From the NCBI RefSeq assembly GCF_001458295.1, contig NZ_CYUD01000007.1, positions 1 to 64,000 on the forward strand: a stretch of DNA of 64,000 nucleotides, written 5' to 3'. Below are positions 1-64,000 of the stretch, piece by piece. The translations under genes and the position numbers were made by a program. The notes beneath the pieces were generated by a model. The model was not told the DNA's origin. It searched no databases and saw only the letters and a program-made list of their open reading frames with translations. The first letter of the stretch is position 1. Each line of letters opens with the position of its first letter. Source of the stretch: Ruegeria denitrificans. GTDB taxonomy: Bacteria; Pseudomonadota; Alphaproteobacteria; Rhodobacterales; Rhodobacteraceae.

Positions 1-8
1 AGCACTTA

Positions 9-27
9 GCCTCGCATCGCGCGAGGC
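9..27. terminator. GC-rich hairpin, possible terminator of a gene left of the window
   Basis: A perfect 7-bp stem (GCCTCGC/GCGAGGC) with a 5-base loop is followed by a moderately T-rich stretch. It could end a transcript entering from the left, but that gene is outside the window. A 10-base direct repeat (CGGTGCTACA at 49-58 and 60-69) lies just downstream. From there to 278 the DNA is AT-rich and I see no gene. Confidence 0.4.
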
Positions 28-278
28 CCTTTGCTTTGCACCAACGCCCGGTGCTACAACGGTGCTACACCACATAGAAAATTACAGATACGTCTGCGCT
101 GCGAATCCGCCTTTCGCATAGGCCGAATCTCTCCTCGAAACTAATATCAAACAGATCGGCCGATCTACAAACAGTCCAAAATATATTGGAATATCTATCT
201 CATCTCATCGTGTTTAGAATTTGCGCGGCCAAAAGGTGGCCAGACGCTGGGAATGAAACAAATCAATCACAAGGTATT

Positions 279-1139
279 TCACCGCCACCGTTCAGGGATA
301 TGTGATTTTATTCGAGCAACAATTTGTGCGTCATTCTCTAAAAGGGCGGTACTGATTTCCTCAGCAATATTCTGAACTTTCAAGCGTTTATTTGTAACTA
401 CGTTTTTGCGCTCGGGTGGTTCTGCAAATCCAAACTTTTCGACCATTATTGAATCGAAGTGCTTGTAATTGAAAAATTCAACGTTACGCAATTGCTCATC
501 GGAACACTTTCCAAAAAACCTGTAATATACACCGGACATGGATTTTTTGTAATAATCCATAGACAATACAGCTGCCACGAATGTGCTGGATACTTCGAAA
601 TTCAAACCTTCCTGATTTAGAGCGCGATCCCAAATCTCACAAAAACCCAAAACTGCAGGGCCTTGATCCACACCTTGATAAAACTTGTCCAACCGCTCAA
701 CTATCATCGTTGCATTGGAAATGTGAACTTCCAGCGGATCGCGAAATGAAGAGAATATAAAGTCAAATTGAGAAGGGGAATTATGTCGAAAAATGGTGCC
801 ATAGTCGTGATGGGCACGAAATAAAATTCCTCTGCTGTTTGGAGCGGCAAAGCAATCTCTAAGCATGGCTAGAAATTGCACTGGGGGTGCATCACATGAA
901 ACAACATTCCTTAGCCTTCGTTCGGCAACCGACTCTCCAAAAGTAGTGCCGCCTGTTTTTGGCACATGAATAAACAAAGCTGCTGATGGCTGCGGCAGAA
1001 TTGAAAGCACTTCAGAAACTAGTTTCCAGCGATCTTCAGGTGATAGTTTGAATTTTGACAGGTCACCAGCACTGTCTGAGAAAGAAACCCCAAATTTTTC
1101 TAGGAACAGATCATCAAAGTCTTGCGACATGTCAGCCAT
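279..1139 (-). CDS. Sulfotransferase-family protein
   Basis: This 286-residue protein has the two PAPS-binding signatures of sulfotransferases. The 5'-phosphosulfate loop is seen as FIHVPKTGGTTFGES near residue 57, and an SSFRDPLEVHISNA segment near residue 130 matches the 3'-phosphate loop with its Arg and Ser. Such enzymes transfer sulfate from PAPS to carbohydrate or other hydroxyl groups. The acceptor cannot be told from sequence, but the neighbouring glycosyltransferase and sugar-nucleotide genes suggest a surface glycan. The gene is clearly AT-richer than the genes right of 4269, which points to horizontal acquisition. No partner gene sits on its own strand, and the product is predicted to be cytosolic, with no signal peptide. 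Confidence 0.7.
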   Translation of the reverse strand: MADMSQDFDDLFLEKFGVSFSDSAGDLSKFKLSPEDRWKLVSEVLSILPQPSAALFIHVPKTGGTTFGESVAERRLRNVVSCDAPPVQFLAMLRDCFAAPNSRGILFRAHHDYGTIFRHNSPSQFDFIFSSFRDPLEVHISNATMIVERLDKFYQGVDQGPAVLGFCEIWDRALNQEGLNFEVSSTFVAAVLSMDYYKKSMSGVYYRFFGKCSDEQLRNVEFFNYKHFDSIMVEKFGFAEPPERKNVVTNKRLKVQNIAEEISTALLENDAQIVARIKSHIPERWR

Positions 1140-1726
1140 GCTTATTCACCTATCTACTTATAATGACTGCAGAGTTGTTGCTTTCTACAGTAAGTTCTGT
1201 TTCCAGTTTTTAGTTTCATTCGGGCTTCAGAGAAGTCAGAAATTTATTAATGGCCCGGGAGGATGGTGTATGCAAGGTGTCCATGTCCTTTAATCACCCG
1301 TTTTAGCAGGCAATTTGAGGATCTGCGCCGAAGTTCGAACCGCGGATATAATTCTTGCTTTTGAATACACAACACTTTGCCCGCTAGCACGGGATCACAC
1401 TCATTCTTGCCGGTGCAAACGGTTCATAACATTAACTTTGACACCAATGAAGTTGGTGAGATTGACTAACTTTATGTATCCTGGCCGACTTAACCCGTTG
1501 AGGATGCGGGGCTATAACTACGTCACATCAGGTGACTAAGAGCCAGGAGGAAGGGTGAGTTCAGAAAAATGCGCCAGCCACCTTGAGGAGCGCATCATAT
1601 GCCGATAAGTGGTTTCATGGACAGGTAGACTCTACCTGAGTGGAATACCGCTCAGACTGATCACTTTTCATTCGTGTCTTGATAGTGAAAAAATTTCTTC
1701 AGATATCTCTTGGGTGAGGATTTCTT
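1140..1726. other. 587-bp AT-rich intergenic region with several small palindromes
   Basis: No convincing gene is seen here. Short inverted repeats occur at 1442-1458 (CACCAA/TTGGTG), 1622-1638 (CAGGTAGA-C-TCTACCTG) and about 1637-1655 (TGAGTGG/CCGCTCA, one mismatch). They lie between the divergently transcribed sulfotransferase and glycosyltransferase genes, so the region must hold both promoters. The palindromes could be operators or leader hairpins of the glycosyltransferase gene. Confidence 0.4.
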
Positions 1727-4051
1727 GTGAAAAATAACGACTTCGATCCATTCTGGTTCCGGAACAAGGAACTCTGCGAAGCTCTTCGCGTCGAAGCTGC
1801 CTTTCAACCTGACAAATCGTTGCCACGGATAACTGTCGTCACTCCTGCCTTTCGCTCCGGTAAGTACATTCGCGATACTGTGGAGTCAGTCTATCATCAA
1901 TTCTATCCGAACCTAGAGTATCTCGTTTATGATAGTTGTTCTGATGACGGAACAGCAGAAATTCTTTCGGAGTATTCGTTCCTAGATGCGACTATTGAGA
2001 AAGATAATGGACAATCCGATGCCCTAAACAAGGGGTTCAAACGCGCAACAGGCGATATAATCACCTGGCTGAACGCAGACGATATATTTGCGCCCTGGGC
2101 CTTGTGGCGGATGGCGATGGCATTTGAAGAGTCCGGCGCAGATCTAGTAGCGGGGCAGGTCGTTCTATTTTCAGGTAATTCTTCAATTAATCTCCACACA
2201 TATGGTTTGTCTGACGGTCCTTTGATAGAGCGCGAGATTTTGAACCTCGACGGTATGTGGAATACAGGCCAATACTTTTATCAACCTGAAGTTTTCTTTA
2301 CGCGAGATATCTATGAAAAGGCGGGCGGATATATTTCCGAAAACCTGCATTACAGTATGGATTATGAGCTCTGGCTACGGATGGCTGGCGCTGGTGCAAA
2401 AATATCTGGAATCGGCGCACCAATAACATACTTTCGTAAGCACGATGAACAAAAGACCCATGCCGAAAAAGCTTTCAAATCGGAATTGAAGGAAGTTGTT
2501 CGCAACTACGTGCCAAAGCGAAATGATCCACCCGTGCACCCTGGGTACAAGTTTGCGCAAAAACGTCCTAGGGTTGTAATGATAAATGATCTGGGATTCC
2601 AATACGGTGCGGGCGTGGGCCATCGGCGTATAGCCGAAGCGCTGCGCCTGCAACATTGCGATGTTCATTGCTTTTCGCTTGCAGAAGACGCAAGCGATGA
2701 AAATTTAACAATCATTCGAGACTATGAAAGTCTAGTCCTGGCGATCGAAGCACTTGATCCGGACGTCGTCATAATCGGCAACCTTCATGGTGCCGAACGA
2801 AAGCATATCTGGCTGTCAGCAGTATTGGATCGGTGGAAGACGCTTTTCTGTCTGCATGATTTTTATATGTTGACCGGCCGATGTGCTTATCCAGGTGGAT
2901 GTGCGAAGGCAAAAGAAGGTACATGTGATGCGACCTGTCCGACGCCACTTGAATACCCGAAACTTGAACCTGGAAAAATATCTGCGGCGCTGTCTCGTAA
3001 ACGGAACCTCATAAGGCACCCCAATGCGATGCTTTTGGCGAACTCCGAGTACACCAAGAAAGTGGCCGGTGACATTTTACTTGGAAGCGGTTTTAGTGAA
3101 CGCGAAATAGCGGGGAAGATCCTTTTAGCGGAACTCGGCATCAACACTCAGCGCTTTTTCCCTGCTTCTGGCGACGAAATACCTGAGATGCGCAAGAGTT
3201 TTGGCATCCCTCTTGAGAAAAGGGTCATTTTGATGCCGAGCGGAGACTACGACGATCCGCGTAAAGGGGGCGCAGAGGCTTGGTCCCTCCTGCAAAAACT
3301 TCCTGCCGATCAATTTCACGCGTTAGTCATCGGTAGAGGAGTACTGCCCAAAGGGTTGCAGCAAGATATGGTCACCCAGGTGCCCTATGCGAAAGATCTT
3401 GATAGGATAGCCGACTACTTCAGAATTTCCGATTTTGTATTAACTGCGTCGTGCGATGAAACATTTGGACAAACAATTGTCGAGGGGGCTCTGTGTGGGG
3501 CTGTACCAATCAGTTTGGGCGGCGGCGGCGCTCTTCCTGAAGTTTGCAGTGCTATCAAAGGTTCCTTTCAAGTTTCGAGGCTAGAGCGCAAAGAACAGGC
3601 AATCAAAGAAACTGTGGGTTTCCTCCTCGGTATGGCAAACGATCCTGGTGCGTTGGCTGAAAGAAAATTGAAAGTTCGTCTGACGGCGGAGAATAAATTT
3701 AGCTTAGGGGCGTTGTCTAGAAGGCTTCATCTAGCGTTCAAACAATCAGGAATCATTTCTGAAAGATCACTGTTCCCAAAGGTAGATTTGGGATTAAACA
3801 CAAACACCCCGCCAGTAACGGTTCTTGCGGGGCAGATCTCCTTTTTGCAGAATTCTGAAATAGCTTGGACACCGGATGATAAGTTTAATCTTATTGCCCC
3901 TCGGTGGTTGAAGAAGCCGGGGCGATTTGAAAGTGTTCTTACAGACAAGCGCAGTTTGCTGCACTTGGCCCTTAGATATCCGCTCAAATGGCCGCGTACC
4001 ATTCTCATCCATCGGATTAGGCGGCGTTTATTACGGCTGTCTGGAAAATAA
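1727..4051 (+). CDS. Two-domain glycosyltransferase (GT2 plus GT4-like)
   Basis: This 774-residue protein fuses two sugar transferases. Residues about 33-250 form a GT2 (GT-A) domain: RITVVTPAFRSGKYI begins the nucleotide-binding fold and NADD at 116-119 is the metal-binding DXD-type motif. Residues about 280-690 form a GT-B fold of the GT4 type, with a GAGVGHRRIAEAL N-terminal loop and a late DETFGQTIVEGALCGAVPI segment typical of the GT4 donor site. The last 80 residues are basic. Translation starts at GTG 1727, preceded by a GTGAGGAT Shine-Dalgarno-like stretch. It probably adds two residues of a surface polysaccharide. GC content is lower than in the downstream genes, as in the sulfotransferase gene to its left. 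Confidence 0.8.
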   Translation: MKNNDFDPFWFRNKELCEALRVEAAFQPDKSLPRITVVTPAFRSGKYIRDTVESVYHQFYPNLEYLVYDSCSDDGTAEILSEYSFLDATIEKDNGQSDALNKGFKRATGDIITWLNADDIFAPWALWRMAMAFEESGADLVAGQVVLFSGNSSINLHTYGLSDGPLIEREILNLDGMWNTGQYFYQPEVFFTRDIYEKAGGYISENLHYSMDYELWLRMAGAGAKISGIGAPITYFRKHDEQKTHAEKAFKSELKEVVRNYVPKRNDPPVHPGYKFAQKRPRVVMINDLGFQYGAGVGHRRIAEALRLQHCDVHCFSLAEDASDENLTIIRDYESLVLAIEALDPDVVIIGNLHGAERKHIWLSAVLDRWKTLFCLHDFYMLTGRCAYPGGCAKAKEGTCDATCPTPLEYPKLEPGKISAALSRKRNLIRHPNAMLLANSEYTKKVAGDILLGSGFSEREIAGKILLAELGINTQRFFPASGDEIPEMRKSFGIPLEKRVILMPSGDYDDPRKGGAEAWSLLQKLPADQFHALVIGRGVLPKGLQQDMVTQVPYAKDLDRIADYFRISDFVLTASCDETFGQTIVEGALCGAVPISLGGGGALPEVCSAIKGSFQVSRLERKEQAIKETVGFLLGMANDPGALAERKLKVRLTAENKFSLGALSRRLHLAFKQSGIISERSLFPKVDLGLNTNTPPVTVLAGQISFLQNSEIAWTPDDKFNLIAPRWLKKPGRFESVLTDKRSLLHLALRYPLKWPRTILIHRIRRRLLRLSGK

Positions 4052-4268
4052 CATCTTTCGTGATCGGGATTATTGAGGCGCACAGTACTAACTGTGCTGG
4101 GATTTCCTGAAAGCGCCCAATACACACACCGATCGTGCCGGCAGAATTTCTTTGCGTGCCGCGTCAAACCCTGTCTTGTCGAAAGAGGACGGTAAACCGT
4201 CATAGCCTGCTCTTGCCGGGGATCAGGCCCGCAGGTATCACGTTTGGGTCCAAAGTTGGTGTCGCGTT

Positions 4269-5039
4269 TTGCACATCGGTTCCAAACGGGCGGGAGGACA
4301 GATCATCGTACTGCCATCGCTTTTCAGACGGTTCGGGCGGCGCACCCCGTTTTTGCCGCCAACCCCCGAAGTTCCGCTATGCGTGATTGGTGATGTGCAT
4401 GGATGTATAGTGCAACTGGAAAAGTTGTTGACCAAGGTACCTCAGGATCACCGGATCGTTCTGGTCGGAGATTACGTCGATCGCGGAGAGCACAGCGCCG
4501 AGGTGTTGCGACTGATCAGTGCGCGCCCAGACCTGACCTGCCTGAAAGGCAACCACGAAGAGATGATGCTGTGGTTCCTGAGCGACCCGACGGGTCAGGG
4601 TCGAAGGTGGTTGCGGTATGGTGGGCTGCAAACTCTGGCTTCTTTTGACCTGCACGGAGTACAGGCCGAGATGAGCAATGACGAGCTGATAGAATGCCGG
4701 GACAGGCTGCAAAAGGCGATGGGCAACACATTGTTCCAGTGGGTGGCCGAGCTGAGGACCTGGGAAATGTCGGGAAATGTCCTGACGGTGCACGCTGGCG
4801 CCGATCCCAAAGTTCCGCCCTCAGAGCAGTCTGAAAAGACCCTAATCTGGGGGCATCCGTCTTTTCAGTCAAAAGCCCGCAGGGACGGCGTGTGGGTTGT
4901 CCATGGGCATACGATTGTTAATGAGGCCAGCGCGCAGCAAGGTCGGATTTCTATTGATACCGGGGCCTTCGTTACTGGCGTGCTAAGTGCAGTTTGTCTG
5001 GACGGAACCGAACCCAGGTTTCTGACGTCACGAGACTGA
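4269..5039 (+). CDS. Metallophosphoesterase of the serine/threonine phosphatase type
   Basis: A phosphoprotein-phosphatase/ApaH-type metallophosphoesterase of up to 256 residues. The metal-binding signature motifs are present in order: GDVHG at 41-45, GDYVDRG at 67-73 and GNHE at 94-97, then VHAG and VHGHT further on, supplying the usual Asp, Asn and His ligands. The enzyme would hydrolyse phosphate monoesters, either on proteins or small molecules. No ATG lies upstream of the first motif; the start may be the TTG at 4269 or a later TTG, so the first 30 residues are uncertain. Its position between a glycosyltransferase and manC suggests a link to polysaccharide production, but no substrate can be assigned. 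Confidence 0.75.
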   Translation: MHIGSKRAGGQIIVLPSLFRRFGRRTPFLPPTPEVPLCVIGDVHGCIVQLEKLLTKVPQDHRIVLVGDYVDRGEHSAEVLRLISARPDLTCLKGNHEEMMLWFLSDPTGQGRRWLRYGGLQTLASFDLHGVQAEMSNDELIECRDRLQKAMGNTLFQWVAELRTWEMSGNVLTVHAGADPKVPPSEQSEKTLIWGHPSFQSKARRDGVWVVHGHTIVNEASAQQGRISIDTGAFVTGVLSAVCLDGTEPRFLTSRD

Positions 5040-5170
5040 GGAAATTGACCGTTTCGGCGCAATTCTGTAGTTGCACTTGCTTTTTCCGGTCGAAGCTGAG
5101 CAAAATCTTGTCACTGTAATTCACTTCAAATAGGACCTGTTTAAATCACAGATCGGGTTTTGAGCTTATC

Positions 5171-6619
5171 ATGTTAATCACACCTGTCCTCCTTTGCGGA
5201 GGGTCCGGAACACGCCTTTGGCCGTTGTCCCGTAAAAGCTATCCTAAACAATTCGTACCGTTGGTTGGTGAAGAGACTTTGTTTCAGGCCTCTGCGCGCC
5301 GCTTGTCCGGTGCGGCAGCGGGGCTGGAATTTGCCGCTCCGGTCGTTTTGACCAATTCGGATTTCCGCTTCATCGTAGCCGAGCAATTGCAGGCCGTCGG
5401 CATAGATCCCGGTGCCATTCTGATCGAACCCGAAGGTCGCAACACCGCACCGGCGGTTTTGGCCGCTGCGCTGCGCGCCCATGCCGAAGACCCGGATGCG
5501 GTGCTGCTGGTTGCGCCGTCCGATCACGTTGTGCCAGATGTGGCCGCGTTTCACGCCGCAGTTGCCCGCGGGCTTGAGGCGGTGGCGCAGGGGCAGTTGG
5601 TGACCTTCGGGATCACCCCGACACACCCCGAAACCGCCTATGGATATCTCGAACTGGCAAGCGGGTCGAACAGCGACGGCGCCCCGGTTGCGTTGAAGAA
5701 ATTCGTCGAAAAACCGGATCTGGCCCGCGCAACCGAGATGTTGGATGCGGGGAATTTCAAGTGGAATGCAGGGATTTTCCTGTTCCGTGCCTCGGACATG
5801 ATTGGCGCCTTCCGGACCCATGCGCCCGAATTGATGGCACCTGTTGAAGCAGCGGTCGAAACGGCAACGCCGGATCTGGGCTTTTTGCGTCTGAACCCTG
5901 AACCTTGGGGGCAGGCCGAAGATATCTCGATCGACTATGCGGTGATGGAGAAGGCGACGAACCTGTCGGTTGTTCCGTTTGACGCGGCCTGGTCTGATCT
6001 GGGTGGCTGGGATGCGGTCTGGCGCGAAAGCGGGCCGGATGCGGACGGCGTGGTGACCAGCGGCGGGGCGACGGCGATTGATTGTCACAACGCACTTTTG
6101 CGCTCGGACAGTGACCAACTGGAGCTGGTGGGCATCGGGCTGGAGAACATCATTGCAGTCGCCATGAACGACGCAGTTCTTGTGGCGGATTCTTCGCGGG
6201 CACAAGACGTCAAGAAAGCCGTGAGCGCGCTAAAGGAAAAAGGCGCTGCTCAGGCCACAACCTTCCCCAAGGACCATCGCCCTTGGGGATGGTTCGAAAG
6301 CTTGGTGGTTGGAGATCGGTTCCAGGTCAAGCGCATTCACGTTCATCCCGGCGCGTCGCTGAGCCTGCAAAGTCATGTCCATCGCTCGGAACACTGGATC
6401 GTGGTTGAAGGCACAGCCCTTGTGACAATCGACGATACGGAACAGTTGGTAAGCGAAAACCAATCAGTCTATATCCCACTGGGAGCTGTTCACCGGATGG
6501 AAAACCCCGGCAAGGTGCCAATGGTTCTGATCGAAGTTCAAACCGGAACCTATCTTGGTGAAGATGACATCGTGCGCTACGAAGATATCTACGCGCGCGG
6601 CCAGGGCGCAAAAGGCTGA
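5171..6619 (+). CDS. manC: Mannose-1-phosphate guanylyltransferase / mannose-6-phosphate isomerase
   Basis: A 482-residue bifunctional enzyme making GDP-mannose for polysaccharides. The N-terminal nucleotidyltransferase carries LLCGGSGTRLWPLSRKSYPK at its start, and FVEKPD near residue 180 is the sugar-binding motif. The C-terminal 120 residues form the type II isomerase cupin, with RPWGWFE and a metal-site HVHPGASLSLQSHVHRSEHW. Length matches the ManC/AlgA family. It starts at ATG 5171 after a 131-bp gap with only a weak ribosome site. It converges with ugd, with a hairpin in the gap. Together these two genes supply GDP-mannose and UDP-glucuronate to the glycosyltransferase to the left. The full motif set makes the assignment secure. 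Confidence 0.95.
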   Translation: MLITPVLLCGGSGTRLWPLSRKSYPKQFVPLVGEETLFQASARRLSGAAAGLEFAAPVVLTNSDFRFIVAEQLQAVGIDPGAILIEPEGRNTAPAVLAAALRAHAEDPDAVLLVAPSDHVVPDVAAFHAAVARGLEAVAQGQLVTFGITPTHPETAYGYLELASGSNSDGAPVALKKFVEKPDLARATEMLDAGNFKWNAGIFLFRASDMIGAFRTHAPELMAPVEAAVETATPDLGFLRLNPEPWGQAEDISIDYAVMEKATNLSVVPFDAAWSDLGGWDAVWRESGPDADGVVTSGGATAIDCHNALLRSDSDQLELVGIGLENIIAVAMNDAVLVADSSRAQDVKKAVSALKEKGAAQATTFPKDHRPWGWFESLVVGDRFQVKRIHVHPGASLSLQSHVHRSEHWIVVEGTALVTIDDTEQLVSENQSVYIPLGAVHRMENPGKVPMVLIEVQTGTYLGEDDIVRYEDIYARGQGAKG

Positions 6620-6663
6620 CGACCTAGGGGCTCTGTGGTTATACGCAGACAATATGAGACCAA

Positions 6664-6691
6664 CCTTGCCATCGAAAATTAGGTGGCAAGG
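6664..6691. terminator. Hairpin between convergent manC and ugd
   Basis: CCTTGCCA and TGGCAAGG form a perfect 8-bp stem around a 12-base loop, midway between two convergent stop codons. The T-tract is poor on both strands, so it may be a bidirectional but weak terminator. Confidence 0.4.
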
Positions 6692-6723
6692 ATATCGGTA
6701 TTCGTAAGGGAACCCTTTGGGTG

Positions 6724-7890
6724 TTAATCTGCCCCAAAAAGGTCGCGTGTGAAGACCTTGTCGCTGACATCGCGAATCTCGTCCGAGATACGGTTCGCGA
6801 CGATCAGGTCGGCCTGTTGCTTAAAGGCGTCAAGATCGCTGATCACCGGTGAATGAAAGAAATGCTCCTCAGCCAACACTGGTTCATAGACGATGACTTG
6901 AATGCCCTTGGCCTTGATCCGCTTCATGATGCCCTGAACCGAGCTCTGGCGGAAATTGTCGCTGCCGTCCTTCATGACCAGCCGGTAAATGCCGACCGTT
7001 TTGGGCCCTTTCATCAGGATCTGATCACTTAGGAAATCTTTGCGTGTGCGATTGGCATCGACGATGGCGCGGATCAGGTTCTGCGGCACATGGTTGTAAT
7101 TTGCCAGCAGTTGCTTGGTGTCCTTGGGCAGGCAATAGCCGCCATACCCGAAAGACGGGTTGTTGTAATGCGTGCCGATGCGCGGATCTAGGCTGACCCC
7201 TTCGATGATCTGGCGCGAATCCATGCCCCCGGCCAGGGAATAGCTGTCGAGCTCGTTGAAAAAGGCCACGCGCATGGCAAGGTAAGTATTGGCGAACAGC
7301 TTGATCGCCTCGGCCTCGTCCGGGTCGGTGAACAGTACCGGTGCATCCTTGGATACCGCCCCTTCCAGCAGCAGATCAGCAAAGGCTTTGGCCCTGTCAG
7401 ATCGTTCGCCGACGATGATCCGGCTGGGATGCAGGTTGTCGTGCAGGGCTTGCCCCTCGCGCAGAAATTCCGGTGAGAAGATCACGTTATCGGTGCTAAA
7501 ACGCGCGCGGGCCTCAGTGACGAACCCTACGGGGATGGTGGATTTAATTACGATGATCGCCTCGGAATTCAACCTTGTCACCTGCTCGATTACCGTTTCA
7601 ACCGAACTGGTGTCGAAATAGTTGCTGCGGGGGTCATAGTTGGTTGGGGTGGCGACAACGACAAAATCTACGCCGCCAAATGCGGTTTCTGGGTCGGTGG
7701 TGGCCGTCAGATTCAAGGCGCGGTTGGTCAGAAAATCCGTGATCTCGGCATCCTGCATCGGACTTTCACGCCGATTGAGCATGTCCACGCGGTCTGCCGA
7801 CACATCCAGGGCGACAACTTCGTGATTTTGCGCCAGCAATACCGCGTTGGACAAGCCAACATATCCAATCCCGGCAATCGCTATCTTCAT
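6724..7890 (-). CDS. ugd: UDP-glucose 6-dehydrogenase
   Basis: A 388-residue enzyme oxidising UDP-glucose to UDP-glucuronate with two NAD. It has the N-terminal Rossmann motif [10 protein letters not shown] and the catalytic-Cys motif [13 protein letters not shown] near residue 255, followed by the C-terminal UDP-binding domain. The length equals that of the short enterobacterial Ugd type rather than the 430-residue alphaproteobacterial type. The ATG at 7890 is preceded by AAGGA. It is transcribed towards manC and probably provides precursor for capsule or exopolysaccharide. Upstream, a 264-bp gap separates it from the divergent codA pseudogene. Confidence 0.95.
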
Positions 7891-8169
7891 ATCTTGGGTC
7901 CTTGTCTAACCTTTGGGCGGCACGTCCGACTTACCATAATCTTGTTTTCGTTGCGTGATAAGCCTTTGAAAGAAGTGAAGGCAATGATTTGGTGCGAGCG
8001 GTTGTCGCGCACGGGAAAGGTGACTTCTAGCCAAAAGGCAAGTGTCGCGGGCTCGGCACTGATGCCTATTACATTCAGTCGATCATTGCGCTTGAGATTG
8101 TGGCGCGGTCGACGGAATACCCGATTGCATTGTTCATTCTGATTTCAAAGGCCAATGATAGGAAACGCC

Positions 8170-9385
8170 ATGTTCGGTCTGATCGTCAAGAATGCCACCC
8201 TGACCGATGGCCAAACCGGCATTGATACTGCATGTGCCGAAGGAAAAATCGCCGCCATTGAGGTGGGGATTGCTGCCGAAACTGGCGAAGTGATCGACGC
8301 GAAAGGTCAATTGGTTTCACCCCCATTTGTCGATCCGCCTTTCCACATGGATGCGGCTCTATCTTTGGGAAATCCGCGTATGAACCTCTCCGGCACCTTG
8401 CTGGGTGGTATCGCGCTGTGGGGTGAGTTGAAACCAATCCAAAGTATCGACAACATCATTTCCCGGGCCCTGCGAAATTGTGAGCTGGCCGTGGCCAAGG
8501 GCATGGGTGCGATCCGCACCCATGTGGATACCTGCGATGATGATCTGAAAGGCGTGCAGGCCCTGTTGCAGGTGCGCGAGCAGGTGAAAGACTATCTGGA
8601 TCTGCAATTGGTCGCTTTCCCTCAGGACGGCGTTTTACGCGACCCATCTGCGATGCAGAACACACTCCAGCATTGGATATGGGCGTAGATGTTGTCGGCG
8701 GTATCCCGCATTTCGAACGCACCATGACTGAGGGCGCCAAATCCGTGCGCCTGTTATGTGAAATCGCAGCCGAACGTGGGTTGATGGTTGATATGCATTG
8801 TGACGAAAGTGACGATCCTCAAAGCCGCCATATCGAAACATTGGCCTATGAAACCCAGCGTTTGGGTCTGAATGGGCGGGTCGCAGGGTCACACCTGTCC
8901 TCGATGCATTCGATGGACAACTATTATGCCTCCAAGCTGATCCCTCTGATGGTCGAGACTGGTGTACACGCTGTTCCAAACCCGTTGATCAACATCATGT
9001 TGCAGGGTCGCCACGACACCTACCCCAAACGCCGAGGTCTGACCCGCGTGCGGGAACTGCGCGATGCTGGGGTCACGGTGGGTTTGGGTCGGATTGCATG
9101 ATGGATCCTTGGTATTCGCTGGGTAAGGCCGACATGCTGGATGTGGCCTTTATGGGGTTGCATGTGGGGCAGCTCTCCAGCCGGATCGATATGGCCTGGT
9201 GCTTTGATGCGGTCACCGAGAATTCAGCGCGAATCCTGGGGCTGGAAGGGTACGGCGTGGCCAAAGGCTGTGCGGTGAATTTTGTGTTGCTGCAGGCCTG
9301 TGACAAGGTCGAGGCGATCCGGTTGCGGGCCCATCGTCTGGCCGTGGTGCGCAAGGGGCGCGTCATTGTCCGGTCGGCCCCCTGA
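8170..9385 (+). pseudogene. codA: Cytosine deaminase (CodA family), inactivated
   Basis: Three consecutive segments in three reading frames together match an entire CodA-type amidohydrolase of about 405 residues. The first frame stops at 8686-8688 and the second at about 9101. The natural continuation (ALDMGVDVVGGIPHFE, then DPWYSLGKADML) is restored by one missing base near 8666-8670 and another near 9090. In addition, the first metal-site His of the family motif PHxH is Pro here (DPPFHMD, codon 8338-8340), and the segment with the catalytic Asp of the GHDD/GQD motif falls in the second frameshift. HCDESDD and ASH-type metal motifs remain. ATG 8170 follows AGGAAA. Sequencing error could explain the frameshifts but not the His loss. 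Confidence 0.85.
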
Positions 9386-9503
9386 CACATGACTTGAACC
9401 TGCCAACTGGGCAAAAGACGCTGGACGAAGCGAAGGTCCCGTTTGTCTGAATTGCGCTGACTGATCTAAGTTTCCCCTAGGTCAATTCGCGCAGACTCAA
9501 TCT

Positions 9504-9517
9504 ATTGTTGCAACAAT
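9504..9517. promoter_or_regulatory. Perfect 14-bp palindrome upstream of the ABC importer operon
   Basis: ATTGTTGCAACAAT is its own reverse complement and lies 92 bases before the first solute-binding protein start. A second, interrupted palindrome (TGATC-TGGAT-GATCA) follows at 9523-9537. Size and location fit a dimeric repressor or activator site. No regulator gene is adjacent. Confidence 0.5.
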
Positions 9518-9608
9518 CAAAATGATCTGGATGATCATGTGCACCAAGGCTGCAGAAAGCGGCCGGCCGTCACAACGACGGCACTAACAAAGAACCGGGG
9601 AGAATAAG

Positions 9609-11189
9609 ATGATCCTAAGAAATCTGATGATTGCCGCCAGTGCAACTGCGCTGATGGCTGCTGGCGCTTCGGCTGAAACCCTGCGATGGGCACGGGCTGG
9701 TGACGCGTTGACACTGGATCCGCACTCGCAAAACGAAGGCCCGTCACACACCATTCGCCACCAGATGTATGAGCCGCTGATCATCCGCGACGTGACCGGC
9801 GCGTTTGAACCTGCACTGGCGACCGAATGGGGCCCCAAGGCCGATGATCCGAACGTTTGGGTTTTCAAACTGCGCGAGGGTGTAAAATTCCATGACGGCG
9901 CAGACTTCAACGCCGAAGATGTGGTGTTCAGCTTTGAACGGGCCAAGCAACCGAATTCCGACATGAAAGAGCTGATCGGCTCGATCACCGAAGTGCGCGC
10001 GGTTGACGATTACACGGTTGAGATTGTCACCGATGGTCCGAACCCGATCCTGCCGTCGAACCTGACCAACCTGTTCATTCTGGACAAGGGTTGGGCCGAG
10101 GCGAATAACACTGTCAATGTGCAGGATTTCGAGGGCGGCGAAATCACCTATGCCACCACCAATGCCAACGGTACGGGGCCATATGTCCTTCAAAGCCGCG
10201 AACCCGACGTCAAGACAGTGATGGTACGCAACGACAATTATTGGGGCATCGACCAGTTCCCCATGGAAGTGACCGAGATTGTCTATACTCCGATCCAGAA
10301 CGCTGCGACCCGTGTTGCGGCGATGTTGTCGGGTGAGGTGAACTTCCTGCAGGATATGCCGGTGCAAGACATTGACCGCGTCAATGGTGCCGATGGCCTG
10401 ATGGTCAAGCAAGCCCCGCAGAACCGCGTGATCTTTTTTGGCATGAACCAAGGTGCGGACGACATCGAAGCGGACAATGTGGACGGGAAGAACCCACTGT
10501 CTGATGTGCGGGTGCGTCAGGCTATGTCGATGGCGATCAACCGTGATGCGATCAAGCAGGTCGTGATGCGCGGCCAGTCACAGCCCGCAGGCATGATCGC
10601 ACCGCCTTTCGTGAATGGCTGGACCTCTGATATGGACGGTGAGTCCACCACTGACCTGGCCAAGGCCAAAGAACTGATGGCCGAGGCAGGATATGCCGAT
10701 GGCTTCTCGCTACGGCTGGATTGTCCGAATGATCGGTACATCAATGATGAAGCGATCTGTCAGGCGGCTGTTGGGATGCTGGGCCAGATCGGCGTGACCG
10801 TGAATCTGGACGCAAAGCCCAAGGCGCAGCATTTCCCGTTGATCACCGATGGCAAGACAGATTTCTACATGCTGGGTTGGGGTGTGCCGACATATGACTC
10901 GGAATACATTTTCAACTTCCTTGTGCACGGGCGCGAAGACGATATCGGCACGTGGAACGGCACCGGCTATCAGGACGACGCGCTGGACGCGAAGATCAAG
11001 TCTCTGGCCTCGAATACCGACCTTGATGCCCGGAATGCCGATATCGCAGATATCTGGCGTGTGGTGCAGGACAATGCACTTTACATCCCCATTCATCACC
11101 AGGTTCTGAATTGGGGCATGGCCGAAGGTGTGGGCATCGAAGTGGATGCCGAAGACCAGCCCAAGGTCAAATACTTCACTCTGAATTAA
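9609..11189 (+). CDS. Peptide-type ABC transporter solute-binding protein (first copy)
   Basis: A 526-residue family 5 extracellular solute-binding protein (DppA/OppA/GsiB type). It has a Sec signal peptide ending about ASAETLRWARAG, the family hallmark LREGVKFHDGADFNAEDVVFSFERA near residue 87 (split by position in the fold) and the C-terminal WGMAEGVG segment. It captures a ligand, usually a small peptide, in the periplasm and delivers it to the permease pair downstream. GGGAG lies ahead of ATG 9609. It is clearly paralogous to the next gene: both contain AEAGYADGFS and a CPNDRY.NDEA.CQA block. The upstream palindrome may control the operon. Ligand cannot be deduced. Confidence 0.9.
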   Translation: MILRNLMIAASATALMAAGASAETLRWARAGDALTLDPHSQNEGPSHTIRHQMYEPLIIRDVTGAFEPALATEWGPKADDPNVWVFKLREGVKFHDGADFNAEDVVFSFERAKQPNSDMKELIGSITEVRAVDDYTVEIVTDGPNPILPSNLTNLFILDKGWAEANNTVNVQDFEGGEITYATTNANGTGPYVLQSREPDVKTVMVRNDNYWGIDQFPMEVTEIVYTPIQNAATRVAAMLSGEVNFLQDMPVQDIDRVNGADGLMVKQAPQNRVIFFGMNQGADDIEADNVDGKNPLSDVRVRQAMSMAINRDAIKQVVMRGQSQPAGMIAPPFVNGWTSDMDGESTTDLAKAKELMAEAGYADGFSLRLDCPNDRYINDEAICQAAVGMLGQIGVTVNLDAKPKAQHFPLITDGKTDFYMLGWGVPTYDSEYIFNFLVHGREDDIGTWNGTGYQDDALDAKIKSLASNTDLDARNADIADIWRVVQDNALYIPIHHQVLNWGMAEGVGIEVDAEDQPKVKYFTLN

Positions 11190-11291
11190 CCTCTTCAGAT
11201 CAGCGACTTGGCAGGGCGTGAGAATCACGCCCTGCCTATTGCGGTATCCTTCAACACCGCCCCACTGCGGAAGACAAAGGGAGATTTCGCC

Positions 11292-12857
11292 ATGACCCTT
11301 AGAAAAAGCGCCATTGGCTTGGCCTTGCTGGCCGCCACCGGTGTTCAGGCCGCCGAGTTTAAATGGGCCTCAACCACCGATCCGCAAACGATGGACCCGC
11401 ACGCGGTCAACTCGGCCCCGGTTCTGGGCTTTCTCAACAACGTTTACGAAGGCCTAGTCCGCCGCGACAAGGATATGAGCGTTGAACCCGCGCTTGCAGT
11501 CAGTTGGGAGCCGATCGGTGACGGCGAAGGCTGGCGGTTCAACTTGCGTGAAGGTGTGACCTTTCACGATGGCAGCGGCTTTGATGCGCAGGACGTGCTG
11601 TTCAGCTATCAGCGCGCCTCGGGCGAGGCGGCTGATACCCGCAGCTGGTTTGCGCCGATCAGCGAGGTGAAGGTTATTGACGATTATACCGTCGATTTCA
11701 TGACTACCGCGCCGAACCCGCTATTCCCGTCATCCATTGCCAACTGGATGATCATGGATCAGGGCTGGACCGAGGCCAACGACGCCACCGTGCCCGACAA
11801 GGAAACCGGCAACTACGCCACGCTCAACGCCAATGGCACCGGCGCGTTCAAAGTCACCACGCGCGAGCCGGGCCTGCGCACGGTGCTGGAACCATTCGGT
11901 GATTGGTGGGGCGAGGCCGAACATAATATCACCAGCGCCGAATTCACTCCGATACAGAATCCGGCCACCGCTGTTGCGGCGCTGTTGTCGGGTGATGTCG
12001 ATATGATCAACCCGGTGCCTATTCAGGACGTGGCGCGCCTGCAAGGCAACGATGAGGTGGAAATCATTCAGGGGATCGAAGCGCGTGTGATCATGCTGGG
12101 CTTTGATCATCAGGCCGAAACGCTGAAATACACCGATGATGCGGGCAAACCGAACCCGTTCCGCGATCCGCGCGTCCGCAAGGCCGTGGCGCAGGCGGTG
12201 AATGTCGACGCTATTATGTCCACCATCATGCGCGGCAATGCCGAAGCCGCCTCGCAACTGGTTAGCCCCGCCATGAGCGGTTACTCCGCTGCCCATGCCA
12301 ACCGCCCTGCTTACGATGTCGAGGCTGCCAAGGCGCTGCTGGCCGAGGCGGGGTATGCAGATGGCTTTTCCTTCGGGTTGAAATGTCCCAACGACCGCTA
12401 TCTGAATGACGAGGCCGTCTGTCAGGCCGTCGTCTCGATGCTGGCGCAGATCGGGGTCACCGCAGAGCTGGACGCCATGCCCGTGCGCAACTACTGGCCT
12501 GAACTGCGCGAGGATAATTACGACATGTACCTGCTGGGTTGGAGCCCCGGCACATTCGACGCCGAACACCCGGTGCGATTCCTTGTGGCAACGCCAAATG
12601 AGGAAAAGAAGCTGGGCAGCTGGAATTTCGGCGGCTTCTCGAATGCGCGCGTGGATGAGCTGTTGCCGGCAATTCAATCGGAACTGGATGAAACTAAACG
12701 TCAGGCCATGCTGGATGAGGTCACGCAGATCATTCAGGACGAACAGGTCTATGTGCCGATGTATGTGCAGCCCCTGGTTTGGGGCACGCGCAGCAATGTC
12801 GACCTGACGCAGCGCCCGGATAACTTCTTTCTGCTGCGCTGGGTGACGGTGAACTGA
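11292..12857 (+). CDS. Peptide-type ABC transporter solute-binding protein (second copy)
   Basis: A 521-residue family 5 solute-binding protein with signal peptide (MTLRKSAIGLALLAATGVQA, cleavage about AEF). The open frame extends further upstream, but ATG 11292 directly precedes the signal peptide and follows AAAGGGAG. The LREGVTFHDGSGFDAQDVLF block is conserved with the first copy, as are the length and C-terminal region, so the pair arose by duplication. Divergence between them suggests two ligand specificities feeding the same permease. The gap to the first copy is only about 100 bases, consistent with one operon. The product is periplasmic. Confidence 0.9.
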   Translation: MTLRKSAIGLALLAATGVQAAEFKWASTTDPQTMDPHAVNSAPVLGFLNNVYEGLVRRDKDMSVEPALAVSWEPIGDGEGWRFNLREGVTFHDGSGFDAQDVLFSYQRASGEAADTRSWFAPISEVKVIDDYTVDFMTTAPNPLFPSSIANWMIMDQGWTEANDATVPDKETGNYATLNANGTGAFKVTTREPGLRTVLEPFGDWWGEAEHNITSAEFTPIQNPATAVAALLSGDVDMINPVPIQDVARLQGNDEVEIIQGIEARVIMLGFDHQAETLKYTDDAGKPNPFRDPRVRKAVAQAVNVDAIMSTIMRGNAEAASQLVSPAMSGYSAAHANRPAYDVEAAKALLAEAGYADGFSFGLKCPNDRYLNDEAVCQAVVSMLAQIGVTAELDAMPVRNYWPELREDNYDMYLLGWSPGTFDAEHPVRFLVATPNEEKKLGSWNFGGFSNARVDELLPAIQSELDETKRQAMLDEVTQIIQDEQVYVPMYVQPLVWGTRSNVDLTQRPDNFFLLRWVTVN

Positions 12858-12940
12858 TGGAACGTCGCGTCTGACTGTTAGCGATACCTTGACCAACTGG
12901 TCAAAGCCAGCCTAGAGAGACCGATCAACGAGGGAAACGA

Positions 12941-13918
12941 ATGTTCGCATATATCGTCCGAAGGATGTTCCAATCCGTGATCGTGCTGCTGGTCGTGGGT
13001 TTGGTGGCCTTTTCGATGTTCCGCTTTGTCGGCGATCCGATCGACAACATGCTGGGGCAGGAACGCACGCAGGCCGACATTGAGCGGCTGCGCACCGAGT
13101 TGGGGTTGGATCAGCCCTTCCCGGTCCAGTATTTCAAGTTCCTGCAAGGCGCGGTGCAGGGAAACTTTGGTGTCTCGTACCGTCAGGGACGTCCGGTTTC
13201 GACCATCATTGCCGAGCGTGCGCCTGCAACGCTGGAACTGGCTTTTGTCTCGGGCTTTTTGGCCATTACCTTGGGGATCGCGCTGGGCGTGTTTACCGCG
13301 ATCCGACGACAAGGGGTCGCGGCGAACGTCATCATGACGATATCCCTGATTGGGGTGTCCTTGCCCACCTTCCTGATCGGGATATTGCTCATCTACATCT
13401 TTTCGGTTGAACTGGACCTCCTCCCCAGCTTTGGGAGGGGCGAAACAGTTAAGATCGGCAACTGGTCGACGGGGTTCCTGACGGCCTCGGGCCTGAAGGC
13501 GCTGATTCTGCCGGCGATCACGCTGGGTCTGTATCAAATGACGCTGATCATGCGGCTGGTGCGGTCGGAAATGCTTGAGGTGATGCGCGCCGATTACGTC
13601 CGCTTTGCCCGCGCCCGCGGATTGTCGGATCGGGTGATCAACTTCCGCCACGCGCTGAAGAATACGCTGGTGCCGGTGATCACCATCACCGGATTGCAGC
13701 TGGGGTCGATCATCGCCTTCGCCATCATCACCGAAACGGTGTTCCAGTGGCCGGGCGTTGGGCTGCTGTTCATCAACGCAATCCAGTTTGTCGACATCCC
13801 CGTCATGGCCGCCTATCTGATGCTGATTTCGGTGATGTTCGTGACGATCAACCTGATTGTCGATCTTCTTTACTATGCCATTGACCCGCGCCTGCGTGTC
13901 GACGCGAGGGCCACATGA
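12941..13918 (+). CDS. ABC transporter permease, DppB type
   Basis: A 325-residue inner-membrane permease with about six transmembrane segments, starting with MFAYIVRRMFQSVIVLLVVG as in DppB/OppB/GsiC. The cytoplasmic coupling EAA loop is visible as ADYVRFARARGLSDRVINFR near residue 215, and the family's large periplasmic loop follows the first helix. It forms the translocation pore with the next gene's product. GAGGGAAA lies before ATG 12941, and the stop overlaps the next start by four bases (ATGA), which implies translational coupling. No unusual features were seen. Confidence 0.93.
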   Translation: MFAYIVRRMFQSVIVLLVVGLVAFSMFRFVGDPIDNMLGQERTQADIERLRTELGLDQPFPVQYFKFLQGAVQGNFGVSYRQGRPVSTIIAERAPATLELAFVSGFLAITLGIALGVFTAIRRQGVAANVIMTISLIGVSLPTFLIGILLIYIFSVELDLLPSFGRGETVKIGNWSTGFLTASGLKALILPAITLGLYQMTLIMRLVRSEMLEVMRADYVRFARARGLSDRVINFRHALKNTLVPVITITGLQLGSIIAFAIITETVFQWPGVGLLFINAIQFVDIPVMAAYLMLISVMFVTINLIVDLLYYAIDPRLRVDARAT

Positions 13919-14865
13919 CCGATACCATCGAAACCCCGCCACCCGCGCCCAAGTCGCGTTTCGACAAATTCTGGGACAGTGATTTTGCATGGTCCTACCG
14001 GCATTCCCCGGTTGCCATCATCGCCTCGGTTGTGGTGGTCATCCTTGTGCTGGCAGCCATCTTTGCACCGCTGATCGCGCCCTATAACCCGTTTGACCCG
14101 GCATCGCTGAACCTGATGAACGGGTTTACGCCGCCGGGCACACCAAATGCGTTCACGCAGGACACCTTTCTGTTGGGCACTGACGATCAAGGGCGCGACG
14201 TGTTTTCGACCATCCTGTATGGTATGCGCATTTCCCTGTTTGTCGGTGCAGCAGCGGTGCTGTTGGCAATGATCATCGGCGTGATCCTAGGGCTGGTCGC
14301 CGCCTATTTCGGCGGCTGGGTTGAGACGCTGATCATGCGAATTGCCGATGTTCAGCTGACCTTTCCAGCCATTCTGGTCGCAATGCTTATCTTTGGTATC
14401 GCGAAAGGCGTGACTCCGCCGGAATACCGCAACGAGATGGCAATTTATGTTTTGATCATAGCCATTGCCCTGTCAGACTGGGTGCAGTTTGCCCGTGTCG
14501 TGCGTGGCGCGGCACTGGTGGAAAAGAACAAGGAATACGTGCAGGCCGCGCGCCTGATCGGGCGCGGGTCGATTCCGATCATGTTCCGCCACATTCTACC
14601 CAACGTCCTCAGCCCGGTTCTGGTGATCGCCACCATATCACTGGCATTGGCGATCATTGCCGAAGCAACGCTGAGCTTCCTTGGTGTCGGTGCGCCGCCG
14701 ACCCAACCGTCTCTGGGCACGCTGATCCGCATCGGGCAGGGCTTCCTGTTCTCGGGCGAGTGGTGGATCCTGTTCTTTCCGGCCTGCACCCTTTTGGCGC
14801 TGGCCCTGTCTGTGAACCTGCTGGGCGACTGGCTGCGCGATGCGCTGAACCCCAAGCTGCGGTGA
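13915..14865 (+). CDS. ABC transporter permease, DppC type
   Basis: A 316-residue partner permease of the DppC/OppC/GsiD family. It has an N-terminal cytoplasmic tail, a first membrane helix (AIIASVVVVILVLAAIFAPL), the GTDDQGRDVFSTILYGMRIS motif typical of the family near residue 90, and a coupling loop EYVQAARLIGRGSIPIMFRH near residue 205. It starts within the stop codon of the previous gene and ends four bases before the ATPase start. Together these form an importer core: two permeases, one double ATPase and two binding proteins. Confidence 0.93.
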   Translation: MTDTIETPPPAPKSRFDKFWDSDFAWSYRHSPVAIIASVVVVILVLAAIFAPLIAPYNPFDPASLNLMNGFTPPGTPNAFTQDTFLLGTDDQGRDVFSTILYGMRISLFVGAAAVLLAMIIGVILGLVAAYFGGWVETLIMRIADVQLTFPAILVAMLIFGIAKGVTPPEYRNEMAIYVLIIAIALSDWVQFARVVRGAALVEKNKEYVQAARLIGRGSIPIMFRHILPNVLSPVLVIATISLALAIIAEATLSFLGVGAPPTQPSLGTLIRIGQGFLFSGEWWILFFPACTLLALALSVNLLGDWLRDALNPKLR

Positions 14866-14869
14866 TTAC

Positions 14870-16579
14870 ATGAGCCTTCTGACGATCAACGACCTGACGG
14901 TCGAATTTCCGACGCGCCGCCAACTGTTCACCGCCGTTGACCACGTGGACCTGTCCGTTGAGCCGGGCGAAATCCACGGTCTGGTGGGCGAATCCGGCGC
15001 GGGTAAATCCACTATCGGTGCGGCTATCATGGGTCTGCTGGACCGACCCGGCCGTATTGCCAGCGGCACCATCAAGCTGAGCGGCGACGAGATCAGCGGT
15101 CTGGATACCGAAGCGATGCGCGGGCTGCGCGGCAAGAAGATCTCGATGATCTTTCAGGACCCGCTGACCTCGCTGAACCCTCTGTTCACAGTGCGCGAGC
15201 AATTGGTTGAGACCATTCAAGCCCATTTGGGTGGTTCGGACGCCGAGGTCAACAAACGCGCCCGTGACCTGATTGACCGTGTGGGTATCCCCGATCCTGA
15301 CACCCGGTTGGATCAATACCCGCACCAGTTTTCAGGCGGCATGCGCCAGCGCGTGGTGATTGCGTTGGCCCTGTGCACCGAACCGGATGTAATCATCGCG
15401 GATGAGCCGACAACGGCGCTGGACGTATCAGTTCAGGCGCAGATTCTGGACCTGATCAAGGAACTGGCAACTGAACGGCAGGTCGGTGTCATCCTGATCA
15501 CCCACGATATGGGCGTGATCGCAGACACCACCGACAAGGTGACGGTGATGTATGCGGGCAAAGTGGTGGAAACCGGCCCGACAGCGCAGGTCATGGGTCA
15601 ACCCAGCCACGAATACACAAAGTCGCTGATCGCCGCCGTGCCGCGCCCGACGCTGAAATTGCACCGCTTTCCGCAGATCAGCTATGGCGGTCGCGAGACT
15701 CGGTTTGCCATTGACGACATGGCGCGGCACTGGCCCAAGGTGGACAACGACACCACCAAACCGGTGTTCGAGATCCGCAATCTGACCAAGAAGTTCCTGC
15801 AGCGCAAAGGCCTGCTCCCTTGGGACCGCACCTATTTTACTGCAGTGGATGATGTCAGCTTTGATATCCGCGCGGGAGAGGTGTTTGGGGTTGTGGGTGA
15901 ATCCGGCTCGGGTAAATCCACTGTGGCACGGATGATTGCGGGGCTTTACCCAGTTGATGGCGGCACCATCACGTTCGAGGGGCAGGTGGTCAGCGACCTG
16001 ACCAACCGGGCCGCGCTGGATGCGTATCGCAAGAACATCCAGATGATCTTTCAGGACCCTTATTCGTCTTTGAACCCTCGGATGCGGGTAGACGATATCG
16101 TGGCCGAGCCAATCCGCCATCACAAGCTGATGGAAGGGTCCGATGTAAAACGCCGCGTCGATGAACTGCTGGATCAGGTCGGACTGGGGCATGAGGCCGG
16201 GCTGAAATACCCGCATGAGTTCTCGGGCGGGCAGCGTCAGCGCATCTCGATTGCGCGTGCCTTGGCCACTCAGCCGCGCTTTTTGATCTGCGACGAACCG
16301 ACCAGCGCGCTGGATGTGTCCATTCAGGCGCAGATCCTGAACATCCTGAAAGACCTACAGGAACATCTGGGCCTGACGCTGCTGTTCATTAGCCACGACT
16401 TGCCGGTTGTTCGTCAGATGTGCGACCGGGTGGCGGTGATGAAACAGGGCAAAGTTGTCGAGTTGCAAGAGACCAACGACCTGTTCGCCAACCCGCAGAC
16501 GGATTACGCCAGTGAATTGCTGCGGCTGATGCCCAGACTGGATGATCTGTCGACCGAGGGGCTGAGTGCCGAACTCTGA
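14870..16579 (+). CDS. Double-domain ABC transporter ATPase (GsiA/DppD-DppF fusion type)
   Basis: A 569-residue protein with two complete nucleotide-binding domains. The first has Walker [10 protein letters not shown], signature FSGGMRQRV and Walker [13 protein letters not shown]. The second has Walker [10 protein letters not shown], signature FSGGQRQRI and Walker [13 protein letters not shown]. Both have the peptide-importer C-terminal extension. This arrangement is that of the glutathione importer ATPase GsiA and related dipeptide systems, so one protein powers the transporter. It ends the importer operon; 116 bases separate it from the cyclase gene that begins the next, unusual cluster. 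Whether the ligand is glutathione, another peptide or a nucleobase-related compound is open. Confidence 0.93.
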
Positions 16580-16631
16580 GGCCCCAATTCGGACATCTGG
16601 GCGTACATAAACATTAATTTCGTTAACCATT

Positions 16632-16686
16632 GCAGACTCAGGCGGGTCTGCTGTGCTAGGTCTGTCACTGAAGTTGGGGGCTTCAG
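16632..16686 (+). promoter_or_regulatory. Two leader hairpins before the cyclase gene
   Basis: GCAGAC/GTCTGC (16632-16651) and CTGAAG/CTTCAG (16668-16686) form consecutive small hairpins. The second ends just before the ribosome-binding stretch AGGGGCGAC and ATG 16696, so it could affect translation. AT-rich DNA at 16608-16630 is a plausible promoter. Confidence 0.3.
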
Positions 16687-16695
16687 AGGGGCGAC

Positions 16696-19600
16696 ATGTC
16701 TCAGGACCTTAGGGACTGGCTAAGCGCACTTGGACTATCTGACTATGCGCAAGCCTTTTTGGATAACAAAATTGATTTCGCAATTTTGCCCGATCTGACG
16801 GGCGAAGACCTGATCGAAATCGGAGTGACCGCTGTCGGAGACCGCCGCAGGCTGCTGCGCGCGATTGCAGAGCTTGAGACGATCGAAACCGTTCAACCCT
16901 ATGAGCCGGAAACCCCGCTGGAACCCGCCAAGCGGCAGGTCACGGTCATGTTTGCCGACCTGACCGGGTTTACGCGCCTGACCAGCGAACTCGATGCCGA
17001 GGACATGCATGAACTGCTGAACGCGTTTTTCGCCAAGGTGGATCATGTGGTCGAGAAATTCGGTGGTCGGATCGACAAGCATATCGGCGACGCGGTGATG
17101 GCGGTGTTCGGCGCGCCGATCTCGCACACCAATGATACCGAACGGGCGGCGCGGGCGGCGTTGGAAATCCATGCGGTGCTGCCCGGTTTGAACCCGCCGC
17201 TGTCGTGTCACATCGGCATCGCGTCGGGACAGGTGATCGCCAGCACTACCGGCAGTCAGGCGCATACAGAATATACGGTGACGGGCGACGGTGTGAACCT
17301 GGCGTCGCGCATCACCGATATGGCGACGCCGGGTGATACTTTGGTGTCGCATGACATTCAGCGTGCGTTAGGGCCGCTTTTCGTCGGTGAGTCGTTGGGT
17401 GAAAAGCCCATCAAGGGGCTGAACGAGCCGGTCGAGCTGTGGCGGCTGGACCGGATGGCCCGCAACATCCGCTCGCGCCGGCACCGCTTTGTCGGGCGCG
17501 AGCGTGAGATGTCGCTGTTCTCGGCCACGTTCGATCGCTGCCAGCAGCACGGAAAAGGTGAGGTACATATCATTCTGGGCGAGCCGGGCATCGGCAAAAC
17601 CCACTTGTCCGAACAAGTGGCTGAGATGGCCGCAGGTCTCAACTACTCGATCCACAACGGCGTCGTCATGGATTTCGGCGCGCGTGAGGGGCATTCAGCC
17701 ATCCAGTCCGTTGCGCGCAGTATTTTGGGGCTTGAGGCCATAGATGATGCTGCCACTTGCGCGACAATGGCACAGGATGCGGTGAACAAAGGCTGGGTGT
17801 CGCCGTCCAACGCGACGCATCTGAACGCCCTGCTGGAACTGGATCAGGACCCCGGCCTGGCCGAGGTTTATGCGGTAATGGATAACGCCACCCGCCTGCG
17901 CGGACGGCGGCAAGTGATCGACGAACTGATTGCCGCTCGCAGCCGCGACGCGCCGATGCTGATCCAGATTGAAGATATCCACTGGGCTGCCCCCGAAATC
18001 CTGACCGCTTGCGCCCATATTGCTGCGACCACACGCGATTTACCTTGCGTGCTGTTGATGACCAGCCGGGTCGAGGGTGATCCGATTAACCGTGAATGGC
18101 AGATGGGGACCGAGGGGGCGCTGATCTCGAAACTGGAACTGGCGCCGATGGGGGATGAGCAGGCCCGCCAGCTGGTTCAGGAGTTCACCGGCGTAGACCC
18201 CGAGCTGCTGGAAGCCTGCGTGCGACGCGCCGGGGGCAACCCTCTGTTTCTTGAGCAACTCTTGCGCAATATTGATGTGCTGAAACGCGAATCCGTACCG
18301 GGCAGTATTCAGGGCATCGTGCAGTCGCGTCTGGATGCACTGGATCGGCGCAGTCGGGCGGCGATTCAGGCGGCCTCGGTGCTGGGGCAGCGGTTTTCGC
18401 CAGAGGTGCTGAACTTTGTTCTGGGTGAGGGGCATCTGGATACCTCGACCCTGATCCGGTCCGCCCTGATCCGCGAGGCGGGAACCGATCTGATGTTTGC
18501 CCACGCGCTGATCCGCGACGGGTCTTATGCAACGCTGGTGAAATCCGAGCGCGCGCGGCTGCACCGTCAGGCTGCGAAATGGTTCGAGGATCGCGACGCC
18601 ACCCTGCGCGCTCAGCACTTGGACCGGGCGGGTGCCACCAATGCGGCGCAGGCCTATCTGGAAGCAGCTGAAAAATTGATCCAGGCATTCCAATTCGACG
18701 ATGCCAGCCCTTTGATCGAACGGGCGCTGGAACTGCCCGCACCATCCGGCGTGCGGTTCGATCTGTTCTGTGCTCGTGGGGAAACCCACCGGTTGCAGGG
18801 CTTGTCGGATGACGCCCTGCGCGAATTCAAAGAAGCCGCCGATCTGGCCGAAACGGATGAGCAGACCGCCCGTGCCCATATCGGGCTGGCGCAGGCCGCT
18901 CGGCAGGCCAGCTCGTACAAAGAAGCGTTGCAAAGCCTCGACACGGCCGAGATCGCCGCAGAGCGATCCGGATCGGAGCGGGACATTGCGCAAATCAATT
19001 ATGTCCGTGGCAATGTGTACTTCCCGCTGGGTCGGGTCGACGATGCGCTGCAAAGCAACGAAAAGGCTCTAACACTGGCCAGAAAGCTGGAATCTGCACG
19101 ACTTGAGGTTGGCGCGCTCAGCGGATTTGGTGATGCGAATTTCATGAATGCGACCATGCAGACTGCATCGGGGTTTTATACTCAGGCGGTGGAGCGGGCG
19201 CGCGAAAAGGGGCTGGTGCGCGATCTGGCGGCGAACCTGCACAATCTCAGCGTGGCGCGCAGCTATACCGGTGATGTGGCGCAAGGCAAACTGGATGCAC
19301 AGGAAGCCATTGATGTGTCCCAAAAATACTTTGCCTTTGTGCCGGAATGCGTAGCCCAGACCTGTCTGGGCGTAGCGCATACTTTTCTGGGCGAGTTGGA
19401 TCAGGCCTTGGAGACGTTCACAGTTTCAGCCGAAATTGCCAACCGTGTTGGTGCGAAACGGCTTGAGGCGCAGGCGTTAGAGCATCTGGCCCGCACACAA
19501 GTCTACGCGGGGCAGTTGGACGCGGCTCGGGAGACCGGTCAGCGGGCTGTCGATATCGCGCTGGAACATGGGCGGAATTTCGTAGGACCAAAGGCACTGT

Positions 19601-19959
19601 CGGCGCTGGCCATGGCTGAGAAAGACCCTAACAAACAGGATCAGCATCTGAAACTGGGTGCACAGATCATCGCCGAAGGCTGTGTCGGACACAGCCACTT
19701 GCATTTCTATCCCGATGCCAGCGCCGTCATGTTGACGCGACAGGAATGGGACAGGGCGACTGAATATGTTGACGCGCTGGCGAAATTCACCGCCGGTGAA
19801 CCCTTGCCGATGGTCGACTTGTCGATACAGCACGCACGGGTTCTGGCCGCGTGTGGAGGGTGGGGCATCCCCATGGACGCGCACGAGGAATTCGAAGCGC
19901 TGGGCGCGCGCTTTGCCGAGATGGGCATCACGCAGTCTCTGGTCGGACGGTTGAACTAG
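16696..19959 (+). CDS. SAM domain - class III adenylate cyclase - ATPase - TPR signalling protein
   Basis: A 1087-residue protein of four parts. Residues 3-60 form a SAM domain (WLSALGLSDYAQAFL...). Residues 79-250 form a class III nucleotide cyclase: metal Asp88 in FADLTGFT and Asp132 in HIGDAVMAVFG, transition-state Asn and Arg in GDGVNLASR, and Lys128, which favours ATP. Residues about 265-680 form a STAND-like AAA ATPase with P-loop GEPGIGKT at 295-302 and a likely Walker B MLIQIEDIHW. From about 690 to the end are TPR-like helical repeats. This layout is known from adenylate cyclases with regulatory ATPase/TPR tails. It probably makes cAMP in response to a bound partner. It lies 16 bases ahead of the channel-like gene, suggesting an operon. 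Confidence 0.85.
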   Translation: MSQDLRDWLSALGLSDYAQAFLDNKIDFAILPDLTGEDLIEIGVTAVGDRRRLLRAIAELETIETVQPYEPETPLEPAKRQVTVMFADLTGFTRLTSELDAEDMHELLNAFFAKVDHVVEKFGGRIDKHIGDAVMAVFGAPISHTNDTERAARAALEIHAVLPGLNPPLSCHIGIASGQVIASTTGSQAHTEYTVTGDGVNLASRITDMATPGDTLVSHDIQRALGPLFVGESLGEKPIKGLNEPVELWRLDRMARNIRSRRHRFVGREREMSLFSATFDRCQQHGKGEVHIILGEPGIGKTHLSEQVAEMAAGLNYSIHNGVVMDFGAREGHSAIQSVARSILGLEAIDDAATCATMAQDAVNKGWVSPSNATHLNALLELDQDPGLAEVYAVMDNATRLRGRRQVIDELIAARSRDAPMLIQIEDIHWAAPEILTACAHIAATTRDLPCVLLMTSRVEGDPINREWQMGTEGALISKLELAPMGDEQARQLVQEFTGVDPELLEACVRRAGGNPLFLEQLLRNIDVLKRESVPGSIQGIVQSRLDALDRRSRAAIQAASVLGQRFSPEVLNFVLGEGHLDTSTLIRSALIREAGTDLMFAHALIRDGSYATLVKSERARLHRQAAKWFEDRDATLRAQHLDRAGATNAAQAYLEAAEKLIQAFQFDDASPLIERALELPAPSGVRFDLFCARGETHRLQGLSDDALREFKEAADLAETDEQTARAHIGLAQAARQASSYKEALQSLDTAEIAAERSGSERDIAQINYVRGNVYFPLGRVDDALQSNEKALTLARKLESARLEVGALSGFGDANFMNATMQTASGFYTQAVERAREKGLVRDLAANLHNLSVARSYTGDVAQGKLDAQEAIDVSQKYFAFVPECVAQTCLGVAHTFLGELDQALETFTVSAEIANRVGAKRLEAQALEHLARTQVYAGQLDAARETGQRAVDIALEHGRNFVGPKALSALAMAEKDPNKQDQHLKLGAQIIAEGCVGHSHLHFYPDASAVMLTRQEWDRATEYVDALAKFTAGEPLPMVDLSIQHARVLAACGGWGIPMDAHEEFEALGARFAEMGITQSLVGRLN

Positions 19960-19975
19960 GCAGGCGAGGGGCTGA

Positions 19976-21139
19976 ATGAGCATCGAAAAGAAGGTTTGGT
20001 GGATTTCCGGTGTCCTGACTTTTGCTCTGGGAGTTCTGTTGTTCAAACTTCTTGTCGCCCTAAACCATTTCGAGGGCGACCCGACGCAACTGCCGGATCA
20101 GGCTTCAGTCGATGACTATTTGCAAAAGTTGGGCAATGTGCCCGATTACCAGGTGAAAACTGGCATTTTCATCAAGTCCTTCAGCTTTACCGGCGCCAGC
20201 GATGTGCATGTCAGCGGTTATGTCTGGCAGCACTACGAAGACGGCGTTCATGACGCGATCAAGCCGACCAAGAAAGAGGTGGGTTTCATCCTGCCCGAGG
20301 CTGTCGACGCCGCGAATGGCGTGATCGAAGAGGCGTATCGCATGGATCAGGACGGTGCGACCCTGATTGGCTGGTATTTTGAACAGACCCTGCGGCAGAG
20401 CTTTGACTACACCAGTTACCCTTTCGATCACAAAACAGTCTGGGTTCGGTTCTGGCCCGGTGAGTTTGACGTGAATGTGGCTCTAATCCCTGACTTTACG
20501 TCCTATCCTGCCACTGGGTCCAATGACATCTTCGGCATAGATCCTCGCATCGTCATGGGCACGTGGGAGCGTGAGAACACTTACTTTGACTATCGCCTGT
20601 CCGATCTGGATACGACGATGGGTATCGGCGAAAACGAATTTCAGACCAACCTGCCCGAGCTGCACTATAACTTCGTTATTAAACGAAATTTCGGGAACGC
20701 GTTCATCGTCCACATGGTCCCTCTGATCGTGGTCACGATGCTGTTGTTCGGCGCGGTGATGACCGTGACCCGTCGCCCCGAACTGGTCGAGCGGCATGAT
20801 TTCAGCACCTCCAGCGTGATTGGTACCTGTTCAGTCCTGTTTTTTGTGATTCTGCTGGCCCATGTGCAATTGCGCGAAGGCTTTGCCGGATCGCCGGTGA
20901 TCTACATGGAGTCGTTCTTTTTCCTGATGTATTTTCTGTTGCTGGCGGTCTCGATCAACACCTACCTGTTTGCGTCGGAAGCCGTGCCGTCCCTGCGGTT
21001 CATCCACTACAGGGACAACCTGTACCCAAAGGCCGCGTTCTGGCCATTTGTTCTGCTGTGTATGGTGGCGATCACGGGCTACAACCTCAGCCTCAAGGCG
21101 GGGCCTGAGGATGAGACCGTGATCGAAACCCACAACTAG
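19976..21139 (+). CDS. Membrane protein resembling a pentameric ligand-gated ion channel
   Basis: A 387-residue protein I identify by motif and topology, not by close similarity. Residues 7-28 are a hydrophobic signal anchor. Residues about 40-240 are a soluble, beta-rich region containing YPFD (148-151) followed by HKTVWVRFW, like the Cys-loop F/YPxD signature of prokaryotic channels that lack the cysteines. Four membrane segments follow: 241-263 after an IKRNFG stretch and with a central Pro249, 278-298, 307-332, and 353-373. The LLAHV...SPVIYM...FFFLMYF pattern across the second and third segments resembles bacterial GLIC. This gives an extracytoplasmic ligand domain and a C-terminus outside, as in that family. 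It follows the cyclase gene closely; its stop overlaps the stop of the convergent fusion gene by four bases. Confidence 0.55.
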   Translation: MSIEKKVWWISGVLTFALGVLLFKLLVALNHFEGDPTQLPDQASVDDYLQKLGNVPDYQVKTGIFIKSFSFTGASDVHVSGYVWQHYEDGVHDAIKPTKKEVGFILPEAVDAANGVIEEAYRMDQDGATLIGWYFEQTLRQSFDYTSYPFDHKTVWVRFWPGEFDVNVALIPDFTSYPATGSNDIFGIDPRIVMGTWERENTYFDYRLSDLDTTMGIGENEFQTNLPELHYNFVIKRNFGNAFIVHMVPLIVVTMLLFGAVMTVTRRPELVERHDFSTSSVIGTCSVLFFVILLAHVQLREGFAGSPVIYMESFFFLMYFLLLAVSINTYLFASEAVPSLRFIHYRDNLYPKAAFWPFVLLCMVAITGYNLSLKAGPEDETVIETHN

Positions 21140-24100
21140 GCGAGCGGTTGGTACCCCGGTTTTGGCGTGCCAGTGGCCATGTCCAGCGTGTAATCCGCCA
21201 CAATCCCTGAAGTCCCCTTTTCCCACTCGTCCAGATACTTGGTCGGATGCGCGATCACATAGGTATAGGCGGGCTTTTTCACGCCATCTATCAACACGTT
21301 GATCCGCTTGCGGACATAGACATTCTCGGGCGAGTTAGGGCCGTGATAACCTTCAAGCTTGTCCAGCTCTTTCATCCCAGTGGATGAGACGCGATAGACC
21401 TCGCCCCGCACTGCCTTGCCGCGGCCCTTCTGATCGACCAGCGTGGCCATTCGATGCAGAAATCCGCAGTTTGGATTGTCGCAGAACGGTTCGTGCGGCA
21501 CGATCAGGGGCATGCGCTGGCGTGTTATGGCCTCGCCCACGAAATCATCCAGCACTTCAGCATGGGCGTCGTGGTTCGGGAACCCCCTCTTCAACGACCC
21601 ATATGTGAAGTAGAGGAAAGTCTTTTCCCGATCCTCGATCAGGTCACCTTCGTCCTCTTCCTCCAATTCAGTCAGGGTGTGGGTGTTGGCCCAATCGTCC
21701 AGCATCGCCTGTATCTCATCCGAGACCTTGGCGTCCTTGGCGTTTTTGGGGTTCTGCAGGAAGTGAATGCACGCGCTGGCGTCGATGCCATCAGCCCCCA
21801 ACAGAATTTTCACCATCTCGACCGAGTTGTTCATCACCGCCACATGCAGGCTGGTAAAGCCGTGGTCATTGCTGGCGTTGACGTTGATGCCACGGTCGAT
21901 CAGCGCCTGCGCGGCCTCAAGGTCGGGCTTACCCAGATCCAGCCCGCTCTCGTTCATCTCACCTTCGCCGCCTGCCGCATAGTGCAGCAGCGTATCACCG
22001 TTGCTGTCGTCGACGATGTCGATCCCGGCCATGCTGTTATCGATGGCCTGAAACACCCGATCCCATTGTGCGAACTCGTCCGAGGCGGCGGCCTCTTGCG
22101 CCCATTTGCAGATGTTGTGTTCTTGATCGGCCAGTTCCTCGAAGGCTTCGTCCAGAACCTCCATGATTTGATCCGGGGTGGCCATCATACCGATCCCCAT
22201 CATGCCGTTGGACAGCCGCCCCTTGCGCGGCCCGACCAGATCAATACCTAGATCGCGCAGTTTTTCGACATTGTTCTGGGTGGTGATGTTGTTCCACATA
22301 TTGGTGTTGCAGGCGGGGCAGAGGATCACCGGTTTGTTCCGGTATTGCCACGCCACAAATACCGAGGTCAGCAAGTTGTCGGCAATCCCGTTAGCGATCT
22401 TGCCCATCGTGTTGCAGGTCACCGGCGCCACGATCACGCAATCGGCCCAGTCGCACAGCGCCAGATGCGAGGCGCGCAAGGGCATGCCGAACTCAGTATA
22501 ACGAAAGTTCCACTCGTCATCGTCACGGTAATAATCGTGATGCGAGATGTAGTCTTCAATTGTTTTGGGTCGGATCGTCCTGACGTTTCCGGATTCCTCC
22601 TCTACTTCGATATCGCGAAAGAACTTCTCGGCCGATACAGACGGGATGAGTTTGACGTTATGCCCAGCCTCTTTGATCAGCTTCACCAAATCCGGCACCT
22701 TGTCCGCTGCCGAGGATCCGCAGGCGCAAAGCAGCACGTTGCGCTTTTCACTGGGGGCGTCCGTAAGTCCGCCCTTTGGATAGCCAAAGATGTTCTTATC
22801 CAGGCTAGGGGATTCATGGCGCAGCAATACCGGCAACCCAGCCTCTTTGACGCGCCGCTGAAAGCTACCATCAAGCACCACATCCTCGATGTCTTTCCGC
22901 CTTCCCAGGCATTCACCTTGGAAAAACAGGTAAGGCACCTTTTCCTTGCCGGTCATCATGGTCAGTTGTCGACGCATCTTCATCACATTCGCTCCGTGAC
23001 CTTCGATGTCGATCAGCCGAGCCGTGGTGATGCCGATATTGCGCAACATACTGCGCAGCATGTAAGACCATGGGTCTTCGTCTGCATAGAACAGCACGAT
23101 CTCGTTCTTTGCCACGATGCGCGCCACGTCAGTGGGATCTTCGGGCGGTTCCTGTTCCTCGATCACCAGCATGGCGGGGTTCTTGAGGTCGCGCAGACCA
23201 CGGAAAACGTGCCCGCGCGGGGCCTGCCAGACTTGCGAGGTCGCGGGGCTCATATCCACTACAGTCACCAGATCGGTGTCCTCGTCATACGCGATGCAGA
23301 GACACCAGAATTCTTCCAGCAAGGCGGTTTCGCGATACACGTTCTCGGGCGGGCGTATGACTTCAAACCCCAGTACACGGTTGAAGTCGATATTGATCAT
23401 CAGATGACGATCCTGTTCTGCGTTCAGGCTGTGCAGTTGAGCGCGGAACCAGTCTTCCGGGGATTTGTCGTCTCCGCCTTTGCTTTTGGCATAACTTTGG
23501 AAGGTACTGCCCAGATGCACGTCCGGGGATTGGCTGAGATAACGTCGCGCCATAGCGTGCATCTGTTTCGTGGTCGACACCCGGCTGAGCGCATCTGTGA
23601 AATCGGTTTGGGTGGCGATCAGCAGCTTGTCTTCATCGACCTGTGCATCCCCAAGGATCGCCAGGCTTTCCGCCAGCACACCCAGCGAGTTCATGTTCGG
23701 GCTGGCTCGTCGGAACAGGTTGCGGCGTTTCTTGGGGTCCTTGGCAAGATACAACGTGCTGTCCACATAGTTGCAGTCCTGCTGCAGGGTCTGCAGGTTG
23801 GTCTTTACCGCCTCACGCGCCGAGAACCGCAAGATGCCCCGTGACCGCATCGAGGTTCCGTCGCGGTCCGACATCCCGGCCCAGAGCCGGTCGATAGTGG
23901 TAACCCAAAGCTTGCCGTATTTCTCGGGGTGCACATCCATCATATGCACCAGCCCGGTGCTGGGATTGCACTTGGCGATGATGGCAAAGTGGCCGCCCGG
24001 CATGGTCGGTTTGCCATGGGCCACACCGACCTGAAAATTCGCCACCAGAATGTCGTTATCCCCACCCAGCCGGTTGGATTCGTCGATCGCCTCAAGCAGC

Positions 24101-24762
24101 AATTCGACCGAGGTCGTGGCCTCATCCATGAAATAGGCCTGAACCTGTACCTTGTCGCGCAGGTCTTGCGAGTGGATAAAAGTGCAGGCGACGTCGTAAA
24201 GTTCACCCAGCGAGATACCGTCATTGACCACGAAAGACGTGGGCAAAGCACATTCGCGAAAGATATCGTTGACCTCGCAACTGAACCCCAGCGCCGACAT
24301 GCTCAGCGCTGCCGCCGTCACACTGCAGCAATTGATGGGTTGCTGAAAGTTTTGCAGATGCACGCTGACCAGATCGCCGAACAGGGTGTCATAGCAGGCC
24401 TCGCGGATATCGGTCGGAATTTCCAGCCAACGGTTGCTGGACAGATAAGCCAGCTTGGTGCCGGGTGTGGCCAAAGCTTCGAGGCTGACGGGAATATCAA
24501 AGATCTCCAGATGTTCCTCGTAGAAATAATCGCCTGTATCGGCCGTTGCGAGAACTGTCTCGTCCTGCCGCAGATGTACCTCGCCATCCAGAACCACATA
24601 CATGCCCTGGGATGGCAGGATCGTGTCCTCGGCCACCTCGAAACACTCGAAATGCGGTTGGATTACAGTTGGATCATCGGCGGGCAGAACCTCTTGTATC
24701 AATGCCCATTCGGATTCGGTTGGATGATAGGAAATAGTGTTTTCAATCGGGTCTTTAGGCAC
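21136..24762 (-). CDS. Multidomain fusion: cNMP-like / phytochelatin synthase / glutaredoxin-like / HFCD flavoprotein / ankyrin / GGACT-like
   Basis: A 1208-residue protein. Residues 25-125 form a cyclic-nucleotide-binding-type beta barrel, but the phosphate-binding Arg is not evident. Residues 138-315 match phytochelatin synthase: Cys146 in NCCSVTAA, His258 in GGHF and Asp276, with the His-Asp spacing of 18 found in plant PCS. Residues about 350-535 look like a second, dead copy. Residues 552-640 have a glutaredoxin fold with cis-Pro610, but DPWS replaces CxxC. Residues 674-875 form an HFCD cysteine decarboxylase (His766, PVTCNT, PACNTNMW). Residues 919-990 are ankyrin repeats. Residues 1047-1180 resemble gamma-glutamylamine cyclotransferase (YGSLKRGFPNH, Glu1137). 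All parts are in one uninterrupted frame; no signal peptide was seen. It probably processes glutathione-derived peptides in the cytosol. Confidence 0.85.
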   Translation of the reverse strand: MPKDPIENTISYHPTESEWALIQEVLPADDPTVIQPHFECFEVAEDTILPSQGMYVVLDGEVHLRQDETVLATADTGDYFYEEHLEIFDIPVSLEALATPGTKLAYLSSNRWLEIPTDIREACYDTLFGDLVSVHLQNFQQPINCCSVTAAALSMSALGFSCEVNDIFRECALPTSFVVNDGISLGELYDVACTFIHSQDLRDKVQVQAYFMDEATTSVELLLEAIDESNRLGGDNDILVANFQVGVAHGKPTMPGGHFAIIAKCNPSTGLVHMMDVHPEKYGKLWVTTIDRLWAGMSDRDGTSMRSRGILRFSAREAVKTNLQTLQQDCNYVDSTLYLAKDPKKRRNLFRRASPNMNSLGVLAESLAILGDAQVDEDKLLIATQTDFTDALSRVSTTKQMHAMARRYLSQSPDVHLGSTFQSYAKSKGGDDKSPEDWFRAQLHSLNAEQDRHLMINIDFNRVLGFEVIRPPENVYRETALLEEFWCLCIAYDEDTDLVTVVDMSPATSQVWQAPRGHVFRGLRDLKNPAMLVIEEQEPPEDPTDVARIVAKNEIVLFYADEDPWSYMLRSMLRNIGITTARLIDIEGHGANVMKMRRQLTMMTGKEKVPYLFFQGECLGRRKDIEDVVLDGSFQRRVKEAGLPVLLRHESPSLDKNIFGYPKGGLTDAPSEKRNVLLCACGSSAADKVPDLVKLIKEAGHNVKLIPSVSAEKFFRDIEVEEESGNVRTIRPKTIEDYISHHDYYRDDDEWNFRYTEFGMPLRASHLALCDWADCVIVAPVTCNTMGKIANGIADNLLTSVFVAWQYRNKPVILCPACNTNMWNNITTQNNVEKLRDLGIDLVGPRKGRLSNGMMGIGMMATPDQIMEVLDEAFEELADQEHNICKWAQEAAASDEFAQWDRVFQAIDNSMAGIDIVDDSNGDTLLHYAAGGEGEMNESGLDLGKPDLEAAQALIDRGINVNASNDHGFTSLHVAVMNNSVEMVKILLGADGIDASACIHFLQNPKNAKDAKVSDEIQAMLDDWANTHTLTELEEEDEGDLIEDREKTFLYFTYGSLKRGFPNHDAHAEVLDDFVGEAITRQRMPLIVPHEPFCDNPNCGFLHRMATLVDQKGRGKAVRGEVYRVSSTGMKELDKLEGYHGPNSPENVYVRKRINVLIDGVKKPAYTYVIAHPTKYLDEWEKGTSGIVADYTLDMATGTPKPGYQPLA

Positions 24763-25161
24763 GTCTGTTCCCCCCCTGAACTAAGCCGTGAATGTCGTCA
24801 AAGAACCAATGCTGCGTCTTGTGGCATGTGTCAGGCGTCTGATGGTCAAACAGAAATAAGGGACCGGCCCGACGGATTCTGCACTGGCCGGGCCGACAGA
24901 ACGCGCACGCTCAGCGCGAACAAATGGGCCCAATAGGACGCACCGTATCGCATTTGGAGACAAAAATCACCGATGTTGTTGATTTGACTATACGAGTTCG
25001 GATTGTGGCTTTTGCCACCCGCTTTCTGCCAGCTACATACTGAACAATATGTCGGATTTTACGTCAAAATGACGCATCTTTCCGCGTTTTCGTCAAGAAT
25101 ACCCCTGCGGATCGAACAGCCAACGCCCCATACTTTTCATAAACGAAAGAGGAGGCGCGTT
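24763..25161. other. 399-bp divergent promoter region
   Basis: This gap separates the fusion gene (left, minus strand) from the lysine catabolic genes (right, plus strand) and must hold both promoters. An open frame runs through its right part on the plus strand but has no codon-use or start support. The one distinct element is the palindrome at 25062-25074. A 7-bp inverted repeat with a long loop (CGGCCCG/CGGGCCG, 24865-24895) is also present. Confidence 0.4.
25062..25074. promoter_or_regulatory. Palindrome CGTCA-AAA-TGACG, possible operator
   Basis: A 5-bp inverted repeat with a 3-base spacer lies 88 bases upstream of the TTG start of the saccharopine dehydrogenase-like gene. It could bind a regulator of lysine catabolism, but it is short enough to be chance and no regulator gene is adjacent. 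Confidence 0.3.
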
Positions 25162-26268
25162 TTGAGCTGGAATATTTGTGTCATAGGGGCAGGCAAGATC
25201 GGTCAGATGATCGCCAGCCTGCTGCAAGCATCATCGAACTATTCGGTCACCGTCGCTGATCGCGATTTGGCAGCGCTGTCAGTGCTGAACAAGCAAAGCA
25301 TTGCGACCCGGCAGATCGACGTGGGGGATGAAGCGCAACTGACCCAGGGACTAAGTGGCTTCGATGCCGTGATCTCGGCTGCTCCGTTCTTTTTGACGCC
25401 GAAGATCGCCAAGGCGGCCAAGACCGCAGGCGCGCATTACTTTGACTTGACCGAAGACGTTGCAGCCACCAATGCGGTGCGCGAACTGGCCGAGGACAGC
25501 GATACCGCCTTCATGCCGCAATGCGGTCTGGCACCGGGGTTCGTTGGCATTGCTGGCGCGTCGCTGGCGGCCGAATTTGATGAGTTGGACAGCCTGCATA
25601 TGCGGGTTGGTGCTTTGCCGCTCTATCCGACCAATGCGTTGAAATACAATCTGACCTGGTCGACTGACGGGCTGATCAACGAGTACTGCAATCCCTGCGA
25701 TGCTATCGTCAACGGCGAGCGCGTGAAAACCGCGCCGTTGGAAGATTACGAAGTGCTGGGCCATGACGGGGTTGAGTACGAATGCTTCAACACGTCCGGC
25801 GGGTTGGGCACGCTGCCCGAAACGCTTGAGGGAAAGGCGCGGGCGGTGTCTTATCGGTCGATCCGCTATCCCGGCCATTGCGATATCCTGAAGCTGTTGC
25901 TCAAGGATCTGGGGCTGGAGCGCCGCCGCGATCTGTTGAAGGATATTTTCGAAACCGCCCTGCCGCGCACCGATCAGGACGTGGTGCTGGTCTATTGCAC
26001 CGCCAAGGGCATGATCGACGGCACGCTGCGCGAGAAATCCCTGATCAACAAAAGCTTTGCCCGAACCCTCAACGGCCAGGTCTGGAGCGCCATTCAGGTC
26101 ACCACCGCCGCAGGCGTTCTGGGCGTGGTCGATCTGATGCGCACCGGGGGGCTGCCCGCAAAAGGGTTTATCCGGCAGGAGCGGGTGAGCTTGCCCGATT
26201 TCCTCAACACCGAATTTGGCCGGCTCTATCTCGCCGGTGATGTAACTGAACAGAACAAGGCGGCCTGA
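25162..26268 (+). CDS. Saccharopine dehydrogenase / L-lysine 6-dehydrogenase family protein
   Basis: A 368-residue NAD(P)-dependent dehydrogenase with an N-terminal Rossmann motif [13 protein letters not shown] and the family motif [14 protein letters not shown] near residue 120. I place the start at TTG 25162: AGAGGAGG lies seven bases ahead and the Rossmann strand begins at once, whereas the longer frame adds an implausible 53 residues. The protein would form 2-aminoadipate 6-semialdehyde, either from saccharopine or directly from lysine; its length is closer to lysine 6-dehydrogenases than to yeast saccharopine dehydrogenase. The ALDH7-type gene three bases downstream would oxidise that aldehyde, so these two genes form a lysine catabolic operon. 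Confidence 0.85.
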
Positions 26269-26271
26269 GAT

Positions 26272-27783
26272 ATGAAAGACATCGTGATGACTGCGCAAAC
26301 CACCCTGGCAAATCTGGACCTGACCGAGGCCGAACTGACCGGCGGCACGCTCAAGGTGACTTCGCCGATTGACGGCGGCCTGCTGGCCGAAGTGCATGAA
26401 ACCCCGGTTTCCGAAATAGAGGCCATCTTTGCCCGTTCGAAAGCGGCCTTCCAGGCATGGCGCACTGTGCCTGCACCGCGCCGGGGCGAGTTGATCCGCC
26501 TGCTGGGCGAAGAACTGCGCGAAGCTAAGGACGATCTGGGCGCGCTGGTCAGCTGGGAGGCTGGTAAGATCACCTCTGAAGGTCTGGGTGAAGTGCAGGA
26601 GATGATCGACATCTGCGACTTTGCCGTCGGTCTCTCGCGCCAGCTCTACGGTCTGACCATTGCATCCGAACGTCCGGGCCACCGGATGATGGAAACCTGG
26701 CACCCGGCGGGTCCGGTTGGTGTGATCTCGGCTTTCAACTTCCCCGTTGCTGTCTGGTCGTGGAACGCAGCGCTGGCGCTGGTGTGCGGCGACACTGTGA
26801 TCTGGAAGCCGTCTGAGAAGACTCCGCTGACAGCGATGGCCTGCCAGAAAATCTTTGAACGCGCACTGGCCCGGTTCGGCGACGCGCCCGAAGGCCTGTT
26901 GCAAACCCTGATCGGCGGTGCCGCGCTGGGCGAAGCGCTGGTGGCCAGCGAGGATGTGCCGGTGGTCTCGGCCACGGGTTCTACCCGTATGGGTCGCGCG
27001 GTGGCTCCTATTGTGGCGCAGCGGTTTGGCAAATGCATTCTGGAGCTGGGCGGTAATAACGCGATGATCGTTGGCCCTTCGGCCGATCTGGAAATGGCGG
27101 TGCGGGCGATTGTTTTCTCGGCCGTGGGTACTGCTGGACAACGCTGCACCACGCTGCGTCGTCTGATCGTCCATAATTCGATCCGTGAAGAGCTGGTGAG
27201 CCGTCTGAAAAAGGCTTATTCCGGGCTGCCCATTGGTAACCCACTGGCCGAGGGTACTCTGATCGGTCCGCTGGTGGATGAGGCATCGGGCGCCGCAATG
27301 ACCGCGGCGTTGAAAGCGGCCGAGGCCGAAGGCGGCACCGTGTTTGGCGGTAACCGCGTGACAGAAAATGTGCCTGCCGGTGTCTACATGGAACCCGCCA
27401 TCGTCGAAATGCCCGGTCAGAGTGATGTAGTGAAAACCGAAACCTTTGCCCCGATCCTCTATGTCATGGGCTATGACGATTTTGACGATGCCATCGCGAT
27501 TCAGAATGACGTCCCGCAGGGCCTATCCTCTTGCGTGTTCACCCTGAACATGCGCGAGGCCGAGCAGTTCCTGACCGCAGCCGGGTCGGATTGCGGCATT
27601 GCCAACGTCAATATCGGGCCTTCGGGTGCCGAAATCGGTGGTGCATTCGGCGGCGAGAAGGAAACCGGTGGCGGACGTGAAAGCGGTTCGGACGCGTGGA
27701 AGGCTTATATGCGGCGTCAGACAAATACCGTGAACTATTCGGCGGAATTGCCACTTGCCCAAGGTGTGAAGTTCGACATCTGA
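26272..27783 (+). CDS. amaB: ALDH7-type 2-aminoadipate 6-semialdehyde dehydrogenase
   Basis: A 503-residue aldehyde dehydrogenase of the antiquitin (ALDH7) group. It shows ELGGNNAMIV (catalytic Glu), TAGQRCTTLRRL with the catalytic Cys near residue 288, and FNFPVAVWSWNAALAL in the cofactor site. The QRCTTxRR form of the Cys motif separates ALDH7 from other aldehyde dehydrogenases. It would convert 2-aminoadipate semialdehyde to 2-aminoadipate with NAD. It starts three bases after the dehydrogenase gene's stop, or at a second ATG at 26287, and belongs to the same operon. A clear hairpin at 27792-27819 ends the transcript. The amaB symbol is by function, not by synteny. Confidence 0.85.
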   Translation: MKDIVMTAQTTLANLDLTEAELTGGTLKVTSPIDGGLLAEVHETPVSEIEAIFARSKAAFQAWRTVPAPRRGELIRLLGEELREAKDDLGALVSWEAGKITSEGLGEVQEMIDICDFAVGLSRQLYGLTIASERPGHRMMETWHPAGPVGVISAFNFPVAVWSWNAALALVCGDTVIWKPSEKTPLTAMACQKIFERALARFGDAPEGLLQTLIGGAALGEALVASEDVPVVSATGSTRMGRAVAPIVAQRFGKCILELGGNNAMIVGPSADLEMAVRAIVFSAVGTAGQRCTTLRRLIVHNSIREELVSRLKKAYSGLPIGNPLAEGTLIGPLVDEASGAAMTAALKAAEAEGGTVFGGNRVTENVPAGVYMEPAIVEMPGQSDVVKTETFAPILYVMGYDDFDDAIAIQNDVPQGLSSCVFTLNMREAEQFLTAAGSDCGIANVNIGPSGAEIGGAFGGEKETGGGRESGSDAWKAYMRRQTNTVNYSAELPLAQGVKFDI

Positions 27784-27791
27784 TCGAATCT

Positions 27792-27819
27792 TCCGGCGGC
27801 ATCAATGGGTGCCGCCGGA
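27792..27819. terminator. Hairpin between convergent genes
   Basis: TCCGGCGGCA and TGCCGCCGGA form a perfect 10-bp stem with an 8-base loop. It fills the 36-base gap between the ALDH stop and the stop of the convergent glycosyltransferase gene, so it could serve both. No T-tract follows. Confidence 0.55.
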
Positions 27820-29397
27820 TCAATCCGCGAATAAGTAATCCAGTCGCATGACGGCCTGCGCCTTGTCATCCGAGACACCCAGAAACTTGGCAACTGTTGC
27901 TTCGTTCTGGGCGTGTGTGCTCGTCTCGCGGATACGCAAGTATCCGTCGAACCCCGCGCCCCGGATCAACTCGGATTCATAGGCCAGCGAATTACGCAGG
28001 GCTGGTACAAGGCGCGTCACGGTTTCCGTCGGGCTGGTTTCACCGGCCAGACCAACCCGGCGGGCGTGGCCGATCAGATAGTCATCGGAATAGTCGCACT
28101 CGATCTCAAGAACGTGGGTTTTGGCCTGATCCGAACAGAAGTCCTGAATGATATCCAAATTGCCCGGGTCCACACAGAGCACCAGCTTGTCGGTCTGGAA
28201 ATGGTCGAACAACATCCGCACGACCGCGCGCCGGTGGCGAGAGCGTTTGGCCAGAGTTGTTTCGATACCGCCCAGATCGGGCAGCAGGGTGTCTTCTTCG
28301 TTGAACAGGTATTCGACACAGCGGATGTCGGTCTCGGACACAATTTGATCGACCAGACGCTTGGCCACGTGCCATTTTTTGCAGGTGATCAGAAAAAGCT
28401 CACGTTCAGAGCCCAACGTATTCCCGGCCTCCCAGAATCGTCTTCCAAAGCGGCGGCCGACGCGCCCGCGCCCGGTCAGGAACCCATAAAGGTTGCGCCC
28501 TTCATCCGAGATCTGGAAGTCGACCCCTTCGCTGGAATAGAGCTGACCCAGCCGCTCTTTCAACTCATGCGCCTCGGGGCTGATCTTGCGGGCAAACAGG
28601 TAATCCTGCCCCAACAGCATGTCATAGTGGTCGTTGTAAAAGGTGACCGGCATCCCGTAATCTGAGAACATCAGGAAGGTCGGCGTGCGGTTTTCAATTT
28701 CTTCTTTCGGGATTAGATGGCGGACGAGGGTCTGGAAAAATGTCTCATCTGGAATCCATGTGGTTGAGAAGAAGCGAACCACATCCGGGCGCTTTTGCAG
28801 GAAATCGAGGATCATTTCGACCGTGCGACGGCGCAGGCACCACCATTGGCTGCCGATCATGATCTGCAAATCCGCCGGTATCTCGCGCGTCAGGCCAAAG
28901 CGTTTCTGCAAGTTGTAGGCGGTATAGAACCGTCTGCTCTGCGTGCGTTCGTTGAAAAAATAGCGATAGATCAGCCGGTCTTCTTTCATGCCGGTCTTGA
29001 TCCAGTTGCTGGCAAAGAAATCGTGACTTTCAACGAAATCCTTGTCGTTTTCGTCCAGAAACCAATGGATGTATTCGGCGGTTTTGATCGCCATGCAATC
29101 GCCGGACAGCATGTAGAAATGGGTGACACGCGGAAATGCATCCACCGCCGCTTGAACCGCATTAAGGGTTGCCTGTACCAATGACCATTCGCCCCAACCG
29201 CACTTGATGCGCTTGGCGGCAAAAGCCACATTCGGGTTGTCCCTCAACGCGTTGCGAATGCGGTCATACGCTGCTTTACTGGCGCGCACGTCAAAGTGGA
29301 TGGCCATGCAGTCGCCTGCAGCCGTCAACTGCTCAGCCTGCGCGATGATCGCATCAGGGTCCTTATGGCACAGTAGAATGTAAGCAATCTTTGCCAT
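27820..29397 (-). CDS. Core-2/I-branching type glycosyltransferase (DUF5928-like)
   Basis: A 525-residue protein. Its N-terminal 250 residues match the GT14 core-2/I-branching N-acetylglucosaminyltransferase fold: IAYILLCHKDP at the start, then DVRASKAAY, VTHFYMLSGDCMAIKT and IMIGSQWWCLRR. The C-terminal half is the less understood domain found with it in roseobacters. I choose ATG 29397, preceded by GAAGG, because the frame further upstream is unlike coding sequence. The enzyme probably adds a sugar branch to a surface glycan. It is divergent from a sulfotransferase gene 141 bases away, so synthesis and sulfation of the same glycan is a reasonable inference. Confidence 0.75.
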   Translation of the reverse strand: MAKIAYILLCHKDPDAIIAQAEQLTAAGDCMAIHFDVRASKAAYDRIRNALRDNPNVAFAAKRIKCGWGEWSLVQATLNAVQAAVDAFPRVTHFYMLSGDCMAIKTAEYIHWFLDENDKDFVESHDFFASNWIKTGMKEDRLIYRYFFNERTQSRRFYTAYNLQKRFGLTREIPADLQIMIGSQWWCLRRRTVEMILDFLQKRPDVVRFFSTTWIPDETFFQTLVRHLIPKEEIENRTPTFLMFSDYGMPVTFYNDHYDMLLGQDYLFARKISPEAHELKERLGQLYSSEGVDFQISDEGRNLYGFLTGRGRVGRRFGRRFWEAGNTLGSERELFLITCKKWHVAKRLVDQIVSETDIRCVEYLFNEEDTLLPDLGGIETTLAKRSRHRRAVVRMLFDHFQTDKLVLCVDPGNLDIIQDFCSDQAKTHVLEIECDYSDDYLIGHARRVGLAGETSPTETVTRLVPALRNSLAYESELIRGAGFDGYLRIRETSTHAQNEATVAKFLGVSDDKAQAVMRLDYLFAD

Positions 29398-29538
29398 ATT
29401 GCCTTCGCAAAGTTCGTTTCTGCCTGTTTGCACCCTGATACTGAGGATGAGCGATTGAATAAACAGAATATTTTTGGTTCTGTGTGGGCAAAAGCGATTG
29501 TGTTTAATGAATTCTGATCCGTTTAGGAGGCGCAGAGA

Positions 29539-30357
29539 ATGGGTTTTCCCGGCACATGGATGACCGAAAGTGAAAGCATGGTTTATCGTGTCGTGCCGAA
29601 ATGCGCGTGTTCGACCATTGGGCAGATCATGTATTACTCGGACCACGGCCGATTCTTTGATGGAGATATCCATGACGCGAAGGGCGGAATGCATAAATGG
29701 GCCTTTGACAGCAGTCAGGGCAAGATTTCGAACAATGTTCAAAATCACACGTCTTATTCATTTACCTGCGTGCGCAACCCGTACACTCGTATCCTAAGCT
29801 CATTCTTCGACAAGATTTGCGGTATCCAGCGGAACGGCAGCCGGTATCGCGGCAATCTGGTGCCGACGCTGATCTATAATTACGGGATCGAGGTGGGCGG
29901 CGATGACGGCAAGGGTGAGTTTGACCAGGTCGCCAGCTTCCGCCGCTTTCTGTTGTTTGCAAGGGATACAATCCGTTGGCGTCGGCCGATGGACCCGGAT
30001 ATTCATTGGTCAGCCATGTCGGGTCATGTTTCGACCTTCATCGTGAATGGCGGGCGCTACGACCGCATTTTCTGGACCGAGAAATTCAGCGATGGAATGC
30101 AGAGGGTGCTGGATAACCTGGACACGCCCCACGCGGTCAGCCTGTCAGAAATTCCACGGTTCAACGAATCCGAAGGGCACGGTCCAAAACGCGCGCATCC
30201 GGTCGAGGATTATTTTGACGATCTCTCCATGCATCTGGTCTATGAAATCTACAAACAGGATTTTGAGCTGTTCAGATACGATTTTGAAAACCCCGCGAAC
30301 AAGATGCCGATAGGCGAGATCGATCTGGATGAGGTTCACGCCAAGCTGGGCGACTGA
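29539..30357 (+). CDS. Sulfotransferase family protein
   Basis: A 272-residue PAPS-dependent sulfotransferase (family 2 type). YRVVPKCACSTIGQIMYY near residue 16 is the 5'-phosphosulfate loop, with Lys and Ser/Thr, and TCVRNPYTRILSSFFDK near residue 76 is the 3'-phosphate loop. ATG 29539 is preceded by TTAGGAGG. No signal peptide or membrane segment is evident, so it acts in the cytoplasm. It probably sulfates the product of the divergent glycosyltransferase. It is unlike the AT-rich sulfotransferase at 279-1139 in base use and sequence; the two appear to be independent acquisitions. Confidence 0.8.
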   Translation: MGFPGTWMTESESMVYRVVPKCACSTIGQIMYYSDHGRFFDGDIHDAKGGMHKWAFDSSQGKISNNVQNHTSYSFTCVRNPYTRILSSFFDKICGIQRNGSRYRGNLVPTLIYNYGIEVGGDDGKGEFDQVASFRRFLLFARDTIRWRRPMDPDIHWSAMSGHVSTFIVNGGRYDRIFWTEKFSDGMQRVLDNLDTPHAVSLSEIPRFNESEGHGPKRAHPVEDYFDDLSMHLVYEIYKQDFELFRYDFENPANKMPIGEIDLDEVHAKLGD

Positions 30358-30420
30358 CCTGCGACCAGGTCGGTGCTCCCGCCCATCGTCTACGCCTCTG
30401 ACGAGACATCTCCTCTGGTT

Positions 30421-30455
30421 GGGCCCGGTGCCGCGCTTTGCGCAGCACCGGGCCC
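30421..30455. terminator. Long GC-rich hairpin after the sulfotransferase gene
   Basis: GGGCCCGGTGC and GCACCGGGCCC form a perfect 11-bp stem, 64 bases after the sulfotransferase stop and facing the convergent Nudix gene. It lacks a T-tract, but its strength suggests transcription termination or mRNA end protection. Confidence 0.5.
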
Positions 30456-30506
30456 AAGGACGAACGTAGCATTGGCGCAGCCACTGGTGCGGTTTGTGCG
30501 CGGGAG

Positions 30507-30530
30507 GCTGTCTGAAGCACTTCAGACAGC
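30507..30530. repeat. 24-bp near-perfect palindrome at the Nudix gene's 3' end
   Basis: GCTGTCTGAAG-CA-CTTCAGACAGC has 11-bp arms and overlaps the last codons and stop (30522-30524) of the Nudix gene. It can fold as a hairpin in either transcript. It is likely part of the terminator pair separating the convergent genes. Confidence 0.5.
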
Positions 30531-30974
30531 GATCAATCTCTGTTTCAGGCCGGTGGGATAAAGGTGCGGGCCGTTGGTCGTATCGAGTTCGCTTAGGGCT
30601 CGCCATTTGGCTTTGCACATGATGCCATTTTCTTCGGCAAAGGTGATCGTGGTGTCCGGTAGAGCAGATGGATTGGAAAGGGTCGCGTCAGCCGCAAAAA
30701 TTACCTCGTGCCCCAACTGCCCTTCGTGGCGATAGATGTTTTCCAGAACCAAGGGTGTTTTCGCAATTTGAACGTCGACGCCAAGTTCTTCCTGAAACTC
30801 GCGTATCAGCGCGTCCCGCCAAGTTTCACCGAATTCAACTGTACCGCCCAGGGGGCGCACTCCCTTCAGGTTGCCACTATCGTCATAAACGTCAGCAACC
30901 AAAAGGCGAGACTCCCGCCACAGCAAGCCAATTGCCTTGACCCGAATTCCTTGATGTGGCCGCCAGATCGTCAT
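30522..30974 (-). CDS. Nudix hydrolase
   Basis: A 150-residue hydrolase of nucleoside-diphosphate-linked compounds. The complete Nudix box is seen as GGTVEFGETWRDALIREFQEELGV near residues 39-62, with the REFQEEL glutamates that bind magnesium. I choose ATG 30974, preceded by GGAAAG; a longer frame upstream adds 18 residues without support and runs into the ilvD terminator. The beta sheet is short and the substrate cannot be predicted. It is a single-gene unit between the ilvD terminator on one side and strong hairpins on the other. The gene reads in the same direction as ilvD. Confidence 0.88.
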   Translation of the reverse strand: MTIWRPHQGIRVKAIGLLWRESRLLVADVYDDSGNLKGVRPLGGTVEFGETWRDALIREFQEELGVDVQIAKTPLVLENIYRHEGQLGHEVIFAADATLSNPSALPDTTITFAEENGIMCKAKWRALSELDTTNGPHLYPTGLKQRLIAV

Positions 30975-31010
30975 CAACTTTCCTTTCGCGCACGCTGTGA
31001 CCAAAAAGGA

Positions 31011-31043
31011 AAAGGCCGCGCTGCACAATACAGCGAGGCCTTT
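31011..31043 (-). terminator. Rho-independent terminator of ilvD
   Basis: AAAGGCCGCGCTG and CAGCGAGGCCTTT form a 13-bp stem with one mismatch and a 7-base loop, 22 bases past the ilvD stop. Reading leftwards on the minus strand it is followed by TTCCTTTTT. Confidence 0.8.
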
Positions 31044-31065
31044 GGGAAGGTTATCGGGACCCGGA

Positions 31066-32898
31066 TCAGACCTGACGCACGGCCCCTTTTGCCGCGCTGG
31101 TGGTCAGCTTGGCATAAGCCTTGAGCGCGGTTGACACCTTACGCTTGCGGGGCGCGGACGGGACCCAGCCTCTTTCGTCCTGCTCTTTCCGCCGTGTGGC
31201 CAGTTCCTCATCAGATACGGCCAGATGGATCGAGCGGTTGGGGATGTCGATTTCGATCTTGTCGCCTGGACATACCAGTCCGATTTCACCGCCCTCGGCG
31301 GCTTCGGGTGAGACGTGGCCAATCGACAGGCCCGATGTACCGCCCGAGAACCGGCCGTCGGTCAGCAGGGCGCAGGCTTTGCCCAGACCTTTGGATTTCA
31401 GGTAAGAGGTCGGGTACAGCATTTCCTGCATCCCCGGACCACCGCGTGGGCCTTCGTAGCGGATCACCACCACGTCGCCCTCTTTGACCTTACCGGTCAG
31501 AATGTCGTTCACCGCCTGATCCTGGCTTTCGCAAACATAGGCCGATCCGGTGAAGGTCAGGCTGTTGGGATCAACGCCAGCGGTTTTCACGATGCAGCCA
31601 TCGCGGGCGATATTGCCGAACAGTACCGCCAGACCGCCATCCTGACTGAAGGCGTGCTCTTTGGACCGGATCACGCCGCCCTCGCGGTCGGTATCCAGTT
31701 CTTTGTACCGGTTCGACTGACTGAAGGCCTGCGTGGTGCGCACTCCGCCGGGGGCGGCTTTGAACAGGTCCTGCGCCTTGGGGTTGTTGGCGACCTTGAT
31801 ATCCCAGTTGGCAATCGCTTCGCCCATGGTACCTGAGTGGACGGTGCCGCAATCCTCGTGCAGCAATCCGGCACGGCTGAGCTCGCCAAGGATCGAGAAG
31901 ATGCCACCGGCGCGGTGGACGTCCTCCATATGCACATTCTCGGTGTTGGGTGCGACCTTGCACAGGCAGGGGACATTGCGGCTGAGTTTGTCCATGTCTG
32001 ACATGGTGAAATCAACTTCGCCTTCATGTGCAATAGCCAGCAGGTGCAGAACGGTATTCGTCGACCCGCCCATGGCGATATCAAGGCTCATCGCGTTCTC
32101 GAACGCATCGAAGGTTGCGATCTCGCGCGGCAGGAAGCCTTTTTCGTTCAGATCGTAATGGCGCTTGGTGATCTCAACGATGCGGCGACCGGCCTCAAGG
32201 AACAGGTCTTTGCGGTCGGCATGGGTGGCCAGAGTCGAGCCATTGCCCGGCAGTGCCAGACCCAACGCCTCAGCCAGGCAGTTCATCGAGTTGGCGGTGA
32301 ACATGCCCGAGCAGGACCCGCAGGTGGGGCAGGCATTTTCCTCGATATGCTGCACCTGTTCATCGGTGTACTTGTCATCTGCCGCGGCAACCATCGCGTC
32401 GACAAGGTCGATTTTTTTGACGTCCAGATCGGCGATATCGATCTTGCCGGCCTCCATCGGACCGCCCGAGACGAAGATCGCCGGAATGTTCAGGCGCATC
32501 GCGGCCATCAGCATACCCGGCGTGATCTTGTCACAGTTTGAGATGCAGACCATCGCGTCAGCACAGTGCGCGTTGACCATGTATTCCACCGAATCCGCGA
32601 TCACTTCGCGCGAGGGCAGCGAATACAGCATCCCGTCATGGCCCATGGCGATGCCGTCATCCACCGCGATGGTGTTGAATTCCTTGGCGACACCGCCCGC
32701 AGCCTCGACCTCACGCGCGACCATCTGGCCCAGATCCTTCAGATGGACGTGGCCGGGAACGAACTGGGTGAACGAGTTGACGATGGCGATAATCGGTTTG
32801 CCGAAATCGTCATCCTGCATACCGGTGGCGCGCCACAGGCCGCGGGCACCGGCCATGTTGCGGCCATGGGTTGAGGTTCTGGATCGGTACATTGGCAT
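31066..32898 (-). CDS. ilvD: Dihydroxy-acid dehydratase
   Basis: A 610-residue iron-sulfur enzyme making 2-keto acids for valine, isoleucine and pantothenate synthesis. Hallmarks are [15 protein letters not shown] (first cluster Cys near residue 121), [19 protein letters not shown] near residue 190, and [17 protein letters not shown] near residue 520. Length equals the usual 610-616 residues. ATG 32898 faces a divergent XRE-cupin regulator gene, with a perfect 16-bp inverted repeat between them, 43-83 bases upstream of this start; the gene may therefore be controlled by that regulator. A good terminator follows at 31011-31043. Confidence 0.97.
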
Positions 32899-32940
32899 GA
32901 TGCTGTTTCCCTTTTGCCCCGGTTGCGATATGCGGGATAT

Positions 32941-32981
32941 GTGCGTTATAGCGCACGTACCACATGTGCGCTATAACGCAC
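32941..32981. promoter_or_regulatory. Paired 16-bp inverted operator between ilvD and the XRE-cupin gene
   Basis: GTGCGTTATAGCGCAC (32941-32956) and its exact reverse complement GTGCGCTATAACGCAC (32966-32981) are separated by nine bases. Each arm is itself nearly palindromic (GTGCG-N6-CGCAC), so this is two dimer sites about 2.5 helical turns apart. It lies 24 bases upstream of the XRE-cupin start, a good place for autoregulation. Confidence 0.75.
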
Positions 32982-33004
32982 AAGAGGATTCGAAAGACGA
33001 TCAG

Positions 33005-33568
33005 ATGGCACCGAATGATATTACACTGAAACTGCGGGATGTGCGGGCGGCCTCGGGGCTGAGTCTGTCGAAGGTGGCCGAGATGACCGGCGTTAGCAAA
33101 GCCATGCTAGGCCAGATCGAGCGTGGCGAATCCAGCCCGACCATCGCGACGCTGTGGAAGATTGCCAAGGGCTTTCAACTGCCCCTTAGCGCGCTGATCG
33201 GAACGGCGGCGTTGCGCGATACGGCCGCACCGGACGTGTTTCGCACCGTGACCTTTCCCGGCAGCATCGAGGTCAAGATCGTCTTTCCATTTGACCCCGC
33301 CTTGCGGGCCGAGACATTTCACGTTGATCTTGCGCCGAACCAAAGTCACGAATCCGCCGCCCACGCGACGGGTGTGACAGAAGAAGTTTTCGTTCTGAAT
33401 GGTGCGCTTGAGATTTTGCGGGATGGTGAATGGGTGGCGCTTGAGGCCGGACAGGGCTTGCGGTTTGTGGCGGACCTGCCGCACGGTTACCGTGCAGGCG
33501 ATCAGGGTGCCGCGTTTTTGAACATGCACCACTATGCGCAATTGGATGCGCTGGCCGCGATCGGTTGA
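33005..33568 (+). CDS. XRE-family regulator with C-terminal cupin sensor
   Basis: A 187-residue transcription factor. Residues about 10-65 form the helix-turn-helix (LRDVRAASGLSLSKVAEMTG, SKAMLGQIERGESSPTIATL) and the C-terminal 100 residues form a cupin barrel (VTEEVFVLNGALEIL...LPHGYRA) that would bind a small ligand. I choose ATG 33005 with AGAGGAT ahead; a much longer open frame upstream is antisense to ilvD. Members of this group often regulate amino acid or amine metabolism. The paired operator immediately upstream suggests autoregulation and possible control of ilvD. It is followed 28 bases later by a small membrane protein gene. Confidence 0.88.
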   Translation: MAPNDITLKLRDVRAASGLSLSKVAEMTGVSKAMLGQIERGESSPTIATLWKIAKGFQLPLSALIGTAALRDTAAPDVFRTVTFPGSIEVKIVFPFDPALRAETFHVDLAPNQSHESAAHATGVTEEVFVLNGALEILRDGEWVALEAGQGLRFVADLPHGYRAGDQGAAFLNMHHYAQLDALAAIG

Positions 33569-33596
33569 AATCTGACCCCCACAACAAAGGTAAGAC

Positions 33597-33866
33597 ATGA
33601 GCGCTTTTCTGGAAACACTGACACTGGCGGATGCGATTGGCTCGTTCGGTGCTTTGGTCGTTGTTGGTGCGTATTTTGCCACCCAGATGCGGATGATGAA
33701 TTCGGACGATCTGGTGTTCCCGGTGCTGAACCTGGCGGGGTCGATTCTGATCGTCTATTCGCTGCTGCAGAATTTCAATCTGGCGTCGATGTTGATCGAA
33801 TCCTTCTGGATTCTGATCAGCATGATCGGGATCGTTCAGTTTTTCCGGCTTAGGCGCGCGCGTTAG
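33597..33866 (+). CDS. Small membrane protein, CBU_0592 type
   Basis: An 89-residue integral membrane protein with three hydrophobic stretches: IGSFGALVVVGAYFA, LVFPVLNLAGSILIVYSLL and ESFWILISMIGIVQFF. This pattern, with YFATQMRMM between the first two, matches the CBU_0592 family of small proteins of unknown function. It has AAAGGTAAG before ATG 33597 and lies 28 bases after the regulator gene, so they may be cotranscribed. No catalytic residues are apparent. Function is unknown; it may act as a subunit of a larger membrane complex, which is only a guess. Confidence 0.75.
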   Translation: MSAFLETLTLADAIGSFGALVVVGAYFATQMRMMNSDDLVFPVLNLAGSILIVYSLLQNFNLASMLIESFWILISMIGIVQFFRLRRAR

Positions 33867-33946
33867 GCGGGCAAGGCCCCATCCAGCCTTGAACCCCAAT
33901 GCCAGCGCGTATAGGGAAAACTCAAGCTCGCTTACGGGAGGCTTTG

Positions 33947-34801
33947 ATGCAGGACGATTCGAAAACCCTTGTTTCAACCGAATGGCTTGCCGCCCATCTC
34001 AAGGATCCGGATTTACGGGTTCTGGACGGGTCGTGGTATCTGCCGCAACAGGGGCGGGACGCCAAAGTGGAATATGACGCCGCCCACATTCCCGGTGCAC
34101 GGTTTTTCGATATAGATGATATTTCTGATCAGCGTTCGGACCTGCCGCATATGGCACCGCCGGTCGAAAAATTCATGTCGCGCCTGCGGGCGATGGGCGT
34201 TGGCGATGGTCATCAGGTGGTGGTCTATGACGGTGCCGGACTGATGTCGGCCGCGCGGGTCTGGTGGCTGTTCCGTCTGATGGGTCAGGAAAACATTGCT
34301 GTACTGGATGGTGGGTTGCCGAAATGGCTGGCCGAGGGCCGCGAAATCGAAGACTTGCCGCCGATCATTCGGGATCGCCACATGACGGTACGTGTGCAGA
34401 ACCATCTGGTGCGGGATGTGACGCAGGTTTCGGCCGCTGCCAAACTTGCCGATCATGAGATCATCGATGCCCGGTCCGCCGCCCGCTTTGCCGGAACTGC
34501 GGCTGAGCCGCGCGAAGGCCTGCGGTCAGGCCATATTCCGGGGTCGCGTAATGTGCCCTTTGATCAATTGCTGAACAAGAACGGCACGATGAAATCGCCG
34601 GACGATTGCCGCGCCGTGTTCGAGGGCGCAGGCGTGGACTTGTCGAAACCCGCGATCACATCCTGCGGGTCGGGCGTGACCGCCGCCATCCTCAGCCTGG
34701 CGTTGGAACGCTTGGGCAAGAAAGATCACTCGCTTTATGACGGCTCCTGGGCTGAATGGGGTGCCTTCCCGACCCTGCCCGTCGCAACCGGAGAGAACTG
34801 A
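33947..34801 (+). CDS. sseA: 3-mercaptopyruvate sulfurtransferase
   Basis: A 284-residue two-rhodanese-domain enzyme that moves sulfur from 3-mercaptopyruvate to acceptors such as thiols or cyanide. The active-site loop is CGSGVTAAI near residue 242: the CGSGVT form is typical of mercaptopyruvate rather than thiosulfate transferases. The N-terminal domain begins VSTEWLAAHL and carries DASW-like LDGSWYLP. ATG 33947 is preceded by GGGAGG, whereas an upstream in-frame ATG is not. The stop codon shares a base with the next gene's start, so it is translationally coupled to the aminotransferase, which could make mercaptopyruvate from cysteine. Confidence 0.92.
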   Translation: MQDDSKTLVSTEWLAAHLKDPDLRVLDGSWYLPQQGRDAKVEYDAAHIPGARFFDIDDISDQRSDLPHMAPPVEKFMSRLRAMGVGDGHQVVVYDGAGLMSAARVWWLFRLMGQENIAVLDGGLPKWLAEGREIEDLPPIIRDRHMTVRVQNHLVRDVTQVSAAAKLADHEIIDARSAARFAGTAAEPREGLRSGHIPGSRNVPFDQLLNKNGTMKSPDDCRAVFEGAGVDLSKPAITSCGSGVTAAILSLALERLGKKDHSLYDGSWAEWGAFPTLPVATGEN

Positions 34802-35985
34802 TGTTCGAGAACCTCAAACCGCAGCCTGCCGACAAGATTTTGGCACTGGTGCAGATGTACCGCGAAGACCCGCGCGATCAAAAGATCGACCTGGGCGTTG
34901 GTGTCTACAAGAATGCCGACGGGGTCACCCCGGTGATGCGCGCTGTGAAAGCTGCCGAAAAGCGCATTCTGGAAGAGCAGGAAAGCAAGGCCTATACCGG
35001 TCTGGCCGGTGATCCGGCCTATGCGGATGCGATGATCGGTCTGATTCTGGGTACATCCGTGCCGCGCGGCAATATCGCTGCCGTGGCCACTCCGGGCGGT
35101 ACCGGTGCCTGCCGTCAGGCGTTCGAATTGATCCGCATGGCCAACCCATCGGCGCGCGTTTTCGTGTCGAACCCGACCTGGCCGAACCACCTGTCGATCC
35201 TGAACTATCTTGGGATGGAGATGGTTCCCTATCGTTACTTCGACGGCGAAACGCGCGGTGTCGATTTCGACGGCATGATGGAAGACCTCAAGGCCGCCAA
35301 GGCGGGCGACGTGGTGCTTCTGCATGGCTGCTGCCACAACCCGACCGGTGCCAACCTGAACATGGTGCAGTGGCAAGAGGTTGTGAACCTGATCAACGAA
35401 CGTGGTCTGGTCGCGATGATCGACATTGCCTATCAGGGCTTTGGCGATGGCCTGGAGGCGGACGCGCAGGCGGCCCGCTTGGTGGCATCTTCGGTCAAGG
35501 AATGTCTGATCGCGGCGTCGTGCTCGAAGAATTTCGGCATCTACCGCGAACGTACTGGCCTGTTGATGGCGATTAGTGACGATGCGGCGCAGACAGCTCT
35601 GAATCAGGCGACTTTGGCGTTTCTGAACCGCCAGAACTATTCCTTCCCACCGGATCACGGCGCGCGCGTGGTGACCACGATCTTGAATGATGATGCCCTG
35701 CGCGCTGACTGGGCCACCGAGCTGGAAGATGTGCGCCTGTCCATGCTGGGCCTGCGTCAGCAGCTTTCGGATGAATTGCAACGGCTCAGCGGCTCTGACC
35801 GCTTCGGTTTCATTGCCCAGCACCGCGGCATGTTCTCGCGCCTGGGCGCGGCTCCGGAACTGGTCGAGAAACTGCGCGACGTTCACGGTATCTACATGGT
35901 CGGCGACAGCCGCCTGAACATCGCCGGTCTAAACGCGACCACCGTGCCAATTCTGGCCAAGGCGATTGTCGACGTCGGTGTTTGA
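34801..35985 (+). CDS. Aromatic/aspartate amino acid aminotransferase
   Basis: A 394-residue fold-type I PLP aminotransferase of the TyrB/AspC subgroup. It shows IDLGVGVYKNADG at the N-terminus, CCHNPTGAN, DIAYQGFGDGLE, the PLP lysine in SCSKNFGIYRERTG near residue 246, and the substrate carboxylate Arg in GDSRLNIAGL near the C-terminus. It begins in the TGATG overlap with sseA, so both are made together. It transfers amino groups among aspartate, aromatic amino acids and 2-oxoglutarate; exact preference is not readable. A strong terminator follows at 36010. Confidence 0.93.
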   Translation: MFENLKPQPADKILALVQMYREDPRDQKIDLGVGVYKNADGVTPVMRAVKAAEKRILEEQESKAYTGLAGDPAYADAMIGLILGTSVPRGNIAAVATPGGTGACRQAFELIRMANPSARVFVSNPTWPNHLSILNYLGMEMVPYRYFDGETRGVDFDGMMEDLKAAKAGDVVLLHGCCHNPTGANLNMVQWQEVVNLINERGLVAMIDIAYQGFGDGLEADAQAARLVASSVKECLIAASCSKNFGIYRERTGLLMAISDDAAQTALNQATLAFLNRQNYSFPPDHGARVVTTILNDDALRADWATELEDVRLSMLGLRQQLSDELQRLSGSDRFGFIAQHRGMFSRLGAAPELVEKLRDVHGIYMVGDSRLNIAGLNATTVPILAKAIVDVGV

Positions 35986-36009
35986 AAACCGACAGCTTTA
36001 GTCAAAGAA

Positions 36010-36037
36010 AACCCGGGCGCGAACGCCCGGGTTTTTT
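36010..36037 (+). terminator. Rho-independent terminator of the sseA-aminotransferase operon
   Basis: AACCCGGGCG and CGCCCGGGTT make a 10-bp stem with a CGAA tetraloop followed by six T. The complement has A/T flanks too, so it may also stop the convergent amtB transcript. Confidence 0.92.
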
Positions 36038-36057
36038 GTTTCGCGAGCGTTTAACTC

Positions 36058-37383
36058 TTAACCTTTAGAGAACTCGGGATACGCTTCCATACCCAGTTCT
36101 GCCATGTCGAGACCGTTGATCTCGTCCTCTTCACTGACGCGAATGCCGACGGTGGCTTTCAGGATCATCCACAGGACCAGAGCTCCGACAAAAGTGAACA
36201 CACCGTAGGCAATGATACCGGTCAATTGCATGATCAGGTTTGCTTCGCCGTAGAAGATGACGGCGATGGTGCCCCAGATACCGCAGAACAGGTGAACCGG
36301 GATCGCACCGACCACGTCGTCAATCTTGAACTTGTCCAGCATCGGAACCGCAAAGACCACGATGATACCGCCCACGGCACCGATCCACAGGGCGCCGAAC
36401 AGGGTCGGGGCCAAAGGTTCGGCGGTGATCGACACCAGACCGGCCAGTGCGCCGTTCAGCACCATGGTCAGGTCAGGCTTTTTGTACAGAAGCTGGGTCA
36501 TGATCAGCGCCGCGACAGCGCCCGAAGCGGCGGCCATGTTGGTGTTGGCAAAGATGCGCGACACGTCAGAGACATCCCCCACAGTGCCCATCGCCAGTTG
36601 TGAACCGCCGTTGAAGCCGAACCAACCCAGCCACAGGATGAACGTCCCCAGGGTTGCCAGCGCCAGGTTCGAGCCCGGGATCGGGTGGACCTTGCCGTCT
36701 TTGTTATACTTGCCGATGCGCGGGCCCAGGATGATGGCACCAGCCAGCGCCGCCCAGCCACCAACCGAATGCACCACGGTCGATCCAGCGAAGTCCGAGA
36801 AACCGGCCTCGGACAACCAGCCGCCGCCCCACTGCCACGACCCGGTGATCGGGTACATGATGCCGGTCAGCACGACGACAAAGGCCAGGAAGGGCCACAG
36901 CTTGATGCGTTCAGCCACAGCGCCCGAGACGATCGATGCAGTCGCGGCCACAAAGACCAGCTGGAAAAAGAAGTCCGACCCGATCGAGGCATAGTCCAGC
37001 GCCGCCGCATCAGCGCCGACACCGACTGGATCAAGCTTGGTGGTCGAAAAAAACGGACCTAGCCAACCGGTGATGGACCAGCCATCGCCCGGATACATCA
37101 GATTGAAGCCGATCAGCCAGTACATGATTGCAGCGATGGAAAACAGCGCCACGTTTTTGATCATCTGCATGGCCACGTTCTTGGAACGCACAAGGCCACC
37201 TTCGAGCATGGCAAAACCGGCAGCCATGAAGAAGACCAGGAAGCCGCCCATCAGGAACAGCAGGGTGGTGAGGATATACTGGGTGTGCAGCGCGGCTTCG
37301 CCACTGGCTGCCTCTTGCGCAAGGCCGATCTGCGGCAGCGCGATGATCGCGGCGGCGGGGATGAGGGGTTTCATCAGGTTCAT
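36058..37383 (-). CDS. amtB: Ammonium transporter
   Basis: A 441-residue Amt-family channel. A cleavable signal peptide (MNLMKPLIPAAAIIALPQIGLA) precedes eleven membrane helices. The twin conduction-pore histidines are visible in STVVHSVGGWAALAGAI and IPVHLFCGIWGTIAV. ATG 37383 is preceded by GAGGACTGACT; a longer frame adds 12 residues with no support. It conducts ammonium under nitrogen limitation. It is downstream of glnK in one operon with a gap of about 30 bases, the classic pair in which GlnK plugs AmtB when nitrogen is plentiful. Confidence 0.96.
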   Translation of the reverse strand: MNLMKPLIPAAAIIALPQIGLAQEAASGEAALHTQYILTTLLFLMGGFLVFFMAAGFAMLEGGLVRSKNVAMQMIKNVALFSIAAIMYWLIGFNLMYPGDGWSITGWLGPFFSTTKLDPVGVGADAAALDYASIGSDFFFQLVFVAATASIVSGAVAERIKLWPFLAFVVVLTGIMYPITGSWQWGGGWLSEAGFSDFAGSTVVHSVGGWAALAGAIILGPRIGKYNKDGKVHPIPGSNLALATLGTFILWLGWFGFNGGSQLAMGTVGDVSDVSRIFANTNMAAASGAVAALIMTQLLYKKPDLTMVLNGALAGLVSITAEPLAPTLFGALWIGAVGGIIVVFAVPMLDKFKIDDVVGAIPVHLFCGIWGTIAVIFYGEANLIMQLTGIIAYGVFTFVGALVLWMILKATVGIRVSEEDEINGLDMAELGMEAYPEFSKG

Positions 37384-37415
37384 AGTCAGTCCTCGAATAT
37401 TGTGAATGGGGACGC

Positions 37416-37754
37416 TCAAAGCGCCTCTTCGTTCATTTCCCCGGTCCGCACGCGCAGGGCCTGCTCGACATCGAGGACAAAAATCTTGCCATCTCCGATC
37501 TTGCCGGTTCGGGCGGTTTTGGTGATGGTTTCGACGATCTGGTCGGCCATCGTGGCAGGCACCACGATCTCCAGCTTGATCTTGGGCACGAAATTCACGG
37601 CGTATTCGGCACCGCGATAGATTTCCGTGTGGCCGGACTGAGAGCCAAATCCCTTGATCTCGGTCACCATCATGCCTTGAAGGCCTGAGTCGGTCAGTGC
37701 CTCGCGCACCTCTTCAAGCTTGAACGGCTTGATTGTCGCAATAATCAGTTTCAC
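37416..37754 (-). CDS. glnK: Nitrogen regulatory protein P-II
   Basis: A 112-residue P-II signal protein. The T-loop contains GHTEIYRGAEYAVNF with the uridylylated Tyr51, and the C-terminal signature TGKIGDGKIFV is intact. I use GTG 37754, preceded by AGGGG, since the family begins MKLI; the longer frame adds 11 unsupported residues. It senses ATP/ADP and 2-oxoglutarate and blocks the AmtB channel encoded next. Regulation by NtrC is expected from the family. Direct repeats TGCACAA at 37863 and 37874 are not a convincing NtrC operator. The gene is certain; its control is not. Confidence 0.96.
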   Translation of the reverse strand: MKLIIATIKPFKLEEVREALTDSGLQGMMVTEIKGFGSQSGHTEIYRGAEYAVNFVPKIKLEIVVPATMADQIVETITKTARTGKIGDGKIFVLDVEQALRVRTGEMNEEAL

Positions 37755-38002
37755 GTTGGTCCCCTCTGCGGTCCGGTTTGTTTGCACCTGCAGAAAAAGA
37801 GCGTGACTGACCGCAGTAAGGAACGGTTAGGGGGCACGACGCCGGGTGAATGCGCGGAGAAGTGCACAATTTTTGCACAAAAAATGACAATTGAGTAAGA
37901 AATGGGCGTACTAAAGAGAGTGAATGCCGGAATTTCAGACCTCTACTTCACCGGCGTGGCATTGTAATGTGCCTCAAAACGATAACCGGGCAGAGTTTGA
38001 GC

Positions 38003-40186
38003 ATGACTGAGTCCAGGCGCCGAAAGGCACCGCTTGTCGCGGACAAAAGATACCCGTCGAAAAGGCGTAAGCCGACGGCGACCAAGCGTGCTGCGAAACC
38101 CGCTGGCAAGAAGGCGGTCGCGCGCAAAACGACGACTCGCAAGACCACGCGAAAGAAGACGCGCCGGAAATCCGGCGGCGGTGGCGGAGGTATTTTCCGC
38201 CGTTTCTTCCGCTGGGTCTGGCGGCTGATCTGGGGTGTGACCTGGCGCGTAGGTGCGGTGGCTGCGATGTTGCTGGCGCTGGCTGTCGGGGTTGTCTACA
38301 CCACATTGCCCGATGTGAACGAGTTGCTGGATGGTAGGGCGCGGGGATCGGTCACACTGTTGGACCGTGATGGCAAGGTCTTTGCCTGGCGCGGGGATCA
38401 GTTCGGCGGGGTGATCACTGCGGGTACCGTTTCGCCCCACCTCAAGAACGCCGTCGTCGCCACCGAAGACAGGCGGTTCTATCGCCATTTCGGCGTCAGC
38501 CCCAGGGGTGTGGCCAGCGCTGTGCGTATCAACCTGAGCGAGGGGCGTGGGCCGCTGTCAGGTCATGGCGGTTCGACCATCACGCAGCAGACCGCCAAGC
38601 TGTTGTGCCTGGGTGTGCCGTATGTGCCCAGCGAGTGGGAGTCCGAGGCCGCATATGAATCCGACTGCCGCCAGGGCTCGTTGTGGCGTAAGGGCAAGGA
38701 AGCGGTTTATGCGATCGCGATGGAGGTCAAATATTCTAAGGATGAGATTCTGACCATCTATCTCAACCGGGCTTTCCTAGGTGCCGGTGCCCGCGGATTC
38801 GAAGCCGCAAGCCAGCGTTATTTCGGCATCTCGGCGGCCGAGGTGAACCCCGCGCAGGCGGCGATGCTGGCCGGTCTGCTGGTGGCACCCACACGTTATG
38901 CACCGACGAACAACCTGCAACGCTCGCAAGACCGGGCGCGGCTGGTGCTTGGGCTGATGGAGGCGCAGGACTACCTGACAACCGCACAGGCCAGCAGTGC
39001 CCGCAGCAATCCGGCACAACTGTCCGAGGCCGCTGCGGCGCGGGCTGGCGGGTATTTCGCCGATTGGGTCATCACCGAGCTGCCCAGTTATTTCGGGGCT
39101 GACACCACGGATGATGTGGTGATCAAAACGACGTTGGACCAGCGCCTGCAGAAATCGGCGGAAGAGGCGCTGAAATACATCTTTCAGGAAAAAGTTCGCG
39201 AAGGGTCCGAGGCGCAGGCCGCAATTGTGGTGATGTCGGCGGATGGGGCCGTACGGGCCATGGTCGGCGGTCGCCAGACGCGGGTGTCCGGTGCGTTCAA
39301 CCGGGCCACGCAGGCATTGCGTCAGACTGGTTCGTCCTTCAAGCCGTTTGTCTATGCCACCGCGCTGGAACTGGGCTATTCGCCGCTGGATACGGTTGTG
39401 GATGAGCCCTATTGCGTCAACATTCCCGGCTCAGGAGAGTGGTGTCCCAAGAACTACACTCACAAATTCTATGGCCGGGTGACGCTGGCGGATGCACTGA
39501 AAAACTCTCTGAACATTCCGGCGGTGAAAGTGGCCGAGATTTCTGGCTTGGACAATGTCCGCACGGTCGCCAGCGAGTTCGGTATCGAAAGCGATTTGGC
39601 GCAGGGTCCGGCCCTGGCGCTGGGCGCATCAGAAAGCACATTGATCGAGATGACCGGGGCCTATGCCGGTATTCTCAATGGTGGCTCGGCTGTGGAACCC
39701 TATGGTCTGTCCGAGCTGAAGCTGCTGGAAGATGATGCGCCCGTAATGGTCACAAGCTCGGGCATTGGAGAGCGGGTGATCAACGACAAGGCCGCCAAGC
39801 AGCTGACCTGGATGATGGAGCGTGTGGTGTCCGAAGGGACCGGCGCACGGGCGCAGTTGCCGGGATGGCAGGTGGCGGGCAAAACAGGCACGACGCAGGC
39901 CGCGCGGGATGCGTGGTTCATCGGGTTCACCGCTGACTATGTGGCGGGTGTCTGGATGGGCTATGACGACAACACGCCCTTATCCGGTGTGACCGGTGGC
40001 GGGCTGCCCGCTGAAATCTGGAAAGAAACCATGCTGCGCGTGACCGAAGGTATGACCCCCACGCCGCTGCCCATGTTGGCCCCTGACCCTCCGGTAAAAA
40101 CGGCGCAGCCGCAGCGGCAGCGTCGCCAGGGGCGTGCCTTTGAAGACGCGATCAACAATCTGTTCAAAAACATCTTCGGCAACTGA
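38003..40186 (+). CDS. Class A penicillin-binding protein
   Basis: A 727-residue bifunctional peptidoglycan synthase of the PBP1 type. It has a very basic, Lys/Arg/Thr-rich cytoplasmic tail of about 75 residues, one membrane helix (VAAMLLALAVGVVYTTL), a GT51 glycosyltransferase domain (VATEDRRFYRHFGVSPRG, GGSTITQQTAKLL) and a transpeptidase domain with SSFK (TGSSFKPFVYAT), SLN and KTGTT motifs. I choose ATG 38003; an upstream in-frame start adds only 12 residues. It polymerises and crosslinks cell wall in the periplasm. The gene is monocistronic, with a terminator just after. Whether it corresponds to PBP1a, 1b or 1c was not resolved. Confidence 0.93.
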   Translation: MTESRRRKAPLVADKRYPSKRRKPTATKRAAKPAGKKAVARKTTTRKTTRKKTRRKSGGGGGGIFRRFFRWVWRLIWGVTWRVGAVAAMLLALAVGVVYTTLPDVNELLDGRARGSVTLLDRDGKVFAWRGDQFGGVITAGTVSPHLKNAVVATEDRRFYRHFGVSPRGVASAVRINLSEGRGPLSGHGGSTITQQTAKLLCLGVPYVPSEWESEAAYESDCRQGSLWRKGKEAVYAIAMEVKYSKDEILTIYLNRAFLGAGARGFEAASQRYFGISAAEVNPAQAAMLAGLLVAPTRYAPTNNLQRSQDRARLVLGLMEAQDYLTTAQASSARSNPAQLSEAAAARAGGYFADWVITELPSYFGADTTDDVVIKTTLDQRLQKSAEEALKYIFQEKVREGSEAQAAIVVMSADGAVRAMVGGRQTRVSGAFNRATQALRQTGSSFKPFVYATALELGYSPLDTVVDEPYCVNIPGSGEWCPKNYTHKFYGRVTLADALKNSLNIPAVKVAEISGLDNVRTVASEFGIESDLAQGPALALGASESTLIEMTGAYAGILNGGSAVEPYGLSELKLLEDDAPVMVTSSGIGERVINDKAAKQLTWMMERVVSEGTGARAQLPGWQVAGKTGTTQAARDAWFIGFTADYVAGVWMGYDDNTPLSGVTGGGLPAEIWKETMLRVTEGMTPTPLPMLAPDPPVKTAQPQRQRRQGRAFEDAINNLFKNIFGN

Positions 40187-40198
40187 GACGCCAACAAA

Positions 40199-40225
40199 AA
40201 AGGCGGTGCACGGGGCACCGCCTTT
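40199..40225. terminator. Bidirectional terminator between the PBP gene and leuB
   Basis: AAAGGCGGTGC and GCACCGCCTTT give an 11-bp stem with a 5-base loop. Runs of A before and T after it suit termination of both convergent transcripts. Confidence 0.85.
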
Positions 40226-40246
40226 CTGTTTGAATTTAGGTCCTGA

Positions 40247-41350
40247 TCAGAGGCTGCTGTCCAGCGCCGCCAGAATCGCGTCACCCATTTCGGTGGTCGA
40301 GACCGGCTGAACGCCTTCATCGGCCAGCAGGTCGCCAGTGCGAACACCGTCGGCCAGCACTTTCTCGATCGCGGCTTCAAGACGATCTGCTTCTTCAAGC
40401 TGATCAAAGCTGTAGCGCAGCGCCATGGCGAAGCTGAGGATACAGGCGATTGGGTTAGCTTTTCCCTGACCGGTAATATCCGGGGCAGAGCCATGGACGG
40501 GTTCGTACATCGCCTTGGGACGGCCGTTCGCCATCGGAGCACCCAAGCTGGCCGAAGGCAACATACCCAGCGAGCCGGTTAGCATCGCGGCGCAATCCGA
40601 CAGGATGTCGCCGAACAGGTTGTCTGTCAGGATGACGTCAAACTGCTTTGGCGCGCGCACCAGTTGCATGGCGCCGTTATCGGCATACATATGGCTCAGC
40701 TCTACCTCTGGGTATTCCTTGGCGACACGGTCCACGACCTCGCGCCACAGGATGCCTGATTCCATCACGTTGGCCTTCTCCATGGAGCAGACCTTTTTGT
40801 TCCGGCGCATCGCCAATTCAAAGGCGGATCGCGCGGCGCGTTCGATCTCGGATTCGGTATAACGCTGGGTGTTGATACCGACACGCTCATTGCCTTCCTC
40901 GAAGATACCGCGCGGCTCGCCGAAATAAACGCCCGAGGTCAGCTCGCGCACAATCATGATGTCCAGACCAGCGACGATGTCCTTTTTCAGCGACGAGAAA
41001 TCGGCCAGCGCGTCAAAGCACTGCGCCGGGCGCAGGTTGGAATACAGGTCCATTTCCTTGCGCAGACGCAGCAACCCGCGTTCGGGCTTAAGGCTGAAAT
41101 CCAGATCGTCGTATTTCGGGCCGCCCACGGCCCCCAGCAGAACGGCGTCGACCTCTTGTGCCTTGGCCATGGTCTCGTCCGACAGGGGCTTGCCGTGCGC
41201 GTCATAGGCTGCACCGCCCACCAGATCCTCGCTCACGTCAAAGTGAAGGCCGCGCTTTTCGCCGAACCAATCGATTACTCTGCGCACTTCGGCCATGACT
41301 TCGGGGCCAATTCCGTCTCCGGGCAGGATGAGGAGCGAGGGGTTGGACAT
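40247..41350 (-). CDS. leuB: 3-isopropylmalate dehydrogenase
   Basis: A 367-residue NAD-dependent beta-decarboxylating dehydrogenase of leucine synthesis. It shows [10 protein letters not shown] at the start, [15 protein letters not shown] near residue 133, and the metal/substrate block [19 protein letters not shown] near residue 247, with PVHGSAPDI later. Length fits the family (about 360). I use ATG 41350 with AGGAGAT upstream rather than the start nine codons earlier. It is separated from leuD and leuC, which lie 4 kb to the right on the same strand, so the leucine genes are near each other but not a tight operon. Confidence 0.97.
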
Positions 41351-41441
41351 GAAGGATCTCCTTGCGTTTCGTCGCAAAGGCCCTAGCGTCTGCGCCGCAT
41401 CGGGTCAATGAGACGATCCGGCCAAATCACGAGGAAAACAC

Positions 41442-41969
41442 ATGTTGATACCGGGAAACACCGTTCCTGAGCTGAAAATTGAAACTGTGGGCCATGGACG
41501 TTTCGATCTGGATGCCGACAAGGGCGAGAACGGCACGCTGGTGATTCAGTATCGCGGCCTGCACTGCCCGATCTGCATCAAACAAATGACTGAGGTCGAA
41601 GCGGCGTTGGAAGAGTTTGCCGAACTGGGGGTCGAAGTGATCATGATCACCACAGACACGGCCGAGCGTGCATCTGAAACGGCCGACAAAGCTGGTGTTT
41701 CGAAACTACGTGTGGGTCACAGCCTGCCGTTGGCGGCGGCGCGGGAGGATTGGGGGCTGAACATCTCGACCGCGCGCGAAGGCAGTGCGGAACCTGACCT
41801 GTTTGCCGAGCCCGGCCATTTCTACATCTCGCCGGAGCGGACGCTTTATTATGCGTGGCAACAGACGACGCCGTTTGGTCGTCCAAGCATGTCCGACATT
41901 GTTGGCGGTTTGAAATTTACGCTGGGCAACAATTACCCGCCGCGCGGTACCTATACCGGCGCGCTTTAA
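41442..41969 (+). CDS. Peroxiredoxin-like thiol protein (AhpC/TSA family)
   Basis: A 175-residue thioredoxin-fold protein. YRGLHCPICIKQMTEVE near residue 41 carries a CPIC pair; the first Cys is at the position of the peroxidatic or CxxC Cys. Family members usually have YRGxWCPYC, so this is an AhpC/TSA-like redox protein reducing peroxides or disulfides. No resolving Cys is obvious elsewhere. It has GAGGAAAA before ATG 41442. Its stop overlaps that of the convergent LysR gene by four bases. It could be regulated by that protein, but LysR genes are more often divergent from their targets. Confidence 0.75.
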   Translation: MLIPGNTVPELKIETVGHGRFDLDADKGENGTLVIQYRGLHCPICIKQMTEVEAALEEFAELGVEVIMITTDTAERASETADKAGVSKLRVGHSLPLAAAREDWGLNISTAREGSAEPDLFAEPGHFYISPERTLYYAWQQTTPFGRPSMSDIVGGLKFTLGNNYPPRGTYTGAL

Positions 41970-42859
41970 AGGCTGGCTTTCAACCCTTCGGCCAGCAAAT
42001 CCCAGACCCTGCGAATGCGCGGGGTCTGACGCATGGCCTGCGGTGCGGCCAGCCAGATTGGTAGCGACAGAACATCAAGGTCGGGCAGCAAGATTTCGAC
42101 ATCCGGGTCGGCCTTTGCCACCTGAACCTGTGTAAAGCCGATACCACAGCCTGCGCGGACCAGTTGCCAGTAGGCGCTTTGCAGATCACACCTAGTGGCA
42201 AAGCTGTCCCTGCTGGCGGGCCAGCCGCGCTCGCGCATCTTGGTGATCATCAGCTCATTAGCGTCAAAGCCAACCAAATCGTAGTTGAACAGTTCTTCTG
42301 GCTGCTGTGGCCGTCCAGCGCGATCCAGATAAGATCGGGCGGCGCAGAAACAAAGTTGCAAATCCCCAAGATGGCGCGAGATGAGATCCAACTGCTCGGG
42401 CCTATAGGCGCGCACGGCAATGTCGGCTTCGCGATACAGCAGGTTCTCGATGGTATCCGTTGCGACCAACTCCAACTGAATGGCTGGTTCCTGGGCCCGG
42501 ATCTGTGCCAGAATCGGCGGCAGCAAGTGATGCGACGCGAAAACCGAAGCGGTGATGCGCACCGTCCCCTCCAGTTGCTGTGCCTGACCCGCCGCCGCCA
42601 GACTGAATGACGTCATCGCCGAATGCATCTGTTGCGCCATCGGCAGCAGTTGCGCGCCAACATCGCTGAGTTTCAGGCCGCGGGCATGCCGGTCGAACAG
42701 GGACACGCCCAGCTCATCCTCAAGCGCGTGGATTTGGCGGCCCAGCGTAGGCTGGCTTCGGTCCAGTTGCCGCGCTGCTGCCGAAAGCGAGCCGGTCTGA
42801 GCCACGGCCAGAAAGCTTTGGATGAGAGACCAGTCGGCATGAGTAAGAGATTTGTCCAT
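41966..42859 (-). CDS. LysR-family transcriptional regulator
   Basis: A 297-residue regulator. The winged helix-turn-helix (WSLIQSFLAVAQTGSLSAAA, SQPTLGRQIHALEDELGVSLF) occupies residues about 10-70 and the periplasmic-binding-type effector domain the rest (PAIQLELVATDTIENLLYREADIAVRAYRP). The last gives a typical LysR fold with an unidentified ligand. No divergent gene exists at its 5' end: the endonuclease-like gene to the right is transcribed in the same direction. Its target is unknown. ATG 42859 is followed at once by a standard start of the DNA-binding domain. Confidence 0.92.
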   Translation of the reverse strand: MDKSLTHADWSLIQSFLAVAQTGSLSAAARQLDRSQPTLGRQIHALEDELGVSLFDRHARGLKLSDVGAQLLPMAQQMHSAMTSFSLAAAGQAQQLEGTVRITASVFASHHLLPPILAQIRAQEPAIQLELVATDTIENLLYREADIAVRAYRPEQLDLISRHLGDLQLCFCAARSYLDRAGRPQQPEELFNYDLVGFDANELMITKMRERGWPASRDSFATRCDLQSAYWQLVRAGCGIGFTQVQVAKADPDVEILLPDLDVLSLPIWLAAPQAMRQTPRIRRVWDLLAEGLKASL

Positions 42860-42916
42860 TCAGAAATGAATACACATTCTGAGAATGGCGGCAATTGCCG
42901 GGCTGAATTGAATGGG

Positions 42917-43960
42917 TCAGTGCGAGTGCCGGTCAGGTACTGCGACGTCGACCCAGACCAAACGGTGCCTGCTGGCCCGTTCTGCGGCGTCGCGAAGGGG
43001 CGTGCCCGGTTCAGGCCAAAACACGTCCGCCGCGACAACTTTAAGATCGGCCGAGGGCAGCACGTAATCCACCCGCATTTCACCCACGGCTTTCCAGACC
43101 ACGGTGGTCTGGTCCTGCGATGGATCACCTGCGTGCGGGTCCTGCAGGCGCGGGTCGTCCAGAAGGGCCTGAATCGTCTCTGACCGTCCGTCACCGCGTG
43201 CCGGGTCTAGGTTGGCATCCCCAGCGATCACGAACGGGCGCTGCGGTTTGCGCCCCAGTTTTCCGTCCAGCACCGCAGACCAAAGGCGGATTTCGTCGCG
43301 GTTGCGCAGCCCGTTTCGGTCCTCGGGGCCATCGAACACGGGCGGGGCGGCGTGAAAAGTCATCACGTCTAGCGCGCCGATGGGCGTGTCAACTGGCACG
43401 ATCCAATGGGCCACAGCCGACAGGCGCTGAATGCGTTGTGCCTGTTCAGACGGGAAAGGGCCGTCGTCAGTGACCGGCAGTTGCGCGCCTGGCAGGTCGC
43501 GCCACAGCAGGTCGGTGAACGTCTGCATGTCCTTCGTGCGGATAGGGTGTTGCGAGAGCACCGCAAGCCCGCCCTGACCGGTGAAGCGCCCCCAGCCTTG
43601 CGCGTCTGCCGGGCCGTAGGCGCGCCCGTCTCCGTTCAGGTCCAGAGATGTCTCGAGCCCCGCATTGGGTTGGGCCGAAAAATGATAGGGGTAGTCTAAT
43701 CCAGCAGCACGCAACTGGCCGACCAAAGCGGCCAAGGCCAGACCGTCCATATCCCAGTCGATGCCTTGCAGGCTGACAACATCCGGACGGACGGCGACCA
43801 GCACATCGACGACCGCTTGTACCTGAAGATCGCCGCGCTGAATATCGCGCAGCAGCAATCCCGGCCCATCCCGACTGAGTTCTGTGTTGAAGGTGGCAAT
43901 GCGCAGGGGTTCCGCCTGTGCCATCACCGGCAACAGCAACAGAAGAAGGATGCGGATCAT
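42917..43960 (-). CDS. Secreted endonuclease/exonuclease/phosphatase-family protein
   Basis: A 347-residue protein with a Sec signal peptide (MIRILLLLLLPVMAQA) followed by the EEP fold. Motifs include ATFNTELSRDGPG, VVSLQGIDWDMDG (the usual QE Glu is Gly-Ile here, so metal binding may be changed), VIAGDANLDPARGDG with the catalytic Asp-Asn, and MRVDYVLPS. Related proteins are phosphodiesterases, phospholipases or nucleases; in marine bacteria such secreted forms may obtain phosphate from DNA or lipids. It starts inside the stop codon of the upstream membrane protein gene (4-base overlap), so the two are coupled. Confidence 0.8.
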   Translation of the reverse strand: MIRILLLLLLPVMAQAEPLRIATFNTELSRDGPGLLLRDIQRGDLQVQAVVDVLVAVRPDVVSLQGIDWDMDGLALAALVGQLRAAGLDYPYHFSAQPNAGLETSLDLNGDGRAYGPADAQGWGRFTGQGGLAVLSQHPIRTKDMQTFTDLLWRDLPGAQLPVTDDGPFPSEQAQRIQRLSAVAHWIVPVDTPIGALDVMTFHAAPPVFDGPEDRNGLRNRDEIRLWSAVLDGKLGRKPQRPFVIAGDANLDPARGDGRSETIQALLDDPRLQDPHAGDPSQDQTTVVWKAVGEMRVDYVLPSADLKVVAADVFWPEPGTPLRDAAERASRHRLVWVDVAVPDRHSH

Positions 43961-44787
43961 GCGGCTTGGGTGGACTCGGTCGTGGAGTAGGCGCGGCGTT
44001 TTTCGACGATCAGATTGGCGATGCGCAAGGTTGCCATACCCCGCATGATCATGGAGGCAGGCAGGAAGGCCCAGGCGCTCATGGTCCAGATCATGGTCTG
44101 AGGATTGCTCAGCGAGATCGGGTTGGCATAGTCAGTCAGCAATTTGATCACGGCCGGGATCAGAAATGGCAGCAGCACCCCAATCGAGATATTCAGGCGA
44201 CCGTCCCGTTGCAGGCGGGTGACGACATCCCCACCCTTGGTCGGATCAAACAACGGCAGGTTGGTCCAGACATTGAACGCGCCATTGCCGGTGGGCCAGC
44301 CGCGCATCTTCACCGCGTAGGCAAAGCTGGCAACGGTCACTAGCGCGGCAACATAAGCGACGCTGGCCGAGATACGCACCAGCTCGATCAGCGGCGCGCT
44401 GGCATCGGCGGGCAGCACCAACACGACCAGACGAACCGGCGAATAGGGAAAATCAACCACATTGGCGACGCCCAGACCCAGCGCATAAAAAAGCGCCGTC
44501 AGATCGCTGGGCGCATAGGCGTTCTTACAAATCAGCGTCAAAAAGGTGACCATCGACATCAATCCGACAAAGCGCAATCGGTTCACAGGCGGTGCGTCGC
44601 GGAATTCGATAAAGCTGGGAAAGGCCGAGTTGTATTCAGCGAAAGTCAGAAAGAATGCGAGAATGGCGAGAAAGACGACAATCTCGGTCCCATTCGTTGA
44701 CGATACGGGCAAGTACAACGCGGGGGTCAGTACCATCAAGGCAACCAAAATTCCCCGAATTGCCGCCCCTGTTGTGCGCGCAATCAC
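43957..44787 (-). CDS. Conserved membrane protein of unknown function
   Basis: A 276-residue integral membrane protein I do not recognise. About seven hydrophobic segments are visible, among them GILVALMVLTPALYL, VVFLAILAFFLTFA, LRFVGLMSMVTFLTLI, VAYVAALVTVASFAYAV, LLPFLIPAVIKLLTDY and MSAWAFLPASMIM. I prefer GTG 44787 as the start because GGAAAGGG lies nine bases ahead; a TTG six codons earlier is also possible. It is coupled to the secreted EEP-family gene by a 4-base overlap. No transport or enzymatic motif is visible, so I give no function. Confidence 0.65.
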   Translation of the reverse strand: MIARTTGAAIRGILVALMVLTPALYLPVSSTNGTEIVVFLAILAFFLTFAEYNSAFPSFIEFRDAPPVNRLRFVGLMSMVTFLTLICKNAYAPSDLTALFYALGLGVANVVDFPYSPVRLVVLVLPADASAPLIELVRISASVAYVAALVTVASFAYAVKMRGWPTGNGAFNVWTNLPLFDPTKGGDVVTRLQRDGRLNISIGVLLPFLIPAVIKLLTDYANPISLSNPQTMIWTMSAWAFLPASMIMRGMATLRIANLIVEKRRAYSTTESTQAA

Positions 44788-45117
44788 TATCCGAACCCTT
44801 TCCAAACCGGAGTAGCCGATTCTTTGCCGACTTACGTTCCAACTTGTGCCCGCCGCTTAATATTCTGACGGTTGCCTCTGTCTCGCCAACATTACGATAA
44901 GCGGCATTTCGCTCAAGCCAAGGTGCAGGAAACACGCAGTTTCGGGCAAAATGATGGCGCAACTGGTGCGGTATTGCATCATTTTTGACGCAAATCCGAC
45001 GTGTATCTCAAAGTGATACCTATATCTTGTAGCTTCTCGTTTTTTAACCCCAAGAATACGAATGGGGCCGCCGAGGCGACCCCATTAGGTTGAGTATCCA
45101 CAGGTTAATCCACAGAA
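44788..45117. other. 330-bp AT-rich gap holding a hairpin
   Basis: No gene was seen. A hairpin with outer arms AATGGGG/CCCCATT and a small inner stem spans 45061-45086, about 30 bases past the leuD stop, and may end the leucine transcript. The rest, AT-rich around 44980-45050, probably holds the promoter for the membrane protein gene on the minus strand. Confidence 0.4.
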
Positions 45118-45723
45118 TCACACCCAGGGGCGGGCCTGACCTGCGTGATCTTCGAATTTGTCGATATGGTGGTCTTTTTCCATCGTCAGGCCGATATCGT
45201 CCAGGCCGTTCAGCAAGCAGTGCTTGCGATGGGGGTCGACTTCAAACTCGATGACGACACCATCCGATGTCGTGATCTGCTGATCTTCCAGATGCACGGT
45301 CATGCGGGCGTTTTGGCCTTTATGGGCGTCGTCCATCAACAGCGCGTGATGCTCTTCTTCGACCACGATCGGCAGAATGCCGTTCTTGAAGCAGTTGTTA
45401 TAGAAGATGTCGGCAAAGCTGGTCGAGATCACCACCTTGATACCGAAATCCTTGATCGCCCAGGGCGCGTGTTCGCGCGAAGAGCCGCAGCCGAAATTGT
45501 CGCCTGCCACCAGAATCTCGGTTTCACGATAGGCGGGTTGGTTCAGGACGAAATCTTCGTTCTCCTGCCCGTCATCGTGATAGCGCATCTCGTCAAACAG
45601 CACGACGCCAAGGCCGGACCGTTTGATGGTTTTCAGATGCACTTTCGGAATGATCATATCAGTGTCGATATTGATCAACGGCATTGGGGCAGCCACCCCT
45701 TGGACTTTTTCAAACTTTTCCAT
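45118..45723 (-). CDS. leuD: 3-isopropylmalate dehydratase small subunit
   Basis: A 201-residue swivel domain of isopropylmalate isomerase, which with LeuC converts 2- to 3-isopropylmalate. It shows [13 protein letters not shown] at the start, the substrate-recognition [14 protein letters not shown] near residue 75, and CFKNGILPI later. I use ATG 45723, since AGGAG lies seven bases ahead; the GTG two codons earlier would lie too near to it. It is downstream of leuC and the hdeD-like gene on the same strand, so the three may form one transcript. Active-site Arg in SSRE is intact. Confidence 0.96.
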
Positions 45724-45765
45724 GTTCACACTCCTGCGGGAGAGGGCTGCGCCCGTGCCCCGCGT

Positions 45766-46320
45766 TTAAGCCTGTTTCGCTTCCATTGTTTCGTCTTTGG
45801 GTGCGTTCTTGACGAAGAACGCCATGAAGACCAATCCGAACCCGTTGAACAGCATCTCGATGCCCAGGAAGATCCCCAGAATACTCAGCAGAGTCTGCGG
45901 TTCCTTGCCCACATAGGTCCAGATGATAGCGGCGAGGATGATCGACAAGATGCCTGAGATCATCGTGGGCCAGAAAAACTGCGTTCCTTTCATCTGGAAC
46001 GACAGAATGACCCGCGCAATGCCGCCTGCCATGAACAGAAGCAGCATCACCGTCGCCAGGGTCAGGGTTCCCTGCAGTGGATGATCCAGAAAGGACCAAC
46101 CCAGAAACAGCATCACCGCACCCATAATAAGTGACAGGATCTTGTTGCCGGTGCCTTCGACGGAGAATCCGCCCACAACCTGCAACGCGCCTGCAATCAG
46201 CAGCAACACTCCGGTCACCACTGTTACTGCAACCGAAGCCGCAATTGCGTTGCCCAGCGCAAAGACGCCAAATGCAATCGACAGCAGCCCCAGCAGAAGC
46301 CATTTGATCCAGTCACTCAT
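45766..46320 (-). CDS. HdeD-family membrane protein
   Basis: A 184-residue protein of the DUF308/HdeD family with six predicted transmembrane segments in three pairs: WLLLGLLSIAFGVFALGN, VAVTVVTGVLLLIAGALQVVGG, KILSLIMGAVMLFLGWSFL, LTLATVMLLLFMAGGIARVI, FFWPTMISGILSIILAAIIW and LSILGIFLGIEMLFNGFGLVFMAFF. HdeD contributes to acid resistance in E. coli at high cell density, but the family function is unclear. It sits between leuC and leuD, an insertion seen in the Roseobacter group, without obvious metabolic logic. GAGGGATTGAACAC precedes its ATG. Confidence 0.85.
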   Translation of the reverse strand: MSDWIKWLLLGLLSIAFGVFALGNAIAASVAVTVVTGVLLLIAGALQVVGGFSVEGTGNKILSLIMGAVMLFLGWSFLDHPLQGTLTLATVMLLLFMAGGIARVILSFQMKGTQFFWPTMISGILSIILAAIIWTYVGKEPQTLLSILGIFLGIEMLFNGFGLVFMAFFVKNAPKDETMEAKQA

Positions 46321-46357
46321 GTGTTCAATCCCTCAAATATCTAGATATGAGGGGACC

Positions 46358-47761
46358 TTACATCAATTCGCGGACGTCTGTCAGCCGTCCCGTGATTGCC
46401 GCTGCGGCAGCCATCGCCGGGCTTAGCAGATGGGTGCGCCCGCCCCGGCCCTGACGGCCTTCGAAGTTGCGGTTTGAGGTCGCGGCGCAGCGCTCCCCCG
46501 GTGCCAGCTGATCCGGGTTCATCGCCAGGCACATCGAACACCCAGCCAAACGCCATTCAAACCCGGCCTCTTTGAAGATATCCGCCAAACCCTCTTCTTC
46601 GGCCTGTGCGCGAACCAGACCCGAGCCGGGAACGATCATGGCCCGCAGACCATCCTTGATCTTTTTACCCTTCAGGATTTCGGCGGCAGCACGCAGGTCT
46701 TCGATCCGGCCATTGGTGCAGGATCCGATAAAGACGGTGTCGATTTCCACATCGCTCAGCTTTTGACCGGCTTCCAATCCCATGTATTCGATCGAGCGGC
46801 GGGCCGCCTCTACCTTGCCGCCTTCGAAATCCTCGGGGTTCGGCACGGTTGCGGTGATCGGCAGGACGTCTTCGGGGCTGGTGCCCCATGTGACGACTGG
46901 CGCAATGTCTTCGCCGCGCAGAGTGATAACCTTGTCAAAATGTGCGTCTTCGTCGGTGTAGAGCGTTTTCCACCAGTTCAAAGCCGCTTCCCATTGCGCA
47001 CCCTTCGGCGCGTGGGGGCGTCCTTTGACATATTCATATGTGGTCTCGTCCGGCGCGATCAGGCCGGCACGCGCGCCGCCTTCGATGGCCATGTTGCAGA
47101 CGGTCATGCGGCCTTCCATGGACAAATCGCGGATCGCTTCGCCGCAATACTCGATGACATATCCGGTGCCGCCAGCGGTGCCGGTCTCACCGATCACGGC
47201 CAGAGTAATGTCCTTGGCGGTCACGCCCGGCTGCAATTTGCCGGTGATCTCGACCTTCATGTTCTTGGATTTCTTCTGGATCAGAGTCTGCGTGGCCAGA
47301 ACATGCTCGACCTCGGAGGTGCCGATGCCGTGCGCCAGCGCACCAAACGCGCCATGGGTGGCGGTGTGGCTGTCGCCGCAGACGACGGTCATGCCGGGCA
47401 GGGTCCAGCCCTGTTCCGGGCCGACGATGTGCACGATGCCCTGACGCACGTCATGCACCGGGTAATAGTGAATGCCAAAATCCTTGGCGTTCTTGTCCAG
47501 CGCTTCGACCTGAATGCGCGATTCCGGGTTTTCGATCCCGTTCACCCGATCCGGTGTCGTTGGCACGTTGTGGTCCGGCACGGCGATGGTCTTTTCCGGT
47601 GCGCGCACCTTGCGGCCCGCAATGCGCAGGCCTTCGAACGCCTGTGGGCTGGTCACTTCGTGTACCAGATGGCGGTCGATATACAGCAGGCAGGTGCCAT
47701 CATCGGCTTCGTGCGCGACATGGGCATCCCAGATCTTGTCATAGAGTGTTTTGGGGGACAT
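46358..47761 (-). CDS. leuC: 3-isopropylmalate dehydratase large subunit
   Basis: A 467-residue aconitase-superfamily protein carrying the 4Fe-4S cluster of isopropylmalate isomerase. Cluster cysteines are seen in [17 protein letters not shown] and [30 protein letters not shown] is the family signature near residue 130. Length matches LeuC. ATG 47761 follows GAGAGGACCA. It heads the leuC-hdeD-leuD group. The gap of 242 bases to the right separates it from the divergent MscS gene and holds the promoter; no clear leader peptide or leucine-codon attenuator was recognised there. Confidence 0.97.
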
Positions 47762-48003
47762 TGGTCCTCTCCCGTATTTAGATGAGAAATAGCTGGCGAG
47801 TGGCTGGACGCGCCTTATAGGCAGGCCAGAACCGTACGGGCGGCCCCAAAGAACCGTTCACGCAGGCGCGTGCGGTCTTGCAACGTTGGTGCAGGGGCCA
47901 GATTGAGTCTCATGGGCACCAGATATATCGGGCTTAGCCGTCAATCAAGGTTCAATCCGGTGTCGGACTTGCATCATGCGGCGGTGCTGTCCAAGCTGGG
48001 GCC

Positions 48004-49353
48004 ATGAACCAAGATCTGATCCCCAGTTCGCTGTCGGACCTCTATAATAACATGGTCGCGGGTTTTTCCGTGCAATTCGAAAACCTTGTCGAACTAATCG
48101 TCACTCCGGGCTGGCGGCAGCATCAGCTGGTCATCATTGTGGTTCTGTGGGCGTTGGCCTTTCTTCTGAAACTGATAACACAAGGCCGGTGGGAGGCCTG
48201 GGCCCGGTCCCGCACTGGTTGGCCAAAATGGCGGTTGCGGACCCTCGTGCAACTGATGCAGCGCCTGACTTTGGTTTATTTCGTGGTGATGTCCTGGGCG
48301 CTGTATCTGCTGATGCAACATATCACATGGCCCTCGCGCAGCTACATTATCGGAGTCGTCGCGACCTTGGCCTTGGCGTGGCTGGCCATTGCCCTTGTGG
48401 CGCGGCTGGTGCGCAACCGGACGCTGCGGCGGATATTCAAATGGGCCATGTGGGTCTATGCAACGCTTATTGCGCTGAATCTGACCGATGACGTGGCCGA
48501 GTTTCTGGACGGGGTGGCGATTTCCATTGGCGATCTGCACATCTCGGCTTTGGGGATCATCAAGGCGGTTCTGCTGATCGGCATTTTGCTGACGCTGGCC
48601 CGTATTGGCACCCGCGCAGCCGAGCGGGGATTGATGAGCAATGACGACATCACCCCTTCCATGCAGGTTCTGTTGGCCAAGGGCATTCAGGTGCTGCTGT
48701 ATGGGGCTGTCTTTATGGCCGCTATCCGCACGCTTGGGTTCGACCTGACCGGTATCGCGCTGTTGTCCGGTGCTATTGGCGTGGGCATCGGGTTCGGGCT
48801 GCAAAAGGTGGTGTCGAACCTGATTTCCGGGATCATCATTCTGATGGACCGGTCGATCAAGCCGGGCGATGTGATCTCGTTGGGCGACACGTTCGGTTGG
48901 ATCAATGCGCTGGGCGCGCGTTATGTCTCGGTCGTGACGCGGGACGGGCGGGAATACCTGATCCCGAACGAGGATTTGATCACCAATCAGGTGGTGAACT
49001 GGTCGCATTCCGACAAATTCGTGCGGTTGGATCTGGAATTTGGCACCAGCTATGACGATGACCCGCACAATGTCCGTGCGACGGCCATCCGTGCCGTCAA
49101 GTCGGTGACGCGCGTTCTAAGTGGCGGCAAGCACGAGCCGGTTTGCCATATCACCGGGTTCGGTGACAACAGCGTGGATTATGTCCTGAGGTTTTGGATC
49201 AGTGATCCCACCAAAGGCCTGACCAATATCCGCGGCAATGTCTATCTGGCCCTGTGGGATGCGTTCCAATCCGAAGGCATTTCCATCCCCTTCCCGCAGC
49301 GCGAGGTTCGGTTGCTGTCCGACGCAGCCACGCAACAGGTCGCCAAAGAGTGA
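48004..49353 (+). CDS. Mechanosensitive channel of the MscS family
   Basis: A 449-residue membrane channel. Several N-terminal helices (VIIVVLWALAFLLKLI, LTLVYFVVMSWALYLLM, SYIIGVVATLALAWLAIALVA) precede the conserved MscS core. The pore-lining helix and following beta domain are evident as GAIGVGIGFGLQKVVSNL and SGIIILMDRSIKPGDVI near residues 255-300, then GWINALGARYVSVVTRDGREYLIPNEDL. It opens under membrane tension to release osmolytes during hypo-osmotic shock. It is longer than E. coli MscS (286 residues) because of extra N-terminal helices. It is monocistronic and divergent from leuC. Confidence 0.93.
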   Translation: MNQDLIPSSLSDLYNNMVAGFSVQFENLVELIVTPGWRQHQLVIIVVLWALAFLLKLITQGRWEAWARSRTGWPKWRLRTLVQLMQRLTLVYFVVMSWALYLLMQHITWPSRSYIIGVVATLALAWLAIALVARLVRNRTLRRIFKWAMWVYATLIALNLTDDVAEFLDGVAISIGDLHISALGIIKAVLLIGILLTLARIGTRAAERGLMSNDDITPSMQVLLAKGIQVLLYGAVFMAAIRTLGFDLTGIALLSGAIGVGIGFGLQKVVSNLISGIIILMDRSIKPGDVISLGDTFGWINALGARYVSVVTRDGREYLIPNEDLITNQVVNWSHSDKFVRLDLEFGTSYDDDPHNVRATAIRAVKSVTRVLSGGKHEPVCHITGFGDNSVDYVLRFWISDPTKGLTNIRGNVYLALWDAFQSEGISIPFPQREVRLLSDAATQQVAKE

Positions 49354-49462
49354 TCCCCTGTGCGCCCTGCATAGCGGCGTTTCATTGAATTGTTGCATTC
49401 CCCTTGCTACCTTATTAGGACCCCAGCGCCGGGGACTTGGCGGCGCGCAGCAAAGGAGGACT

Positions 49463-49519
49463 ATGTTCTGTCTCTACATACCCAGGCGGGTTTGCCCGCC
49501 GATGATGGTGCCAGTGTAA
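49463..49519 (+). CDS. Candidate 18-codon leader peptide ahead of rsfS
   Basis: An 18-codon frame starts at ATG 49463, five bases after a near-ideal ribosome site AAAGGAGGA. Its stop TAA overlaps the ATG of rsfS in the TAATG arrangement typical of translational coupling. The peptide is MFCLYIPRRVCPPMMVPV. A hairpin (GGCGGG/CCCGCC, 49485-49500) lies within it. The rsfS frame has no start codon at a good distance from this ribosome site, which supports translation of the leader. It may instead be chance. Confidence 0.45.
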   Translation: MFCLYIPRRVCPPMMVPV

Positions 49520-49878
49520 TGGCACACTCTCAGTCAATCAGCGACAAGCTGCTTGAACGTATCCTTTCCTCACTATCCGATGACAAGGCCGAAGATGTCG
49601 TGCAGATCAACCTGCAGGGCAAATCCTCGGTTGCGGATCACATGGTGATTGCCTCGGGTCGGTCGACCCGTCAGGTCTCGGCCATGGCGGAAAAGCTGAC
49701 GGATCGCATCAAGCAGGAATTCGGTTTCACCTCGAAGGTCGAAGGCAAGGATGCCGGCGACTGGGTGCTGATCGATACGGGCGACGTGATCGTCCATATC
49801 TTCCGCCCCGAAGTGCGTGAATTCTATCAGCTGGAAAAGATGTGGCTGCCTCAGGGCGGCAACGCCTCGGCGAACTGA
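49519..49878 (+). CDS. rsfS: Ribosome silencing factor
   Basis: A 119-residue RsfS/Iojap protein that binds ribosomal protein uL14 and blocks subunit joining under starvation. It shows AEDVVQINLQGKSSVADHMVIASGRSTRQVSAMAE and the C-terminal DVIVHIFRPEVREFYQLEKMW. I take ATG 49519 as the start because MAHSQSISDKLLERIL fits the family N-terminus, though the frame is open upstream. No ribosome site precedes this ATG closely; the leader frame at 49463 may deliver ribosomes. It is next to rlmH as in most bacteria, 44 bases apart. Confidence 0.93.
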   Translation: MAHSQSISDKLLERILSSLSDDKAEDVVQINLQGKSSVADHMVIASGRSTRQVSAMAEKLTDRIKQEFGFTSKVEGKDAGDWVLIDTGDVIVHIFRPEVREFYQLEKMWLPQGGNASAN

Positions 49879-49922
49879 GGCGCCATCCCGGTCTTCATTA
49901 ACAGGCCGGCGGCGAGAGAAAT

Positions 49923-50393
49923 ATGCGTATAAGCATTTGTGCGGTCGGGCGATTGCGCGCCGGACCGGAGAAGAACTTGCTTGATGACTACCTGACCCGA
50001 TTTGACCGGACCGGCCGCGCGCTGGGCCTTGGTCCTGCACGTGTAATCGAGGTTGAGGACAAGAAAAACGCAGGGATGAGCGCCGAGGGTGCGCTGCTGC
50101 GCAAGGCGCTGCCAAAGGGAGCTGTAATCTGCACCTTGGACGAACGTGGGCGGGTGATGTCATCGCCGGATTTCGCCAAGAAGCTGGGCGGATGGCGCGA
50201 TGCCGGGCGTCAGGATCTGGCGCTGATTATCGGCGGGGCGGACGGAATAGACCCTAATCTGAAGGCAGAGGCCGATTTTTCCATCTCATTCGGGTCGATG
50301 GTCTGGCCCCATATGCTGGTCCGTGTGATGCTGGCCGAGCAACTTTACCGGGCTACAACCATCCTGTCGGGCGGCCCCTATCACCGGGTCTGA
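49923..50393 (+). CDS. rlmH: 23S rRNA (pseudouridine1915-N3)-methyltransferase
   Basis: A 156-residue SPOUT methyltransferase that methylates pseudouridine 1915 in helix 69 of 23S rRNA. It shows the start [23 protein letters not shown]-like [16 protein letters not shown], the knot loop [10 protein letters not shown] near residue 100, and the C-terminal [25 protein letters not shown] with the conserved YHR-type end. Length equals the family's 155. It lies after rsfS, and a flavodoxin-like gene starts two bases after its stop, so the three may be one operon. Confidence 0.96.
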
Positions 50394-50394
50394 C

Positions 50395-50880
50395 ATGGCG
50401 CAGCTATTGATCGTCTACCATTCGCGCACCGGCGGGGCCCGGCAAATGGCCGAAGCCGCAGCTGAGGCCGCACGTGATGAGACCGACACCATTCTGAAAC
50501 CCGCCGATCTGGCCGGACCCGAGGATTTGTTGCGCGCCGATGGCTATCTGTTCTGCACGCCCGAGAATCTGGCCGCTATTTCGGGTCTGATGAAAGAGTT
50601 TTTCGACCGCTGTTATTACCCTGTTCTAGGCAGGATCGAAGGCCGCCCCTACACGCAGATGGTATGTGCCGGGTCGGATGGCGAGAACGCCGCGCGCCAA
50701 ATAGCCCGGATCGCCACCGGCTGGCGGTTGAAAGAGGTACAACCGCCGCTGATTATCTGCACCCACGCGCAAACACCCGAGGCGATTCTGGCCGAAAAAA
50801 CTATCCCGGATGATCAACTTAACCAATGTCGCGAGATCGGTGCTGCTTTGGCTGCGGGTCTGAGTCTGGGCGTCTTCTGA
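50395..50880 (+). CDS. Flavodoxin-like NAD(P)H oxidoreductase
   Basis: A 161-residue flavodoxin-fold protein. LLIVYHSRTGGARQMAEAAAEAA at the start is the FMN phosphate-binding loop, and FCTPENLAAISGLMKEFFDRCYY near residue 58 is the family's second FMN-contact region. It probably binds FMN and reduces quinones or similar compounds, or acts as an electron carrier. It starts two bases after the rlmH stop. The convergent gene on its right ends four bases away. No substrate can be inferred. Confidence 0.8.
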   Translation: MAQLLIVYHSRTGGARQMAEAAAEAARDETDTILKPADLAGPEDLLRADGYLFCTPENLAAISGLMKEFFDRCYYPVLGRIEGRPYTQMVCAGSDGENAARQIARIATGWRLKEVQPPLIICTHAQTPEAILAEKTIPDDQLNQCREIGAALAAGLSLGVF

Positions 50881-50883
50881 CCC

Positions 50884-51231
50884 TCAGTTCAGATCAACTA
50901 CCGTGGTGTCTTCGTTCCAGCCATCGACATTGCAGCGCGCCTGAATCTGAACTTGCATGACACTTTCGGGAATAGCCACACCGCTCAGCGACCGGGTAAA
51001 GGGCTGCTCGGTTTCGTGTGGATGGTGCAACACGCGCATCCCCAGCTCGTTGCCGTCCATATCCAGCACGCGCCAGCCATCAGCATAGTGATCCCAGCCG
51101 GTGTCGGGATGGCGGATTGTCACGTCGAATCGCCACGTATCGCCGCTCTGACGGGCTGAGACATTTTCGATCATCGACGGATCTGCAAGGGCAGGGCTGG
51201 CCAAAAGGGCACAAAGAATCAAATATCGCAT
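50884..51231 (-). CDS. Small secreted protein of unknown function
   Basis: A 115-residue protein with a clear signal peptide (MRYLILCALLASPALA) and a mature domain of about 99 residues that looks beta-rich: WRFDVTIRHPDTGWDHYADGWRVL, FTRSLSGVAIPESVMQVQIQARC. There are two histidine-containing stretches (HHPHETE) that could bind a metal. I recognise no named family, though similar small periplasmic proteins are common in roseobacters. It is convergent with the flavodoxin-like gene, with a 3-base gap. Single gene; no operon partner visible. Confidence 0.7.
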   Translation of the reverse strand: MRYLILCALLASPALADPSMIENVSARQSGDTWRFDVTIRHPDTGWDHYADGWRVLDMDGNELGMRVLHHPHETEQPFTRSLSGVAIPESVMQVQIQARCNVDGWNEDTTVVDLN

Positions 51232-51386
51232 GAGGCGACCATAGGGCTTTCAGTGCGTCTGCGTCATCACGAACCTGTGGTGGTGGCATCTCGTGCGCCA
51301 ACTGCGGTGAAAACACCAATACAAGTTCTACCCAGGCCAATGCCTCGACACAGTACGTGATCAAGAGAACTTGCCAGAAGTCAAAA

Positions 51387-51407
51387 TTGGTAATATTAAT
51401 TTACCAA
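51387..51407. promoter_or_regulatory. Inverted repeat upstream of glcD
   Basis: TTGGTAA and TTACCAA are perfect inverted arms with a 7-base AT-rich spacer, ending 15 bases before the glcD start. An operator at that position would overlap the promoter or the ribosome site, suggesting repression. The arms recall TTGGT/ACCAA sites of GntR-type regulators, but with a wider spacing. Confidence 0.5.
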
Positions 51408-51422
51408 AATGGAGAGACCGCC

Positions 51423-52871
51423 ATGGACATGCCAAGCCCAAACCCTGACATTCTTCGCCGCAGGGAAGCCGTTCTGCAGCAATTACTGCAAGTTCTGCCT
51501 AAAGATGCCGTGATCCATGATCCTGCGGAAACCCTTGCTTATGAATGCGATGCGCTGACTGCGTACAAATGCCCTCCAATGCTGGCAGTTCTGCCGGAGA
51601 CCACGGAACAGGTCTCGGATGTGCTGCGCATCTGCCATGCCGAAGGTGTGCCAGTGGTGCCGCGCGGTTCGGGAACATCGCTGGCGGGTGGGGCATTGCC
51701 GACGGCGGATAGTATAATTCTGGGCGTTTCGCGCATGAATGATGTGCTTGAAGCGGACTATGATAACCGGTTCATTCGGGTTCAGACCGGTCGCACCAAC
51801 CTGAGCGTGACCGGTGCGATGGAAGAAGAAGACTTTTTCTACGCCCCCGATCCCTCCTCGCAACTGGCCTGCGCCATCGGGGGCAATATTGCGATGAATT
51901 CCGGCGGCGCTCATTGCCTGAAATACGGTGTGACCACGAACAATCTTATGGGCGTGACCATGGTGATGATGGATGGCAGCGTGGTCGAAATCGGTGGTGC
52001 GCATCTGGATGCCGGTGGGTTGGACCTGCTGGGGGTGATCTGCGGATCAGAAGGACAGCTGGGTGTCGTGACCGAGGCAACGCTGCGCATCCTGCGCAAA
52101 CCCGAAGACGCTCGGCCGGTTCTGATAGGGTTCGACGACAACGAGGTCGCTGGTCATTGCGTCTCGGATATCATCAAGTCGGGCATCCTGCCGGTTGCTA
52201 TCGAATTTATGGATACGCTGTGCATCAAAACCTGCGAGAACTTTGCCAAGGCAGGCTATCCCGATTGTACGGCGCTGCTGATCATCGAGGTCGAAGGGTC
52301 CAAGGCCGAGATCGACTATCAGCTGTCGAAGATTGTCGAGATCGCCAAGCGCCATAACCCGGTTGAAATTCGCGAAAGCAAATCGGCTGAGGAAAGCGCG
52401 AAAATCTGGCTGGGCCGGAAATCGGCCTTTGGCGCCGTGGGACAGATGAACGATTATATGTGTCTGGACGGCACGATCCCGGTCTCGTCCCTGCCCGAAG
52501 TGCTGCGCCGGATCAATGAGATGAGCGACGAATACGGCCTGCTTGTCGGCAATGTGTTCCATGCAGGTGACGGCAACATGCACCCGCTGATCCTGTTTGA
52601 CGCCAACAAACCCGGTGATCTTGAGAAATGCGAGGCGTTTGGCGCCGATATCCTTCGCCTATGTGTGGACGTTGGGGGCTGCCTGACCGGTGAGCACGGC
52701 GTGGGCGTTGAAAAGCGGGATCTGATGTCACATCAATACGCGCCGCAGGACCTTGAGGCGCAGATGATGGTCAAGGATGTGTTCGATCCGGGCTGGTTGC
52801 TGAACCCCGCCAAAGTATTCCCTCTGGATGCATCAGCGTCTCGGCGCGAAGTACGTCTGGCTGCGGAATAA
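51423..52871 (+). CDS. glcD: Glycolate oxidase FAD subunit
   Basis: A 482-residue FAD-binding oxidase subunit that with GlcE and GlcF oxidises glycolate to glyoxylate at the membrane. The FAD domain shows VPVVPRGSGTSLAGGALP and PSSQLACAIGGNIAMNSGG; the C-terminal domain shows GNVFHAGDGNMHPLI (catalytic metal/His region) and GCLTGEHGVGVEKRD. I choose ATG 51423 with GGAGA ahead rather than the frame extension upstream. It heads glcDEF, in line with use of phytoplankton glycolate by marine bacteria. No adjacent glcC regulator was found, but an inverted repeat lies just upstream. Confidence 0.95.
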   Translation: MDMPSPNPDILRRREAVLQQLLQVLPKDAVIHDPAETLAYECDALTAYKCPPMLAVLPETTEQVSDVLRICHAEGVPVVPRGSGTSLAGGALPTADSIILGVSRMNDVLEADYDNRFIRVQTGRTNLSVTGAMEEEDFFYAPDPSSQLACAIGGNIAMNSGGAHCLKYGVTTNNLMGVTMVMMDGSVVEIGGAHLDAGGLDLLGVICGSEGQLGVVTEATLRILRKPEDARPVLIGFDDNEVAGHCVSDIIKSGILPVAIEFMDTLCIKTCENFAKAGYPDCTALLIIEVEGSKAEIDYQLSKIVEIAKRHNPVEIRESKSAEESAKIWLGRKSAFGAVGQMNDYMCLDGTIPVSSLPEVLRRINEMSDEYGLLVGNVFHAGDGNMHPLILFDANKPGDLEKCEAFGADILRLCVDVGGCLTGEHGVGVEKRDLMSHQYAPQDLEAQMMVKDVFDPGWLLNPAKVFPLDASASRREVRLAAE

Positions 52872-52896
52872 TAGACACTAATATAGAAGAAGCGTG

Positions 52897-53997
52897 ATGA
52901 AACCCAAGACGGAAACCGAACTTGCCGAGATGGTGGCCGGGCTGAGCCATCCGGTGCGCATTGCCGGTGGCGGCACCCGTGGCATAGGCGGACCTGACGC
53001 AACCATCCAGACCACCGGCCTAGGTGACATAACCCTGTATGAACCCGGCGCGCTGACCCTTGTGGCGCAGGCCGGAACGCCCCTGGCCGAAATCGAGGAA
53101 GCGTTAAAGGCAGAAGGTCAGCAACTGCCGTTTGAGCCCATGGACCATCGTGGCCTGCTGGGCACGGTCGGAGAGCCCACAATCGGTGGCGTCGTTGCTG
53201 CCAATATCTCAGGTCCGCGACGGATTCAGGCCGGGGCCTGCCGTGATCTTCTGCTGGGTGTGCGCTATGTCGATGGCAAAGGACAGGTGATCAAGAATGG
53301 CGGCCGGGTGATGAAAAACGTCACTGGAATTGACTTGGTCAAGCTGATGGCGGGGTCCTGGGGCACGCTTGGTATTTTGACCGAAGTGTCGCTGAAAGTG
53401 CTGCCAAAGCCTGAGGCGAGTGCAACACTGGCGGTTCAGGTCCCGGGTGCCGTAGGTGCGGTTAAGGCCATGTCCGCGGCACTGAAATCTCCGTTTGAAG
53501 TTAACGGGGCTGCATATGACCCGCAAGACGGGCGCGCATTTCTGCGAATCGAAGGGTTTTCGGATTCGGTTTCCTATCGTACTGATCGGTTGAAATCTGT
53601 GCTTGGCGAATTTGGTGAGATCGCCGAGGTCACGGACACTGCAGATCTGTGGCGCGACCTGCGTGATGTTAAGCCGTTTCAGGGTCATGATGGGGATATT
53701 TGGCGGATTTCCGTCAAACCAGGTGACGCGCCTGATGTTTCGGCGCGTCTGGCGGCGGACCAACTTCTATTTGACTGGGGCGGAGGCCTGATCTGGGTAC
53801 GGGTTCCACAAGGAACTGATCTGCGTGCACGTTTGGGCGCATTTGACGGTCACGCGACACTGATGCGGGCGGATGCTCAAACGATAGAAGCTATGGGCCG
53901 GTTTCAGCCTGAAACTACCGCAATAAAGACTCTAACAAAAGGGTTGAGGCAGCGTTTCGATCCGCACGGCATCTTCAATCCGGGGCTGATGGGATAA
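52897..53997 (+). CDS. glcE: Glycolate oxidase subunit GlcE
   Basis: A 366-residue second flavoprotein subunit. It has an abbreviated FAD-binding domain: RIAGGGTRGIGG, LTLVAQAGTPLAEIEEAL, GTVGEPTIGGVVAANISGPRRIQAGACRDLLLGV, and NGGRVMKNVTGIDLVKLMAGSWGTLG, ending HGIFNPGLM. This is the family pattern for GlcE. A GTG one codon earlier is an alternative start. It is 25 bases after glcD and four bases before glcF, so the three are cotranscribed and their products form one complex. Confidence 0.94.
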   Translation: MKPKTETELAEMVAGLSHPVRIAGGGTRGIGGPDATIQTTGLGDITLYEPGALTLVAQAGTPLAEIEEALKAEGQQLPFEPMDHRGLLGTVGEPTIGGVVAANISGPRRIQAGACRDLLLGVRYVDGKGQVIKNGGRVMKNVTGIDLVKLMAGSWGTLGILTEVSLKVLPKPEASATLAVQVPGAVGAVKAMSAALKSPFEVNGAAYDPQDGRAFLRIEGFSDSVSYRTDRLKSVLGEFGEIAEVTDTADLWRDLRDVKPFQGHDGDIWRISVKPGDAPDVSARLAADQLLFDWGGGLIWVRVPQGTDLRARLGAFDGHATLMRADAQTIEAMGRFQPETTAIKTLTKGLRQRFDPHGIFNPGLMG

Positions 53998-54001
53998 GCT
54001 G

Positions 54002-55318
54002 ATGCAGACGACTTTTACCGAAAAACAGCTGCAAGACCCGGCGATCCAGCGCGCGAATGAAATCCTGCGCAGCTGTGTGCACTGCGGGTTCTGCACCGCC
54101 ACTTGCCCGACCTATCAGGTGCTGGGCGATGAGCTCGACAGCCCGCGCGGACGTATCTACCTGATCAAGGATATGCTTGAGAATGAGCGTGTGCCCGATG
54201 AGAAAACCGTCAAGCATATCGACCGTTGCCTGTCCTGTCTGGCCTGCATGACCACGTGCCCGTCGGGCGTGCATTATATGCATCTGGTCGATCACGCGCG
54301 GGACTATATCGAACAGAATTACAAGCGCCCCTTCAGTGATCGCGCGATGCGCTGGGTGCTGGCGCAAATTCTGCCCTATCCAATGCGGTTCCGCTGGGCG
54401 CTACTTGGGGCAAAACTGGGCCGCCCATTTCGCTTCCTCATGCCCGATGCGCGGCTGCGTGCGATGCTGGATATGGCACCCAAGACTATCCCTCCGGTCA
54501 GTCGCAATGACGACCCGCAAAGCTTTGTGTCCGTAGGACCGCGCAAGAAGCGCGTGGCTTTGATGACAGGCTGTGCGCAAAAGGCGCTGAACACCGATAT
54601 CAATGACGCAACTATCCGGCTGCTAACCCGGTTGGGGTGCGAGGTTGTGGTGGCCGAAGGTGCCGGGTGCTGTGGTGCGTTGACCCATCACATGGGCAAG
54701 ACCAGCGACAGTCACAAAGCAGCCGCGGCCAATATCACGGCTTGGACAGCCGAGATGGATGGCGGCGGTCTGGACGCCATCGTCATCAACACATCGGGCT
54801 GCGGCACAACAGTCAAGGATTACGGTCATATGTTCCGCAATGATCCCTTGGCCGAAGACGCGGCGCGGGTGGCGGATATTGCGATGGATGTCAGTGAATT
54901 GTTGATGCAGTTGGATCTTCCCGAAGGTAAGGCCCAGAACTTGACAGTTGCTTATCACGCCGCCTGTTCCCTGCAGCACGGGCAGAAGATCAAATCCCAT
55001 CCCAAGACCTTGCTGAAAAAGGCCGGTTTCGCAGTAGTAGAGCCTTCTGACAGCCATCTGTGCTGCGGCAGTGCCGGTACGTATAACCTGATGCAGCCGG
55101 AAATCTCAGGCCAGTTGAAACAGCGCAAGGTGAGAACGCTCGAGGCAAAGAATCCCGACATGATCGCGGCGGGCAATATCGGCTGCATGATGCAAATCGG
55201 TTCGGGCACGGATATACCGATTTTGCACACGGTCGAGCTGTTGGATTGGGCTACCGGTGGTCCCAAACCACGAACCTTGCAGCCAGGCATCACATCGGAT
55301 GTTCCGATCTTAAAGTAA
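54002..55318 (+). CDS. glcF: Glycolate oxidase iron-sulfur subunit
   Basis: A 438-residue subunit with two N-terminal 4Fe-4S clusters, seen as CVHCGFCTATCP near residue 22 and CLSCLACMTTCP near residue 72, and a C-terminal CCG-type domain (GAGCCGAL near residue 220, CCGSAGTYNL near residue 352) that probably binds a quinone-reducing centre. This subunit passes electrons from glycolate to the respiratory chain. ATG 54002 comes four bases after glcE. Its stop is followed by a 118-base gap before the protease pair; no obvious terminator was seen. Confidence 0.95.
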   Translation: MQTTFTEKQLQDPAIQRANEILRSCVHCGFCTATCPTYQVLGDELDSPRGRIYLIKDMLENERVPDEKTVKHIDRCLSCLACMTTCPSGVHYMHLVDHARDYIEQNYKRPFSDRAMRWVLAQILPYPMRFRWALLGAKLGRPFRFLMPDARLRAMLDMAPKTIPPVSRNDDPQSFVSVGPRKKRVALMTGCAQKALNTDINDATIRLLTRLGCEVVVAEGAGCCGALTHHMGKTSDSHKAAAANITAWTAEMDGGGLDAIVINTSGCGTTVKDYGHMFRNDPLAEDAARVADIAMDVSELLMQLDLPEGKAQNLTVAYHAACSLQHGQKIKSHPKTLLKKAGFAVVEPSDSHLCCGSAGTYNLMQPEISGQLKQRKVRTLEAKNPDMIAAGNIGCMMQIGSGTDIPILHTVELLDWATGGPKPRTLQPGITSDVPILK

Positions 55319-55436
55319 GCCCGGCTGATGCAGGGTTGCATCAGTTGCCGGGTGAAACCAAACCCGGTGCGGCCGCCCTATTTTCGCCCCACCCCGACCG
55401 TAGGAAGGTACTCCAACAGCAACGCCGGAGAACCGC

Positions 55437-56228
55437 TTGCGAAACTGGATCAGGGCATTCGCGCTGGCGTTCATGCCGATGGCGGCCGCGGCGCAGGACA
55501 GTGGGCTGAAAAGCCTGGATACCACCGATGCAGGGCGGGCGTGGATGGCCGTCGGGCGTTTGGATATCAACGGATCGGGGTTTTGCACCGGCACACTGAT
55601 CGCGCCAAACCTGGTGCTGACAGCCGCGCATTGCCTGTATGACAAGACAACCGGTCAACGAATCGACCTGTCCGGGGTCGAGTTTCTGGCGGCGTGGCGC
55701 CTGGGCCGAGCATCCGCCTACCGCGCGGCGCGGCGGGCAGTGGTGCATCCAGATTATAGCTACGTCGACGAAACCTCGGCCGAGCGGCTGCGCAATGACA
55801 TTGCATTGATCGAGCTGTGGCAACCCATCCGCAACACCACCGTGATCCCTTTTGAGACAGGCGATCGGCCACGTCGCGGGGAAGAGGTGGGCGTGGTCTC
55901 ATACGGGCGGGACCGGGCTGAAGCCCCGGCGCTGCAAGAGGTCTGCTCGGTCATGACCCGTCGATCTGATGTTCTGGTGATGTCCTGCGATGTCGAGTTT
56001 GGATCATCCGGTGCGCCGGTCTTTTCCTTCGACGGCGACCGCCCGCGTATTGTGTCCGTTGTGGCCGCCAAAGCCGAGTTTAACGGCCAGCGCGTCGCGG
56101 TCGGTACTCCGGTCGAAGGGTCGCTGAGTCTGTTGCAGGCTGAATTATTGGCTGGTCGCGGGTTTTTGGCTGCAAGTCCTGATGGAGCATCCAAAAGAAA
56201 TATAGGCGCAAGGTTTATCAAGCCATGA
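55437..56228 (+). CDS. Trypsin-like serine protease (first of a tandem pair)
   Basis: A 263-residue S1-family protease with a signal peptide (MRNWIRAFALAFMPMAAAA). The triad is His in LTAAHCLY, Asp in RNDIALIEL and Ser in EFGSSGAPVF. The GSSG form, instead of GDSGG, lacks the Asp that zymogen activation uses, resembling the V8/S1B group. I accept TTG 55437 as the start because GGAGAACC lies close upstream and the signal peptide begins at once. It would act in the periplasm or outside the cell. The stop overlaps the start of a clear paralogue by four bases, so the two are expressed together. Confidence 0.8.
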   Translation: MRNWIRAFALAFMPMAAAAQDSGLKSLDTTDAGRAWMAVGRLDINGSGFCTGTLIAPNLVLTAAHCLYDKTTGQRIDLSGVEFLAAWRLGRASAYRAARRAVVHPDYSYVDETSAERLRNDIALIELWQPIRNTTVIPFETGDRPRRGEEVGVVSYGRDRAEAPALQEVCSVMTRRSDVLVMSCDVEFGSSGAPVFSFDGDRPRIVSVVAAKAEFNGQRVAVGTPVEGSLSLLQAELLAGRGFLAASPDGASKRNIGARFIKP

Positions 56229-57040
56229 TACGATTTTTGTTGAGCACTTTGTTATGTCTGTCTGTCCTGACGACCGCGTCCCATGCGCAAAGCGCCAAGC
56301 GCAGGCTGACCGATCGCGACGACCTTTATGGGTGGGAGGGCATCGGGCGATTGGACATCGGCACCGAGGGGTTCTGCACCGGCACGTTGATTGCTCAGGA
56401 CTTGGTTCTGACGGCCGCCCATTGCGCCTTAGAAAAGGCAACAGGCCAGCCTTATGCGCCCGGCAAAGTGACCTTTCGAGCAGGGCTGAGCGATGGCAAG
56501 GCGCTGGCTGATCGCAAGGTTGTGCAGATCGCAGTGCATCCGGATTACACTAATCAGCCCGAGCTGTCGGCCGCCTCTGTCCGGGCGGATGTCGCCTTGA
56601 TGCGGCTTGAACAACCTATACCCTATTCCGTGGCCAACCCTTTTGCCCTGCATAGCGGGCGGGTGGACGGGAATGAGGTGAGTATCGCCTCATACGGACG
56701 TGGCCGGTCCGAGGCGATCACGCGTGAACGGTCCTGCCGGATATTGCAACGGCGGCAGGGTCTGGTCACCTTTAACTGCGACATTACCTTTGGTTCATCC
56801 GGCTCGGCGTTGCTGGCACGGCACGGCCCGAGATGGCAGATTTTATCGGTGGTTTCGGCGGTCGGAACCGACGGGCGCCAGAAGGTCGGGTTCGGTATGG
56901 AACTGTCTGGAATCGTTGCCGAACTCAAGGCTGATCTGCGCCGTGACGCGCCCCAGCCCAAGGCTGCGATTCGTCGGCTTCAGGTGGGGTCCGGTAAATC
57001 CAGTTCCGGTGCCAAATTCATCTCGTCTGACGGGTCTTGA
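56225..57040 (+). CDS. Trypsin-like serine protease (second of a tandem pair)
   Basis: A 271-residue paralogue of the preceding protease. It has a signal peptide (MIRFLLSTLLCLSVLTTASHA), triad His in LTAAHCAL, Asp in RADVALMRL and Ser in TFGSSGSALL. The shared DRDDLYGWEGIGRLDIG/GFCTGTLIAQ and VASYGRGRSEA-type motifs show local duplication. It begins within the stop codon of the first gene. The heat shock promoter of hsp20 overlaps its stop codon. Its physiological substrate is unknown; envelope protein quality control would fit the neighbouring hsp20, but this is conjecture. Confidence 0.82.
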   Translation: MIRFLLSTLLCLSVLTTASHAQSAKRRLTDRDDLYGWEGIGRLDIGTEGFCTGTLIAQDLVLTAAHCALEKATGQPYAPGKVTFRAGLSDGKALADRKVVQIAVHPDYTNQPELSAASVRADVALMRLEQPIPYSVANPFALHSGRVDGNEVSIASYGRGRSEAITRERSCRILQRRQGLVTFNCDITFGSSGSALLARHGPRWQILSVVSAVGTDGRQKVGFGMELSGIVAELKADLRRDAPQPKAAIRRLQVGSGKSSSGAKFISSDGS

Positions 57041-57062
57041 ACTGGGTCAAAATGCTCCCCAT
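57036..57062 (+). promoter_or_regulatory. RpoH (sigma-32) heat shock promoter of hsp20
   Basis: CTTGAA at 57036-57041 and CCCCAT at 57057-57062, 15 bases apart, match the sigma-32 consensus nearly perfectly. The -35 element includes the TGA stop of the upstream protease. Transcription would begin near 57070, leaving a 5' leader of about 90 bases with a possible hairpin at 57109-57127 ahead of the ribosome site GAGGATA. Confidence 0.8.
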
Positions 57063-57162
57063 GTGAAATGTACCGGGTCGCCGTGAACGGGGCCTGGCAT
57101 ACTCAATCGCCCGTCCGTACGGAGGGCAAATCGTAGATCGCTCAGACATGAGGATATGACAC

Positions 57163-57630
57163 ATGCGTACTTTTGATTTTGCACCACTGCACCGCGCCAC
57201 CATCGGTTTCGACCAGATCGCAGACATGATGGACCGTGTACTGACCAATGATGTGGCTCAGCCCAGCTATCCGCCCTATAACATCGAAAAAACCGATGCC
57301 GACACCTATCGCATCTCGGTTGCGGTTGCCGGTTTTTCGGAAAATGACCTGTCGGTCGAAGTAAAGGAAAACGCGCTGATCGTCGCCGGCAAGAAAGCCG
57401 CCGAAGATAAAGAGCGCAGCTATCTGCACCGTGGCATCGCCACCCGCGCATTCGAGCGCCGCTTTGCGCTGGCTGACCATGTGCGCGTCACCGGCGCGAA
57501 CCATGAAAATGGCATGCTGAATATCGACCTCAAGCGCGAGGTGCCCGAGGCCCTGAAATCGCGCCGGATCGAGATTGCTTCGGCCAATGCCATTGAAAAG
57601 GACGTGGTTGACGCCAAAGCCGTAAACTAA
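57163..57630 (+). CDS. Small heat shock protein, Hsp20/IbpA type
   Basis: A 155-residue alpha-crystallin-domain chaperone. The core runs from NIEKTDADTYRISVAVAGF to EGLNIDLKRE-like GMLNIDLKREVPEAL, with AFERRFALADHVRV in the middle, and the N-terminus MRTFDFAPLHRATIGFDQI is typical of IbpA. It binds unfolding proteins during heat stress. GAGGATATGACAC precedes its ATG. An RpoH promoter lies 100 bases upstream. A leader of about 90 bases could form a thermosensor of the ROSE type, but I could not confirm one. A strong terminator follows at 57686. Confidence 0.93.
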   Translation: MRTFDFAPLHRATIGFDQIADMMDRVLTNDVAQPSYPPYNIEKTDADTYRISVAVAGFSENDLSVEVKENALIVAGKKAAEDKERSYLHRGIATRAFERRFALADHVRVTGANHENGMLNIDLKREVPEALKSRRIEIASANAIEKDVVDAKAVN

Positions 57631-57685
57631 AGCGGCAGACTCTCACGCCGCGGCGGCCTCCTCCTCTCTGGGCCGTCGCACCATG

Positions 57686-57722
57686 CGCCCCGCGTTCCTC
57701 CAGACGCGGGGCGTTGTTTTTT
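57686..57722 (+). terminator. Rho-independent terminator after hsp20
   Basis: CGCCCCGCGT and ACGCGGGGCG form a perfect 10-bp stem with an 8-base loop, followed by TTGTTTTTT. It serves the plus-strand hsp20 transcript and lies 109 bases before the stop of the convergent cyclase gene. Confidence 0.92.
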
Positions 57723-57830
57723 GGGTCATCAAGTGGTCGCTATTCGGGAGAAACCTGCCTTTTTCACTTGGCGCCCAAACTCCGCCTCGTGTTTCTTGCG
57801 ATGTAGCCAAACAAAATATGTGACACTGAC

Positions 57831-59003
57831 TCAGAGTTCTCCTTCGACAAGAGAAAACAATTCGATTGGGCGAGCAAGGCCACGAACTTCGTGCAACCCA
57901 CAAGAGGAAAACAGATCAGGCGAGGCGCCAGCAATCGCTGATGTCGCCAGCACTCTACGGCGAATAGATTTAGTTAACCCCTCAATTCGACTGGCAACGT
58001 TCACTGCGCCGCCGAGAACCGTAAAATCAAGTCTTCCGGGACTGCCGATGTTGCCATAGCTGACTTGTCCAACATTGATCCCGATCCCAACGTCCAAAGG
58101 CGGCTTTTTGGTTTCAACGCGGCGACGGTTGAGGGCCGTCAAACCGGCCAATACACTTTGTGCGGCTTGCGCAGCCTTTCGGCATCGGTCGGCGTGATCA
58201 GCCTGAGTTGCGATGGTGAAGATCGAGAGAATCCCGTCACCCATGAACTTGAGAACATCGCCACCGTTATCTTCCACCGACTGAACAACCAGATCAAAGT
58301 AGCCGCTCAGCGCGTCAAAAACATCTGCCTCGGGTGCTGCTTCGGAAAGCGCTGTGAAACCTCGTAAATCAGAAAACATGACGACCGCATCAACTGTCGT
58401 ACGTTCGCCTCGCTTTATCCGCCCGTTCCACACGGCATCGGAGGGCCCATCGCCAAGATATGTTCGTAGTAGCCCCTTGGCTGACTTTCGCATCGTGACA
58501 GGTTCCAAAGCGGAAGACAGAGCAGGTAATGCTGCTTCAATCAATTCCAGATGTCGTGGTGAAAAGCCGTCTCGTTCCTGCGTGACAAATGTGCAGCCGT
58601 GCAGAGATCCGTCGCCATAATACATCAAAGTGGCATAGTAATCTGTGCCACCTAACTCAGCGAATTCAAGATACGAGGAATGATCAGTCTTTGGATCCAG
58701 TTGTCGCAGACTTTTGTGCAGAGGTTTTCTGTGCTCCAGAATGTACTCAAATGAGCTCCCAACATACCCTTCTGTCAACATTGTTTCATGAGTTACGTCG
58801 TAGCTGTCGGTCCCATCAGGTGTCCAAACGACCCCCCATGCAATGAGTAGCGGATTGGCGAATCGCTGACCGATATTGACCCGCCAGAGCGGCACACCTT
58901 CCTCAATTAAGGACGAGCAGAAATGAGAAACCACTTTCACGGGGTCGCCTGAGCGGCGTCCTTCGGTAATCATCCAGTCGGTTAGTTGTGCTACAGAGGC
59001 CAT
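57831..59003 (-). CDS. Class III adenylate cyclase
   Basis: A 390-residue single cyclase. The first 195 residues form an unnamed input domain, seen in this family as HFCSSLIEEGVPLWRVNIGQ, with no membrane segment. Residues about 200-385 are the catalytic domain: metal Asp212 in FSDLRGFT and Asp256 in KFMGDGILSIF, Lys252 favouring ATP, and transition-state Asn/Arg in GGAVNVASRIE. It probably makes cAMP in the cytoplasm. Base use is somewhat AT-richer than its neighbours. It stands alone: a 490-base gap lies upstream. It is the second class III cyclase in the window, unlike the large one at 16696 in architecture. Confidence 0.88.
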   Translation of the reverse strand: MASVAQLTDWMITEGRRSGDPVKVVSHFCSSLIEEGVPLWRVNIGQRFANPLLIAWGVVWTPDGTDSYDVTHETMLTEGYVGSSFEYILEHRKPLHKSLRQLDPKTDHSSYLEFAELGGTDYYATLMYYGDGSLHGCTFVTQERDGFSPRHLELIEAALPALSSALEPVTMRKSAKGLLRTYLGDGPSDAVWNGRIKRGERTTVDAVVMFSDLRGFTALSEAAPEADVFDALSGYFDLVVQSVEDNGGDVLKFMGDGILSIFTIATQADHADRCRKAAQAAQSVLAGLTALNRRRVETKKPPLDVGIGINVGQVSYGNIGSPGRLDFTVLGGAVNVASRIEGLTKSIRRRVLATSAIAGASPDLFSSCGLHEVRGLARPIELFSLVEGEL

Positions 59004-59495
59004 GTTCTCAAACTAGTCTCTTGCACAAGATGATCAAAGAACCTTGGCTCTATTTTGAGCTATGTAATTCCAACCCGTTTCTCAACGCGCCCAGGTCAGT
59101 TCATTCAGTGTGCGGTCTGGAAAGTGTGTTTTCCTACTCTTCAAAATGCGCTGTTACGAACGTCCTTGATGGGTTGGGTTCGACCAAATGCATACGCAAT
59201 AGCAGTTTCGTACGGCAATGCCGGCCTTGGGCTCAAAGCCTACAATAAAAATCTCCCACGAAAATCTACACGGAGCCAACCCTGCGTATGGGCTGAAGGT
59301 TTGTTCCCTCGGCCCCCGGCTCAATCGACCAGAACAGAGTAGCGCCGAGGAGACATTGTCGGTCATCCTAATACGCTTCGTCCGTGGTCAGGTCGGGCTA
59401 CGTTTCGCGTTGAGTTTCGGCGCCGTCCATTGAAGTATGGTGGCGCTTTGGATGCGCTTTTGTGGCAAGCGCATCCAGATATGGGATCGGCTGAA
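59004..59495. other. 492-bp gap without a gene
   Basis: I see no credible coding sequence here. The left part is upstream of the cyclase gene and should hold its promoter. The right end has a hairpin at 59450-59476 (GGATGCGCTT/AAGCGCATCC) just past the gabD stop, possibly its transcript end though without T-tract. The middle looks like degraded coding DNA, but I cannot match it to a family. Confidence 0.35.
59450..59476. terminator. Hairpin downstream of gabD
   Basis: A perfect 10-bp stem with a 7-base loop lies 20 bases past the gabD stop on the minus strand. It lacks a T-run in either direction, so it could be a weak or Rho-assisted terminator. Confidence 0.45.
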
Positions 59496-60971
59496 TCAGA
59501 CCGACATGCAAATGTATTTCATCTCAAGGTAGTCTTCCATGCCGTGATGGCTGCCTTCGCGACCCAGGCCGGATTGTTTGACGCCGCCAAAAGGGCCCAG
59601 TTCGGTCGAGATGATACCGGTGTTCACGCCGACGATGCCGTATTCCAGCGCCTCGGCCACTTTGTAGACACGGCTCAGGTCCTTGGCATAGAAATACGAG
59701 GCCAGACCAAAGATCGTGTCATTGGCCATGGCGATCACATCATCCACGTCCCCGAATTTGAACAGAGGGGCCAGCGGGCCAAAGGTTTCCTCTTGCGCGA
59801 CTTTCATATCCTGCGTCACGCCGGTGACGATGGTGGGCTGGAAAAATGTGCCGCCCAGATCGTGCGGCAGGCCGCCGGTCAGGATAACGCCGCCTTTTTC
59901 GGTGGCATCAGCGATGTGTTCGCGAACCTTGGCCACGGCCTCGTCACTGATCAGCGGGCCGGTGGTGATGCCTTGGTTCAGGCCGTCGCCGACTTGCAGG
60001 GCCTCGGTTGCGGCTTTCAGCTTGGCGGCGAAGGCGTCATAGACTCCGGCCTGCACATAGATACGGTTGGCGCAAACACAGGTCTGGCCGTTATTACGGA
60101 ACTTGCACATCATAGCACCTTCGACAGCCGCATCCAGATCGGCATCGTCGAATACGATGAACGGCGCATTGCCGCCCAGCTCCATCGAGCACTTCATCAC
60201 CTGATCGGCGGCCTGACGCAGCAGGATACGCCCAACCTCGGTCGAACCGGTAAAGGTCAGCTTGCGCACTCCGGGGTTTTCACAGAACTCCTTGCCGATC
60301 TCGCTGGACCGCGATGACGGTACAACGTTGAACACGCCCGCAGGTACACCCGCCTGTTCCGCCAGTAACGCCAGCACCAGCGCCGACAATGGGGTTTCTG
60401 TGGCCGGACGGGCCACAAAGGCGCAGCCCGCGGCCAGCGCCGGGGCCGCCTTGCGTGTGATCATCGCGGTGGGAAAATTCCACGGGGTGATCGAGGCCGC
60501 CACGCCGATGGGCTGTTTCAGCACCGTGATCCGCTTGTCGCGCTGGTGGCCTGGAATGGTTTCACCGTAAACACGTTTGGCTTCTTCGCCGAAGAATTCG
60601 ATGAACGAGGCACCATACGCAATTTCACCCACGGCCTCGGCCAGCGGCTTGCCCTGTTCGGCGGTCAGGATCTTGCCCAGATCCTCAGCGTTTTCCATCA
60701 TCAGATCGAACCAGCGGCGCAGGATTGCAGCGCGTTCCTTGCCCGTCAGCTTGGCCCATGCCTTTTGCGCAGCCTCTGCCTGCGCGATGGCGCCCGCTAC
60801 CTGTGCGCGGCTGACATCTGCAACCTCGGCCACCACATCCCCGCGGGCGGGGTTGGTCACCGCAAATGTGCCATTGTCGCCATCCACCCACTGGCCGCCG
60901 ATATAGGCTTTGGTCACCAGCAGGTCAGGGTTTTTCAGAATGGATTTCAGATCGGTTGTCGCGTCCAGCAT
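59496..60971 (-). CDS. gabD: Succinate-semialdehyde dehydrogenase
   Basis: A 491-residue NAD(P)-dependent aldehyde dehydrogenase. Key motifs are TPWNFPTAMITRKAAPALAA, the catalytic Glu in CSMELGGNAPFIVFDDAD, and the catalytic Cys in FRNNGQTCVCANRIYV, the double-Cys form typical of GabD. ATG 60971 follows GGAGG. Succinate semialdehyde from GABA or related compounds would be oxidised to succinate. Glutarate-semialdehyde dehydrogenase has very similar sequence and cannot be excluded, especially with lysine catabolism elsewhere in the window. No GABA transaminase gene lies next to it; the gene to the right is divergent and unrelated. Confidence 0.88.
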   Translation of the reverse strand: MLDATTDLKSILKNPDLLVTKAYIGGQWVDGDNGTFAVTNPARGDVVAEVADVSRAQVAGAIAQAEAAQKAWAKLTGKERAAILRRWFDLMMENAEDLGKILTAEQGKPLAEAVGEIAYGASFIEFFGEEAKRVYGETIPGHQRDKRITVLKQPIGVAASITPWNFPTAMITRKAAPALAAGCAFVARPATETPLSALVLALLAEQAGVPAGVFNVVPSSRSSEIGKEFCENPGVRKLTFTGSTEVGRILLRQAADQVMKCSMELGGNAPFIVFDDADLDAAVEGAMMCKFRNNGQTCVCANRIYVQAGVYDAFAAKLKAATEALQVGDGLNQGITTGPLISDEAVAKVREHIADATEKGGVILTGGLPHDLGGTFFQPTIVTGVTQDMKVAQEETFGPLAPLFKFGDVDDVIAMANDTIFGLASYFYAKDLSRVYKVAEALEYGIVGVNTGIISTELGPFGGVKQSGLGREGSHHGMEDYLEMKYICMSV

Positions 60972-61220
60972 GGGTCAGCCTCCGGCAGAAAATTGGTTCA
61001 ACGCACCCAATCAGGTGGGGTCTGAATTGTCTATGTCCACTATTGCCAGCGGATCAATCCAGAATTGATCAAAATCAATGGGATCTGGTTGGTATTTCGC
61101 GCCTATCTTTTTCAGGCTGAGTTTGCCAAAGTTTGCGGGAATTTTGGACCCAAGGGGATGTAAATACCCGTAACATTTCCTATCTTATTGGGTAATTAAA
61201 GAAAAAAAGGGATAGCAGCG

Positions 61221-62300
61221 ATGTCGAACCATCAATTTGACGCCTTGATCGAAGAAACTCAGGCGAAAGTCCGTGAAAGCCAATCACAGATCGAAGGGCT
61301 GACCTCACGTATTGAAGCCGCCCGCGCCAAGATCGGCACGGCCGAGGCCAATATCGACATCGAAAACGCCACGCTTGAGGATGTGCACGCTCATACCGAA
61401 GTGATGAACGCCAATATCGCCGAGCTGATCATGGGGCTGGACGACGTCACCAGCGCCTTTTCCAAGGATTTTGACGAAATGCGCTCGAAATCCGGGTGGG
61501 AGACGTTTGTCGGCATCTTCTCGAAAGGCAAATCCGAGTCGATGCGGCAGGAACGCATGCGCACTGCCAATATCGACGACAAGCTGCAGGATCTGATCGC
61601 CAAGTCCGACGTGATTGTGCAATTGCTGCAAGGGCAACTGTCCGTGCTGGAAGAACAGCGCGTGAAGGTCGAAGATAACCTGACTGGCACGCTGGATGAC
61701 CGTGAGGCGACCGTGGCTGAACTGGAGGCTCTGCGGGCCGAAATTCAGGGCATGGACCCGACGATTATTACTCTGGAAAATAAGATCAGTGTCGAACAGG
61801 ACGCAGCCGCGCGGACCCAGTTGGAAACCGAACTGGCCGAGTTGAACAAGCAATACAATGCCAAGGTTCAGGAAGAGCAGGTCAAGCTGGCCAAGTCACA
61901 AACGCTGGAGCGCTACATCGAAAAGGGCAAGACCTGGGTCGACTCCCTACAGAACCAGGCGGCGACGCAGATGGTGCTGATCAACAAGCTGCAGACAGAC
62001 ACGCAGCAGCGCGTGGTACTGTATGACGCCCTGACCAAATCGCTGAAAACCGCGCAGCAGCAGGACGTGGCCCACCGCATCAACGAGATCGGCGTGCAAA
62101 CCGATCAGGAGGCGCAAACCGCCATGGCCGCCATCGGCACCGCGACCAACCAGAAGATGGCCGACATGCTTGAGGCGCACGAGGACCACATGGTCTTTGC
62201 CCGCGACGTGCTGGAGAAGAAGGCCAAGGCGGATGAGCGTTTTGCGCGCCGGTTCGCGTCGATTGTCGAGAAGCATGATAAGAACTTGTACGGCGGATGA
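61221..62300 (+). CDS. Coiled-coil protein of unknown function
   Basis: A 359-residue, mostly alpha-helical protein dominated by heptad-type coiled coil in residues about 5-75 and 115-330, rich in Glu, Gln, Ala and Lys. A short break at about 85-105 holds WETFVGIFSKGKSESMRQE. No signal peptide or membrane segment is visible, so it is probably cytosolic. I recognise no family; its shape recalls tellurite-resistance-type (TelA) or similar helical proteins, but no signature is present. ATG 61221 follows AAAAGGGATAG. The next gene starts right after its stop, making an operon that continues to the window end. Confidence 0.7.
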   Translation: MSNHQFDALIEETQAKVRESQSQIEGLTSRIEAARAKIGTAEANIDIENATLEDVHAHTEVMNANIAELIMGLDDVTSAFSKDFDEMRSKSGWETFVGIFSKGKSESMRQERMRTANIDDKLQDLIAKSDVIVQLLQGQLSVLEEQRVKVEDNLTGTLDDREATVAELEALRAEIQGMDPTIITLENKISVEQDAAARTQLETELAELNKQYNAKVQEEQVKLAKSQTLERYIEKGKTWVDSLQNQAATQMVLINKLQTDTQQRVVLYDALTKSLKTAQQQDVAHRINEIGVQTDQEAQTAMAAIGTATNQKMADMLEAHEDHMVFARDVLEKKAKADERFARRFASIVEKHDKNLYGG

Positions 62301-62501
62301 ATGTTGCGTTTTTCGGACGTCAACTGGTCAACTTTTGGCAAACCAAACAACTTGTCCAGTTGGGTGGCAAGCTGGTTAGGTCTGGTCTTCGTTCTATGGC
62401 TTATCTACCTAGCCGTGGGGTTCAAGCCATGGATGCTGGTTATTCCTCTTGTCCAGATTGTTCATTTCAAATTCAGTTGGTTGACGAGGAATGAAGACTA
62501 G
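62301..62501 (+). CDS. Small membrane protein
   Basis: A 66-residue protein starting at the base after the coiled-coil gene's stop. It has two hydrophobic stretches, WVASWLGLVFVLWLIYLAVGF and PWMLVIPLVQIVHF, so it probably crosses the membrane twice. An overlapping frame at 62297-62494 (65 residues) is of lower quality. Direct abutment to the upstream stop suggests translational coupling. It may anchor the coiled-coil protein to the membrane, a conjecture from gene order alone. It is somewhat AT-richer than its neighbours. Confidence 0.5.
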   Translation: MLRFSDVNWSTFGKPNNLSSWVASWLGLVFVLWLIYLAVGFKPWMLVIPLVQIVHFKFSWLTRNED

Positions 62502-62554
62502 CTCCCAAAAAAGACTGGCTTTTTTCAGTAGCCAACCCGAAGGAGGTTCTCTTT

Positions 62555-63673
62555 TTGAGTGACCCCACCCAAGACCATGTCGGCCTGACCGACACCTTCG
62601 CCTCACGCCGCTATTTCCGCAAATTCGAGGTGATCACCGCCCATCTCCTGCGCGTGGCCGCGACGATGGAGGCCGAAGGAGCGATCAGCAAGCAAGAGGT
62701 GCGGATCGTGTCGCGCTACCTCTCGGGGTTGCTCTACACCTTCCGTGCGCTCAGCATGAAATACCTGCTGGTCGGGCGCGATACAGGGCGGTTCTTTGGC
62801 AGCCTCGCCATGGACAAGCGCGACAGCGGCTTTCCGGTGGCGGCCGAGTTGCTGACCATGGCCAATGACGCGCAACAGGCGCAGGTGCATCTGGCAAATA
62901 TGCCCTCGGAAGACGACCTGAAAACCGACATGGTGCGAACGATCATCGGTGATCAGGAAATCCCGACCAAGCTGCAATTCGCGCTGTCCCAAAGGCTCTA
63001 TTACGAGGAATTGCTGAAAGGTCAGCTGTTCTGGGCCCGCAACGATCCTGAATGCCACTGGATCGGAAATGAGGGGGACCGGCGCAAGTTCATGATCCAC
63101 TGGGCGGTCTATGACAGTCAGATCAACCTGCCGGTCATCTACCTGATGCAGTTGGAGGACAGCGGAAAGACCGCATTGCCAAAAGACCAGCGCCGCTGGC
63201 CCGAGGTGCAGGCGCATCTGATGGCACAGTCCTTGGGCGGGTTGAAACTGGTAACCATCGCCAAAGGCTTCGATCAGGACTTCGACGACCTGCACCCCAA
63301 ACACCTGCGTCGTATCCATGTGGGGCCGATGTATTCCTCGGCTTATACCGAACAATCCGGCCCTTTGCGGCAGGTGCTGGAGGACGCGCAGTCTCCGCAA
63401 GGTCAGGATTGGGCGTTGGCCTGGACCACCGAGGAACTGGAAAGCGAAGACGTGATCGAAGAACGCGCCGGTTGGTTCTCGACCGTCGAGCGCGAGGTCT
63501 TTGCGTTGGACCCATTTGGCGGTCAGGGCGCCGAGACCGGGGCCACACGCACCCAACGCTCGATCATTCTACCCCAGCGCCCCTTTCAGGTGCTGGCCGA
63601 ACGCAAGCCACCGGGCTTTGCCGATGTGCGCAAGTTTGTCGTCAGCAAGGCCGGTCAGGTTCTGAGATATTGA
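62555..63673 (+). CDS. Unrecognised 372-residue protein
   Basis: A mixed alpha/beta protein starting at TTG 62555, with AAGGAGG eight bases upstream, which supports this unusual start. Helical regions dominate residues 20-140 (ASRRYFRKFEVITAHLLRVAATMEAEG, VRIVSRYLSGLLYTFRAL), while the C-terminal half contains WAVYDSQINLPVIYLMQLED and a long region ending PQRPFQVLAERKPPGFADVRKFVVSKAGQVLRY. No signal peptide, membrane helix or catalytic motif was recognised. It probably works with the coiled-coil and small membrane proteins, being on the same strand within 60 bases. A REP-like repeat follows it. Confidence 0.65.
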   Translation: MSDPTQDHVGLTDTFASRRYFRKFEVITAHLLRVAATMEAEGAISKQEVRIVSRYLSGLLYTFRALSMKYLLVGRDTGRFFGSLAMDKRDSGFPVAAELLTMANDAQQAQVHLANMPSEDDLKTDMVRTIIGDQEIPTKLQFALSQRLYYEELLKGQLFWARNDPECHWIGNEGDRRKFMIHWAVYDSQINLPVIYLMQLEDSGKTALPKDQRRWPEVQAHLMAQSLGGLKLVTIAKGFDQDFDDLHPKHLRRIHVGPMYSSAYTEQSGPLRQVLEDAQSPQGQDWALAWTTEELESEDVIEERAGWFSTVEREVFALDPFGGQGAETGATRTQRSIILPQRPFQVLAERKPPGFADVRKFVVSKAGQVLRY

Positions 63674-63680
63674 GACCAGA

Positions 63681-63733
63681 GGCGGGCTGAAGCCCGCCCT
63701 ACAGAATTTAAGTAGGCCGGGCTTCAACCCGGC
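63681..63733. repeat. REP-like inverted pair (BIME-type element)
   Basis: Two palindromic units in inverted orientation: GGCGGGCTGAAGCCCGCC (63681-63698, followed by CTAC) and, mirrored, GTAG followed by GCCGGGCTTCAACCCGGC (63716-63733). Each folds as its own hairpin, and the second, read in reverse complement, resembles the first at about 18 of 22 positions. Such paired units in intergenic DNA are typical of REP/BIME families dispersed through a genome. Confidence 0.75.
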
Positions 63734-63748
63734 ATTGCGAGGAAGAAG

Positions 63749-64000
63749 ATGAGTTTGACGTCAGATCAGATGGAATTGCGCGAAGACGACATTCGCAAAC
63801 ATTATCCGGCAGCGACTGCTTTGCTAAATGGTTTCGAGCACGCGCCGCGGATTGCAAAGCCGGTGGAGACGTCGACGGAACGGTCGCCGGGGGTGTCGAC
63901 CGGACGGAGGTTTCGGTCCACCACGCCGGGTTTGGTGACACGGCGCACAGTGCGCGCAGACGGGGTGCATTTGGTCGAACGGATCGAGGCCTCGGATGAT
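63749..64000 (+). CDS. Hypothetical protein, N-terminal part (runs off the window)
   Basis: An open frame from ATG 63749, with GAGGAAGA upstream, continues without a stop to the end of the window (84 codons). The visible sequence starts MSLTSDQMELREDDIRKHYP and becomes rich in Thr, Arg and Gly, ending with VRADGVHLVERIEASDD. I cannot assign a family. It follows the 372-residue gene after the REP-like repeat and is probably part of the same operon. Confidence 0.6.
   Translation, partial: MSLTSDQMELREDDIRKHYPAATALLNGFEHAPRIAKPVETSTERSPGVSTGRRFRSTTPGLVTRRTVRADGVHLVERIEASDD

Follow-up and report, generated by a model that had tools for sequence, protein, structure and literature searches.

The window, a 64,000-nucleotide stretch of Ruegeria denitrificans contig NZ_CYUD01000007.1, carries on its minus strand a gene of 1208 codons (21136..24762), with a GTG start at 24762, a stop codon at 21136-21138 and a G-rich, ribosome-binding-like run at 24776-24770 ahead of the start. 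A first-pass annotation, which gave no strand, had reported this as a single uninterrupted frame, and so it was found. The encoded chain joins, in order, a degenerate cyclic-nucleotide-binding-like barrel, a phytochelatin synthase (PCS) domain, a likely degenerate PCS copy, a cysteine-less glutaredoxin fold, an HFCD flavoprotein, ankyrin repeats and a gamma-glutamylamine cyclotransferase (GGACT) domain. No signal peptide was visible when the sequence was judged by eye.

Two plus-strand genes adjoin the fusion gene. One encodes a cyclase of 1087 residues (16696..19959) with a SAM domain, a class III nucleotide cyclase, an AAA ATPase and TPR, and the other, starting 16 bp after it, a predicted pentameric ligand-gated ion channel of 387 residues (19976..21139), whose 3' end shares 4 bp with that of the fusion gene, in a tail-to-tail arrangement. 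Seven further neighbouring genes (14870-16579 and 25003-32898) read as those of an ABC transporter, saccharopine and aldehyde dehydrogenases, a glycosyltransferase, a sulfotransferase, a NUDIX protein and a dehydratase. Searches for a viral or plasmid origin of the fusion gene gave no match.

Domains of the fusion enzyme

Conservation was assessed in an alignment of 44 sequences, namely that of the window and 43 of 70 matching database proteins, in which P0071 has gaps at its start and P0069 and P0070 at their ends, which accounts for the lower row counts at some positions. The PCS domain (residues 120-322; 23797..24405, minus strand, as are all domains below) was assigned from Pfam, the alignment, a profile and a structure model. 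Pfam Phytochelatin (PF05023) matched residues 140-309 with 37.9 bits against a cut-off of 24.9, the profile reached Nostoc Alr0975 at E 2e-7, and the Cys146, His258 and Asp276 triad was kept in all 43 rows with letters there; His and Asp were aligned to Alr0975, and Cys146 was paired by position. The domain thus combines the family score, the papain-like fold and the Cys-His-Asp triad of PF05023. Alr0975 (2btw, 2bu3) has this fold and triad in common with the fusion, but is a half-size protein, whereas the PCS of the fusion is one of seven domains and is followed by a likely degenerate second copy. Removal of glycine from glutathione by the Nostoc PCS is reported in PMC7411734, where transpeptidase activity was also found for the PCS of another cyanobacterium.

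The region thereafter (residues 322-545; 23128..23799) has the same 14 secondary-structure elements in the same order as the first copy, and matched the PCS profile collinearly but weakly (P 0.006, probability 6%), with Asn358, Trp486 and Asp503 at the positions paired with the triad. The degenerate second PCS copy proposed by the first-pass annotation is, judged from these features, likely but not proven.

The HFCD domain (residues 660-885; 22108..22785) is of the PPC-decarboxylase type, and Pfam Flavoprotein matched residues 675-869 with 98.9 bits against a cut-off of 22.7. His766, Asn819 and Met822 were kept in 44/44 sequences and correspond to His90, Asn142 and Met145 of AtHAL3a, which are needed for decarboxylation according to PMC9604783. 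The HFCD fold and the equivalents of these three residues were therefore all found, while that of Cys175, which AtHAL3a needs to reduce the enethiol (PMC9604783), is absent and replaced by Asn852 in all 44 sequences. As a result, the product may be an enethiol, and cysteamine itself may not form. Cys783 and Cys818, both invariant and sited in HFCD motifs, may act as stand-ins for Cys175. In common with AtHAL3a/human PPCDC, EpiD and MrsD, the domain has the HFCD fold, the active His and a PXMNXXMW-type motif with Asn and Met; it differs from AtHAL3a/PPCDC in the Asn at the Cys175 position, in the two invariant cysteines, in being fused and in not being a CoA enzyme. A role in CoA biosynthesis was ruled out, as the fusion protein scored 119.9 bits against the CoaBC equivalog TIGR00521, under the cut-off of 219.7, and the genome encodes its own CoaBC (411 bits against the same cut-off), so that CoA synthesis does not depend on the fused HFCD.

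The GGACT domain (residues 1045-1208; 21139..21630) was supported by Pfam (residues 1051-1175, 54.3 bits against a cut-off of 22.8), by profile search, by the structure model and by the alignment. It has the fold, the YG(T/S)L loop, here Tyr1054-Gly-Ser-Leu, and the catalytic Glu (Glu82 in GGACT), here Glu1137 and kept in 42/42 rows with letters. Its profile reached GGACT structures at E 1.8e-11 and human GGCT only at E 0.26, and GGCT-type glutathione cleavage was rejected on account of the far better match to GGACT. Human GGACT (3jub) shares the fold, the YG(S/T)L loop and the catalytic Glu, whereas the fusion has Ser for Thr9, is joined to ankyrin repeats and carries an insert, absent from mouse and human GGACT, with a Cys1094-x4-Cys1099-x3-His1103 motif (21454-21483) that is invariant in 42/42 rows and resembles a metal site.

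The N-terminal barrel (residues 8-122; 24397..24741) was assigned from its profile match to PKG, with an E-value of 2.6e-11 summed over several cyclic-nucleotide domains and only 0.05 for the best single domain; the PKA regulatory subunit was reached at E 1.4e-5. These matches support the cyclic-nucleotide-binding-like barrel of the first-pass annotation, while the Pfam cNMP_binding match stayed below its cut-off, as did that of glutaredoxin, and no Arg occupies position 92 in 43/43 rows, which we take to be the site of the phosphate-binding Arg of the PBC motif in cyclic-nucleotide-binding domains. Any cyclic-nucleotide control may consequently not be direct. The active site of glutaredoxins is CPxC/S, and the glutaredoxin-like domain (residues 546-655; 22798..23127) has no Cys at 563-566 in 44/44 sequences (DPWS here). 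Ankyrin repeats and a linker (residues 885-1040; 21643..22110) were placed by Pfam, with a match at residues 910-994, and by the structure model.

A relative with 91% identity has an AlphaFold model, which matched AtHAL3a, Nostoc PCS and human GGACT and thereby bears out the PCS and cyclotransferase folds, on which the first-pass annotation had made its proposal depend. The intact PCS with its triad, the glutaredoxin-like fold devoid of active cysteines, the HFCD flavoprotein, the ankyrin repeats and the cyclotransferase-like domain were all recovered as proposed.

Family, distribution and linked genes

The fusion matched 70 database proteins at 45-92% identity, 65 of them over at least 95% of the query. 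The frame is hence no product of chance, and the proposed search for the same domain order revealed a conserved family. A profile search reached 87 database proteins, among which were standalone PCS didomains as well as CoaBC and ankyrin proteins. PCS, HFCD and GGACT remain joined down to 48% identity; GGACT is absent from P0070 (45% identical) and P0069 (57%), and the ankyrin repeat is missing from the precomputed Pfam list of 6 of the 70 proteins. Named carriers are Ruegeria, Seohaeicola, Roseivivax and Roseibacterium, together with bins or single cells named Roseovarius, Rhodospirillaceae, SAR116, Halieaceae and Aestuariirhabdus. The gene is patchy, occurring in 18/37 genomes of its own genus and in 5/394 sampled across its own family, the source genome included. 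Within the class, 10 of 385 genomes matched the fusion profile, only the source genome's own match being strong and the others being short stretches (next best E 1.8e-9). Another unusual PCS fusion was seen among the 1012-residue, PCS-containing database proteins P0082 and P0083, the former, from a Xanthomonadales bin, having its PCS domain fused to a glyoxalase-type region.

In a cyanobacterial family, 9 of 151 genomes matched the profile, and only the uncultured bin G454 did so strongly. Here the pieces of the fusion are three separate genes: at locus L053, a Grx-HFCD-Ank gene (488 residues) overlaps a GGACT gene (162 residues), and a gene for the barrel and both PCS copies lies on a different contig (contig 60), cut by the contig end; as G454 is a genome bin, stray contigs are possible. 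The occurrence of the modules apart within one genome is what one would expect of steps in a single pathway. Standalone PCS didomains of 534-558 residues (P0073-P0078) kept the triad in 6/6 cases. Upstream of the split genes (L053:6024-9238) are OsmC-like, FIST and GAF-cyclase genes, with a 195-residue frame in between, the enzyme here being accompanied by another kind of cyclase. In the surroundings of the fusion gene from Halieaceae (L052:15816-18509), DUF3291, FGE-sulfatase/DinB and Methyltransf_33 genes were found, the last two of which resemble the ergothioneine-synthesis genes EgtB and EgtD. The pairing of L052 with L053 in the family tree is a long-branch join and unsafe.

Among 41 loci, the channel was present in 32 and the cyclase gene in 33, both counts being limited by short contigs; within the flanks, some of them short, the channel was not found in nine and the cyclase in eight, including all six SAR116/Rhodospirillaceae-type loci. 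At one SAR116-type locus (L044:3278-10643), the nearby genes on the same strand are a MetE-like (PF01717) gene on the upstream side and, downstream, class I aminotransferase and SDR genes. Within the genus of the window, the same 18/37 genomes have the fusion gene, the channel and a close cyclase (74-100% identical), side by side, while the remaining 19 have neither the channel nor a close cyclase, some having more distant cyclase paralogues; since the genomes are related, this reflects a single block passed on or lost as a unit and does not count as 18 separate events. The fusion genes of L059 and L051 each have the cyclase gene ahead of them in the same orientation, and these cyclases, at 31-33% identity to that of the window, are no closer than unlinked paralogues (29-41%) and may be separate recruitments. 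The gene pair at L059 is followed by an MscS-type, not pentameric, channel gene (L059:12734-14449, genome G201). At L035, one strand carries the fusion, cyclase and SnoaL genes and then a channel homologue (L035:10695-12866; 33% identical) fused to an N-terminal dCache-type sensor domain. An NCBIfam search of the cyclase gave no match over a cut-off.

The channel assignment is a prediction that rests on the structure model and the signature residues, in view of the weak profile E-values. Single-sequence and first-profile searches with the channel gave nothing usable (two chance matches, E 2.5 and 3.6), and with a 41-row profile the best 60 of 62 matches were all GLIC-type, at E 0.038 and worse. 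The model (pLDDT 77) gave 50 listed PDB matches, all from the pentameric ligand-gated channel superfamily. According to PMC4795631, the Pro-loop signature consists of F/Y-P-x-D, a beta9 Trp, a pre-M1 Arg, an M1 Pro and an M2-M3 Pro; the protein has YPFD at 148-151, and Y148, P149, D151, W197, R237 and P249 were invariant in the 41 aligned rows, in which the seventh residue, the M2-M3 Pro, was not identified. An extra N-terminal helix, and the linkage of its gene to those of a thiol enzyme and a cyclase, set the protein apart from ELIC, GLIC and other prokaryotic pentameric channels. The channel family, with at least 559 proteins, is far wider than the fusion system.

A possible route from glutathione to an aminothiol

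A possible explanation for this domain set, to which we assign a probability of roughly 0.55, is that one chain converts glutathione into glycine, CO2, 5-oxoproline and a two-carbon aminothiol (cysteamine or the unreduced enethiol), the wider explanation including control by the linked cyclase and sensing by the channel. By analogy with family chemistry, the PCS domain would remove glycine to give gamma-glutamylcysteine, the flavoprotein would oxidatively decarboxylate the C-terminal cysteine to gamma-glutamyl-aminoethenethiol, perhaps reduced to gamma-glutamyl-cysteamine, and the GGACT domain, which acts on gamma-glutamylamines, would free 5-oxoproline and the aminothiol. The steps fit chemically, since PCS would expose the C-terminal cysteine needed by HFCD and decarboxylation would make a gamma-glutamylamine, and a GGACT rather than a GGCT suits gamma-glutamyl-cysteamine as a late intermediate. 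The cysteine-less glutaredoxin fold and the degenerate PCS copy may hold glutathione or intermediates. The sequential chemistry on gamma-glutamyl peptides suggested in the first-pass annotation is thus supported as far as the domain set, folds and invariant residues go, while the order of the reactions is inferred and Cys175 is absent.

That absence bears on a possible but unlikely alternative, in which the reaction of the flavoprotein, as reportedly that of EpiD, ends at the enethiol and GGACT frees an unstable aminoethenethiol that would yield mercaptoacetaldehyde and ammonia, the outcome being catabolism or a reactive thiol rather than cysteamine. Both the invariant Asn852 and the role ascribed to Cys175 in AtHAL3a (PMC9604783) favour it. 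We consider it very improbable that the enzyme instead processes glutathione S-conjugates for detoxification, with PCS clipping glycine from the conjugates and the other domains completing the breakdown, because a conjugate blocks the free cysteine thiol that HFCD chemistry of the PPC-decarboxylase type needs. Cyanobacterial PCS is, on the other hand, described as acting on GSH conjugates in PMC7411734.

The pairing of a class III cyclase with a neighbour that contains a CNBD-like domain also recalls the Pycsar anti-phage systems, in which a pyrimidine cyclase activates a CNBD effector. On such a reading, the cyclase would answer infection or stress, its product would bind the barrel, glutathione would be destroyed and the channel would add a membrane leak. 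The cyclase matched PADLOC PycC models (best E 4e-18), the barrel is joined to a potentially destructive enzyme and its profile weakly reached PycTIR (E 0.73), and a GAF-cyclase of different make-up lies upstream of the split form. The PycC models, however, probably catch class III cyclases at large, the barrel lacks the PBC Arg, and the seven flanking genes read as metabolic or transport functions, for which PADLOC gave ATPase-type matches to the ABC protein and a weak match to the NUDIX protein; the fusion gave one weak ankyrin match (1.5e-4) and the channel none. With a multi-enzyme metabolic partner, a SAM-AAA-TPR cyclase, a predicted ligand-gated channel and metabolic genes on both sides, the locus departs from Pycsar, and a defence function appears highly unlikely.

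Returning to the conversion of glutathione into an aminothiol, the gene linkage and the barrel suggest that the linked cyclase exerts cyclic-nucleotide control over the fusion enzyme. Similarly, the linkage and the response of ELIC to cysteamine suggest that the channel senses the amine product or a related amine. At low concentration the strongest response of ELIC was to cysteamine (EC50 0.365 mM), which is not unique, as singly charged putrescine is tabulated at 0.23 mM, by calculation (PMC3119659). A search for the cysteamine-dioxygenase family gave 0/37, control searches being equally silent. The ligand domains of pentameric channels face outward, so that the product would need to exit the cell for sensing. 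It is distinctly unlikely, in our estimate, that the block forms a transmitter system in which cysteamine or a close aminothiol is made under cyclic-nucleotide control and the adjacent ELIC-like channel is its receptor.

What is new is the system and not its modules, each of which is known. A search of the open-access literature found no described system that joins PCS, HFCD and GGACT, in agreement with the first-pass annotation, or that ties them to a cyclase and a pentameric channel. If the reading is right, marine bacteria (Ruegeria, SAR116 and others) would have a new way of turning glutathione into a two-carbon aminothiol. In a 2016 survey, the biological role is stated to be known for none of these channels in unicellular organisms (PMC4795631), and the locus would then offer a concrete lead, made testable, on the natural role of bacterial pentameric channels. 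Should the transmitter reading hold true, a prokaryotic pentameric ligand-gated channel would for the first time have a natural role and a native biosynthetic source of its ligand.
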